From Actinomycetota bacterium (GTDB lineage Bacteria; Actinomycetota; Acidimicrobiia; Acidimicrobiales; Ilumatobacteraceae), in assembly GCA_963169215.1 (NCBI GenBank), contig CAUJEE010000003.1, forward strand, positions 1 to 43,659: a DNA stretch of 43,659 bases, given 5' to 3'. The notes below the pieces were generated by a model that was not told where the DNA came from, searched no databases, and worked only from the letters and a program-made list of their open reading frames with translations. Below are positions 1 through 43,659 of the stretch, in pieces; the stretch's first letter is position 1; the number at the start of each line of letters is the position of its first letter. The position numbers were made by a program, and so were the translations under genes.

Positions 1-747
1 GGCGGAGTTCCACACCTCGCCCACCTCGTCGAGGAAGCCACCGCTCACCAGGGTGGTACGGAACACGCACATCAGCGGCCCCGGCGCGGGCACCGCGCGA
101 ACGTGCACGGTGTACTCCACCGTCGGCACCCAGCCCGGCGCGATGTCGAGGTTGAACACCGCCGGCGGAAACGCGTCGCACACCATCAACAGCGCGAGTG
201 TGTCGAGCGGGCGACCGTCGCGGAAGGCGAACCAGCCGGCGATCTCCGCCGAACCGCTGCGTTCGCCACGGGTCCAGCCGACGTGATCGGGGTGCAGTCG
301 CACCTCGGTGCGGTCGCTGAGCGCGATGTCGGCACCCCCCTGATTGCGATCGCGGGCGAGACAATCCTCGAACGGTGGCAGCACTGGTGGTGCAGCGGCG
401 ACGTGCTCGAACGACTCGCCGGCCGACATGTCGCCGAACGCTCCGAGCAGTTGCAGCAGCGGTCGATCATCGGCACGCAGTTGCGCGCTGACGGTGGCGA
501 AGCGACGCCCGGCCTTCACCACCGTTGCGTCGACCTGCACCGGTCCGGGGCGGCCGGGCGCCAGGTAGTGCCCGGTCACTGTGACCGGGTCGGGTCGACC
601 GCTGACCGCCAGCATGTGCCGCGCCGCGAGGGCCATCAGGTAGCCACCGTTGGCGTTGCCGTTGATGTCCCACCCGTCGACGATCGCGGCCGATCCGTCG
701 GCGGCGACCACGGTGGCGGCATCGAACTCGTAGGTCGGTGGCACCAC
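1..747 (-). CDS. Acyl-CoA thioesterase-like (hotdog fold) protein, partial
   Basis: This gene is absent from the ORF track because it starts with GTG and runs off the left edge. Reading the minus strand from a GTG gives 249 codons without a stop. Near the N-terminus it has 'GNANGGYLMALAARHM', which fits the NGGYL-type segment of the thioesterase-like superfamily (two-hotdog, TesB-related acyl-CoA hydrolases). Later come 'ALLMVCDAFPPAVFN' and 'WVPTVEYTVHVR', typical of the second hotdog repeat. It probably hydrolyses acyl-CoA thioesters in the cytoplasm; the substrate is unknown. Two adjacent GTG codons (ending at 747 and 744) could start it. An in-frame TAG lies just upstream, and the box TAGAAC sits 6 bases before the second GTG, the same box and gap as at glmU, so 744 may be the true start. 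The C-terminus lies outside the window. The gene is divergent from metG. Confidence 0.72.
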   Translation of the reverse strand, partial: MVPPTYEFDAATVVAADGSAAIVDGWDINGNANGGYLMALAARHMLAVSGRPDPVTVTGHYLAPGRPGPVQVDATVVKAGRRFATVSAQLRADDRPLLQLLGAFGDMSAGESFEHVAAAPPVLPPFEDCLARDRNQGGADIALSDRTEVRLHPDHVGWTRGERSGSAEIAGWFAFRDGRPLDTLALLMVCDAFPPAVFNLDIAPGWVPTVEYTVHVRAVPAPGPLMCVFRTTLVSGGFLDEVGEVWNSA

Positions 748-886
748 CCCGTTCTAACCGAAAGTGATGTCCCACGGCCCAGTGGGCGGGCATATCCTGG
801 GCTGGTGACCCCGCGGATCCGCCCCCGTCGAATGTGCACCGGCTGCTGACAGCCGACGAATCGCCATTCACGAAAGGACCGCCGCG
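748..886. promoter_or_regulatory. Divergent intergenic region, thioesterase/metG
   Basis: This 139-base spacer holds signals for both flanking genes. On the plus strand TATCCT (793-798) is a plausible -10 for metG; I see no good -35. A Shine-Dalgarno-like AAAGGA (873-878) lies 8 bases before the metG ATG. On the minus strand TAGAAC (751-756) lies next to the start of the thioesterase gene. All are judged by eye only. Confidence 0.35.
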
Positions 887-2386
887 ATGACCCGCACCTA
901 CCTCACCACCCCGATCTACTACGTCACGGCCAAGCCCCACCTGGGCCACGCCTACACCACCATCGTCGGCGACGCACTCGCTCGCTGGCACCGCTTGCTG
1001 GGCAACGACGTGCATTACCTCACCGGCACCGACGAGCACGGCCAAAAGGTGCAGGACTACGCCGACGCGGCGGGCAAGAGCCCGCAGGAGTTCGTCGACG
1101 AGATCGCCCCGCTCTACGTGGATGCGTGGCGCAAGCTGGGCATCAGCAACGACGACTTCATCCGCACCACCGAGCCGCGCCACAAAGCCGGAGTGGTCGA
1201 GCTGCTGCAGCGCTGCTACGACGCGGGCGACATCGAACTCGACGTGTACAAGGGCAAGTACTGCGTGGCCTGCGAGGAGTACTACACCGACGACGAACTC
1301 GACCCCGGCGACCTGTGCAAGATCCACAAGCGCCCGGTGGAGTACTTCGAGGAGGAGAACTACTTCTTCCGCCTCAGCAGGTATCAAGACCGACTCCTGC
1401 ACTGGTACGCCGCGCACCCCGGCGCGATCCAGCCCGAATTCCGCGGCAACGAGGCTCTCGGCCTGATCCGCGGCGGCCTCCGCGACTTCAGCGTCAGCCG
1501 CACCAGCCTGAAGTGGGGCATCCCCCTCCCGTGGGATCCCAAGCATGTCGCCTACGTGTGGTTCGACGCGCTGGCCAACTACATCACCGCCGTCGGCTTC
1601 GGCAGCGACGACGAGCAGTTCCGCAGCTGGTGGCCGGGCGTGCACCTGATCGGCAAGGACATCGTCCGCCACCACTGCGTCTACTGGCCGGCGATGCTGC
1701 TCAGCGCGGGCCTCGAACCGCCTGCCGGCTGGGCGGTGGGCGGCTGGCTGCTGGTGGGCGGCGAGAAGATGTCGAAGACGTCGGGCAACGTGGTGAACCC
1801 GCTCGACCTCGTCGACGACATCGGCCTCGACGGGTTTCGCTACTACCTGCTCGCCGAAACCCCCTACGGGCAGGACGGCGACTTCACCTACGAAGGCCTG
1901 GTCGCGCGCTACAACAGCGACCTCGCCAACAACCTCGGCAACCTGTTGTCGCGTGTCGCCACCGTGGTGGGCAGCAAGTGCGGCGGCGTGGGCCCCGCGC
2001 CGCGCGCCGACTCGCCCCTCGCCGCGGCGGCCGCCGCCGCGTGGGAGGGAACGGCCGAGGGGTGGGCCAGCTACCAACCGAGCCGGGCACTCGATGCCAC
2101 ATGGCAGCTCATCCGCGCCACCAACGCCCACCTCGAAGCCAACGAACCGTGGAAGGCCGAGCCCGGCCCGGCGGTGGATGCGGTGCTCGGCGATGCGCTG
2201 GAGGCGCTGCGCATCGTCGCCATCCTCGCCTCGCCGGCGGTGCCCGACACCTGCCAGCAGGTGTGGCAGCGCATCGGCCTCGCCGGCGCGGTGAGCGACC
2301 AACGCCTGCCTGCCGCGGCCACGTGGGGCGGCTATCCGGGCGACACCACCGTCGTCAAGGGCACCCCCCTGTTCCCCCGCCGCTGA
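887..2386 (+). CDS. metG: Methionyl-tRNA synthetase
   Basis: Charges tRNA-Met with methionine in the cytoplasm (class I aminoacyl-tRNA synthetase). The HIGH-type signature reads HLGHAYT (about residues 18-24) and the KMSKS loop reads KMSKT (about residue 293). A single zinc knuckle is visible as CVAC followed by CKIH, the arrangement known from short MetRS enzymes such as that of Thermus. At 499 aa it ends after the helical anticodon-binding domain and has no C-terminal EMAP/Trbp111-like dimerisation domain, as in many actinobacterial enzymes. The ATG has AAAGGA 8 bases upstream. The 60-base gap to tatD is C/A-rich and has no evident hairpin, so the two may be cotranscribed. The identification is secure. 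Confidence 0.97.
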   Translation: MTRTYLTTPIYYVTAKPHLGHAYTTIVGDALARWHRLLGNDVHYLTGTDEHGQKVQDYADAAGKSPQEFVDEIAPLYVDAWRKLGISNDDFIRTTEPRHKAGVVELLQRCYDAGDIELDVYKGKYCVACEEYYTDDELDPGDLCKIHKRPVEYFEEENYFFRLSRYQDRLLHWYAAHPGAIQPEFRGNEALGLIRGGLRDFSVSRTSLKWGIPLPWDPKHVAYVWFDALANYITAVGFGSDDEQFRSWWPGVHLIGKDIVRHHCVYWPAMLLSAGLEPPAGWAVGGWLLVGGEKMSKTSGNVVNPLDLVDDIGLDGFRYYLLAETPYGQDGDFTYEGLVARYNSDLANNLGNLLSRVATVVGSKCGGVGPAPRADSPLAAAAAAAWEGTAEGWASYQPSRALDATWQLIRATNAHLEANEPWKAEPGPAVDAVLGDALEALRIVAILASPAVPDTCQQVWQRIGLAGAVSDQRLPAAATWGGYPGDTTVVKGTPLFPRR

Positions 2387-2446
2387 ATCCCGACCGCACC
2401 CTCGACCGCACCCCCGACCGACACACACACCCACCGACACACACCG

Positions 2447-3214
2447 ATGACTTCCCAGCCGTACATCGATTCGCATTGCCACCTCTACGAAAAGGGGGGC
2501 ATGACCGTCGACGAGATCGTCGCCCAGGCGCGCGACGCGGGCGTCACCGGCATGATCACCATCGGCTGCGACGCGGCCTCCACCGCCGAGGCGATCGAGA
2601 TGGCCACCCGCTTCGACGGTGTGTTCGCCACCGTCGGCCTGCACCCGCACGAGGCCCGCCTGGGGGTCGACACGATCGTTCCCCTGCTCGACGATCCGCA
2701 CGTCGTCGCCATCGGCGAGGCAGGCCTCGACTACCACTACGACCACTCGCCCCGCGACACCCAACGTGAAGTGTTCGCGGCCCAGATCCAGCTGGCCCAT
2801 CAGCGCGGCCTGCCACTGATCGTGCACACTCGCGAGGCATGGGATGACACGTTCGACATCCTCCGCGCCGAAGGTGTGCCCGAGCGCACCGTGTTCCACT
2901 GCTTCACCGGCGAAACGAACGAGGCGCGCACCTGCCTCGACATGGGCGCGTGGCTCAGTTTCAGCGGCATCGTCACCTTCGCCAACGCCACCGCGCTGCA
3001 CGACGCAGCACGCCTGTGTCCCACCGACCGGATGCTGGCCGAGACCGACAGCCCGTACCTCGCGCCAGTTCCCCACCGCGGCTCCACCAACCGGCCGGCG
3101 TTCGTCACCCACGTAGTGGCTGCGCTGGCTGTGCTGCGCGACCAACCCTTGGACGAGGTGCGCGCGGCAACCGTCGCCAACGCCTGCCTTGCCTTTCCAG
3201 GGGTACGTCCCTAG
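2447..3214 (+). CDS. tatD: TatD-family metal-dependent hydrolase
   Basis: TatD-family enzymes are metal-dependent deoxyribonucleases of the amidohydrolase (TIM-barrel) fold. The N-terminal metal motif DSHCHL, the 'GEAGLDYHYDHS' segment, HTREA and the C-terminal 'ETDSPYLAP' are all present, and the length (255 aa) is normal. In actinobacteria tatD commonly precedes rpfB-rsmA-ispE; here the next gene is a different small wall-type protein. The stop codon TAG is part of a TAGCCT box that may be the -10 of that next gene. Whether the cellular role is DNA repair, RNA turnover or D-amino-acid processing cannot be told from sequence. Confidence 0.93.
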   Translation: MTSQPYIDSHCHLYEKGGMTVDEIVAQARDAGVTGMITIGCDAASTAEAIEMATRFDGVFATVGLHPHEARLGVDTIVPLLDDPHVVAIGEAGLDYHYDHSPRDTQREVFAAQIQLAHQRGLPLIVHTREAWDDTFDILRAEGVPERTVFHCFTGETNEARTCLDMGAWLSFSGIVTFANATALHDAARLCPTDRMLAETDSPYLAPVPHRGSTNRPAFVTHVVAALAVLRDQPLDEVRAATVANACLAFPGVRP

Positions 3215-3227
3215 CCTTTTACTGGCC

Positions 3228-3719
3228 ATGTACCACACCGAGCGCCGCCGCGTGATCTTCGCGTCGATCGTCACCGCGATCGCCATCCCCGCGCTGTGGA
3301 TCATGAGCGGCGACGACCAGTCGAGCGAGTCCGCCGGTGGCAGCACGATCCCCACTGCGCCACCGACCACCATCTACAAACCGGAGACGCCCGTGTTCGT
3401 CGGCGGTGAGGATGGCACGAGCGAAGCGAGCGGAGACGCGAGCATCGCCACCGCGCCTGCCCCCAACGCCAACAACTTCCGCGGCAAGGCCTCCTACCGT
3501 CGCTATCCCGACACGCTCGACCGACCCTGCACCGCACCACAGGCGCCCGATGCGACTCTGTTGACGGTGATCAACGTCAACAACGGTCAGTTCACCACGT
3601 GCACCAACATCCGCACGTTCACCCCACCAGCGGGCGTCGACATCGTCATCCACACCGACGTGTTCTCCGAGGTGGGCGACATCGCCGACTCGCCGATCGA
3701 CGTGCGCGTCACCTGGTAG
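3228..3719 (+). CDS. Membrane-anchored RlpA-like (double-psi beta-barrel-like) protein in the rpfB position
   Basis: The 163-aa product starts with a basic stretch and one hydrophobic segment ('RRRVIFASIVTAIAIPALW'), a signal anchor or uncleaved signal. A low-complexity Ser/Thr/Pro/Asp linker follows to about residue 80, then a small domain. The domain begins 'GKASYRRYP' and continues with 'CTAPQAPDATLLTVINVNNG', 'FTTCTN', a VDIVIHTDVF strand and a final 'IDVRVTW'. This order resembles the RlpA barrel (GxASWY, TAAH..LP.GT.V.V.N..NG, ID.S, V.V.W), but the usual His and Asp residues are not evident, so catalysis is doubtful. I chose ATG 3228, not the upstream GTG of the ORF track, which would overlap tatD. 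The gene touches rsmA (TAGTG overlap). Its position matches the resuscitation-promoting factor gene of other actinobacteria. The family call is tentative. Confidence 0.6.
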   Translation: MYHTERRRVIFASIVTAIAIPALWIMSGDDQSSESAGGSTIPTAPPTTIYKPETPVFVGGEDGTSEASGDASIATAPAPNANNFRGKASYRRYPDTLDRPCTAPQAPDATLLTVINVNNGQFTTCTNIRTFTPPAGVDIVIHTDVFSEVGDIADSPIDVRVTW

Positions 3720-4558
3720 TGCACAACCACGCGGCCATCAGCGAGTTGCTGCGCAGGGGCGGATTGAGCCCGCGTCGCGACCTCGGTCAGAACTTCGTCG
3801 TCGACGCCAACACCGTGCGACGCATCGCCCGCCTGGCCGAGATCGGCCCCGGCGACAAGGTGGTGGAGGTCGGTGCCGGGCTCGGCTCGCTCACGCTCGC
3901 ACTGGCCGAGACCGGAGCGCGGGTGCTGGCCGTCGAGGTAGACGCCGGCGCGGTGCCCCTACTGCGCGAAGTGACGGCCGGGCTGGCAGCAGTGACCGTG
4001 GTCGAGGCCGACGCGATGAAGGTCGATTGGCCGGCGTTGCTCTCCGAGCACGACGATGCCGACGCCGATCGCGGCTGGGTGCTGGTGGCCAATCTGCCGT
4101 ACAACGTCGCCACGCCACTGGTGTGCGACCTGCTCGACGGCCTGCCGCAGATCGAGCGCATGCTGGTGATGGTGCAGCGTGAGGCCGCCGAGCGCTTCTG
4201 TGCCGCGCCGCGCACACCGCAGTACGGGGCGGTGACGGTGAAGGTCGCCTACTGGGCCACGGCGCGCATCGTCGGGCAGGTGCCGGCGAGCGTGTTCATA
4301 CCCCGCCCCAACGTCGAGTCGGCGCTGGCCGACATCCGCCGCCGCCCCCGGCCGGCAAGCGAGGCCCCGGCGGCGACGCTGTTCCCGCTGGTGCGCGCCG
4401 CATTCGGCCAGCGACGCAAGATGCTGCGCCGTTCGCTGGCCGAGACGGTCGCTGCGGAGGTGTTCGACGTGGCGCAGATCGAAAGCACCCGGCGACCCGA
4501 AGAGCTGACCGTCGAAGAGTGGGGCCGACTGGCCTTGGCGTGGAGTGCGGCCCGATGA
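3719..4558 (+). CDS. rsmA: 16S rRNA (adenine1518-N6/adenine1519-N6)-dimethyltransferase
   Basis: RsmA (KsgA) dimethylates two adjacent adenines in the 3'-terminal hairpin of 16S rRNA late in small-subunit assembly. The N-terminal 'RDLGQNFVVD' is the family signature, 'VVEVGAGLGSLT' is the SAM-binding loop, and 'NLPYN' is catalytic motif IV. The ORF-track start at 3599 lies inside the preceding gene. The GTG at 3719, overlapping that gene's TAG by one base, gives a 279-aa protein of normal length and N-terminus. It overlaps ispE by ATGA at its end, implying translational coupling through rsmA-ispE. Confidence 0.96.
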   Translation: MHNHAAISELLRRGGLSPRRDLGQNFVVDANTVRRIARLAEIGPGDKVVEVGAGLGSLTLALAETGARVLAVEVDAGAVPLLREVTAGLAAVTVVEADAMKVDWPALLSEHDDADADRGWVLVANLPYNVATPLVCDLLDGLPQIERMLVMVQREAAERFCAAPRTPQYGAVTVKVAYWATARIVGQVPASVFIPRPNVESALADIRRRPRPASEAPAATLFPLVRAAFGQRRKMLRRSLAETVAAEVFDVAQIESTRRPEELTVEEWGRLALAWSAAR

Positions 4559-5301
4559 ACCTCACCGTTCGCGCCCCGGCCAAGCTCACCCTCTCGCTGC
4601 GCATCACCGGCGTGCGCGACGACGGCTACCACCTGATCGATGCCGAGATGGTGACGCTCGAGTTGGCCGACACGCTCACCATCGACCCTGCCGGCGATGC
4701 GCTCGCCGTCGACGGCCCCTACGCCTCCGGCATACCGCTCGACGACCGCAACCTGGTGGCCAGGGCGCTGGCCGCCGCCGGGCGGCGGGCGGGGGTGCGC
4801 GTGCACAAGACCATCCCCCACGGCGGAGGCCTGGGCGGGGGCAGCGCCGACGCGGCCGCGGTGTTGCGCTGGGCCGGATGGAGCGGCACCGCCGACGAGT
4901 TGCAGGCCGCGGCGCGCCTCGGGGCCGATGTGCCGTTCTGCCTGATCGGCGGGCGCGCCCGGGTGCGCGGCATCGGCGAGTCGGTCGAGTCCCTGCCGCT
5001 CGTCGCCGACGAGATCACGCTGGTGATCCCACCACTGGCGGTCGACACTGCGGCCGCCTACCGCGCCTGGGACTCACTCGGCGGGCCGACCGGCGCAGGG
5101 GTCAACGACCTCGAACCGGCAGCCCTCGTGGTCGAGCCACGCCTCGGCCTATGGCGCGATCGCATCCGCGAGGCGGCGGGCGAGCCACCGACGCTCGCCG
5201 GCAGCGGGTCAACCTGGTTCGTGCGCGGTCATCGCGACATCGCCGCCGCGCTGGCCGGGGCGACCGTGGTGCATACGCGCACCGACCGCCCGCAGCAGTA
5301 G
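4555..5301 (+). CDS. ispE: 4-diphosphocytidyl-2-C-methyl-D-erythritol kinase
   Basis: IspE phosphorylates CDP-methylerythritol in the MEP isoprenoid pathway. It is a GHMP kinase: 'APAKLTLSLRI' is motif 1 and 'PHGGGLGGGSADAAA' is the glycine-rich ATP loop; 'LAGSGSTWF' is motif 3. I use the ATG at 4555, which overlaps the rsmA stop (ATGA); the ORF-track start at 4519 would lie inside rsmA. At 248 aa it is shorter than the usual 280-320 aa, with the C-terminal part compact, but the motifs are intact. The stop codon lies in the loop of a predicted stem-loop. Confidence 0.95.
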   Translation: MNLTVRAPAKLTLSLRITGVRDDGYHLIDAEMVTLELADTLTIDPAGDALAVDGPYASGIPLDDRNLVARALAAAGRRAGVRVHKTIPHGGGLGGGSADAAAVLRWAGWSGTADELQAAARLGADVPFCLIGGRARVRGIGESVESLPLVADEITLVIPPLAVDTAAAYRAWDSLGGPTGAGVNDLEPAALVVEPRLGLWRDRIREAAGEPPTLAGSGSTWFVRGHRDIAAALAGATVVHTRTDRPQQ

Positions 5302-5313
5302 GCAGGCGGTCGG
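5282..5313. terminator. Stem-loop enclosing the ispE stop; likely bidirectional terminator
   Basis: CCGACCGCC (5282-5290) pairs perfectly with GGCGGTCGG (5305-5313) across a 14-base loop that contains the ispE TAG. There is no T-tract on either side. It sits between the convergent genes ispE and the bS22 gene, so it could serve both directions. Confidence 0.5.
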
Positions 5314-5339
5314 CAACAGAGCGACAGATTGCGGAGTGG

Positions 5340-5429
5340 CTAGCGGCGCTGGTGGCGCGTGCGGCGGAGCATCTTCTTGTGCTTCTTCTTGCGCATGCGC
5401 TTGCGACGCTTCTTGATCAGTGAACCCAT
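5340..5429 (-). CDS. 30S ribosomal protein bS22 (AURKAIP1/COX24-type), 29 aa
   Basis: This gene is too short for the ORF track. The minus strand from 5429 reads MGSLIKKRRKRMRKKKHKKM and then LRRTRHQRR before TAG, almost entirely Lys/Arg. It matches the AURKAIP1/COX24-domain peptide known as bS22, a small subunit protein found near the decoding centre of mycobacterial ribosomes. The mycobacterial protein is about 33 residues, with a few more basic residues at the end; this copy stops right after QRR. It lies alone between ispE and tRNA-Gln, on the opposite strand. No strong Shine-Dalgarno is evident. Because the motif is so characteristic, confidence is high despite the size. Confidence 0.92.
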   Translation of the reverse strand: MGSLIKKRRKRMRKKKHKKMLRRTRHQRR

Positions 5430-5505
5430 AACGTCCGTCAACGCTAGCGCTCCCGGGTCACTCCCCCAACTGCCGGCTCGCACGGGTATCGTGGCGACCG
5501 GTCCG

Positions 5506-5576
5506 TCCGGGGTCGTTCAATGGTAGGACTGCGGGTTTTGGTCCCGTCTATAGGGGTTCGAATCCTCTCCCCGGAA
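5506..5576 (+). tRNA. tRNA-Gln (anticodon UUG)
   Basis: The cloverleaf was folded by hand. Acceptor TCCGGGG pairs with CCCCGGA, followed by discriminator A. The D stem is GTTC/GGAC. The anticodon stem is GCGGG/CCCGT with loop TTTTGGT, so the anticodon is TTG. The T stem is AGGGG/CCTCT-type pairing with loop TTCGAAT. The 3' CCA is not encoded. TATCGT at 5487-5492 is a possible -10. Confidence 0.97.
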
Positions 5577-5653
5577 CTCACCGCCTGCACCCGCTGCCGG
5601 CGCCCGCAGCCGCCGACACCACCCGACACCGTGCGTCCCGTCGGCCGACGCGC

Positions 5654-5659
5654 TAGAAC
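5654..5659 (+). promoter_or_regulatory. Putative -10 box of glmU (leaderless spacing)
   Basis: TAGAAC ends 6 bases before the glmU ATG, the spacing expected if transcription begins at the start codon. No Shine-Dalgarno is present. The same hexamer stands before the first gene of the window. Confidence 0.35.
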
Positions 5660-5665
5660 GACACC

Positions 5666-6763
5666 ATGACCGTTTCCGCGATCGTGCTGGCGGCAGGCGA
5701 AGGCACCCGCATGCGCTCGGCGCGGCCCAAGCCGCTGCACCTCATCTGCGGGCGGCCGATGGTGATGCACGTGATCCACGCGCTCGAGCACGTGCAGCCC
5801 GAGCGCACCGTCGTCGTCGTCGGTCACGGCGCCGAGCGGGTCACCAAGAAGGTGCAGGAGCAGGCACCAGACTGGGCCAACGTCACGTTCATGGAGCAGA
5901 ACGTGCAGCGCGGCACGGGCGACGCGGCGATGGTGGGCCTCGGCGCATTGCCCGGCGACGATCTCGACGACACCTCCACGGTGGTGGTGCTTCCCGGCGA
6001 CGCGCCGTTGCTGCAGCCGCACACGGTGGAGGAGCTGATCGACGCGCACGAGTCGCACGAGTACGCCGCCACCCTGGTCACCTCCGAGCTCGACGACCCG
6101 ACGGGCTACGGGCGCATCGTGCGCGCCCCCGCCAAGCGCGGCGATTCGCGCCTGCTGCGCATCGTCGAACAGCGCGACGCAAGCCCCGAGGAGCTGGCGA
6201 TCAAGGAGGTGTGCACCAGCATCTACGCCTTCCGCCGCGACCTGCTCGGCCCGGCGCTGCGCCGCCTGGTGCCCGACAACGCGCAGGGCGAGTACTACCT
6301 CACCGACGTCGTCGCCTCGCTGGCGGCGATGGGTCATCGCGTCGGCTCGGTGCCCGCGCCGGCAGCCGAGACGCAGGGCGTGAACGATCGCTGGCAATTG
6401 GCGCTGGCCGAGCGCGAGCTGCGCGCCCGCACAAACCGCCGGTGGCTGCTCAACGGGGTGACGATGCTCGACCCGCGTCAGACGTTCGTCGATGTCACCG
6501 TGCGGCTCGGCCGCGATGTCACCCTCTATCCGGGCACCATCCTGCAGGGCGCCACCTCTGTCGGCGACGGGTGCGAGATCGGGCCCGACACGCGGCTGTG
6601 CGACTGCACCGTCGGCGACGGGGCACGCGTCGAACACACCGTCGGCAACGAGGCCGAGGTCGGGCCGGGCGCGCATGTCGGTCCCTTCGCCCACCTGCCC
6701 GCCGGCAGCGCGGTTGTTGCCGGGCTGGTCACCGGCGCCTTCTACACTGCCCCCGGGGGCTGA
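5666..6763 (+). CDS. glmU: GlmU-type UDP-GlcNAc pyrophosphorylase with truncated acetyltransferase domain
   Basis: The N-terminal 230 residues are a complete uridyltransferase domain that makes UDP-GlcNAc from GlcNAc-1-P: 'LAAGEGTRMRS' and PKPLH bind nucleotide, and 'QRGTGDAA' and 'TGYGRI' are typical. A left-handed beta-helix of hexapeptide repeats follows from about residue 265. Full GlmU proteins have 450-490 residues; this one has 365. It ends at 'GPFAHLPAGSAVVAGL...' which aligns with the E. coli segment GPFARLRPGAELLEG, so it stops just before the part holding the acetyltransferase His363, Tyr366 and Asn377 (E. coli numbering). Only 70 bases separate it from prs, so no displaced remainder exists here. 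Glucosamine-1-P acetylation must be done elsewhere, or the enzyme uses another source of GlcNAc-1-P. The stop lies at the tip of a hairpin. Confidence 0.9.
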   Translation: MTVSAIVLAAGEGTRMRSARPKPLHLICGRPMVMHVIHALEHVQPERTVVVVGHGAERVTKKVQEQAPDWANVTFMEQNVQRGTGDAAMVGLGALPGDDLDDTSTVVVLPGDAPLLQPHTVEELIDAHESHEYAATLVTSELDDPTGYGRIVRAPAKRGDSRLLRIVEQRDASPEELAIKEVCTSIYAFRRDLLGPALRRLVPDNAQGEYYLTDVVASLAAMGHRVGSVPAPAAETQGVNDRWQLALAERELRARTNRRWLLNGVTMLDPRQTFVDVTVRLGRDVTLYPGTILQGATSVGDGCEIGPDTRLCDCTVGDGARVEHTVGNEAEVGPGAHVGPFAHLPAGSAVVAGLVTGAFYTAPGG

Positions 6764-6773
6764 AGCCGCCGGG
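6752..6773 (+). terminator. Imperfect hairpin around the glmU stop codon
   Basis: CCCGGGGGCT and AGCCGCCGGG can pair with one mismatch; the TGA of glmU overlaps the tip. There is no T-tract. It may terminate or attenuate transcription before prs, or protect the glmU 3' end. Confidence 0.35.
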
Positions 6774-6833
6774 CCGCGACAGCTGCTCGGCAACACGGCC
6801 GCCACACAACACGATCGGAGCAGCGAACAGCCA

Positions 6834-7823
6834 ATGGAAAAGGTCACCACCAAGCGGATGGCGCTCTACTCGGGGCGCACCCATCCGGCGCTCGCCCGCG
6901 AGGTGGCCGAACACCTGGGGATCGAACTGGGCAACCCCAACCTGGTGCAGTTCGCCAACGGCGAGATCCGCGCCCGCTTCGGGGAGAGCATCCGCGGCGA
7001 CGACGTGTTCGTCATGCAGACCCACTGCGGACACGATGCGCAGAGCATCAACGACTCGATCATGGAACAGCTGATCATGATCGATGCCGCTTACCGCGCC
7101 TCGGCCAAGCGCATCACCGCGGTGTGCCCCTTCTACGGCTACGCCCGCCAGGATCGCAAGGCCGAGGGACGCGAGCCGATCACCGCCCGCCTGGTCGCCG
7201 ACCTGTTCAAGACCGCCGGGGCCAAGCGGATGGTCTCCATCGACCTGCACAGCGGGCAGATCCAGGGCTTCTTCGACGGTCCGGTCGATCACCTCACGGC
7301 CACTCCGGTGCTCGAGAACTACGTGCGCCAGCACGCCCAGGAGCCGGTGATCGTCGCCCCCGACGCGGGGCGGATCAAGGTCGCCGAGCGCATGGCGCAA
7401 CACCTCAGCGACCGTGGTTCCGACCTCGCGTTCATCTACAAGCGCCGCCCGAAGGGCACCACCAACATCGCCGAGGCGCGCGAGGTGATGGGCGACGTCG
7501 AGGGGCGGCTGTGCATCCTCACCGACGACATGATCGACTCCGGTGGAACGATCTGCTCGGCGGCCGAGGTGCTGAAGGCGCGCGGCGCCACGGAAGTATG
7601 GGCGATGGCCACTCACGCCGTGCTGTCAGGGCCGGCGATCGAGCGGTTGGGGAAGTCGCTGATCAGCAGGGTCGTCCTCACCAACACGCTGCCGATCCCG
7701 GCGGAGAAGATGAGCCCCAAGATCGAGGTGTTGTCGATCGCGCCGCTCATCGCCGACGCGCTGAACGCAGTGTTCGACGACGCCAGCGTCAGCGAGATCT
7801 TCGGCGGCGAGAACCAAGCCTGA
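6834..7823 (+). CDS. prs: Ribose-phosphate pyrophosphokinase
   Basis: Makes PRPP from ribose-5-phosphate and ATP, feeding purine, pyrimidine, His, Trp and NAD synthesis. The ATG at 6834 gives the canonical 329-aa protein beginning with 'KRMALYSGRTHPALA'; the ORF-track start at 6492 lies inside glmU. Visible motifs: FANGEI, 'YGYARQDRK' (ATP and catalytic loop), 'DLHSGQIQGFF', 'KRR' in the flexible loop, and the PRPP-binding 'LTDDMIDSGGT'. It follows glmU in the usual actinobacterial order, linking sugar-nucleotide and PRPP synthesis genes. Confidence 0.98.
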   Translation: MEKVTTKRMALYSGRTHPALAREVAEHLGIELGNPNLVQFANGEIRARFGESIRGDDVFVMQTHCGHDAQSINDSIMEQLIMIDAAYRASAKRITAVCPFYGYARQDRKAEGREPITARLVADLFKTAGAKRMVSIDLHSGQIQGFFDGPVDHLTATPVLENYVRQHAQEPVIVAPDAGRIKVAERMAQHLSDRGSDLAFIYKRRPKGTTNIAEAREVMGDVEGRLCILTDDMIDSGGTICSAAEVLKARGATEVWAMATHAVLSGPAIERLGKSLISRVVLTNTLPIPAEKMSPKIEVLSIAPLIADALNAVFDDASVSEIFGGENQA

Positions 7824-7906
7824 TCGGGCTGCCCACAGGCGTCCACCCGACCGCCGCCCGGTGCGCAACCGGCACGCGCCGGGTGGAGGAACTCGCCCCG
7901 CCACGG

Positions 7907-7912
7907 TAGGAT
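7907..7912 (+). promoter_or_regulatory. Putative -10 box of rplY
   Basis: TAGGAT lies 62 bases before the rplY ATG, within GGTAGGATTACC, itself nearly symmetric. The rest of the 151-base prs-rplY spacer holds a GC-rich stretch with arms CCACCCG/CGGGTGG (7843-7886) whose inner pairing is unclear; it may be a weak prs terminator. GAGG just upstream of the ATG serves as ribosome-binding site. Confidence 0.3.
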
Positions 7913-7974
7913 TACCAGCCGTTCTGCCGCAGGGAACGACCCTGCACGCTCGCACAAGTTCACCGAGGCCAGTC

Positions 7975-8640
7975 ATGTCGAACACCCTCACTTCCAACAC
8001 ACGGCTCGTCGCCCAGACCCGCACCGCCGCCGGGTCGCCCGCCGCCCGCCGCCTGCGCGCCGAGGGCCACATTCCGGGTGTGCTCTACGGCCGCGGCATG
8101 ACCCCGGTGAGCGTCACCGTCGAGCGTCGCGAGTTGCGCGCCGCTCTGTCCGGTCCGGCCGGGGTGAACACCGTGCTGTCGCTCGAGGTCGGCGGCAAGA
8201 GCTACCCGGCGGTGGTCAAGGAACTGCAGCGCCACCCGATCAAGCGCACGGTGAGCCACATCGACTTCCTGCAGGTCGACATGAATGTCGAGATCACGGT
8301 CAACATCCCGCTGCACCTCACCGGCGAGGCCAAGGCAGTGATGGCCGAAGGTGGCCTGGTCGACAAGGCAGTCGACACCATCGAGGTGGTCTGCACACCC
8401 ACCAACATGCCTGCCGAGTTCAGCGTCGACATCACCGACATGCAGCCCCACGACGTGATCCGCCTGTCCGACCTGGTGATGCCCACCGGCGTCACCGCCG
8501 CCGGCGACCCCGACATGCCGATCGTCACCGTGCTCACCACGGCCGCTGCCGTCGCCGAGGGCCAGGGCGAGGAGGCGGGCGCCGAGGGCGAGACCGCCGA
8601 GACCCCTGCCGGTGAGGGCGAGGCTGCCGGAGGCGAGTGA
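7975..8640 (+). CDS. rplY: Ribosomal protein bL25, general stress protein Ctc type
   Basis: Binds 5S rRNA in the large subunit; the long Ctc form carries an extra C-terminal domain. The N-terminal L25 barrel is recognised by 'RLRAEGHIPGVLYGRG' and 'ELQRHPIKRTVSHIDF', followed by the TL5/Ctc domain ('VDKAVDTIEVVC', 'MPAEFSVDITDM'). It ends in an acidic Glu/Gly/Ala tail common in actinobacteria. The ORF-track start at 7861 is too early; the ATG at 7975 is preceded by CCGAGG and gives 221 aa. It overlaps pth by GTGA, so the two are coupled. Confidence 0.95.
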   Translation: MSNTLTSNTRLVAQTRTAAGSPAARRLRAEGHIPGVLYGRGMTPVSVTVERRELRAALSGPAGVNTVLSLEVGGKSYPAVVKELQRHPIKRTVSHIDFLQVDMNVEITVNIPLHLTGEAKAVMAEGGLVDKAVDTIEVVCTPTNMPAEFSVDITDMQPHDVIRLSDLVMPTGVTAAGDPDMPIVTVLTTAAAVAEGQGEEAGAEGETAETPAGEGEAAGGE

Positions 8641-9212
8641 TCGACGCGATCGTCGTCGGTCTCGGGAACCCGGGCAAGGAATACGCCCGCACCCGCCACA
8701 ATGTGGGCGAAGAGACGGTCGCCCGGCTCGCCGGCCGTGTCGGCGCGAAGCTGAAGGCCGGTCGTGATCGGGCGCTGGTGGCCGAAGCCGACCTGGTCGG
8801 CAAGCGGGTGGTGCTCGCCTTTCCCACCACCTACATGAACGACAGCGGCCAGGCGGTGGGCGCGCTGATGCGCCGCCACCGGGTGGTCGACCCGGGTCGA
8901 CTGATCGTGGTGCACGACGAACTCGACCTCGAACCGGGGGTGATGAAGGTGAAGGTCGGCGGCGGGCTGGCCGGGCACAACGGTCTGCGCAGCATCACCC
9001 AGCACCTGCACACCCACGACTACGTGCGGGTGCGCATCGGGGTGGGCAAGCCGCGCTCGAAGGAGCACGGTGCCGACCACGTGCTGTCGAAGGTGGCGGG
9101 CAGCGTGCGGGAGGTGCTCGACGTGATGGTCGAGCGGGCCGCCGACGCGGTGGAGGTGATCCTCTCCGACGGCGCCGAAGCGGCGATGGCCCGCTTCAAC
9201 GCCCTGCCCTGA
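8637..9212 (+). CDS. pth: Peptidyl-tRNA hydrolase
   Basis: Recycles peptidyl-tRNAs that drop off the ribosome. 'GLGNPGKEYARTRHNVG' carries the catalytic His; 'FPTTYMNDSG' and 'VHDELDLEPG' complete the active site, and 'GGGLAGHNGLRSI' is the conserved loop. The length of 191 aa is normal. The GTG start overlaps the rplY TGA (GTGA). The gene ends against a convergent lipoprotein gene, with a strong stem-loop between them. Confidence 0.97.
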   Translation: MIDAIVVGLGNPGKEYARTRHNVGEETVARLAGRVGAKLKAGRDRALVAEADLVGKRVVLAFPTTYMNDSGQAVGALMRRHRVVDPGRLIVVHDELDLEPGVMKVKVGGGLAGHNGLRSITQHLHTHDYVRVRIGVGKPRSKEHGADHVLSKVAGSVREVLDVMVERAADAVEVILSDGAEAAMARFNALP

Positions 9213-9218
9213 ACAGCC

Positions 9219-9255
9219 GCTGACCGCCGCCCAGCAGCGATCGCCGGCGGTCAGC
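9219..9255. terminator. Bidirectional terminator stem-loop, pth / lipoprotein
   Basis: GCTGACCGCCG (9219-9229) and CGGCGGTCAGC (9245-9255) form a perfect 11-bp stem with a 15-base loop, just after the pth stop. The right arm contains the stop codon of the convergent lipoprotein gene (9251-9253). No T-tract follows. Confidence 0.6.
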
Positions 9256-11401
9256 CGACGCGGTTGAACGTGAGCGGAATCGCGTTTGCTGCTGTCGGGG
9301 TGATCACCAACACTCCGCCGTCGCAGGTGTAGTTGCTGGTGCTGTTGCCTGCCAGTGGCAGGCTCGACAAGTTCGGCCCGGTGACGTCGAACTGCTGGCC
9401 GTACACCGTCGCCGTCGCCTTGGCCGCGAGCAACCCGGAAGCGCCGCTGACCGTCAGCCGCGACCCGGAAGCCGACCAACCGGCGGCCACCGTGCCGTTG
9501 AACGTGATCGCGATCATGAACTCGACCTCCTCGGTGCTGCCCAGGCCGGGCGGGCCCTTGGCGGTGCCGCTCAGGGTCCAGTCGGAGGCGGTCATCGCCA
9601 GCGACCCGTCGGCACCGACCAGGAGCGTCCACGACCCGGTCACCTGCGAATCGGTGAAGTCCGACGGCGGTGCGCCGCCGCCAGGGGTGCTGATCGAGCG
9701 CAGGAAGGCGGCAGCCATCACCGCGTTGTCGACCAGCCAGCTACCGACCAGGCAGCCTCCTTCGTCGGCGGTCGTGGGCACGCTGGTGATCTCGGCACTG
9801 CCCCCGCACACCGGATCGGGCGGGGCGGCACCTGCCGGCGCGGATGACCGACGGGCAGGTCCGGCTGCCGGGCACGGATCGCAGTCGCTGCCGTCGTCGG
9901 GCAGGTCGTAGCCCTTCACGCTCCAGCGCGCCGCCACCCCGACGTCGGAGGCCATCGCCAGCACCACCTTGGTACCCGGCTCGATCTCGATCGGCGTGCC
10001 CTCGCTGCGCGCGGCGCGGCACGAACAGGCCGCGCCGACACAGAACACCTGCCCCAGCCGGGCGCCGGTGGAGAACTTCTCGCCACGACCCTCGGCCGTA
10101 ACCACCGCCCATCCGGTGGCGCCGAGTGAGATCAGGTCGACCCCGGCCGTGGGCACGATCGTGATCGTGATCGCGGCCAGCTGCGTTCCCACGTTGCCCG
10201 CCCCGGTCAGCTCCGCGCCCGGGCGCAGCTGCAGCTCGTTGGGCGAGCGACCCGACGAGGCCAGCCCGTGCGCGGCGAGCCCGAGCCCGGCCATGTACCA
10301 GTTGGCGCCCCAGCCGCTGCGCCTGCTGGCCTGCGCGGCCCACTGCGCGGCCAGCCGTTCGCGCCGCGGGGTGCCGGCGTCGCCGAACAGCCAGTCGAGC
10401 TTGTCGTCGGTGCTCTCGTTCATGTGCGTGAGGATTCCCCGCGCCAACTCCTGCTCGCCCATCCGCTCGGCAGCCCATTGGAATGCACCGATCGAGCTGT
10501 AGCCGGTGCGGTCCGCCGCCAGCGAGTAACCCCACAACCCGGCCGGGGTGATCGCATCGCCGCGGAAGTAGACGCTCCACCAGCTGCGCGCCATCGGGAA
10601 CCCCGAGTTGCGCGACACCACCTCGCCGACCCAGCCGGCGCTGCCCTCCTGGTACCACTTGGCGATCGACGAGTGGCCCTCGGCGGTGGCGAACGTCGAC
10701 GCGTCGTGCTGATGGCAGTGGGCGATCTCGTGGGCCAGGGCCGACAGTTGATGGGCGGGGCTCGCGGCCAGGAATCCGCCGCCGTACACGATCAGGCATT
10801 CCGACGAGACGCGCACGCCGAACAGGTGCGAAGGATTGCCGCGGGCCTCGGCCAGACCGGTGCCGAGCGAGCCGTCGTGGATCTCGGCGGTGACGATGTT
10901 GGCCGCGTCGATGGTGTGGCCGAGCAGAGTGCCGACCTGTCGGTTGGTATCGACCACCAGGTCGCGCAACCACTGCGGCTCGGCCAGCGGTCGACGCGCC
11001 GCGGCACCGGCGCCGGCGGCCTGCGGGTCGACGAAGGCCAGCGTGGCCTGTAGCGCGGCCTGCTGCTCGGCGGTGAACTGCTCCCAGTCGTGCTCCAGCC
11101 ATTCGAGCACGTGGGTGAACGACACCGGGCCCTCCACTCGGCCGTACACCGCCGAGGCACCGGGGATCTCGGCACCGCTCAACGAAACGAACCAGTCGAG
11201 CGCCTGCTGTGGCGAGGGCTCCTCACCCTGCAAGTCGGCGATCAGCGCGCCCCACGGCCCGGTGTCGTCGGCGTCGGGTGTGGAGACGGCATCGACCACG
11301 GCCGACGGGTCGGATCCCGCGTCGTCCCCATCGTCGCCCGAGCAGGCCGGTGCGAGCAGGAGGAGGGTGACTGTCAACGAGCAGACTCGAAGGCGACGCA
11401 T
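9251..11401 (-). CDS. Large lipoprotein with HEXXH (gluzincin-like) metallopeptidase motif
   Basis: 716 aa from the ATG at 11401; the ORF track extends it wrongly into the antisense of mfd. Residues 1-20 are a lipoprotein signal ('LLLLAPAC', predicted lipidated Cys20), then an acidic linker. The middle contains 'ALAHEIAHCHQ' (HEXXH at 224-228) and 24 residues after the second His 'QEGSAGW' (Glu252), the E..A.W pattern of peptidase-MA-type gluzincins in which the Glu is the third zinc ligand. Alpha-helical sequence follows to about residue 390, then a beta-rich C-terminal region with several Cys ('CSCR', 'CDPCP') and repeated strands, perhaps immunoglobulin-like or binding domains. It is probably an extracellular membrane-attached protease; the substrate is unknown and I do not recognise a named family. 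CAGACT lies 6 bases before the ATG. Confidence 0.72.
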   Translation of the reverse strand: MRRLRVCSLTVTLLLLAPACSGDDGDDAGSDPSAVVDAVSTPDADDTGPWGALIADLQGEEPSPQQALDWFVSLSGAEIPGASAVYGRVEGPVSFTHVLEWLEHDWEQFTAEQQAALQATLAFVDPQAAGAGAAARRPLAEPQWLRDLVVDTNRQVGTLLGHTIDAANIVTAEIHDGSLGTGLAEARGNPSHLFGVRVSSECLIVYGGGFLAASPAHQLSALAHEIAHCHQHDASTFATAEGHSSIAKWYQEGSAGWVGEVVSRNSGFPMARSWWSVYFRGDAITPAGLWGYSLAADRTGYSSIGAFQWAAERMGEQELARGILTHMNESTDDKLDWLFGDAGTPRRERLAAQWAAQASRRSGWGANWYMAGLGLAAHGLASSGRSPNELQLRPGAELTGAGNVGTQLAAITITIVPTAGVDLISLGATGWAVVTAEGRGEKFSTGARLGQVFCVGAACSCRAARSEGTPIEIEPGTKVVLAMASDVGVAARWSVKGYDLPDDGSDCDPCPAAGPARRSSAPAGAAPPDPVCGGSAEITSVPTTADEGGCLVGSWLVDNAVMAAAFLRSISTPGGGAPPSDFTDSQVTGSWTLLVGADGSLAMTASDWTLSGTAKGPPGLGSTEEVEFMIAITFNGTVAAGWSASGSRLTVSGASGLLAAKATATVYGQQFDVTGPNLSSLPLAGNSTSNYTCDGGVLVITPTAANAIPLTFNRVG

Positions 11402-11407
11402 CCGCCG

Positions 11408-11458
11408 AGTCTGCCTCACCGCTGCGGGTGATGCCGAACCTGCGGGCACGGGTACCCT
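11408..11458. promoter_or_regulatory. Divergent -10 boxes, lipoprotein / mfd
   Basis: CAGACT on the minus strand (11413-11408) precedes the lipoprotein ATG by 6 bases. TACCCT on the plus strand (11453-11458) precedes the mfd ATG by 9 bases. Neither gene shows a Shine-Dalgarno, so both may be leaderless. No clear -35 boxes were seen. Confidence 0.4.
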
Positions 11459-11467
11459 GACTGCCCC

Positions 11468-14400
11468 ATGTCGTCGGCCGCCTCCCCGCTCGCGCCGCTG
11501 GCCCGTTCGTTGCGCGACGAGCCGGCCCTCACGCGCGCGCTGGGTGATTCGGCGGGATTCGTTGCCGTGCCAGAGGCGGCGCGGGCGATCTCCCTCGCCG
11601 CCCTCGCCCAGCTCGGCGGCCACCGCCCGCTGGTGGTGGTGTGCCCCACGGGCACCGACGCCGGGCAGTTGTACGACGATGTCGCCGCGTTCATGCCCGC
11701 GGGCGAGGTGGCGCTGTTCCCGGCGTGGGAGACGCTGCCGTTCGAGCGGGTCAGCCCGAGTGTGGAGACGATGGGGCGGCGGCTGGAGGTGCTGTGGCGG
11801 CTGCGCGACCCGCAGCGTTGCCCGGCGGTGGTAGTCACCGGTGTGCGCGCCCTGTTGCAGCGCCTCGGGCCGGGGGCGACGACGGTCGAGCCGGTGCACG
11901 TCGCCAAGGGCGCTGTGCTCGATCCCGACGAGCTCGTCTCGCGGCTGGTGCACCTCGGCTATCGCCGCGAGGAGTTGGTGGAACATCGCGGCGAGGTGGC
12001 CCGCCGCGGGGCGATCGTCGACTTCTTCCCATCCACCGCCGACGCGCCGATCCGCATCGATCTGTGGGGTGACGAGGTCGACCGGCTCACCGAGTTCGCG
12101 GTGAACGACCAGCGCAGCACGCGAGACCTGGCCGAGACCTACGTGTTCCCCGCTCGCGAACTGATCCCCTCGGAAGCGGTGCGCGAGCGCGCGGCGCGAC
12201 TGGTGGCCGCCGAGCCATGGGGGCGCGAGCAGTGGGAGCGGATCGCCGATGGTGCGCTGTTCGACGGCATGGAGAGCTGGCTGCCGTGGCTGGTCGATGC
12301 CGAGCCGCCGGCCGGCGCGAACGCTGGCGTGCGCGTCGGCGATGCGGGGCGGGCCGTCGTGCTCACCGACGTGCTTCCCGCGGGGGCGAAGGTGGCGCTG
12401 GTCGAGCCACGCCGGATGCGCGACCGTGCCCGCGACCTGTTGGACGAAGAGGACGACCTAGCCCGCGCGCTCGCCGGCACCTGGGCACGCGACCCTGCGC
12501 TGGCCTTCCCCCGCCTGCACGTCGACCCCGACCATCTGCTCGCCGGCTCGCAGGCGATGTGGACGATCAGCAGCACGCCGGAGACACCCGACTCGCCGCT
12601 GGTCATGGCCACCGGCTGGGGCCCGGTCGTGGGCGACGGTGAGGGCCTCGGCAAGCGGCTCGGCGAGCTGCTCGCCGCCGGCTACCGGGTGGTCGTGGCC
12701 GCCGACGGAGAGGGCTCGGCGCAGCGGATGTCCGACCTGCTGCTCGATCGCGGGTTGTCGTTCCCGGTGGTCGGTGCCGGCGCCGACATCACCCGCCCCG
12801 GCGGCTATGTGGTGGTGGCGCCGTTGCATCGCGGCTGCACCGTGGGCGCGGCGAAGGTGGCGATCGTCGCCGAAGCCGACCTCACCGGCCGCCGTCGGGC
12901 ACACCGCCAGGCGCGCCCGCGCCAGCGGCAGGGCACGGGAGTGTTCGAAGACCTCAAGCCGGGCTTCTACGTCGTGCACCACCAACACGGTGTGGGCCAG
13001 TACCAGGGCATGGTGAAGCGCACCATCGGAGGCGTCGAGCGCGACTACCTGCTGCTCGCCTACAAGGGCGGCGACAAGCTGTACGTGCCCAGCGACCAGA
13101 TCGACGCACTGCGTCAGTACGTCGGCGGCGAGGTGCCGACATTGCATCGCTTGGGTGGTAGCGATTTCGCCAAGGCGAAGAGTCGCGTGCGCAGCGCGGT
13201 GCGCGAGATCGCGCAGGAGTTGGTGGTGCTTTACCAGCGACGGGTGAACGCGGTCGGGCACGCGTTCGCGGCCGACACTCCGTGGCAGCACGAAATGGAG
13301 CAGGCGTTCACCTACGTCGAGACTCCCGACCAGCGCACGGCGATCGAGGCGATCAAGGCCGACATGGAGCGCCCGCACCCGATGGACCGATTGCTGTGCG
13401 GCGACGTCGGCTTCGGCAAGACGGAGGTGGCTATCCGCGCCGCGTTCAAGGCGATCCAGGACGGCAAGCAGGTGGCAGTGCTCGCCCCCACCACCTTGCT
13501 GACGACGCAGCACGGCAACACGTTCGCCGATCGCTTCGCCGGCTACCCGATCCGCGTCGAGGTGCTCAGCCGCTTCCTCACCGCCAAGGAGGCGAACAAG
13601 GTGATAGCCGGGTTGCGCAGCGGCGAGGTCGACTGCGTGGTCGGCACCCACCGGCTGCTGCAGGAAGGCATCGAGTTCAAGGATCTCGGTCTGCTGATCG
13701 TCGACGAGGAGCAACGCTTCGGCGTGCAGGCCAAGGAGGCGATGAAGCAGCTGAAGAACGACGTCGATGTGCTCACCCTGTCGGCCACTCCGATACCGCG
13801 CACGCTGGAGATGAGCCTGGTGGGCATCCGTGATCTGTCGCTGCTGCAGACTCCCCCTGCCGACCGCCAGCCGATCCTCACCTTCGTCGGCGGCTACGAC
13901 GAACGCGTCGCGGTGGAAGCCATCCGCCGCGAGCTCCTGCGTGAGGGCCAGGTCTTCTGGGTGCACAACCGGGTGCAGACGATCGACACGGCGGCGGCCC
14001 GCCTGCGCGAGCTGGTGCCCGAGGCGCGCATCGCCGTCGCGCACGGGCAGATGGACGAGGGCTCGCTCGAGCAGGTCGTGGTCGACTTCTGGGAGGGTCG
14101 CTTCGACGTGCTGGTGTGCACCACGATCATCGAGAGCGGCATCGACATGCCGACTGTGAACACACTCGTCGTCGAACGCGCCGATCTGCTCGGCTTGGGA
14201 CAGATGCATCAACTGCGCGGTCGCGTCGGACGCAGCGGATCACGCGCCTACGCCTACCTGTTCCATCCGCCCGACGCGCGCCTCACCGAGGAGGCCTACG
14301 AGCGCCTGCGCACAATCGGCGAGGCCACCGAACTGGGCAGCGGGTTCAAGATCGCGATGCGCGACCTCGAGATCCGCGGCGCGGGCAACCTGCTCGGCGA

Positions 14401-14932
14401 GGCGCAGAGCGGCCACATCGCCGCCGTCGGCTACGACCTCTACTGCCAGATGGTGACCGAGGCGGTCGGCGAGATGAAGGGTGAGCCGATCGTCGCGCCA
14501 GTGGAAGTGAAACTCGACGTGCCCACCGATGCCTACCTGCCCTCCGACTACGTGGCCAAGGAGGAGTTGCGCTTGGAGGCCTACCGTCGCCTTGCGGCGG
14601 TCACCGACCAGGCCGAGGTCGACGACATCCGCGCGGAGTGGCAGGATCGCTACGGCCCGCTCCCTGCGCCGGCCGAGGCTCTGCTGCACGTGGCCACTCT
14701 GCGCGCCGAATGCCACCGCCTCGGCCTGCGCGACGTGCAGATCGTTGGCGGGCAGGCGCGGTTGGGGCCGATCGAGCTGAAGACCAGCGAAGAGCTGCGC
14801 CTGCGCCGCCTAAGTCGCGCCGCGCTGATCAAGCCCGACCAGCGCCAGCTGGTGGTGCCGATCCCCCGCGGCGAGGAACCGGCGCAGTTCTTGCGCGGGC
14901 TGCTGCGCGAACTGGTGCCCCCGGCGGGCTGA
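11468..14932 (+). CDS. mfd: Transcription-repair coupling factor
   Basis: Mfd removes RNA polymerase stalled at DNA lesions and recruits UvrA. The N-terminal UvrB-like module is seen in '[16 protein letters not shown]'; the RNA-polymerase interaction domain follows with 'GDYVVHxxHGVG'-type sequence ('[14 protein letters not shown]'). The translocase motor has Walker A '[11 protein letters not shown]', DEEQ in 'VDEEQRFGV', '[10 protein letters not shown]' and the RecG-like 'QLRGRVGRS'. The C-terminal UvrA-binding regulatory domain is present. Its 1154 aa match the family. The start ATG at 11468 gives a normal N-terminus. In many actinobacteria mfd follows pth, as here, but an unusual lipoprotein gene is inserted between them. 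Confidence 0.98.
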
Positions 14933-14951
14933 CGGCCGGCACTGTGCACCT

Positions 14952-14976
14952 GCTACCGGGCAGATCGCCCGGTAGC
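14952..14976 (+). terminator. 10-bp inverted repeat after mfd overlapping the next -10 box
   Basis: GCTACCGGGC, five-base loop AGATC, GCCCGGTAGC: a perfect stem 19 bases after the mfd stop. Its right arm shares bases with TAGCCT (14973-14978), the likely -10 of the next gene, whose ATG follows after 9 bases. It can be a terminator for mfd, an operator for the next gene, or both. No T-tract follows. Confidence 0.5.
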
Positions 14977-14987
14977 CTGGCTGCCCG

Positions 14988-15590
14988 ATGAGCCAGCTGA
15001 AGACCCGCCTGCAAGCACTTACCCTGCTCGACCGCGCGTTCAACGCGATGACCGACGACGAGATCGCGGCCAGCGTCGCGGCATTGCCCGACGACCATCG
15101 CACCGCGATCGACGATGCGTGCGGCGCACGCGAGGGCGGCTTCACCGATCCCTCGGCCCGCGCCTTGGCGATGCGCGCCACGGCCGCCCGCGGGCGGATG
15201 AACGGCGGCCTCGAACAGCTGTGCACACTGCTCACCGACCCGTGCCTGGCCAAGTGCATCGAACTGCTCGGCGACAACAGCGACAACCCCACCGAGGAGC
15301 AGCTGCTGAAGGCCACCCCGACGCTGATCGACGAGTTCGGCCTGGCCACCACCCGGTTGATGATTGCCACATCGGTGGCCGGCGAGGCCACCGCGGCGGA
15401 GATGCTCGCCTCGCTGCTACGCCACCACGAGACGCTCGCCCTCCCGCCGGCGACCCGCGTGGAGGTCGAGGTGCGCCCCGCGCCGACGGCCGACGACGAA
15501 ACCAAGGCCCGTCGCCGCGCCGCCAAAGAGCGCAAGCAGGCCGAAGCTGCCGCCCGCCGCGCGCAGCAGCAACGCGCCAAGCACCGCTGA
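14988..15590 (+). CDS. Hypothetical protein, helical with basic C-terminal tail
   Basis: 200 aa; I do not recognise a family. The first 150 residues look alpha-helical and soluble ('LQALTLLDRAFNAMTDDEI', 'EEQLLKATPTLIDEFGL'), with two Cys close together ('DPCLAKC'). The last 35 residues are a Lys/Arg/Ala-rich coiled stretch ('RRRAAKERKQAEAAARRAQQ'), suggesting contact with nucleic acid or a helical bundle. There is no signal peptide or membrane segment. Codon use matches the neighbours. It probably has its own promoter, overlapping the hairpin after mfd. Its place after mfd is where mazG often lies in actinobacteria, but there are no MazG motifs. Confidence 0.75.
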   Translation: MSQLKTRLQALTLLDRAFNAMTDDEIAASVAALPDDHRTAIDDACGAREGGFTDPSARALAMRATAARGRMNGGLEQLCTLLTDPCLAKCIELLGDNSDNPTEEQLLKATPTLIDEFGLATTRLMIATSVAGEATAAEMLASLLRHHETLALPPATRVEVEVRPAPTADDETKARRRAAKERKQAEAAARRAQQQRAKHR

Positions 15591-15739
15591 CCGCCGCGGC
15601 GGACCGCCCCGCCCAACCGCCATCCCACACCCCCTCACTCAGGAGATGTCGCGCTCACCCCTTGAACCCGCCCCCGCAAACCGGGACTGAACGTTCCCAG
15701 AACACGGCCCGCGGCCCTGGTCACACGAGCCGGGAGGGG
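15591..15739. other. Convergent spacer with a 12-bp palindrome and short direct repeat
   Basis: CCGCCGCGGCGG (15591-15602) follows the stop codon directly and may help termination. GGTCACACGAG occurs twice, 19 bases apart (15719-15729 and 15738-15748); the second copy contains the ogt stop. Nothing else is evident. Confidence 0.3.
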
Positions 15740-16279
15740 TCACACGAGGCGCATCTGGCCACCGCGCTCGTGGCCCAGCAGCCACTCTTTCGCGTCGAGG
15801 CCGGCGGCGAAGCCGGTGAGCTCACCATTCGCGCCAACCACCCGATGGCAGGGCACGACGATACTGAGCGGGTTGCGGCCGTTGGCTGCGCCGACCGCCC
15901 GCGACTTGTTCGAGTCGCCGAGTCGGCGGGCTTGTTCGCCGTAGCTGATCGTCTCGCCGAAGGGGATCTTGCGCAACTCGGCCCACGCAGCCTGCTGGAA
16001 CTCGGTGCCCACCGGGTCGAGCGGCAGGTCGAACTCACGGCGGGTGCCGGCGAAGTACTCATCGAGTTGCAGCACAGCTTCGGCGAGGATCGCCGCCGCC
16101 CGCCCGCTGCCGCCCGCATGGGGCACATCAGTACCCACCGGCCATTCGCCCGGCCACATCACTGCCCGCATGCCGCGTGGCGAGGCGACCAGCACGAGTT
16201 CGCCGACCGGCGACGGCATCGAGGTGCGCTCGAGGCCGGCGAGGTTGCCGAGGGAGGGAGGGCTGGCGGTGCGATGCAT
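15740..16279 (-). CDS. ogt: Methylated-DNA--protein-cysteine methyltransferase
   Basis: Suicide repair of O6-alkylguanine: the alkyl group is moved to the Cys in PCHRV (Cys144 with the start used here). 'VGTEFQQAAWAELRKIPFG' and 'SRAVGAANGRNPLSI' form the DNA-binding helix-turn-helix and Asn hinge. I place the start at ATG 16279, which has AAGGAG 6 bases upstream, giving 179 aa; the ORF-track start at 16342 would lie inside the preceding gene. Directly downstream of the ada-alkA fusion (11-base gap), it completes an alkylation-damage operon, as in mycobacteria. Confidence 0.95.
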   Translation of the reverse strand: MHRTASPPSLGNLAGLERTSMPSPVGELVLVASPRGMRAVMWPGEWPVGTDVPHAGGSGRAAAILAEAVLQLDEYFAGTRREFDLPLDPVGTEFQQAAWAELRKIPFGETISYGEQARRLGDSNKSRAVGAANGRNPLSIVVPCHRVVGANGELTGFAAGLDAKEWLLGHERGGQMRLV

Positions 16280-16290
16280 GAGTGTCTCCT

Positions 16291-17772
16291 TCACAAGCTT
16301 GCCCATAAGTGGTGCAACGCGTACGAACGCCATGGCCGCCAACCCTCCGCCGCAGCCGCCGCGGCCTGGGCCGAGCTATCGACCCCGAGGCCGCGCAATG
16401 CGTTGCGCACGCCCACATCGGTTGGCAGGAACACGTCGGGATCACCGAGCGCGCGCATGGCCACGTAGCCGGCGGTCCACGGGCCCAGCCCGGGCAACGC
16501 CTGCAGCGTGGCGATCGCCTCGGCACGGTCGCTGCCCGCGTCGAGCACGATCACGCCGTCGGCCAAGCGCCGGCACGCCCCAACCAGCGCAGCACCGCGC
16601 GCTCGCGGCATGGCGAAATGCTCCGGTGACAGTGCAGCCATAGTCGCCGCCGCGGGAAACGCGTGAGTGACGCCATCGACAGGCCGCGCCAGTGCCTCGC
16701 CGTGTGCATCCACCAGTCGCCGCGCCAGCGTGCGCGCCCCGGCCACGGTCACCTGTTGGCCGAGAACTGCCCGCACCAACAACTCCGTGCCGTCGGGATG
16801 GCCGGGAGCGCGCAGACCGGGCCTGGCGGCGACGAGTGGGGCGAGCATCTCGTCGCGCGCAAGCACGTCGTTCACCGAGGCCGGATCACAGTCGAGATCG
16901 AGCAGCCGCCGCGTGCGCTGCACCGCAGCCTGCACGTCGGCGAGATCGTCGAGCACGAGCGCGCAGGTGACCGGCGAGTTGCCCAGGTCGACGACGATCA
17001 CGCCGTTGCCGCCGGCCAGGCGCAGCGAGCGGCTGTAGACGCTGCCCGCGACATGTTCGACGTCCGGCACGGCCCGCACCGCGAGGAACGCGAGCAGGTG
17101 TGAGGCATCGAACGGCTCACGGCACGCCAGACGCACGGTGATGCGGCCCGATCCCGGAGGCGGCGCCTTGGCCGCTCGCATCGCTGACGGCGAGGTGGCG
17201 TACACGTCACCGATCGTCTCGTTGAACTGGCGCACGCTGCGGAAGCCGGCGGCGAAGGCGACGTCGGTGATGGCCATCGAGGTGGTCTCGATCAGGATCC
17301 GTGCGGTCTGCGCCCGCTGGGCGCGGGCAAGAGCGAGCGGACCGCTGCCGACCTCGGCGACGAGCAGTCGGTGCACCTGGCGCTCGCTGTAACCGAGGCG
17401 CGCGGCGAGACCGCCCACACCTTCGCGGTCGACGAGGCCGTCGGCGATCAGGCGCATCGCGCGGGCAACGACGTCGGCGCGGGCGTTCCACTCGGGCGAT
17501 CCCGGCGAGGCGTCGGGGCGGCAGCGCTTGCAGGCGCGGTAGCCATGTGCCTGCGCGGTAGCCGCGGCGCGGAAGAACTCGACGTTCTTACGCTTGGGCG
17601 TGATTGCCGGGCAAGACGGCCGGCAGTAGATGCCCGTTGTGCGCACAGCGGTGACGAACCATCCGTCGAAACGGCGGTCGCGCGACTCGATCGCCCGGTA
17701 GCAGTGATCGAAGTCGAGTGTCGACGGCGTGGCTGGCACCTGCCCAGTGTGCCTGCCAGCCGTCCGAATCAC
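16291..17772 (-). CDS. Ada-type methyl sensor / AraC activator fused to AlkA DNA glycosylase
   Basis: Three parts in 493 aa. Residues about 18-90 are the Ada metal-binding domain with Cys50, Cys54, Cys81 and Cys84, the same spacing as E. coli Ada Cys38/42/69/72; Cys50 would accept the methyl group from phosphotriesters. An AraC-type helix-turn-helix follows ('LAARLGYSERQVHRLL', 'ITDVAFAAGFRSVRQFN'). Residues about 210-490 are an AlkA-like 3-methyladenine glycosylase with helix-hairpin-helix 'LPGLGPWTAGYVAM' and the catalytic Asp in 'FLPTDVGV'. It should sense methylation, switch on its own operon and excise alkylated bases. The start is the first GTG; a GTG at codon 12 is an alternative, since family members begin close to 'DFDHCYRA'. 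Confidence 0.93.
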   Translation of the reverse strand: MIRTAGRHTGQVPATPSTLDFDHCYRAIESRDRRFDGWFVTAVRTTGIYCRPSCPAITPKRKNVEFFRAAATAQAHGYRACKRCRPDASPGSPEWNARADVVARAMRLIADGLVDREGVGGLAARLGYSERQVHRLLVAEVGSGPLALARAQRAQTARILIETTSMAITDVAFAAGFRSVRQFNETIGDVYATSPSAMRAAKAPPPGSGRITVRLACREPFDASHLLAFLAVRAVPDVEHVAGSVYSRSLRLAGGNGVIVVDLGNSPVTCALVLDDLADVQAAVQRTRRLLDLDCDPASVNDVLARDEMLAPLVAARPGLRAPGHPDGTELLVRAVLGQQVTVAGARTLARRLVDAHGEALARPVDGVTHAFPAAATMAALSPEHFAMPRARGAALVGACRRLADGVIVLDAGSDRAEAIATLQALPGLGPWTAGYVAMRALGDPDVFLPTDVGVRNALRGLGVDSSAQAAAAAAEGWRPWRSYALHHLWASL

Positions 17773-17838
17773 TAGCGGTTTTCGGACAGTCGGGCAGCCG
17801 GGCTGCCACGCCTCTGGGGGCGGCCGAGCCGGCCCGCA

Positions 17839-18234
17839 TCAGTCGCGTTGCAGGCTGATCTTGATGGCCACCGGATCGAGGCTCTTCTTGCGCAGCTTGG
17901 CGATCCATTCGCCGGGTGTGATCGCGAGCAGGTAGACCACCCTGTACTTTCGCTTGACCGCAGTGCGCACTTCCTGCGCCGCCACACCTTCCAGCACTTC
18001 GGCGGTGCCCTCGTAGGCGGTGGAGCCGGGCAGCACCTTGCCGCGGAAGGTGCACGCCTGCACGGTGACCGACGGGTTGTTGCGCACGCGCTTCACCTTG
18101 TAGGTCGAGCGTTCGGTTGTGAACGCGTACCCGCCGCCGAACGGCACCACCCACACCGGCAGCGAGACGGGGTCGCCGTTGCGCTTGTAGGACGTGAACG
18201 AGATGTACTTCGCGCGTTCGATTTCGGTTGCCAT
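17839..18234 (-). CDS. PPOX-class (pyridoxamine-oxidase-like) probable F420-dependent protein
   Basis: A 131-aa split beta-barrel flavin/F420-binding protein. 'YISFTSYKRNGDPVSLPVW' and 'AFTTERSTYKVKRVRNNP' are the family pattern for PPOX-class F420-dependent enzymes, in which Lys/Arg residues bind the deazaflavin phosphate. Substrate unknown. The ORF track begins at a GTG 6 bases earlier; the ATG at 18234 is preceded by TAGACA with a 6-base gap and is a better start. It could be cotranscribed with the ALDH genes 46 bases upstream, but the -10-like box suggests its own promoter. Confidence 0.85.
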   Translation of the reverse strand: MATEIERAKYISFTSYKRNGDPVSLPVWVVPFGGGYAFTTERSTYKVKRVRNNPSVTVQACTFRGKVLPGSTAYEGTAEVLEGVAAQEVRTAVKRKYRVVYLLAITPGEWIAKLRKKSLDPVAIKISLQRD

Positions 18235-18280
18235 GGGCACTGTCTACCAGCGAACTGCTCGAACTCGCCGCTGGCAGCAC

Positions 18281-19144
18281 TCACACACCCATCGGGTGCC
18301 AGACGGTCTTCATTTCGAGGAACGAGCGGATGCGACCTAGCCCTGGCGCGGCTTCCCAATCGGTAGACGCCGCCCGACGCACGCGCTTCACCGTACCGGC
18401 CGCGTCGCGTTCGAGGGCCACTGCCAGGTCGGCATCGTCGACGCCGGTGAGGTCGAGCGCGTTCACGTCGGCGTGCGCGGCGAGCCAGGGCATGACTTCA
18501 ACCGGGTCGCCGGTGAGCAGGTTCACCACACCGGCAGGCACGTCGGAGGTGGCGAGCACTTCGGTGAGCGTGATCGCCGGGCCTGGGCGGGGGGCACTGG
18601 CGATCACCACCGAAGCGTTGCCGCCGACGGCGATCGGTGCCACCACGCTGACCAGACCGAGCAGGCTCGAGTGTTGCGGCGCCACTGCGGCCACCACCCC
18701 AGTGGGCGCGGGGATGGTGAAGTTGAAGTAGCTGCCGGCCACCGGGTTGTTGGTGCCCAACACCTGGGCGAGCTTGTCGGCCCAGCCTGCGTACCACACC
18801 ATGCGATCGATCGCCGCGTCGACCTGTTGCTCAGCTGACGGCGCATCGACACCCTCGGCGACGCGCACGTCCGCGACGAACTGCGCCCGGCGACCTTCCA
18901 TCATCTCCGCGACGCGGTACAACACCTGGCCGCGGTTGTAGGCCGTGGCCGCGCTCCAGGCGAGGTGCCCCTTGCGCGCGGCGAGCACTGCGTCGCGGGC
19001 ATCCTTGCGGGAAGCCTTGGCCGCGTTGGCGACGAACGCACCGGTTGCGTCGTTCACTTCGAAGGTGCGCCCCGATTCGCTGCGCACGAAGGCACCGCCC
19101 ACGTACAGCTTCCACGTCTTGCGCACTTCGATCCGCTCAGTCAT
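18281..19144 (-). CDS. Catalytically empty aldehyde dehydrogenase-like protein (ALDH16 C-domain-like)
   Basis: The 287-aa protein covers only the N-terminal Rossmann half of the ALDH fold: 'KLYVGGAFVRSESGRTFEV', 'WSAATAYNRGQVLYRVAEM', 'WYAGWADKLAQVLG', 'GVVAAVAPQHSSLLGL'. It ends soon after the position of the FTGS strand, so the conserved Glu (ELGG) and catalytic Cys segments are missing. The ATG (19144) overlaps the end of the complete ALDH gene by 8 bases (ATGACTGA), and both proteins share the 'AGWADKL' motif. ALDH16 proteins have just this order in one chain: a catalytic ALDH domain followed by a short domain without the Cys. The pair looks like a split ALDH16, with this subunit structural. 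The ORF-track start at 19216 is too early. Confidence 0.85.
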   Translation of the reverse strand: MTERIEVRKTWKLYVGGAFVRSESGRTFEVNDATGAFVANAAKASRKDARDAVLAARKGHLAWSAATAYNRGQVLYRVAEMMEGRRAQFVADVRVAEGVDAPSAEQQVDAAIDRMVWYAGWADKLAQVLGTNNPVAGSYFNFTIPAPTGVVAAVAPQHSSLLGLVSVVAPIAVGGNASVVIASAPRPGPAITLTEVLATSDVPAGVVNLLTGDPVEVMPWLAAHADVNALDLTGVDDADLAVALERDAAGTVKRVRRAASTDWEAAPGLGRIRSFLEMKTVWHPMGV

Positions 19145-20576
19145 CGCTGGCCTCCAGGTACGCCGCCAATCCGTGCAAGCCGCCCTCGCGCCCGAAGCCC
19201 GATTCCTTGAAGCCACCGAACGGGCTGGTGGGGTCGAAGCGGTTGAACGTGTTGGCCCACACCACCCCGGCGCGCATGCGGTCGGCCATCCACAGGATGC
19301 GGCTGCCCTTCTCCGTCCAGATGCCGGCGGACAGTCCGTACGGCGTGTTGTTCGCCTTCTCGACCGCCTCGTCTGGCGTGCGGAAGGTGAGCACCGACAA
19401 CACCGGCCCGAAGATCTCCTCGCGGGCGATGCGGTGTGCCTGGGTTACGCCGGTGAACACCGTCGGCGCGAACCAGTAGCCCTTGGCCGGCAGCTGGCAG
19501 TCGGCGGTCCACCGCTCGGCGCCTTCGTCGTCGCCAACGCCGGCCAGGTGGCGGATGCGTTCGAGTTGCTCGAGCGAGTTGATCGCCCCGATGTCGGTGT
19601 TCTTGTCGAGCGGGTCGCCGAGGCGCAGCGTCGACAGCCGCCGCTTCAGCGAGGCGAGCGCCTCGTCGGCGATCGACTCCTGCAGCAACAGCCGCGAGCC
19701 GGCGCAGCACACGTGCCCCTGGTTGAAGAAGATGCCGTTGACCACGCCCTCGATCGCCTCGTCGATCGGCGCATCGTCGAACACGATGTTCGCCGCCTTG
19801 CCACCGAGCTCGAGCGTCAGCCGCTTGCCGGTGCCGGCCACCGCGCGCTGGATCGCCTTGCCCACCTCGGTCGAGCCGGTGAACGCCACCTTGTCGACAC
19901 CAGGGTGCTCAACGAGCAGCCGCCCGGTGTCGCCCGCGCCGGTGACGATGTTCACCACGCCCGCCGGCAACTCGGCCTGGCGGCAGATGTCGGCGAACGC
20001 GAGTGCGCTGAGCGAGGTGGTCTCCGCCGGCTTGAGTACCACCGTGTTGCCGCAGGCCAGTGCCGGCGCCACCTTCCACGCCAGCATCAGCAGCGGGAAG
20101 TTCCACGGGATCACCTGCGCCGCCACCCCGAGCGGACGCGGATCGCGCCCGAGGCCGGCGTATTCGAGCTTGTCGGCCCAGCCGGCATGGTAGAAGAAGT
20201 GCGCCGCCACCAACGGCACGTCGACGTCGCGCGATTCACGGATCGGCTTGCCGTTGTCGATCGTCTCCAGCACCGCCAGCTCGCGCGCCCTCTCCTGCAC
20301 CAGACGGGCGATGCGGAACAGGTACTTGGCCCGCTCGCGGCCGGGCAGCGACCCCCACGACTCGAACGCGGTGCGCGCCGAGCGGACGGCGCGGTCGACG
20401 TCGTCTGCACCGGCTTCGGAGATGTCGGCGAGCACTTCCTCGGTGGCCGGGTTGACCGACTTGAACGAGCGACCGCTCGTCGCGTCGACGAACTCGCCGC
20501 CGATGAACAACCCGTACGACGAGGCGATGTCGACGATGCTCGCGCTCTCCGGGGCTGGGGCGTATTCGAAGGTCAC
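19137..20576 (-). CDS. Aldehyde dehydrogenase (NAD(P)+-dependent), catalytic
   Basis: 479 aa from the GTG at 20576, with GAGAGGA just upstream; the 621-aa ORF of the track includes antisense of deoC. All ALDH signatures are present: 'QVIPWNFPLLMLAWK' (cofactor and oxyanion Asn), 'KPAETTSLSAL', 'VAFTGSTEVGK', the general base in 'LELGGKAANIVF', and the catalytic Cys in 'FFNQGHVCCAGSR'; 'EEIFGPV' closes the site. It starts 11 bases after deoC, so acetaldehyde made by DeoC is a likely substrate, giving acetate or a related acid. It is followed by the overlapping ALDH-like gene. Substrate assignment is inferred from context only. Confidence 0.93.
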   Translation of the reverse strand: MTFEYAPAPESASIVDIASSYGLFIGGEFVDATSGRSFKSVNPATEEVLADISEAGADDVDRAVRSARTAFESWGSLPGRERAKYLFRIARLVQERARELAVLETIDNGKPIRESRDVDVPLVAAHFFYHAGWADKLEYAGLGRDPRPLGVAAQVIPWNFPLLMLAWKVAPALACGNTVVLKPAETTSLSALAFADICRQAELPAGVVNIVTGAGDTGRLLVEHPGVDKVAFTGSTEVGKAIQRAVAGTGKRLTLELGGKAANIVFDDAPIDEAIEGVVNGIFFNQGHVCCAGSRLLLQESIADEALASLKRRLSTLRLGDPLDKNTDIGAINSLEQLERIRHLAGVGDDEGAERWTADCQLPAKGYWFAPTVFTGVTQAHRIAREEIFGPVLSVLTFRTPDEAVEKANNTPYGLSAGIWTEKGSRILWMADRMRAGVVWANTFNRFDPTSPFGGFKESGFGREGGLHGLAAYLEASDD

Positions 20577-20587
20577 GGCGCGTCCTC

Positions 20588-21529
20588 TCAGTCGATGGTG
20601 ACGTAGTCGGGGCCGGAGTAGTGGCCGCTGGCCATGCGCTGGCGCTGCAGCAGCAGGTCGTTGAGCAGGCTCGACGCACCGAAGCGGAACAGGTCGGGGG
20701 TCAGCCACGCGTCGCCGACAGTCTCGTTGACGAGCACGAGATAGCGGATCGCTTCCTTGCTGGTGCGAATGCCGCCGGCGGCCTTCACCCCGATGCGCCG
20801 GCCTGTGCGCACATGGAAATCGCGCACCGCCTGCAGCATCACCAATGTCACCTCCGGCGTCGCCGCCGGGCTGACCTTGCCGGTGGAAGTCTTGATGAAG
20901 TCGGCACCGGCGAGCATTGCCAGCCACGACGCGCGGCGCACGTTGTCGAGTGTGCGCAACTCGCCGGTCTCGAGGATCACCTTCAGGTGGGCCGTGCCGC
21001 ACGCGGCCTTGACCGCGACGATCTCGTCGTACACCAGGTCGTAGTCGCCGGCGAGGAACGCGCCGCGGTCAATGACCATGTCGATCTCGTCGGCTCCCGC
21101 CGCCACCGCGTCGCGGGTGTCGTGCAGCTTCACCTCCAGGCTGGCCCGGCCCGACGGGAAGGCCGTCGCCACGGCGGCGATGTGCACCGCATCGCCCACC
21201 GTCTCGCGGGCGACGGCCACCAGGTCGCCGTAGACGCACACTGCTGCGACGCGCGGAACACTGTCGTCGGTGGGATCAGGGCGCATCGCCTTCGCGCAGA
21301 TGGCGCGCACCTTGCCCGGCGTGTCGGCACCCTCGAGCGTGGTGAGATCGACCATCGAGATCGCGGTATCGATCGCCCAGCGCTTCGAGTCCTGCTTGAT
21401 CGAGCGCGTGGCGAGGCCCGCCGCGCGGCCGGCGACACCGACCTCGTCGACCCCAGGCAGGCCGTGCAGAAACCGCGACAGCGATTCCGGCCGGGCATCG
21501 AGGCCGCTGGGGGCAGAGCGCGTGTTCAC
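20588..21529 (-). CDS. deoC: Deoxyribose-phosphate aldolase
   Basis: Cleaves 2-deoxyribose-5-phosphate to glyceraldehyde-3-phosphate and acetaldehyde. The class I Schiff-base Lys is in 'DFIKTSTGK' and the second active-site Lys in 'GVKAAGGIRT'. It is the long form (313 aa) with an N-terminal extension ('KQDSKRWAIDTAISMVDLT') seen in actinobacterial and eukaryotic-like DERA proteins. The GTG start is preceded by TACAGT with an 8-base gap, a possible leaderless promoter. It heads the deoC-ALDH-ALDH-like run and lies near deoA, together forming deoxynucleoside catabolism; a phosphopentomutase gene is not in the window. Confidence 0.95.
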   Translation of the reverse strand: MNTRSAPSGLDARPESLSRFLHGLPGVDEVGVAGRAAGLATRSIKQDSKRWAIDTAISMVDLTTLEGADTPGKVRAICAKAMRPDPTDDSVPRVAAVCVYGDLVAVARETVGDAVHIAAVATAFPSGRASLEVKLHDTRDAVAAGADEIDMVIDRGAFLAGDYDLVYDEIVAVKAACGTAHLKVILETGELRTLDNVRRASWLAMLAGADFIKTSTGKVSPAATPEVTLVMLQAVRDFHVRTGRRIGVKAAGGIRTSKEAIRYLVLVNETVGDAWLTPDLFRFGASSLLNDLLLQRQRMASGHYSGPDYVTID

Positions 21530-21537
21530 CCCCGGAA

Positions 21538-21543
21538 ACTGTA
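21538..21543 (-). promoter_or_regulatory. Putative -10 box of deoC (leaderless spacing)
   Basis: TACAGT on the minus strand, 8 bases before the deoC GTG. It would drive the deoC-ALDH-ALDH-like operon. No Shine-Dalgarno is seen. Confidence 0.4.
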
Positions 21544-21565
21544 CCGCTCGCCGGCGAGGGCGGCA

Positions 21566-22270
21566 TCAGGCATCGACGATCTCCAGGCGTACCCGCTTGT
21601 TGCCCTTGCCCTTGTTCTCCAGCTTGGTCACCCTGATCCGCCCCACCTCTGCCGTCGAGCGCACATGGGTACCGCCGTCGGCCTGCTTGTCGAGGCCGAC
21701 GATGTCGACGACGCGGATCTCGGCAACCGACTCTGGGATCAAACTCACCTTGGTGCGGATCAGGTCGGCGTCGTGCACGGCTGTGTCGCGCGGCAGGAAC
21801 TGCACTGTGATCGGCCGGTCGCGCGCCAGTTCGGCGTTCACCAGCTGCTCGATGCGGGCGGCGAACCCCTCCGGCACTGGGTCGAACTCGAAATCCATGC
21901 GGGCGCTCAGTGGTTCCATGTTGCCGCCGGTGACGGGCACCCGCCATTCGTTCCAGATCACGCCGCACAGCACATGCATCGCGGTGTGGGTGCGCATCAA
22001 CTGGTGGCGACGGGCGAAATCGACCTCGCCGGTCACCTCGGTGCCGAGCGCGGGCAGTGGGCCGCCGACGAGCGTGTGCCACACGTCGGCGCCTTCCTTG
22101 CGTACGTCGGCCACCGGCGCGCCGGCGAGCAACCCCGTGTCGTGCGGCTGGCCGCCGCCGGTGGGGTAGAACAGCGTACGGTCGAGCGCGACGGCGTCGT
22201 CGCGCACACCGGTGACGGTGGCCTCGAAGCTGGTCGCATACGCGTCGCGGAGGTAGAGCAGTTCGGTCAC
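21566..22270 (-). CDS. AlaX-type alanyl-tRNA editing protein
   Basis: Free-standing relative of the AlaRS editing domain, which removes Ser or Gly from mischarged tRNA-Ala. 'LFYPTGGGQPHDTG' is the N-terminal signature, 'MRTHTAMHVL' carries the HxxxH zinc ligands and 'QADGGTHV' the second pair. In AlaRS and many AlaX proteins the latter reads CGGTH; here Asp replaces Cys. At 234 aa it is of the AlaX-M size class. Start is a GTG with CAGACT 6 bases upstream. It lies between deoC and the divergent deoA and has no evident link to deoxynucleoside breakdown. Confidence 0.9.
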   Translation of the reverse strand: MTELLYLRDAYATSFEATVTGVRDDAVALDRTLFYPTGGGQPHDTGLLAGAPVADVRKEGADVWHTLVGGPLPALGTEVTGEVDFARRHQLMRTHTAMHVLCGVIWNEWRVPVTGGNMEPLSARMDFEFDPVPEGFAARIEQLVNAELARDRPITVQFLPRDTAVHDADLIRTKVSLIPESVAEIRVVDIVGLDKQADGGTHVRSTAEVGRIRVTKLENKGKGNKRVRLEIVDA

Positions 22271-22338
22271 CGCGCCAGTCTGCCCGGTCGGGGGCTCGCT
22301 CGTGTGCCCGTGGCAAGATGAAGGCGGAGGTGAGGCCG

Positions 22339-23649
22339 ATGATGCCCCAGGAAGTCATCCGCGCCAAGCGAGACGGCAAGGTGTTGAGCGACGACGAGAT
22401 CGCCTCGTTCATCGCCGCGCTCGCCAACAACGTCGTCACCGAGGGGCAGGCCGCCGCGTTCGCGATGGCCGTGTACTTCCAAGGCATGAACATCGCCGAG
22501 CGGGTGGCTCTCACCAAGGCGATGCGCGACAGCGGCACCGTGCTCGCCTGGGACCTGCCCGGCCCGGTGCTCGACAAGCACTCCACCGGCGGGGTCGGCG
22601 ACACGGTGAGCCTGATGCTCGCCCCGCTCGTCGCGGCCTGTGGTGGGTATGTGCCGATGATCTCCGGGCGCGGCCTGGGGCACACCGGCGGCACCTACGA
22701 CAAGATGGAGTCGATCCCCGGCTACGTCGCCGCGCCGACGATGGCCCGCTTCCGTTCGGCGGTGAGCAAGGCAGGATGCGCGATCATCGGGCAGACCGCC
22801 GATCTCGCGCCGGCCGACAAGCGGCTGTACGCGATTCGCGATGTCACGGCCACGGTGGAGAGCATCGGACTGATCACCGCGTCGATCCTGTCGAAGAAGC
22901 TGGCCGCCGGTCTGCACGGCCTGGCGATGGACGTCAAGTGCGGTAGCGGCGCGTTCATGCCCACCCTGCCCAAGGCCCGCGAACTGGCGCAGAGCATCGC
23001 TTCCGTCGCCACCGGCGCAGGCCTGCCCACCACCGCGCTGGTGACCGACATGGACCGCCCATTGGCCGATGCGGCAGGCAACGCGGTGGAGGTCGCCTAC
23101 GCCATCGACTACCTCACCGGCGCGCGCCGCGAGCCGCGCATGCACGAGGTGGTGCTCGCACTGGCGAGCGAGATGTTGCTGCTCGGCAAGTTGGCGCGCA
23201 CGTCGCAAACGGCGCGGGCCAAGTTGCAGGCTGCTCTCGACTCGGGCGCCGCCGCCGAGAAGTTCGGCCACATGGTGGCTGCGCTCGGCGGGCCGAGGAA
23301 GTTTGTCGACGACCCGTGGCAGCACCTGGAGGCCGCCCCGATCACCGCGGCGATCCACCCCGAGCGGGCTGGCACCGTGCGCCGTATCGACACCCGCGCA
23401 GTGGGGATGGTGGTGGTGGCCCTCGGCGGTGGTCGCACCCGCCCGCAGGACGACGTCGACCACACAGTGGGCCTCACCTGGTTGGCCACCACCGGCGAGC
23501 AGGTAGGCCCCGACCGTCCCCTCGCCCTCGTGCACGCCCGCACGCAGGCGCAGGTCGACCAGGCCACCGCCCTGCTACGCGCCGCCTACCGCCTCACCGG
23601 CCGCGCCGCGGGCGAGCAGCCGGCCGTGATCGACCGCCTCACCGCCTGA
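22339..23649 (+). CDS. deoA: Thymidine (pyrimidine-nucleoside) phosphorylase
   Basis: Phosphorolysis of thymidine to thymine and 2-deoxyribose-1-phosphate. 'DKHSTGGVGDTVSLMLAPL' is the phosphate-binding loop, 'SGRGLGHTGGTYDKMESI' the family signature, and 'DVKCGSGAFM' a further conserved site. The ORF track starts at ATG 22318, but a full Shine-Dalgarno GGAGGTGAGG (22326-22335) lies inside that extension and points to ATG 22339, giving 436 aa and the usual N-terminus. The gene is divergent from alaX across a 68-base spacer and ends at an AT-rich inverted repeat. Its product feeds DeoC after isomerisation. Confidence 0.95.
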   Translation: MMPQEVIRAKRDGKVLSDDEIASFIAALANNVVTEGQAAAFAMAVYFQGMNIAERVALTKAMRDSGTVLAWDLPGPVLDKHSTGGVGDTVSLMLAPLVAACGGYVPMISGRGLGHTGGTYDKMESIPGYVAAPTMARFRSAVSKAGCAIIGQTADLAPADKRLYAIRDVTATVESIGLITASILSKKLAAGLHGLAMDVKCGSGAFMPTLPKARELAQSIASVATGAGLPTTALVTDMDRPLADAAGNAVEVAYAIDYLTGARREPRMHEVVLALASEMLLLGKLARTSQTARAKLQAALDSGAAAEKFGHMVAALGGPRKFVDDPWQHLEAAPITAAIHPERAGTVRRIDTRAVGMVVVALGGGRTRPQDDVDHTVGLTWLATTGEQVGPDRPLALVHARTQAQVDQATALLRAAYRLTGRAAGEQPAVIDRLTA

Positions 23650-23696
23650 CACCGCCGCCGCCGCCCACCCCAACCAGACCCCGCCCCATCCGGAGG

Positions 23697-23747
23697 TTGA
23701 CGCGATATATCACTCCGGCCTGCTCAGACCCTGATATATCGCGTCAA
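23697..23747. repeat. AT-rich 16-bp perfect inverted repeat between convergent genes
   Basis: TTGACGCGATATATCA (23697-23712) and TGATATATCGCGTCAA (23732-23747) are perfect inverse copies with a 19-base loop. Each arm contains the palindrome GATATATC. It is strikingly AT-rich for this genome and lies between deoA and the convergent acyl-CoA dehydrogenase gene. It may act as a bidirectional terminator without T-tract or as a protein-binding site; the rest of the 153-base spacer is C-rich and featureless. Confidence 0.85.
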
Positions 23748-23802
23748 GTTGGGTTGTGGGGCAGCCCGGAGGTGCGACTGGGGAGCCCGCAGAGCCAGGG
23801 GG

Positions 23803-25053
23803 CTACGGGGCGGGGGGTTCTTTGGGGAGGCCGAGCACGCGCTCGCCGACGATGTTGCGCTGGATCTGGCTGGTGCCGCCCCAGATCGTCTCGCTGCGGC
23901 TGAAGAAGAAGGCGCTGATCATCGCGCTGCATGGATAGCCCGGCCGCGGGGTGTCGCGGCTGGTTCCTGGCCACGATCCGCTGGCCGGGCCGGCATCGAC
24001 GAGCATCGACTCGGCGCCGAACAGGTCGAGCGCCAGTTCCATACCTGCCTGATGGGCCTCGGTCCAGAACATCTTGTTGGTGGCCCCGAGGGCCGACACG
24101 CCAGGGTCCTTGCTGCCTCTGACCGCCTGGGTGAGCGAGCGCAAGCCATTGATGCGCATGATCTGCACCCGCGTGTAGTAGTCGCTCAACCGCTGACGCA
24201 CGCACGGATCGTCAGCCAGCCCACGCTCGCGGGCGATGCCGACCATCAGCTTGTACTCGTCCTCGAAGCGGCGGTAGCCGGTGGTGGCGCTCTGGCCACG
24301 CTCGAAGGCGAGCGTCGAGTTGGCCACCTTCCAGCCGTTGTTCACCCCGCCGACGACGTTGTCCTTCGGGCAGCGCGCGTCGGTGAAGAACACCTCGCAG
24401 AACTCGGCCGTGCCATCGGGCTGCACGATGCCGCGCACTTCGACGCCGGACTGCTTCATCGGCACCAGCAGGTAGCTGATGCCCTTGTGCTTGGGCGCGT
24501 CGGGATCGGTGCGGGTGAGCAAGAAGCAATAGTCGGCGTGATGGCCGCCGGTGGTCCACACCTTCTGGCCGTTGATCACCCACTCGTCGCCGTCGAGTTC
24601 GGCGCTGCACTTCAGCGAGGCGAGGTCGCTTCCCGAGTTGGGTTCGCTGAACCCCTGACACCACCGCATCGTGCCGTTGAGGATGCGCGGCAAGAACTCC
24701 TTCTTCTGTTCCTCGCTGCCCCATTGCAGGATCGTCGGGCCAACCAGCGTGTCGCCGAAGAAGTCGGCGCGCAGTGGCGCCTTCACCCGCGCGAACTCCT
24801 CGGCGAGCACCACCCCCTGCATGGTGGTGAGGCCCTTGCCGCCGTACTCGCGTGGCCATGTGGCGCAGATCCAGCCGCCCGCGTACAGCTTGGCCGGCCA
24901 CCCCGCGTTGAACTCCTTCTTCGCCTCCGGATCCATCTCGAAGCGCTCGCCGCGCTCGTATGCGTCGACCCATCCGGCAGGCAGGTTGTCGCGCAGCCAC
25001 TGGCGGATCTCGCCGCGGAACTCCTCCGCCTCGGGCGGATAGGTCATGTCCAT
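23803..25053 (-). CDS. Acyl-CoA dehydrogenase
   Basis: FAD flavoprotein that inserts an alpha-beta double bond in acyl-CoA or a related thioester. 'CQGFSEPNSGSDLASLKC' is the FAD/substrate signature, 'KVWTTGGHHADYCFLLTRT' the beta-domain, and 'WGGTSQIQRNIVGERVLGLP' the C-terminal FAD-binding segment. The start is ATG 25053 or 25047 (MDMTYPPEAEEFR); the ORF-track N-terminus is an unlikely extension. 416 aa is normal. The substrate (fatty acid, branched chain or steroid side chain) cannot be judged. It stands alone, divergent from the next gene, without an electron-transfer partner nearby. Confidence 0.93.
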   Translation of the reverse strand: MDMTYPPEAEEFRGEIRQWLRDNLPAGWVDAYERGERFEMDPEAKKEFNAGWPAKLYAGGWICATWPREYGGKGLTTMQGVVLAEEFARVKAPLRADFFGDTLVGPTILQWGSEEQKKEFLPRILNGTMRWCQGFSEPNSGSDLASLKCSAELDGDEWVINGQKVWTTGGHHADYCFLLTRTDPDAPKHKGISYLLVPMKQSGVEVRGIVQPDGTAEFCEVFFTDARCPKDNVVGGVNNGWKVANSTLAFERGQSATTGYRRFEDEYKLMVGIARERGLADDPCVRQRLSDYYTRVQIMRINGLRSLTQAVRGSKDPGVSALGATNKMFWTEAHQAGMELALDLFGAESMLVDAGPASGSWPGTSRDTPRPGYPCSAMISAFFFSRSETIWGGTSQIQRNIVGERVLGLPKEPPAP

Positions 25054-25136
25054 GGGTACCAGTCTCGTCCGCTGCGCCGCGCCGTGCCAACCCGGGTCGT
25101 GGGCGAGCGCTACCGTCACAACGAGGAGGCGTGGAG

Positions 25137-26390
25137 ATGTTGAAAAATCTGGGCAAGGCGATCAAGGGGATGACGACCCCGGCGGAGGCGAAGTTCAACC
25201 GGGCGGCGCTTGCTGCCGACGACGTCGAAGACTCGCGACGTGGACGGCCGGCGGTGTCGCTGCAGCCGGTGATCGAGGAGCTCGGGTTGACCTACGCCGA
25301 CAACGAGATGGCGGGGGCGTTCGTCGCCACCTTGCCGAAGTGGCCCGACTACCTGTTCAACGCCGGACGCGGCGCCCTGCCCGGCGGGCGGTACGGCCAG
25401 ATCGGTCACGAGTTGCTGGAAGCCGATGTCACCCAATCGGGCCTGCAGATGGGCGGGTCGACCTACTCGGTGCGCACGACCTATCGCAACCCAGGGTTCT
25501 TCGGGGTGCACGGCACACCGCCCAACGAGCCGTTCAGCGGCAACAACGCGTGGATCCCCACCACCGCCGTGCACGTGCGCGCGCCGGAGACATCACGCCT
25601 GCCGCGGCTGGTGATCGTCGAGAAGTCGCGCATCCCCTCGTGGGGCAACCCGACACTCGACAGCCACGGACTGCCCGGGTACCGCATCATCGAGAACGAC
25701 CCGATCGGCCCCGACCTGATCGCAAGTGTCGCCGCCGTGTGTCGCCCATGGCTGAGCGTGCGCAGCGACCCTTATCTGCGCTTGCGCGTCGTCCAGGGCA
25801 TGGTCAACATCACCGTCAACGGCTATCGCACCGACATCGCCGACCTGCGCCACCTGATCGACGCCGGCGAGGGCATCGCCGACGGGTTGACCGCGATGAT
25901 GGCCCCGCCGCTGTCCGTGCCCTTCGACGCCCCGGGCGGCGCTGTCGGCTCGCTCGCCCCACTCCGCGGGGTGCCGATCGCGTGGCCGCAGTACGCGGCG
26001 ATGTTCGCCGAGGCGGCCAAGGCGAGCGGCCTGCACCAAGAGGATGCCCTGTACCTGATGTCGCTGCTGCCCAGCAACCCGATCCCCGGGCTGCCATGGG
26101 GTGTGCTGTTCGGCACGCCCGCCGGTTGCGCCAAGCCGTGCCGCATCGTGTGGCACAACCAGGGCGGCCGCACCGAGAGCACGGTGCGCGGCGGGCTGAT
26201 CACCCCTGCCCGAGCGGGGGCGCGGACGCCAGTCGGCGGAACCTTCCACCAACCAACCGCGATGTACGCCGAGGTGGTGAACGGCGTCGCCTATTGCTGG
26301 AACCAGCAGCGCGGTGGCGAGGTCGACCCGCGAGGGCTGGCGCACAACGGCAGCATCACCCTGCGCGAGCTCGGCCTGGCCGACATCTGA
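25137..26390 (+). CDS. Conserved-looking hypothetical protein, 417 aa
   Basis: I do not recognise a family. The ATG at 25137 has AGGAGG 7 bases upstream; the longer ORF in the track would be antisense to the acyl-CoA dehydrogenase gene. The N-terminus 'MLKNLGKAIKGMTTPAEAKF' is a possible amphipathic helix and there is no signal peptide. The body is mixed alpha/beta with many aromatic and Gly/Pro turns ('NPGFFGVHGTPPNEPFSGNN', 'GLPWGVLFGTPAG'), looking like an enzyme or binding protein with a compact fold. A TACCGT box (25111-25116) may be its -10. Base composition and codon use match the surroundings. It is convergent with glnD across a 48-base GC-rich spacer. Confidence 0.8.
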   Translation: MLKNLGKAIKGMTTPAEAKFNRAALAADDVEDSRRGRPAVSLQPVIEELGLTYADNEMAGAFVATLPKWPDYLFNAGRGALPGGRYGQIGHELLEADVTQSGLQMGGSTYSVRTTYRNPGFFGVHGTPPNEPFSGNNAWIPTTAVHVRAPETSRLPRLVIVEKSRIPSWGNPTLDSHGLPGYRIIENDPIGPDLIASVAAVCRPWLSVRSDPYLRLRVVQGMVNITVNGYRTDIADLRHLIDAGEGIADGLTAMMAPPLSVPFDAPGGAVGSLAPLRGVPIAWPQYAAMFAEAAKASGLHQEDALYLMSLLPSNPIPGLPWGVLFGTPAGCAKPCRIVWHNQGGRTESTVRGGLITPARAGARTPVGGTFHQPTAMYAEVVNGVAYCWNQQRGGEVDPRGLAHNGSITLRELGLADI

Positions 26391-26438
26391 CTCGCCGCGC
26401 CGGCCGCGCCGACAGGGCCGCGCCGCGCCAGCGGAGAT

Positions 26439-28775
26439 TCAGGCGGTGAGCGCAGTCCGCAAGGCACTGCGCAAGTCGTCGTGTGTCGCCTCCACCAGCT
26501 TGCCGCCGGCAGACGTGACGTAGAAGACGTCGACCACCTCGTGGCCGAGCGTGGCCACCACCGCCGAGCGGATGTCGAGGCCGAGGCCGGATAGGGCGTG
26601 CGAGAGGCGGTAGAGCACGGCCGGTGCATCGGGGGCACGTACCTCCACCATGGTCGTCTCCGCCGACGCGTCATTGCTCACCAACACCTCCAGCCGCGGT
26701 GCGCTGGCACTCGTGGTGCGCCGCCGCCTCTGCGAGCGCAGCCGGGCCTCCAGGCGCGCATCCACATCGACATCGCCGCGCAGCACGGCGCGCAGGTCGT
26801 GTTCCACCTTGCGCCAATCGGGCGACGCGTCGGGTGGCACGCGGGCGATGCGGAACTCGTCGACCGCCACCTGATCGGCACCGGTGGTGGCCGCCGCACC
26901 GATCACGTCGAGCCCATGGAAGGCGAGCACACCGGCGATGTGCGCGAACAGGCCGGTGCGGTCGCGCGACGCGATGCGCAGCAGATCTACCTCGGCGAGC
27001 GCGACGTGCTCGACATGCACCGAGCCGTCGGCGACGCGCGACGCGAGGCGAACCGCGTCGGCCAGCTCCGACGTCGGACGCGACAGTTGCGCGCCGGCCA
27101 GCGACTGCCCGGCCAGCAACACCAGGCGGTCGATCAGTCCCCGCTTCCATTCGGTCCAGGCCGACGGTCCGGTGGCGCGACCGTCGGCCTCGACGAGCAC
27201 GCGCAACAGGCGCAGCGTCGCCAAGTCACCCACCGCCTCGGCCACCAGCGCAGCGGTGCGCGGGTCGTCGAGGTCGCGGCGCGTAGCCGTCTCCGGCAGC
27301 AGCAGGTGATGGCGCACGAGTAGTGCAACGGTGGCGCGGTCGTCGGCACCGAATCCCATGCGCCCCATCACAGAGTCGACCAACTCGACGCCCGCGTCGG
27401 TGTGATCGCCCGCGTAGCCCTTGCCCAAGTCGTGCATCAGCGCGCCCATCAGCAACAGGTCGGGCCGCTCGACATCGCGCACGAACTCACCAGCGTTGGA
27501 GATGGTACGCAGCAGGTGATGGTCGACGGTGAACGTATGGAACGCGTTGCGCTGCGGAAGGCTGCGCACGGCGCGCCACTCGGGCAGAAAGCGGCTGAAC
27601 AGGTCGTACTGCTCCAGCGCCTCCACCGTCTGGGCCAGCCAGTCGCCCGCCCCGAGCAGGCTCAAGAAGGCTCGCCGGGTGCCCTCCGTCCATGCCTCAC
27701 CGGGTGGTGTGCCCCTGCTGGCCAGCATGCGCAGGGCGCGCCCTCCCATCGGCTTGCCGGCATGGGCTGCGGCGGCCGCGAAACGGAACGCGAACGACTG
27801 CTCGTCGACATCGGCGCCGGCGGCGATCTGCACCTCGTCGTCGATCAGCATCACGCCGGCCGCGAGCGCGGTGAGGTGCTGGGACTTGGGCGCCCGGCCG
27901 CCGGCGCGGAGCAAGCGACCGACGCGCCACCAGAAGCGATCGGTGGCCCACTCGATGGTGTGTGCCGCACCGGCGAGATGCTGCATCAGCGCGTCGGCGT
28001 CGGCGTAGCCCATCGCGGCCGCGACGCGATCCTGCTCCTGCAACACGAGCACGTTCGAGCTGCGCCCGGTGGCCCGATGCAGTTCGCAGCGTGCCGCCAG
28101 CAGCAACTCGGCCGGGCCGGCCAGGTCGTCGAGTGGCCCGTCGAGCGCGGCCGTCACCTCCGCCCGGCCCACGCCGAGGGCCCAGCGGATCGCGTCGAAG
28201 TCACGCAGGCCACCGCGTCCGTCCTTCAGGTCGGGCTCCAACAACGCGGCCACGTCGCCGCACCTCGCCCAGCGCTCACCAGCACTGTCGGCCAGACGCT
28301 GCAGCCACACGAACGGCCGCCGGCGCCACTGCTCACCGCCACCGGCATGCACCTCGTCGACCACAGCTTGGTCGCCCGCCAGGCGGCGCACGGTGAGCAG
28401 GCTGGTGGCGGTGGCCAGGTCGTCGGCGGCCAGGGTCAGCAGCGACTTGGTGGAATGCACCGCAGGGGTGAGCTTCAGCCCCGCGTCCCAGATCGGATAC
28501 CACAGCGACTCGGCGACGCGCGCTACGTCCGCGGTCGATGCCCTGGCCGGGTGCAGCAGCACGGCGTCGATGTCGCTTCCCGGGGCAAGCGTGCCGCGGG
28601 CATATCCACCGGTGGCCATCACCGCCCATCCGGGCGCGAGCGCCGCGGCGACGCTCTCGAAGCACGAGTCGGCCTGCTGCGACAGGCGCCGGGCCAGGTT
28701 GCGGCCGGTGAGGTCGGCGTCGCCGACCAGTTGCGCGCGGACTCGGCGGATGGTGGCGGCGTCGACCGGTTGCAC
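26439..28775 (-). CDS. glnD: PII uridylyl/adenylyltransferase
   Basis: Bifunctional nitrogen sensor that nucleotidylates and de-nucleotidylates PII in response to glutamine; in actinobacteria it adenylylates GlnK. The nucleotidyltransferase motif 'GGYARGTLAPGSDIDAVL' is at residues 56-73, 'DLKDGRGGLRD' follows, the HD hydrolase domain reads 'LLMGALMHDLGKGYAGD', and two C-terminal ACT domains bind glutamine ('SRDRTGLFAHIAGVLAFHG'; 'DAPAVLYRLSHALSGLG'). 778 aa, GTG start 6 bases after glnB. It is the last gene of amtB-glnB-glnD. Confidence 0.96.
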   Translation of the reverse strand: MQPVDAATIRRVRAQLVGDADLTGRNLARRLSQQADSCFESVAAALAPGWAVMATGGYARGTLAPGSDIDAVLLHPARASTADVARVAESLWYPIWDAGLKLTPAVHSTKSLLTLAADDLATATSLLTVRRLAGDQAVVDEVHAGGGEQWRRRPFVWLQRLADSAGERWARCGDVAALLEPDLKDGRGGLRDFDAIRWALGVGRAEVTAALDGPLDDLAGPAELLLAARCELHRATGRSSNVLVLQEQDRVAAAMGYADADALMQHLAGAAHTIEWATDRFWWRVGRLLRAGGRAPKSQHLTALAAGVMLIDDEVQIAAGADVDEQSFAFRFAAAAAHAGKPMGGRALRMLASRGTPPGEAWTEGTRRAFLSLLGAGDWLAQTVEALEQYDLFSRFLPEWRAVRSLPQRNAFHTFTVDHHLLRTISNAGEFVRDVERPDLLLMGALMHDLGKGYAGDHTDAGVELVDSVMGRMGFGADDRATVALLVRHHLLLPETATRRDLDDPRTAALVAEAVGDLATLRLLRVLVEADGRATGPSAWTEWKRGLIDRLVLLAGQSLAGAQLSRPTSELADAVRLASRVADGSVHVEHVALAEVDLLRIASRDRTGLFAHIAGVLAFHGLDVIGAAATTGADQVAVDEFRIARVPPDASPDWRKVEHDLRAVLRGDVDVDARLEARLRSQRRRRTTSASAPRLEVLVSNDASAETTMVEVRAPDAPAVLYRLSHALSGLGLDIRSAVVATLGHEVVDVFYVTSAGGKLVEATHDDLRSALRTALTA

Positions 28776-28781
28776 GTCGGG

Positions 28782-30363
<1,582 letters not shown>

Positions 30364-30387
30364 GGGGATGCTCCTTGGGGGTGGGTG

Positions 30388-30416
30388 TGACTAGGGAGTG
30401 TTGCGCACGATGACAG
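30388..30416 (-). promoter_or_regulatory. Putative promoter of amtB-glnB-glnD
   Basis: On the minus strand CTGTCA (30416-30411) and TAGTCA (30393-30388) are separated by 17 bases, a plausible -35/-10 pair. Transcription would start near 30381, before the AAGGAG ribosome-binding site. Confidence 0.4.
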
Positions 30417-30422
30417 GCCGTT

Positions 30423-30438
30423 GTTTCCGCCGTGTTTC
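30423..30438 (-). promoter_or_regulatory. GlnR-like direct repeat GAAAC-N6-GAAAC
   Basis: On the minus strand two GAAAC pentamers are spaced exactly 11 bases apart, the period of actinobacterial GlnR boxes. They lie just upstream of the putative -35 of amtB. An upstream TTCAC two periods away is a weaker match; a site one period away is poor. Confidence 0.45.
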
Positions 30439-30538
30439 CCCGGCGGTGCGAACACGTGAACTCCGCTCAGCCGCGTCGCCGCGCCGCCCACGCGTCGAAC
30501 GCGGGGCCGTGGGCTGCAACCCGCCACCCTCGGCGACC

Positions 30539-30544
30539 TAGTCT
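30539..30544 (+). promoter_or_regulatory. Putative -10 box for the FrhB-like gene (leaderless)
   Basis: TAGTCT stands 7 bases before ATG 30552 and no Shine-Dalgarno is present, the expected layout of a leaderless actinobacterial transcript. Confidence 0.45.
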
Positions 30545-30551
30545 CGCTGCC

Positions 30552-31763
30552 ATGACCGAACCCCTCCAGACACCCGCCCAGGCCGGCCGCTGGACGGCTC
30601 AATGGAAGGAACTGTACGCCGAGGTGATCACCACCGGGCTGTGCACCGGTTGTGCCGGGTGCGTGGTCACCTGCCCGCACGATGTGATCGGCTACGAACA
30701 CAGTGCCGACGGCAGCGAGCACGGCAAGTACAAGCCGTTCCACCTGGAGGACGAGCTCGGCCCGGCAAATTGCATACACGGCGAGAAGGGATGCACCACG
30801 TGCACTCGCGCCTGCCCGCGCTTTCGCGCGTGGGAGCCGAGCGCCGACCTGCACCTGTTCGGGCGGGTGCGCGAGCCCGACGAGATGGGCGGCATCTGGC
30901 GACAGCTGCTGCTCACCCGTGCCGCCGACGACGTGCAGCACCAGCGCGGCCAGGACGGCGGGTTCGTCACCGCGATGCTCAGTTGGCTGATGGACAACGA
31001 CTACATCGAGGCCGCGATGGTGAGCGGCGTCGAGGCCGACGATCTGTGGAAGGCCAAGCCGGTGTTGGTGCGCAACAAGGCCGAGGTGCTGGCCACCGCC
31101 GGCAGTCGATACACCTACTGCGCCAACCCGCTCGCGCTGCGCGAGGCGAAGGCCGCGGGGCTCAATCGCCTGGCGCTGGTGGGCATGGGCTGCCAGACCA
31201 GTTCGCCCCCGACGATGTGGGATCGCAAGGCGGGCAAGGTGAGCAAGCCGTTCCTGTTCAACATCGGCCTGCTGTGCAGCAAGACCTTCGACGACGCGAT
31301 CTTCCCCGAACTGTTCGAGGCCAAGTACGGCCTGCGCAAGCAGGACATGGTGAAGATGAACATCAAGGGTGTCTTCCAGATCTGGATGAAGGACGGCTCG
31401 TACCACGAAATCGACCTGAAGGAGTGCCACCAGTGGACTCGCGAGGGATGCAAGCACTGCCCCGACTTCAGCGCCGAGCACGCCGACATCTCCACCGGCG
31501 GCATCGGCAAGGACAACGACTGGACGCTCACCATCGTGCGCACCGAACTGGGTGAGGAAGTGATCACCCGGATGATCAAGGACGGCACGATCATCGCCCG
31601 CCCGGCGCAGGAGGACGAGGTGGCGATGAAGTTGCTGCGCCAGTTGAGCATCGTCAGCCGGCGGCGCTGGCCGGAGTGGGCCGACCCCGCGCCCGCGGTA
31701 GGCGTACCGCCACCGAAGAAGAAGGCCCCCGCCGGCGACGGCGGCCAACCGGCAAGCCATTAG
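30552..31763 (+). CDS. Coenzyme F420 hydrogenase/dehydrogenase beta-subunit family iron-sulfur protein
   Basis: 403 aa. 'LCTGCAGCVVTCPHDV' is a ferredoxin-like [4Fe-4S] motif and 'CIHGEKGCTTCTRACPRF' a second Cys group; the FrhB/FdhB N- and C-terminal regions follow with 'GQDGGFVTAMLSWLMD' and, near the end, 'GCKHCPDFSAEHADISTGGI', typical of family members that bind flavin and exchange electrons with F420. No hydrogenase or formate dehydrogenase subunits are nearby, so the redox partner is unknown. The Lys/Pro-rich C-terminus is a tail. The start at ATG 30552 fits the -10 box; the upstream GTG in the track is in the amtB control region. Divergent from amtB. Confidence 0.88.
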   Translation: MTEPLQTPAQAGRWTAQWKELYAEVITTGLCTGCAGCVVTCPHDVIGYEHSADGSEHGKYKPFHLEDELGPANCIHGEKGCTTCTRACPRFRAWEPSADLHLFGRVREPDEMGGIWRQLLLTRAADDVQHQRGQDGGFVTAMLSWLMDNDYIEAAMVSGVEADDLWKAKPVLVRNKAEVLATAGSRYTYCANPLALREAKAAGLNRLALVGMGCQTSSPPTMWDRKAGKVSKPFLFNIGLLCSKTFDDAIFPELFEAKYGLRKQDMVKMNIKGVFQIWMKDGSYHEIDLKECHQWTREGCKHCPDFSAEHADISTGGIGKDNDWTLTIVRTELGEEVITRMIKDGTIIARPAQEDEVAMKLLRQLSIVSRRRWPEWADPAPAVGVPPPKKKAPAGDGGQPASH

Positions 31764-31785
31764 GCCGACCACAAGGCCGACCACA
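31762..31785 (+). repeat. Tandem 12-bp duplication before the hydrolase ribosome-binding site
   Basis: AGGCCGACCACA occurs twice in tandem and is followed by AGGAGG. The first copy begins within the stop codon TAG of the preceding gene. It looks like a slipped duplication that lengthens the spacer. Confidence 0.7.
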
Positions 31786-31796
31786 AGGAGGATTCC

Positions 31797-32711
31797 GTGC
31801 CGCTACATCCGCAAGCCCGCGCCCTGCTGGACATGCTCGACATGCTCGGCGACCCACTGATCGAGGACAGCACACCCGAGCAGGCGCGTGCGATCCGCAA
31901 GGAGCGGGCACTGCCGCCGAGCACGGCGGTGGTGCACGAGATCCGCGATGTCGACGCGGGAGGCGTGCCGGCGCGGCTCTACCGGCCGAGCGATCGCACC
32001 GACCTCGGACTGTTGGTGTACTTCCACGGCGGCGGCTGGGTGCTCGGCGACCTCGACAGTCACGACGACGTCTGTCGCCGGCTGGCCAACGGCAGCAGCC
32101 ACGCGGTGCTCAGCGTCGACTACCGCCTGGCCCCCGAGCACCCCTTCCCCGCCGGGCTGGAGGACTCGATCGGCGCCACCCGCTGGGCCGCAGCCAACGC
32201 GGCCGCGCTCGGCTGCCGCGCCGACCGCCTGGCCGTGGGGGGCGACTCGGCCGGCGGCACCTTCGCGGCGGTGATCGCGCAACTGGCGCCAGTGCCGCTG
32301 GTGTTCCAACTGCTCGTCTACCCAGCCACCGACGCCACCTGCTCGTACCCCAGCCACGTCGAGAACGGCACCGGCTACTTCCTCACCAAAGGCTCGATGG
32401 ATTGGTTCTTCGGGCACTACCTCAGCGGCGGCGTCGGTTCGGCCAGCGACCCGCGTGTGTCGCCGCTGTACGCCGCCGACCATGTGCTCGCCGCCACTCC
32501 CCCGGCACTGGTGATCACCGCCGAGTTCGACCCACTGCGCGACGAGGGTGACGCCTACGCGGCCCGCCTGGCCGCAGCGGGCGTGCCCACCAGCCACGTG
32601 CGTTTCAGCGGGCAGTTCCACGCGTTCTTCTCGCTGGGCGATTTCCTCGACGACGGCCGCGCCGCTATCGCCCTCGCCGCGTCGGCCTTGGAGTCGGCGC
32701 TGAGTCGCTGA
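31797..32711 (+). CDS. Alpha/beta hydrolase of the hormone-sensitive lipase family
   Basis: 304-aa carboxylesterase/lipase type IV. 'YFHGGGWVLGD' forms the oxyanion hole, 'VGGDSAGGTFA' holds the nucleophilic Ser, the acid is in 'AEFDPLRDEGD' and the His in 'GQFHAFFSLG'. No signal peptide, so it is cytoplasmic; the substrate is unknown. The GTG start has AAGGAGG 6 bases upstream. It probably shares a transcript with the FrhB-like gene 33 bases upstream. Its last 47 bases overlap the 3' end of the convergent MFS gene. Confidence 0.93.
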   Translation: MPLHPQARALLDMLDMLGDPLIEDSTPEQARAIRKERALPPSTAVVHEIRDVDAGGVPARLYRPSDRTDLGLLVYFHGGGWVLGDLDSHDDVCRRLANGSSHAVLSVDYRLAPEHPFPAGLEDSIGATRWAAANAAALGCRADRLAVGGDSAGGTFAAVIAQLAPVPLVFQLLVYPATDATCSYPSHVENGTGYFLTKGSMDWFFGHYLSGGVGSASDPRVSPLYAADHVLAATPPALVITAEFDPLRDEGDAYAARLAAAGVPTSHVRFSGQFHAFFSLGDFLDDGRAAIALAASALESALSR

Positions 32712-34086
32712 GATTTGGGCGGCCGTCGCCGTGATCGCGGCGACGGGCAGAGCCCTCAGGGCGGCGCAGGCCCTGGGAGGCGGTGTCGCCGCGGCGACGG
32801 GCGACGTTCTGCTGAATGCCCTCCTTGGCCTTCTGCAGCGGCCCGCGCGGCACCGGCCGTCCGGCCTTCACCGCCCGCGATCCGATCACGTAGGTGACCG
32901 CGGCGATCAGCCCGAACACGCCGACGACCAGGAAGCCCACCTGGCCGGGCAGGGTGAAGAACACCGGGGCCACCCCGGCGACCACCCACGACAACTGGAA
33001 CCGCGTCTCGAAGCTGGCGAACGCACGGCCCTGGTTGGCGTCGGGTGCATCGCGCTGCACGATCGAGTCGAAGGCCAGGCGGCACACAGCGGTCGACAGG
33101 TTCACCACGAAGGTGAGCACCACCGCCGTGGCCACGCCACCGACCACCGCCGCGCTGATGCCCGCGGCGGCTATCACGCCGAGGCCGATCATCATCATCC
33201 GCTCCTCGCGGAGCAACCGTCTGATCGACGGCGCGAGGGAGTTGCCGACCATCGAGCCGACAGTGCCCGCCCCTGCAGCGAGGCCGAGGTACAGCAGGCC
33301 CTTGTCGTCGAACTCGGCCCGCGTCCAGAAGAACAGGTGGAAGGTGAGAAAGCCGCTTGTGGCCCGCACCAGCGCCATCCCACCGGCGGCGAGCAGCACC
33401 CCCGACGAGCGCAGCTCTTCGCGCTCCTCGCGCTGTGCCGGTGCCGCCGCCACCACGTCGCGGGGCAGCCGGTTGGCGGCGAACAGGGCGGCGATGAACA
33501 CGCCCGCGCCGATGAACAGCGGGGTGGCGGCCACGGTCAGCTTGCCCAGGCCGGCGAGCGGGCCGATCGCCAAGGCACCGACCAGACCGCTGATCAGGCC
33601 CAGCTTCGAGTTTGCCTCCACCAACTCCTGGTCGCTGCGAACCACGGTGGGCACCAGCGCCGACTTGGAGACGGCGTAGGTCTTCTGCATCACCATCGCC
33701 CCGAACACCAGCGGGTAGAGCAGCAACGTGTCGACGTTGAACGCCATGACCGCGTAGATCGCTGCCCGCACGAGCGAGGTGATCTGGATCACGATGCGGC
33801 GCCCACCGGGGAAGCGGTCGACGGCCGGCCCGATCGCGGGCGCCACCACGGCAAATGGGGCCACCGACACCAACAGGTAGAGCAGCACCTTGTCGCGTTG
33901 CGCGTCGGGGCTGAGGCTGAACAGCACCGACCCGGCCAGCGCGCCGTACATCGATGCGTCGCCGATCGTGTTCAGCGCGTGTGTGCGCGCCAGCTTCCTG
34001 AACGGCGACTGCCGTTGCACCGGTCGACGACTGTCGGTCGATGGCGACCCCGAGCCCCGCTGGGATGGGACGCGCTGGTAGCTCAC
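32665..34086 (-). CDS. MFS transporter
   Basis: 473-aa membrane protein with about 12 hydrophobic segments ('VLLYLLVSVAPFAVVAPAIG', 'GALAIGPLAGLGKLTVAATP', 'VGFLVVGVFGLIAAVTYVIG') and a loop DRFPGGRR after TM2 that fits the MFS motif. Substrate unknown; the fold resembles UMF-type drug efflux proteins. The C-terminal 60 residues are Arg-rich and disordered, and the last 16 codons are antisense to the end of the hydrolase gene, so the true stop should be checked. A GTG start lies 6 bases after TACGAT. It follows regX3 on the same strand (83-base spacer with a palindrome), so it may be separately controlled. Confidence 0.88.
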   Translation of the reverse strand: MSYQRVPSQRGSGSPSTDSRRPVQRQSPFRKLARTHALNTIGDASMYGALAGSVLFSLSPDAQRDKVLLYLLVSVAPFAVVAPAIGPAVDRFPGGRRIVIQITSLVRAAIYAVMAFNVDTLLLYPLVFGAMVMQKTYAVSKSALVPTVVRSDQELVEANSKLGLISGLVGALAIGPLAGLGKLTVAATPLFIGAGVFIAALFAANRLPRDVVAAAPAQREEREELRSSGVLLAAGGMALVRATSGFLTFHLFFWTRAEFDDKGLLYLGLAAGAGTVGSMVGNSLAPSIRRLLREERMMMIGLGVIAAAGISAAVVGGVATAVVLTFVVNLSTAVCRLAFDSIVQRDAPDANQGRAFASFETRFQLSWVVAGVAPVFFTLPGQVGFLVVGVFGLIAAVTYVIGSRAVKAGRPVPRGPLQKAKEGIQQNVARRRGDTASQGLRRPEGSARRRDHGDGRPNLSDSAPTPRPTRRGR

Positions 34087-34092
34087 GGTGGC

Positions 34093-34121
34093 ATCGTAGG
34101 GCGTTCTCCCGAACCGGTTCG
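34093..34121 (-). promoter_or_regulatory. MFS promoter with 12-bp palindrome
   Basis: TACGAT (34098-34093, minus) is 6 bases before the GTG. CGAACCGGTTCG (34110-34121) is a perfect palindrome lying where the -35 would be, and GTGATCAC (34123-34130) is a second shorter one. The first could be a repressor site; its central spacing is too short for an actinobacterial LexA box. Confidence 0.4.
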
Positions 34122-34169
34122 TGTGATCACGAAAGGTGCCCGGTCGGGTGATCTCGTCGTGTGGTCGGG

Positions 34170-34880
34170 TCAGGCCTTGGGGCGTTCGAACTTGTAGCCC
34201 AGCCCGCGGATGGTGACGATGTGCTGGGGGTCGCCGGGGTCGACCTCCACCTTGGCCCGCAAGCGCTTGACGTGCACGTCGAGCGTCTTGGTATCGCCCA
34301 CGTAGTCACTCCCCCACACCCGGTCGATGAGCAGATCACGGGTCAGCACACGGCCGGCATTGGCCAGCAACAGGCGCAATAGTTCGAACTCCTTGAGTGG
34401 CAGTTGAACCTCCTCACCGCGAACCACGACGCGATGCTCGACCGGATCGAGGCTCACGTCGCCCACCACTGTCGTCTGTGGCTCGTGCGGTTCGTCGGGC
34501 ACGGCAGCACCGCGGCGACGCATCACCGCGCGTATGCGGGCCACCAATTCGCGCATTCGGTATGGCTTGGTGACGTAGTCGTCGGCCCCCACCTCCAGGC
34601 CCACCACAGTGTCGATCTCGGCGCTCTTGGCGGTGACCATGATGATCGGCACCTGGCTGTACTTGCGCAGTTGGCGACAGACATCGATACCGCTGATTCT
34701 CGGCAGCATCACATCGAGCAGCACCAGATCAGGCGATACCTGATCGAAGCGCTGCAGGGCGTCCACTCCATCAGTGGCGACCTCGACCCGAAAGCCCTCC
34801 TTGGTGAGGCCGATGGTCAGCGCCTCGACGTAGCCGGCTTCGTCCTCGACCACCAGGATCGTCGGCTGTCGCGTGGTCAT
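34170..34880 (-). CDS. regX3: RegX3/PhoP-like phosphate response regulator
   Basis: OmpR/PhoB-class regulator of 236 aa. The receiver domain has the phosphorylated Asp56 in 'LVLLDVMLP', Thr in 'IIMVTAKS' and Lys in 'YVTKPY'; the winged-helix domain ends with 'VWGSDYVGDTKTLDVHVKRL' and 'TIRGLGYKFE'. It closely resembles mycobacterial RegX3. Its ATG overlaps the senX3 stop (TGATG). In its family it binds direct repeats such as the PHO box seen before pstS, so it likely controls this operon in low phosphate. Confidence 0.93.
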   Translation of the reverse strand: MTTRQPTILVVEDEAGYVEALTIGLTKEGFRVEVATDGVDALQRFDQVSPDLVLLDVMLPRISGIDVCRQLRKYSQVPIIMVTAKSAEIDTVVGLEVGADDYVTKPYRMRELVARIRAVMRRRGAAVPDEPHEPQTTVVGDVSLDPVEHRVVVRGEEVQLPLKEFELLRLLLANAGRVLTRDLLIDRVWGSDYVGDTKTLDVHVKRLRAKVEVDPGDPQHIVTIRGLGYKFERPKA

Positions 34881-35956
34881 CAGGCAGTCCCTTCCGTTTC
34901 GTCGTCGATCGGGATGCGCAGGGTGAAGGTCGAGCCTTCACCCTCGCGGCTGTGCACCGACACTTCGCCCCCGTGATTGTTGGCCACATGGCGGACGATG
35001 GCCAGACCCAACCCGGTGCCACCCGTATCGCGGCTGCGGGCACGGTCGACGCGGTAGAAGCGCTCGAACACGCGGTCGATGTCGCGGGCGGGGATTCCAA
35101 CCCCCGTGTCGCACACCTCGATCTCCACCGCACCACCAGCAGCTTGCGCTCTCACCGCCACCGTGCCGCCACGATCGGTGTACTTCACCGCGTTGTCGAC
35201 CAGGTTGCTCACCGCCGACACCAGTTGCAGGCGATCGCCAACGACCGCCAGCCCGTTGCCCGGACCGACCTGCAACGTCACGCCGGCGGTCTCGGCCGGC
35301 AGGCGATGGCGGGCGGCAACCTCGCCGAACACAGCGGCGAGGCTCACCACCTCGGCCTCACCCCGCCCGCCGAGTTCGATGCGCGACAGTTCGAGCAGGT
35401 CGTCGATCGTCGCCGACACGCGATACGCCTCGGACATCATCTTGCCCGCCAGGCGGTGGGCAACGGCGAGGTCGTCGTTGTCGACAAGCGTCTCGGCCAG
35501 CACGGCCAGTGCTCCGACTGGTGTCTTCAATTCGTGGCTGATGTTGGCGATGAAGTCGGTGCGCACCGCGTCGAGGCGGGCTCTCTCGCTGACGTCGTCG
35601 ATCACGGCCATCGCCCCGTGACCTCCCAGCGGCACAGTGGAGATCAGCAAGACCCGTTGTGGCGGCCCGAAGAGTTCGAGCCGTCGTTGCGCGATCGCCC
35701 CGCCGAGCGCGTCGCGGAGCAGTTCCTCCAACGCCTCGTCGAGCAGCACCTCGGCATGACTTCCGAGACGGGCGGCGCGACTGCGGAGCACTTCGCGACC
35801 TGCCTCGTCGACCACCACCAACCCGATCGGCGCCATCTCCACCGCGGCCGCCAGGCGCTCTTCGCGTGCACGGGCGACGGTGATCTCCGAACGGCACTCG
35901 TCGAGTTCCCGACGGAGACGATCAAGCTCCGCTCGCGACCCGAAGAGCGACTTCAC
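34880..35956 (-). CDS. senX3: SenX3-like sensor histidine kinase without transmembrane segments
   Basis: 358 aa. Residues 5-38 form a coiled coil ('RAELDRLRRELDECRSE'), then a PAS-like domain ('MAPIGLVVVDEAGREVLRS'), the dimerisation helix with His141 ('NISHELKTPVGAL') and a full ATPase domain ('NLVDNAVKYTD', 'DTGVGIP', 'GGTGLGLAIV'). Mycobacterial SenX3 is similar from the PAS domain on but starts with two membrane helices; here none are seen and no room exists for a longer start, since the GTG overlaps phoU (GTGA). The kinase is therefore predicted cytosolic or bound to PhoU/PstB. It should phosphorylate RegX3. Confidence 0.92.
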   Translation of the reverse strand: MKSLFGSRAELDRLRRELDECRSEITVARAREERLAAAVEMAPIGLVVVDEAGREVLRSRAARLGSHAEVLLDEALEELLRDALGGAIAQRRLELFGPPQRVLLISTVPLGGHGAMAVIDDVSERARLDAVRTDFIANISHELKTPVGALAVLAETLVDNDDLAVAHRLAGKMMSEAYRVSATIDDLLELSRIELGGRGEAEVVSLAAVFGEVAARHRLPAETAGVTLQVGPGNGLAVVGDRLQLVSAVSNLVDNAVKYTDRGGTVAVRAQAAGGAVEIEVCDTGVGIPARDIDRVFERFYRVDRARSRDTGGTGLGLAIVRHVANNHGGEVSVHSREGEGSTFTLRIPIDDETEGTA

Positions 35957-36690
35957 CGGGTGTCGGCCGACCCCTCGCCATCGGCGAGACTCGACGGATC
36001 AGCCTCAGGATCAGCCGACTGCTCCGGCTTCTTGTGGTCGGGCACCCACCCGGTGACGATGAACCGCACCCGCTCGGCCACATTGGTCGCGTGGTCGCCG
36101 ATGCGCTCGTAGAAGCGAGCGACGTAGGCCATCTGCAGTGCCACCTGCATGTCGATTGCGCTGTGCGCATGCACCTCGAAGATGGTCTGGATGAACTGCT
36201 TCTGCATCACATCGAGGTGTTGGTCCATGTCGATCACTGCCGACGCCTTGGCGGCATCGTTGTCGACGAAGGCCTCGATCGCGGCCACCCACAGCGTCTG
36301 CGCCTGCTCTCCCATGCTCGCGATGAGGCCGCGCAGCTTGGGATTGAGCGGATGGCCGTAGATGCGCCGGCTCACCTTGCACAGGCTTGCTGCCAAGTCG
36401 CCAGAACGTTCTACTTCGGCGACGATCTTGAGGATGGCGATGATCTGGCGAAGTTCGCTGGCCACCGGCGCTTGAAGAGCGAGCATGCGGATGCATCGCT
36501 CCTCCACGTCGACGCAGCGGGCGTCGATGTCGGCATCGGCAGCGATCACCTGCTCGGCGCCGGCGAGATCGGCCTCCAGCAGCACGGCGGTGGCGCGCGG
36601 AATCGTCTCCGCCACCGTCGCCGCCACTCGGGCCAACTCGTCGCGGGTTGCCGCCAGTTCGTTGTGATAACCCTTGCGCAGTTCGTCCAT
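35953..36690 (-). CDS. phoU: Phosphate signalling complex protein PhoU
   Basis: 245-aa two-repeat helical protein that links PstSCAB activity to the sensor kinase and represses it when phosphate is plentiful. PhoU repeats with acidic metal-binding motifs are visible: 'VAEVERSGDLAASLCKVSRR' and 'ARFYERIGDHATNVAERV'. A 25-residue acidic, disordered tail extends the C-terminus. It overlaps pstB (TGATG) upstream and senX3 (GTGA) downstream, so its level is tied to both. Confidence 0.96.
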   Translation of the reverse strand: MDELRKGYHNELAATRDELARVAATVAETIPRATAVLLEADLAGAEQVIAADADIDARCVDVEERCIRMLALQAPVASELRQIIAILKIVAEVERSGDLAASLCKVSRRIYGHPLNPKLRGLIASMGEQAQTLWVAAIEAFVDNDAAKASAVIDMDQHLDVMQKQFIQTIFEVHAHSAIDMQVALQMAYVARFYERIGDHATNVAERVRFIVTGWVPDHKKPEQSADPEADPSSLADGEGSADTR

Positions 36691-37550
36691 CAGCCGAACC
36701 TTCCTGACACGTAGGCCTCCGTACGCTCGTCGGAGGGGGTGGAGAACATCTTCGGGGTCTCGTCGTACTCCACCAGTATCCCCGTGCGCCGATCGCTGTC
36801 CGGGTTCACCTCAATGGTGAAGAACGCCGTGCGGTCGCTGACGCGAGCGGCCTGTTGCATGTTGTGGGTGACGATGATGATCGTGAACTCGCTCTTGATC
36901 TCCTGCATCAGGTCTTCGATGCGAGCGGTGGCGATCGGGTCGAGCGCCGAGCACGGCTCGTCCATCAACAACACCTCCGGCTCGACGGCGATGGCTCGCG
37001 CGATGCACAAGCGCTGCTGTTGGCCTCCCGACAAGCCGAGTCCACTGGTCTTCAGTCGATCCTTCACCTCGTCCCACAGGGCGGCGCCGCGCAGCGACTT
37101 CTCCACCGCCGCGTCGAGCTCGCTCTTCTTCTTCACGCCACTGAGGCGAGGCCCGTAAGCGACGTTGTCGTAGATGCTCTTCGGGAACGGGTTGGCCTTC
37201 TGGAAAACCATACCGATGCGCCGTCGCACCTCGACCGCGTTCACCTGTGGGTCGTACAGATCGACGCCGTGGTAGCGCACCCCGCCCTCCACCCGCGCCG
37301 ACGGGATCAGGTCGTTCATCCGGTTGAAGCAGCGCAGCACCGTCGACTTGCCGCAACCGGACGGACCGATGAACGCGGTGATCTCGTTGCGCTGCACCTT
37401 GAGGTCGACGTCGCGGACCGCGCGGAACGCGCCGTAGTACACCGACAGGCCGGACGTCTCGAACACGACAGCGCCGTCGGTACCTGGATGTGCGCCGTGA
37501 TGGGGGACTTGACCGACTGTTTGGTCGAGGTGTTCGACGGTGGTCTCCAT
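36690..37550 (-). CDS. pstB: Phosphate ABC transporter ATP-binding protein
   Basis: 286 aa; drives phosphate import. Walker A 'GPSGCGKST', signature '[17 protein letters not shown]', Walker B '[14 protein letters not shown]', switch His in '[10 protein letters not shown]'. '[21 protein letters not shown]' is typical of PstB. A 28-residue N-terminal extension is present. ATG overlaps the pstA stop; its own stop overlaps phoU. Confidence 0.97.
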
Positions 37551-38515
37551 CAGTACTCTCGCTTCTTCTCGAATCGGTTGCGCAGCAGGATTGCTGCAAC
37601 GTTCAACAACAACACCATCCCCAGCAGCACCACGATTGCGGCTGATGTCAGGTCTTCGAAGGTCAGCCCGGTGCGCTTGCCGGGTTTGTTCACCTCGTTG
37701 CTCCAGCCGTAGATCACGATCGGCATGGCTGTGAACTTGCCCTGCATCTTCTCCACCAGGGTCTGCCCAGGCGGCGCAGCAAGGCGGCCGGTGATCGCGC
37801 CGATCAGCAGCAGCGGTGCCGCCTCACCGAGGGCTCGCGCCACGGCCAGCATCGTTCCGGTGAGAATGCCGGGGGCGGCATAGGGCAGCACATGGTCGCG
37901 GGTGGTCTCCCAGCGGGTGGCGCCGACACCGAAGCCCGCCTCGCGTAGCCCCTGGGGCACAGCGCTGACCGACTCGGCGGTAGTGATGATGATGATCGGG
38001 AGCACCAGGATGGCCAGCGTCACCCCGGCAGCGATGACGCTGCGCCCGCCGGTGAGGTTCTCGAAGCCTTTGACGAAGACGATCAGCCCGAGAATGCCGT
38101 AGACGACGCTCGGTACACCGGCCAGGTTGCGGATGTTCAACTGGATGAACCTCGTCAGCCGGGTGGGGCGTGCATACTCCTCGAGATACACGCCGGCGGA
38201 GATGCCGATGGGGAAGGCCAGCAGCACCACGAAAGCGGCGATCATCAACGATCCCCAGATGCCCTGGCTGACACCCGCCTTGTCGGGACTCGACGCAAGC
38301 TCGTTGGTGAGAAAGCCTGTGCTGCGCTTCTCGAACACCGGCAGTGCGGCGGCGACCACGTCCCACAGCAACACGGTGAGCATCAACAGCGCGGTGAGCA
38401 AGCAGGCCAGCAACAGCAGGGCGAACACGAAGCCGGCGATGTCGCGCTTGCCACGCGTGATTGCTGCGCCGACGGCCTTGGCGCTCGATTCCCTGACGGA
38501 TGCGGTGACGGTCAT
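37550..38515 (-). CDS. pstA: Phosphate ABC transporter permease PstA
   Basis: 321-aa permease with six hydrophobic segments and the inner-membrane component motif '[21 protein letters not shown]' (EAA loop) contacting PstB. '[18 protein letters not shown]' is characteristic of PstA/PstC. ATG 9 bases after pstC; its stop overlaps pstB. Confidence 0.96.
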
Positions 38516-38524
38516 CGTGGCGTC

Positions 38525-39493
38525 CTAGTACTTCGTGCGCACGCGGGCCACCACCCGCGAGGCCAACATGTTGAGCGCCAATGTCATCAGGAACAACAGC
38601 GCGCCGATGAAGAAGAGGCTCTGGAACGCGAGGCCGCTACCCACCACTTGATCGCTGCCCTGGGCCAGTTGGGCCATCGCCGATGTCATCGGTAGGCCCG
38701 GGTCGCGCGGATCCCAAGTGCGGGGCGACTGGCCGAGACGGCCTGAGGCCAGGGCCGCGACCATCGTCTCGCCGATCGCTCGCGAGACGGAGATGATCAG
38801 TGCGGCGACGATGCCCGAGACCGCCGCCGGCACCACCACCTTGGTCACGGTCGTGCTCCGTCGCGCTCCGAGGCCCGTGCTGGCCTCGCGCAGCGACCCG
38901 GGCACGGCGCGCAGCGCATCTTCTGACACTGACGCCATCAGCGGCGTCACGAGCACGCCGATGGCGACACCGGTGACCAGCAGACTGGTGTTCTGCGTGG
39001 TGTCGAACAGCGGCTTGATCAGGTCGGGCCCGAGCACGCGGAGGGCGAAGAACCCGAACACCACGCTGGGCACGCCCGCAAGCACCTCGAGGATCGGCTT
39101 CACCAGTCGGCGCGCGCGGGGCGACGCGTACTCGCTGAGATAGATCGCAGCACCGAGCCCGAGCGGACCTGCCACCACGATCGACACGATCGACACGATC
39201 AACGTGCCGAGCACGACTGTGGGGATGTCGAAGCGGTCGTTGCGCGGGTACCACCCCGGCGCCTTTCCTCCGTCGATCAACGCGCCGAGACCGACCGTGT
39301 CGGACAGCTCGGCGACGAACGTCCACGCCTCCTTGAACAGCGTCCACACGATCAACGTGCTGATCACGATCGAGGTCGCCGCGGCTGCAAACAGATACGC
39401 CCGCACCCTCGTCTCCTTGCGCATCCGGCGGCGGTTGCCACGAAGATCGGCAGGGGTGAGGGCACGGGGCGCGTCGAGAGTGAGATTGCTCAT
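38525..39493 (-). CDS. pstC: Phosphate ABC transporter permease PstC
   Basis: 322-aa permease with six hydrophobic segments; '[18 protein letters not shown]' and the EAA loop 'SLREASTGLGARRSTTVTKV' identify it. The ORF-track start at 39541 lies in the arm of the pstS/pstC hairpin, so the ATG at 39493 (MSNLTLDAPRALTPADL) is the better start. Confidence 0.95.
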   Translation of the reverse strand: MSNLTLDAPRALTPADLRGNRRRMRKETRVRAYLFAAAATSIVISTLIVWTLFKEAWTFVAELSDTVGLGALIDGGKAPGWYPRNDRFDIPTVVLGTLIVSIVSIVVAGPLGLGAAIYLSEYASPRARRLVKPILEVLAGVPSVVFGFFALRVLGPDLIKPLFDTTQNTSLLVTGVAIGVLVTPLMASVSEDALRAVPGSLREASTGLGARRSTTVTKVVVPAAVSGIVAALIISVSRAIGETMVAALASGRLGQSPRTWDPRDPGLPMTSAMAQLAQGSDQVVGSGLAFQSLFFIGALLFLMTLALNMLASRVVARVRTKY

Positions 39494-39509
39494 GTGCGGG
39501 AGCTTCCGA

Positions 39510-39541
39510 ATGATGGGGCCGGGCGGACCCGGCCCCATCAT
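39510..39541 (-). terminator. 14-bp hairpin between pstS and pstC
   Basis: ATGATGGGGCCGGG and CCCGGCCCCATCAT form a perfect 14-bp stem with a 4-base loop, starting 14 bases after the pstS stop and 16 bases before the pstC start. No T-tract follows. It is best explained as a partial terminator or an mRNA-stabilising structure that lets pstS be made in excess over the transporter core. Confidence 0.75.
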
Positions 39542-39555
39542 AGGAGGGGGATCGA

Positions 39556-40635
39556 TCAGGCCTTACCTGCCGCCCAGGCGGCGCGGGTGGCCTCGATGCG
39601 GTCGGCGGGCAGGCTGACATAGCCGGCCTCGCTCACCTGGGCCAGGCCGTCGTCGCTGAGGTACAGCTCGACGAATGAGACCACGGCCGGGTTGTCGGCC
39701 ATCGCCTGCTTGCTGACGTAGATGTACAGCGAACGGCTGATCGGATAGCTGCCGTCGGCGATTGTCTCCTCCGTCGGGGCGACGCAACCGTCACCGCCGT
39801 CGATCTCGATCGCCTTCATCTTGTCCGACTCGGCCGCGTAGAAGGCGTAGCCCACCCAGCCGAAGCTGGTGTCGCTGCCCTCGATACCCTCGACGATGAT
39901 GTTGTCGTTGGGGCTCTGGGTGTAGTCGCTGCGGGTGGTCTCCTCGGTACCGCGGGCCTCGGCGCTGTCACCGAGCACCAGCTCGACGAAGCTGTCGTAG
40001 GTGCCGCTCTCCGGGCCAGGGCCGGTGATCACCAGATCGGCGTCGGGCAGGTCGGCGTAGGCCGAGCCGAGCGCGGCAGCGATCTCGTTGGCGTCACTCC
40101 ACTTGCCGAAGCCTTCCGACTCGGGGCCGACGAGGGCGTAGATCGCCGCATAGTCGAGGCAGGTGACGGCGTCATTGTTGGGGCTGGTGGCCACGGTGAG
40201 GCCGTCGATGGCGATCTCCAGCTCGACGTACTCGATGCCTGCCGCGGCGCAGGTCTCCGCCTCGGAGTCCTTGATCTTGCGCGACGCATCGGAGATGTCC
40301 GACTCGCCGGCGCAGAACAGCTTGAAGCCGTCGCCGGTGCCGGGGCCTTCGACGCTGACGGCCAGCTCGCCGCCGCTCAGTTCGTCGGCCAGCTCGCCGA
40401 CGAGCACCGAGATCGGCTCGACGGTGGACGACCCGGAAATGAAGACCTCGCCGCCGGCGAGCTCCATGCCGGCTTCCGTGGTCTCCGGGGCCATCTCCTC
40501 AGTGGTGGCGGGGGCGTCGGTGGCCGCTGCCGTGGTATCGGCCGGCTCGGCGCCCTCGTCCTCGCCGCAGGCGACTGCCAGCAACGAGAAGGTTACGATG
40601 CCGGCGATTGCGAGCCGGCGGGACTTGGTGTTCAC
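39556..40635 (-). CDS. pstS: Phosphate-binding lipoprotein PstS
   Basis: 359-aa periplasm-like (cell-surface) phosphate receptor. The GTG at 40635 has AGAGGAGA upstream; the longer ORF of the track starts within the PHO-box promoter. Lipobox 'LLAVAC' gives a lipid anchor; a Thr/Ala/Glu-rich linker follows. Binding-site motifs are visible: 'ISGSSTVEPIS', 'GTGDGFKLFCAGESDISDAS' and 'GPGPESGTYDSF', the last two supplying Ser/Thr/Asp contacts to phosphate. It is first in the pst operon. Confidence 0.96.
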   Translation of the reverse strand: MNTKSRRLAIAGIVTFSLLAVACGEDEGAEPADTTAAATDAPATTEEMAPETTEAGMELAGGEVFISGSSTVEPISVLVGELADELSGGELAVSVEGPGTGDGFKLFCAGESDISDASRKIKDSEAETCAAAGIEYVELEIAIDGLTVATSPNNDAVTCLDYAAIYALVGPESEGFGKWSDANEIAAALGSAYADLPDADLVITGPGPESGTYDSFVELVLGDSAEARGTEETTRSDYTQSPNDNIIVEGIEGSDTSFGWVGYAFYAAESDKMKAIEIDGGDGCVAPTEETIADGSYPISRSLYIYVSKQAMADNPAVVSFVELYLSDDGLAQVSEAGYVSLPADRIEATRAAWAAGKA

Positions 40636-40672
40636 GTGTTGTTCTCCTCTGTCGGGGTTTTCGACATCCGGC

Positions 40673-40678
40673 ACCGTA
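40673..40678 (-). promoter_or_regulatory. Putative -10 box of pstS
   Basis: TACGGT on the minus strand, 37 bases before the GTG. The -35 position (GAAAGG) is poor, which fits dependence on an activator bound to the adjoining PHO box. Confidence 0.45.
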
Positions 40679-40687
40679 AACAGCCGA

Positions 40688-40727
40688 GGTGACACCCTTT
40701 CGTTAACCGGGTGAACGCCAGGTGAAC
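40688..40727 (-). promoter_or_regulatory. PHO box: four 11-bp direct repeat units before pstS
   Basis: On the minus strand, heptamers GTTCACC, GTTCACC, TAACGAA and TGTCACC begin exactly 11 bases apart. The first two match the actinobacterial PHO-box core perfectly, the fourth differs at two positions and the third is degenerate. The array reaches into the -35 region of pstS. RegX3/PhoP binding is the expected function. Confidence 0.8.
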
Positions 40728-40739
40728 TGGTCCCGAACA

Positions 40740-40793
40740 CTGGGCTCCCGCCTCGACGGCCGATCGTGCAGGCCGCGCAACGGCCGCGCCCAG
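40740..40793 (-). terminator. Possible ppk terminator
   Basis: In the spacer after ppk, CTGGGC (40793-40788, minus) can pair with GCCCAG (40745-40740, minus), enclosing smaller GC-rich pairings such as GGCCG/CGGCC. No T-tract. The call is weak. Confidence 0.25.
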
Positions 40794-40806
40794 CTGGCGG
40801 ACGCGT

Positions 40807-42849
40807 CTACTTGCGCTGGCGGTCGGCCACCCAGTTGTAGAACCGCTCCTGTGCGTCGCCGTCGGAGAACACCTCCGGCCCTCGTCGCCGCCACACCGCG
40901 TCGGACCCCAGCTCGTGGCACACGATGTCGTCGGCCAGTTCGAAGGCCAACACCTGATCAAGCCAGTCGCGGTGTTTGGGATGCAACACCGGCACCATCA
41001 CCTCGACACGCCGATCGAGGTTGCGCTCCATCCAATCGGCACTGCCGAGGAGGAACATCGGGGCGTCGCCCTCGCCGTGCTCGAAGCGCACCACCCGCGA
41101 GTGCTCGAGGTAGCGACCGAGGATGCTGCGCACGCGAATGTTCTCGCTGAGGCCCTCCACACCGGGACGCAGACAGCAGATCCCGCGGGTCAACAAATCG
41201 ACACGAACTCCGGCCTGGCTGGCGCGACAAAGGGCATCCACCATTTCCGGGTCGGTGAGTGAGTTCAGCTTGGCGACGATGTGCCCTGCTGCGCCGAACG
41301 ACGCCTCGTGCTCGATCAAGTCGAGCAGGTTGGTGCGCAGGTCGTTCGGCGCCACCAGCAGCGACTCGAACTCGACTGCTCGGCTGTAGCCGGTGAGATG
41401 GTTGAACAAGGCGGTCACATCGCTGCCCACCTGCTCGTCGCAGGTGAGGAAGCCGACGTCTTCGTAGGTGCGGGCTGTCTTCGAGTTGTAGTTGCCGGTG
41501 CCGATGTGCACATAGCGGCGCAGACCGTCGTCGTCGGCGCGCACCACCAGCGTGCACTTTGCGTGAGTCTTGAGACCCACCAGGCCGTAGACGACGTGCA
41601 CCCCCGATCGCTCCAGCGTCTTGGCCCAGCCGACGTTGGTCGCTTCGTCGAAACGAGCCTTCAGCTCGACCAGTACCGCGACCTGCACTCCACGCTCGGC
41701 AGCGCGCATCAGGCTGCGGGCGATCGGGCTGTCGCCACCGGCGCGATAGAGGGTCATCTTGATGCTCTGCACCCGCGGGTCGTCGGCCGCCTGGGCGATG
41801 AAGTTCTCGACGCTGCTGGCGAAGCTCTCGTAGGGGTGGTGCACCATCAGCGCCCGCTCACGGATGACAGAGAAGATGCTCCGATCTTGCTCCTCGGCGC
41901 GCAGAATGCGCCCGGCGGTGACCGGCGGCCAGGGGTCGTCCTTCAGATCGGGACGAGGCAGAGCGTGCAGTTGGAACAAGCAGGTGAGATCGAGCGGGTT
42001 GCGATGCACGGTGACATCGGTGGGCTCGAGATCGATTTCGCGCACGAGCAGGTCGAGCATCTCGCCGCTGATGCCCTGTTGCACCTCCAGACGCACGGCG
42101 CGGCCGAAGCGCCGTCGGCGCAGCTCCAACTCGACCGCCACCAGCAAGTCGTCGGCCTCCTCCTCCTCCAGGGTGAGGTCGGCGTTGCGGGTCACGCGGA
42201 AGACGGCATGCTCCTCGACCACCATCCCCTGGAACAGGGAGTGCATCTGGTGGGCGATGATCTGCTCGACCGGCACGAACCGCTCGCCGTCGGGCAGTGC
42301 CACCAGCCGCGGGAACACGTTGGGCACCTTCACCCGGGCGAAGCGGCGCTCGCCGGTCTCCGGATTGCTGATCATCGCCGCCAGGTTGAGCGCGAGGTTG
42401 GAGATGTAGGGGAACGGATGGGCCGGATCGACCGCCAGCGGGGTGAGCACCGGAAAGATGCGATCCTCGAACAAGCGGATCAGGAACGACTGGTCGAGCA
42501 GGCTCAGCGACTTCCAATCGACGAGCCGCACACCGCGCTCGGCGAGATCGTGCAACAAGACGTCGAGCACTTCCTCCTGATCGAGCACGAAGCGATCGGC
42601 GGCCTCCGCGATCTGATGCAGTTGTGCCTGCGGTGACACCCCGTCGGGAGCGACATGGGTGAGCCCCGCTGCCACTTGATCCTTCAGCGCGGCGACGCGG
42701 ACTTGGTAGAACTCGTCGAGGTTCGACGAGCAGATGGCGATGAACTTCACCCGCTCGAGCAAGGGGATGCCCTGCTCCTCGGCCAGAGACAGCACCCTGC
42801 GGTTGAACGCCAGCCAGCTCAGTTCGCGGTTGAGCAGGCGTGCGGACAT
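40807..42849 (-). CDS. ppk: Polyphosphate kinase 1
   Basis: Reversibly builds polyphosphate from ATP; membrane-associated storage enzyme. 680 aa, normal length. N-terminal 'LNRELSWLAFNRRVL', first PLD-like half with the autophosphorylated His in 'GLKTHAKCTLVVR' and 'YVHIGTGNYNSKTARTYEDV', second His in 'LEHSRVVRFEHG', and 'GSADWMERNLDRRVEVMVP' near the end. It starts 9 bases after the small upstream gene and is separated from pstS by the PHO-box promoter, so it is upstream of the pst operon rather than within it. Confidence 0.97.
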   Translation of the reverse strand: MSARLLNRELSWLAFNRRVLSLAEEQGIPLLERVKFIAICSSNLDEFYQVRVAALKDQVAAGLTHVAPDGVSPQAQLHQIAEAADRFVLDQEEVLDVLLHDLAERGVRLVDWKSLSLLDQSFLIRLFEDRIFPVLTPLAVDPAHPFPYISNLALNLAAMISNPETGERRFARVKVPNVFPRLVALPDGERFVPVEQIIAHQMHSLFQGMVVEEHAVFRVTRNADLTLEEEEADDLLVAVELELRRRRFGRAVRLEVQQGISGEMLDLLVREIDLEPTDVTVHRNPLDLTCLFQLHALPRPDLKDDPWPPVTAGRILRAEEQDRSIFSVIRERALMVHHPYESFASSVENFIAQAADDPRVQSIKMTLYRAGGDSPIARSLMRAAERGVQVAVLVELKARFDEATNVGWAKTLERSGVHVVYGLVGLKTHAKCTLVVRADDDGLRRYVHIGTGNYNSKTARTYEDVGFLTCDEQVGSDVTALFNHLTGYSRAVEFESLLVAPNDLRTNLLDLIEHEASFGAAGHIVAKLNSLTDPEMVDALCRASQAGVRVDLLTRGICCLRPGVEGLSENIRVRSILGRYLEHSRVVRFEHGEGDAPMFLLGSADWMERNLDRRVEVMVPVLHPKHRDWLDQVLAFELADDIVCHELGSDAVWRRRGPEVFSDGDAQERFYNWVADRQRK

Positions 42850-42858
42850 CGGCGGGTT

Positions 42859-43119
42859 CTAGATGTCGTCCTCGGGGCGACCGAGATCCCACTCGAGGCT
42901 GATGCGCTCGCGCTCGGCGTCGCGCACGATGCGCTCGCGGTTGCGGCGGAACTGCGGGTCGTCACGCGGCAGCAGCACCAGCCGGGCCAGCGCCCGGGCG
43001 CGGAATTCTTCGGCCAGCGAGCGGTCGCCGTGGTCGAAGTAGATCTCCCAGTGCGGCGACACCGGCCCGAGATAGACGATGCGGGCATGTGCCCGGGGGG
43101 CTTCGAGGGTGTCACTCAT
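42859..43119 (-). CDS. Small hypothetical protein upstream of ppk
   Basis: 86 aa; I do not recognise a family. It is soluble, with a beta-like N-terminal half ('ARIVYLGPVSPHWEIYFDHG') and a charged helical half ('RARALARLVLLPRDDPQFRRN'), ending in acidic residues. It lies 9 bases before ppk on the same strand and so should be cotranscribed with it; a regulatory or accessory role in polyphosphate synthesis is only a guess. The start ATG follows TAGGCT by 8 bases without a Shine-Dalgarno, suggesting a leaderless transcript for this gene-ppk unit. Confidence 0.75.
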   Translation of the reverse strand: MSDTLEAPRAHARIVYLGPVSPHWEIYFDHGDRSLAEEFRARALARLVLLPRDDPQFRRNRERIVRDAERERISLEWDLGRPEDDI

Positions 43120-43327
43120 GGAAAACCAGCCTACCGGCAGCGGGCATCGGTCACAGATCCTCCCGCCGAGCCCCGATTCGTGTTAGAAAAGCACCTGATT
43201 CGGGAACACCGCCGACCGCCGGAGCGTCTACTCCCTCGGAAGGTTCGTCCATCTCGGGTCAAGGGCTTGAGTGCGGGCGCACCAACCGGGCCGTGATTCC
43301 CCGTCACGGCGCACAAGGAGAGAGCGC
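43120..43327. other. Divergent intergenic region, small gene-ppk / whiB
   Basis: The longest spacer in the window (208 bases). Near its left end TAGGCT (43133-43128, minus) is a likely -10 for the small gene. Its middle has a short AT-richer patch (GTGTTAGAAAAGC near 43180) that may hold the whiB promoter, but no clear -35/-10 pair can be assigned. AAGGAG (43315-43320) is the whiB ribosome-binding site. Confidence 0.4.
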
Positions 43328-43591
43328 ATGCAATCCACCCCCGCCCTGCCCACCGACGATTCCACCACCGCGTGGATGCGGCTGGGCAACTGCCGCAACT
43401 ACCCGCCGGCGACGTTCTTCCCCAGCGACGGAGTAGGAGTCGACCGGGCGCGCAAGATCTGCAACGGCTGCCCGGTGCTCGACACCTGTCTGGAGTACGC
43501 CCTCGACCAGCGCATCGAGCACGGCGTGTGGGGCGGGTGCAGCGAGCGCGAGCGGCGCCGCATCCTCAAGCGGCGCAAGATCTCGGTCTGA
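43328..43591 (+). CDS. WhiB-family iron-sulfur transcription factor
   Basis: 87 aa from ATG 43328, which has AAGGAG 7 bases upstream; the ORF-track start at 43271 is too early. Four cluster Cys are at 22, 45, 48 and 54 (C...CxxC...C), followed by the turn GVWGG and a basic tail 'SERERRRILKRRK' for DNA contact. A fifth Cys (Cys71) directly follows GVWGG, where most family members have Leu, Met or Thr. These proteins bind a [4Fe-4S] cluster and the primary sigma factor. The subclass cannot be fixed; it is of the short WhiB1/WhiB2-like type. Confidence 0.95.
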   Translation: MQSTPALPTDDSTTAWMRLGNCRNYPPATFFPSDGVGVDRARKICNGCPVLDTCLEYALDQRIEHGVWGGCSERERRRILKRRKISV

Positions 43592-43659
43592 GCTAGGAGA
43601 CTGCTGAGCAAATCTCGCTGAGGGTGCTCGCGATTTTCGTCGGGATGGAAAAGAATGGT
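43592..43659. other. Right-edge sequence
   Basis: 68 bases after whiB. GAGCA and TGCTC could form a 5-bp stem about 15 bases apart; otherwise nothing is recognisable before the window ends. Confidence 0.3.

Follow-up and report, generated by a model that had tools for sequence, protein, structure and literature searches.

The tatD-rsmA locus of the host genome

The window, the whole stretch of 43,659 nucleotides that we analysed, comes from an incomplete assembly (2.78 Mb) of a member of the Ilumatobacteraceae, class Acidimicrobiia. Near its start lies the gene order metG-tatD-X-rsmA-ispE, in which X, here the slot gene, encodes a protein of 163 amino acids (Table 1). This order was common to the loci of the host family that we examined; the exceptions were loci cut by contig ends. 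The slot gene begins with an ATG 13 nt downstream of the tatD stop, and its TAG stop overlaps the GTG of rsmA (TAGTG). Overlaps of this kind suggest that the slot gene may be co-translated with rsmA and ispE. Scans for promoters and terminators between 700 and 5600 found nothing above chance. RpfB (DUF348-G5-Rpf) has in common with the slot protein the slot itself, the overlap with ksgA/rsmA and ispE as the next gene, and co-transcription of rpfB-ksgA-ispE has been shown in Mycobacterium tuberculosis (PMC6009663).

Table 1. Genes, protein regions and key residues of the slot locus (window coordinates)
Feature	Coordinates	Strand	Basis
metG, conserved upstream neighbour	887..2386	+	ORF; gene order in family loci
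tatD, upstream flank of the slot	2447..3214	+	ORF; neighbour conserved in family loci
Slot gene, anchored pseudo-DPBB, 163 aa	3228..3719	+	ORF; homologues in family genomes; alignment A2 (50 sequences)
Predicted N-terminal anchor, residues 3-26: RRR followed by a Pro-containing transmembrane helix	3234..3305	+	AlphaFold helix; resembles slot-encoded Rpf anchors of the order
Disordered linker, Thr/Pro/Ser-rich, residues 27-82	3306..3473	+	Low pLDDT; no secondary structure
Predicted C-terminal double-psi beta-barrel, residues 83-163	3474..3716	+	AlphaFold, Foldseek, hhalign
Cys101, invariant; probable disulfide with Cys125	3528..3530	+	C in 50/50 family members and 21/21 other slot DPBBs
Ala103, at catalytic His position	3534..3536	+	His in 0/50 family members, 9/21 other slot DPBBs
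Cys125, invariant	3600..3602	+	C in 50/50 and 21/21
Arg129, at catalytic Asp (DRGP) position	3612..3614	+	Asp in 0/50 family members, 21/21 other slot DPBBs
D-A-P motif, family-specific (window: Asp154-Ser155-Pro156)	3687..3695	+	P156 in 50/50, D154 in 43/50
rsmA (ksgA), GTG start overlapping slot gene stop	3719..4558	+	TAGTG overlap; translation
ispE, ATG overlapping rsmA stop (ATGA)	4555..5301	+	Sequence; ORF
tRNA-Gln (ttg), downstream of ispE	5506-5577

A protein search recovered slot gene homologues from 180/201 genomes of the host family, in 24/27 genera, and the slot held the pseudo-DPBB in 50/50 same-family loci examined. With this spread the gene is no chance occurrence. In the 16 genomes without a match, rsmA was undetectable in 13 and partial in 2, and the slot gene is in place as a divergent copy in G007. 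Since 13/16 also lack a detectable rsmA, absence of the slot gene appears to be mostly an assembly matter (probable gaps), and we rejected true loss in most of these genomes. The G007 protein (L185) has the same architecture and was missed by the protein search. The slot genes L103, L105, L112, L113, L115, L119, L120 and L123 lie in MAG records titled Bifidobacterium breve, Ferrithrix thermotolerans DSM 19514 or Acidimicrobium ferrooxidans DSM 10331; these titles look wrong.

Over the last 80 residues, dN/dS between close pairs was 0.012-0.139 (Nei-Gojobori), a value biased downward because the pairs were selected for protein identity. At 93-97% protein identity, their synonymous divergence nevertheless spanned 0.2 to more than 1. 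The slot gene has no internal stops. Even with the bias from pair choice, these values argue strongly for purifying selection on the domain.

The C-terminal barrel and its active-site positions

The preliminary description had placed between tatD and rsmA a membrane-anchored 163-residue protein with a last domain resembling the RlpA barrel. The ORF is real, the AlphaFold model has an N-terminal helix at residues 3-26, and the same model gives a double-psi beta-barrel (DPBB) at the C-terminus. The helix is a predicted membrane anchor. The first Cys is residue 101, so the protein has no lipobox.

Is this simply an unknown protein? Scans of the single 163-residue sequence against Pfam and NCBIfam gave no match, including to DUF348, G5, Rpf (PF06737), 3D, SPOR and DPBB_1; relatives L174 and L184, the Pfam control for DUF348/G5, do match. 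Only 1/50 family members reached Pfam DPBB_1 (PF03330), with E 0.095, whereas slot proteins of other families of the order and class, found with the family profile, do match it. The "unknown protein" label was overturned by profile-profile comparison and the AlphaFold model. An hhalign comparison of 50 host-family sequences (alignment A2) with 21 slot DPBB domains of other families (A3) scored 99.0% (E 5.8e-18, 77 columns), and the modelled barrel has a pLDDT of 94-97 from residue 81 on (about 95 for the domain). In Foldseek, the best PDB matches of the model were a loosenin (9ce9) and the RlpA-like PA4485 (4avr), then expansins; the papain inhibitor 5ntb was also among the structure matches. 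TM-scores to PDB barrels were modest (TMt 0.63-0.69); the control L141, an intact slot relative, reaches 0.76, and its top match is 4avr (E 1.2e-7). We conclude that the last ~80 residues are, by profile and by model, a DPBB.

To locate the catalytic positions we aligned the family with 4avr and with intact slot DPBBs. From work on the Pseudomonas aeruginosa protein, the RlpA catalytic pair is presumably one His and one Asp, and the spacing of 26 residues fits. It had been proposed that the usual His and Asp are missing here, and indeed neither occurs in any of the 50 family members. At the DRGP Asp position the family has L, F, N, Y, S, V and others, with no conserved acid or His as a substitute. 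The IIDLS motif has likewise lost its Asp (0/50 in the family versus 21/21 in other slot DPBBs); the window protein has Val there in the joint alignment. The family-wide loss of the RlpA-type His and Asp is real. With the loop of the catalytic Asp remodelled, the former substrate groove may have gone as well, which counts against the role proposed below.

Other positions have been kept. Cys101 and Cys125, the sole Cys residues of the window protein, probably form a disulfide. Asn127, Thr143 and Asp154-Ala-Pro156 are conserved only in the host family; other slot DPBBs read x-G-V where the host family has D-A-P. The conserved polar Asn116 and Asn119 are part of a TN-x-x-NG turn that intact relatives also have. 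The slot protein is like RlpA/DPBB_1 proteins such as PA4485 in its barrel fold, in this turn and in profile kinship by way of the slot DPBBs, but it differs in having no catalytic His/Asp, no SPOR domain and no lipobox, and it falls below the Pfam threshold.

Occupants of the slot and their history

We inspected what lies between tatD and rsmA in about 70 Acidimicrobiia genomes, counting a gap of <160 nt as an empty slot; f1 is the host family, and f2, f3 and so on are the other families in the genome search. The preliminary description had taken rpfB to be the usual occupant. That holds for part of the class; elsewhere the slot is empty or holds a DPBB. True RpfB (DUF348-G5-Rpf) occupies it in f36 and f41 by Pfam and in f38 by eye plus an Rpf match, and a short anchor-Rpf protein does so in six of the sampled families that share the host's order (f3, f6, f12, f15, f18 and f19). 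The slot is empty in f5, f9, f11, f13, f14, f16, f17, f26, f28-f31, f33, f34, f35, f37, f40, f42, f45 and f46, and also in two f8 genomes and one f2 genome. One further f8 genome (L142, G343) encodes an anchor and a Thr-rich linker with no recognisable wall domain.

The DPBB occupants are themselves diverse. DUF348-G5-DPBB proteins occur in f27, f32 and f50 (Pfam) and in f43 and f48 (by eye), and f39 has a slot DPBB with no Pfam G5. PASTA-DPBB or linker-DPBB proteins with the Asp kept and the His missing are found in f4, and short anchor-DPBB proteins with the His in f7, f20 and f10, Asp having become Glu in f10; f2 has Asn for His. Catalytically intact slot relatives, all of them Pfam DPBB_1, are L141 (f7), L157 (f20), L054 (f27), L056 (f50) and L052 (f32). 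These other Acidimicrobiia proteins share with the window protein the slot, the barrel and the cysteine pair. They differ in their active-site positions (Asp kept in 21/21, His in 9/21) and in that many carry DUF348/G5 or PASTA domains. The f4 proteins (L055, L058, L129-L137), with Thr, Ser or Ala at the catalytic His, represent a second, partial active-site loss. The f10 protein L146 (G312) keeps CAH and has NERGP for DRGP.

Which came first around the host family, DPBB or Rpf? In a tree of TatD plus RsmA (SH-aLRT supports from a short search, with weak deep branches), the host family was monophyletic (99), and 21/22 of its rows also grouped in a TatD-only tree. Its sister group (96) comprises f20, f10 and f7, with short anchor-DPBB proteins, and one clade of Rpf families (98). 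The DPBB family f4 branches outside host family and sister group, and f19 (Rpf) is placed elsewhere. DPBB is likely the ancestral slot state around the host family, being the more parsimonious one on the TatD plus RsmA tree, with Rpf a probable newcomer in the sister clade. Given the position of f19 and the weak deep branches, the polarity from DPBB to Rpf is likely, not proven. A tree of the DPBB domain itself, at 79 columns, was too short to place the root of the host family.

RpfB and YabE are the classical occupants of the tatD-ksgA slot, which also supplied the first example of domain displacement between phyla: a displacement of the C-terminal domain between the two proteins has been described there, and is known to be non-orthologous for YabE/SpsB of Firmicutes (DUF348-G5-Sps/3D; PMC1084345). 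The Sps domain resembles the lytic transglycosylase MltA and keeps three aspartates, whereas the slot barrel is RlpA-type, short, anchored and without the active-site residues. The slot protein is a conserved, Pfam-invisible pseudo-DPBB, a possible case of domain displacement and then domain inactivation at the tatD-ksgA locus, and it defines a Pfam-invisible protein family of common freshwater actinobacteria. A literature search on Rpf or the tatD-rsmA slot in Acidimicrobiia found nothing beyond one review. This one class shows nearly the full range of slot states (empty, G5-Rpf, anchor-Rpf, G5-DPBB, PASTA-DPBB, short DPBB and family-wide inactive DPBB). It is a natural series for finding out what is required at the locus: an activity that cuts the wall, a domain that binds it, or merely an anchored wall protein made with RsmA.

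Proposed role of the slot protein

We give a probability of about two in three to the following reading of the sequences and models: the slot protein is a membrane-anchored pseudo-lytic-transglycosylase, a non-lytic wall binder, and a non-catalytic descendant of a DPBB resident in the slot, not a recently imported rlpA. Descent from a resident would follow from the intact and partly intact DPBBs found in the same slot across the class. As His and Asp are missing from an RlpA-like barrel, a non-enzymatic wall-binding role is likeliest, and non-lytic binding best explains why an anchored barrel with no active site is so strictly conserved. By kinship, the barrel's ligand may be peptidoglycan. 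Expansins and loosenins, which are likewise DPBB proteins, loosen walls without hydrolysis; they act on plant and fungal wall polysaccharides and have a polysaccharide-binding surface with a conserved Asp.

In such a role, the helix would fix the slot protein in the cytoplasmic membrane and the flexible linker would carry the barrel outward into the wall, where, without any cutting, it would grip glycan strands or a partner protein of the wall. This gripping could help to place or restrain wall growth, and the rsmA overlap might tie the dose of the slot protein to ribosome maturation, as in the mycobacterial rpfB-ksgA-ispE operon. A bolder version, in which a wall cutter was converted family-wide into a non-cutting sensor or brake translated in step with RsmA, strikes us as unlikely; if true, the rpfB locus would link the state of the wall to that of the ribosome and involve no lytic activity.

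Perhaps the barrel has left glycan altogether and now interacts with proteins instead, holding or regulating a synthase or a different wall enzyme? The loss of the catalytic loop, the gain of Asn127, Thr143 and Asp154-Ala-Pro156 and the very low dN/dS would all fit. DPBB relatives that act on proteins exist, the papain inhibitor being one of the matches, and RpfB itself acts in a complex with RipA (PMC4255298). However, no obvious partner gene is adjacent, and the slot relatives look like wall enzymes, some with PASTA or G5 domains. We regard this possibility as doubtful.

The preliminary description had further suggested that one wall-remodelling protein replaced another, or that a non-enzymatic wall-binding protein did so. 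The RlpA-like barrel in the rpfB slot stands, as does non-enzymatic wall binding as the likeliest role; the replacement of RpfB does not provide the best history. It would require that RpfB was lost and that an RlpA-like barrel, which later decayed, took over its place or that of its C-terminal domain. Consistent with this, rpfB occupies the slot in many actinobacteria (PMC6009663), and six other families of the order have Rpf there, although no G5 or Rpf protein was found in the slot of the 50 same-family loci. Rpf is also rare in the host family (14/81 genomes, mostly weak matches), compared with 139/247 genomes in the class sample. Could these genes be hidden RpfB? This was rejected for the four best family matches, which have no tatD or rsmA nearby. 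The slot protein lacks DUF348, G5 and Rpf and its C-terminal fold is unrelated to that of RpfB, but its anchor resembles those of slot-encoded Rpf proteins of the order. An HMM of the family anchor (first 30 residues, ~20 compared) scored 7/11 of the latter at 10-22.8 bits, against <=8.8 bits for ten non-slot Rpf anchors and about 2 bits for shuffles (Mann-Whitney p 0.002). This likeness suggests one gene whose C-terminal domain may have been exchanged. By score, the host family's anchor is unlike those of the intact DPBB proteins in f7, f10 and f20, which complicates a simple story of vertical descent.

Against replacement, f4, f2, f7, f10 and f20, as well as six families of the class outside the order, already have a DPBB in the slot. 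The order's Rpf proteins form mostly one nested clade, so an Rpf ancestor needs at least three separate Rpf-to-DPBB changes. No second DPBB gene was found as a possible donor, since DPBB_1 proteins occurred in 0/60 host-family genomes. Descent from a slot DPBB is more parsimonious and would have Rpf arrive later, in the sister clade, which reverses the proposed direction; we consider replacement improbable.

The slot protein might still cut glycan by way of other residues, as fold and position are retained and the conserved polar Asn116 and Asn119 remain. But those two sit in the turn shared with intact relatives, the Asp position is variable with no acid or His taking over, and the IIDLS Asp is gone too; continued enzymatic activity therefore seems very improbable. 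That the gene is decaying on its way out could be imagined from its lost active site, the empty slots of many families and the anchor and linker left in L142, but this is contradicted by a dN/dS of about 0.01-0.14, invariant cysteines, presence in 180/201 genomes and the lack of internal stops, and can practically be dismissed.

A search of the window's genome, an incomplete assembly, for Rpf domains found none. The genome does have MltG and two SLT-domain matches, so lytic transglycosylases are not lacking there. The two SLT matches (L228 and L229) lie ~1 kb apart (G000:C97:9877-11209) and are weak but above the cut-off.
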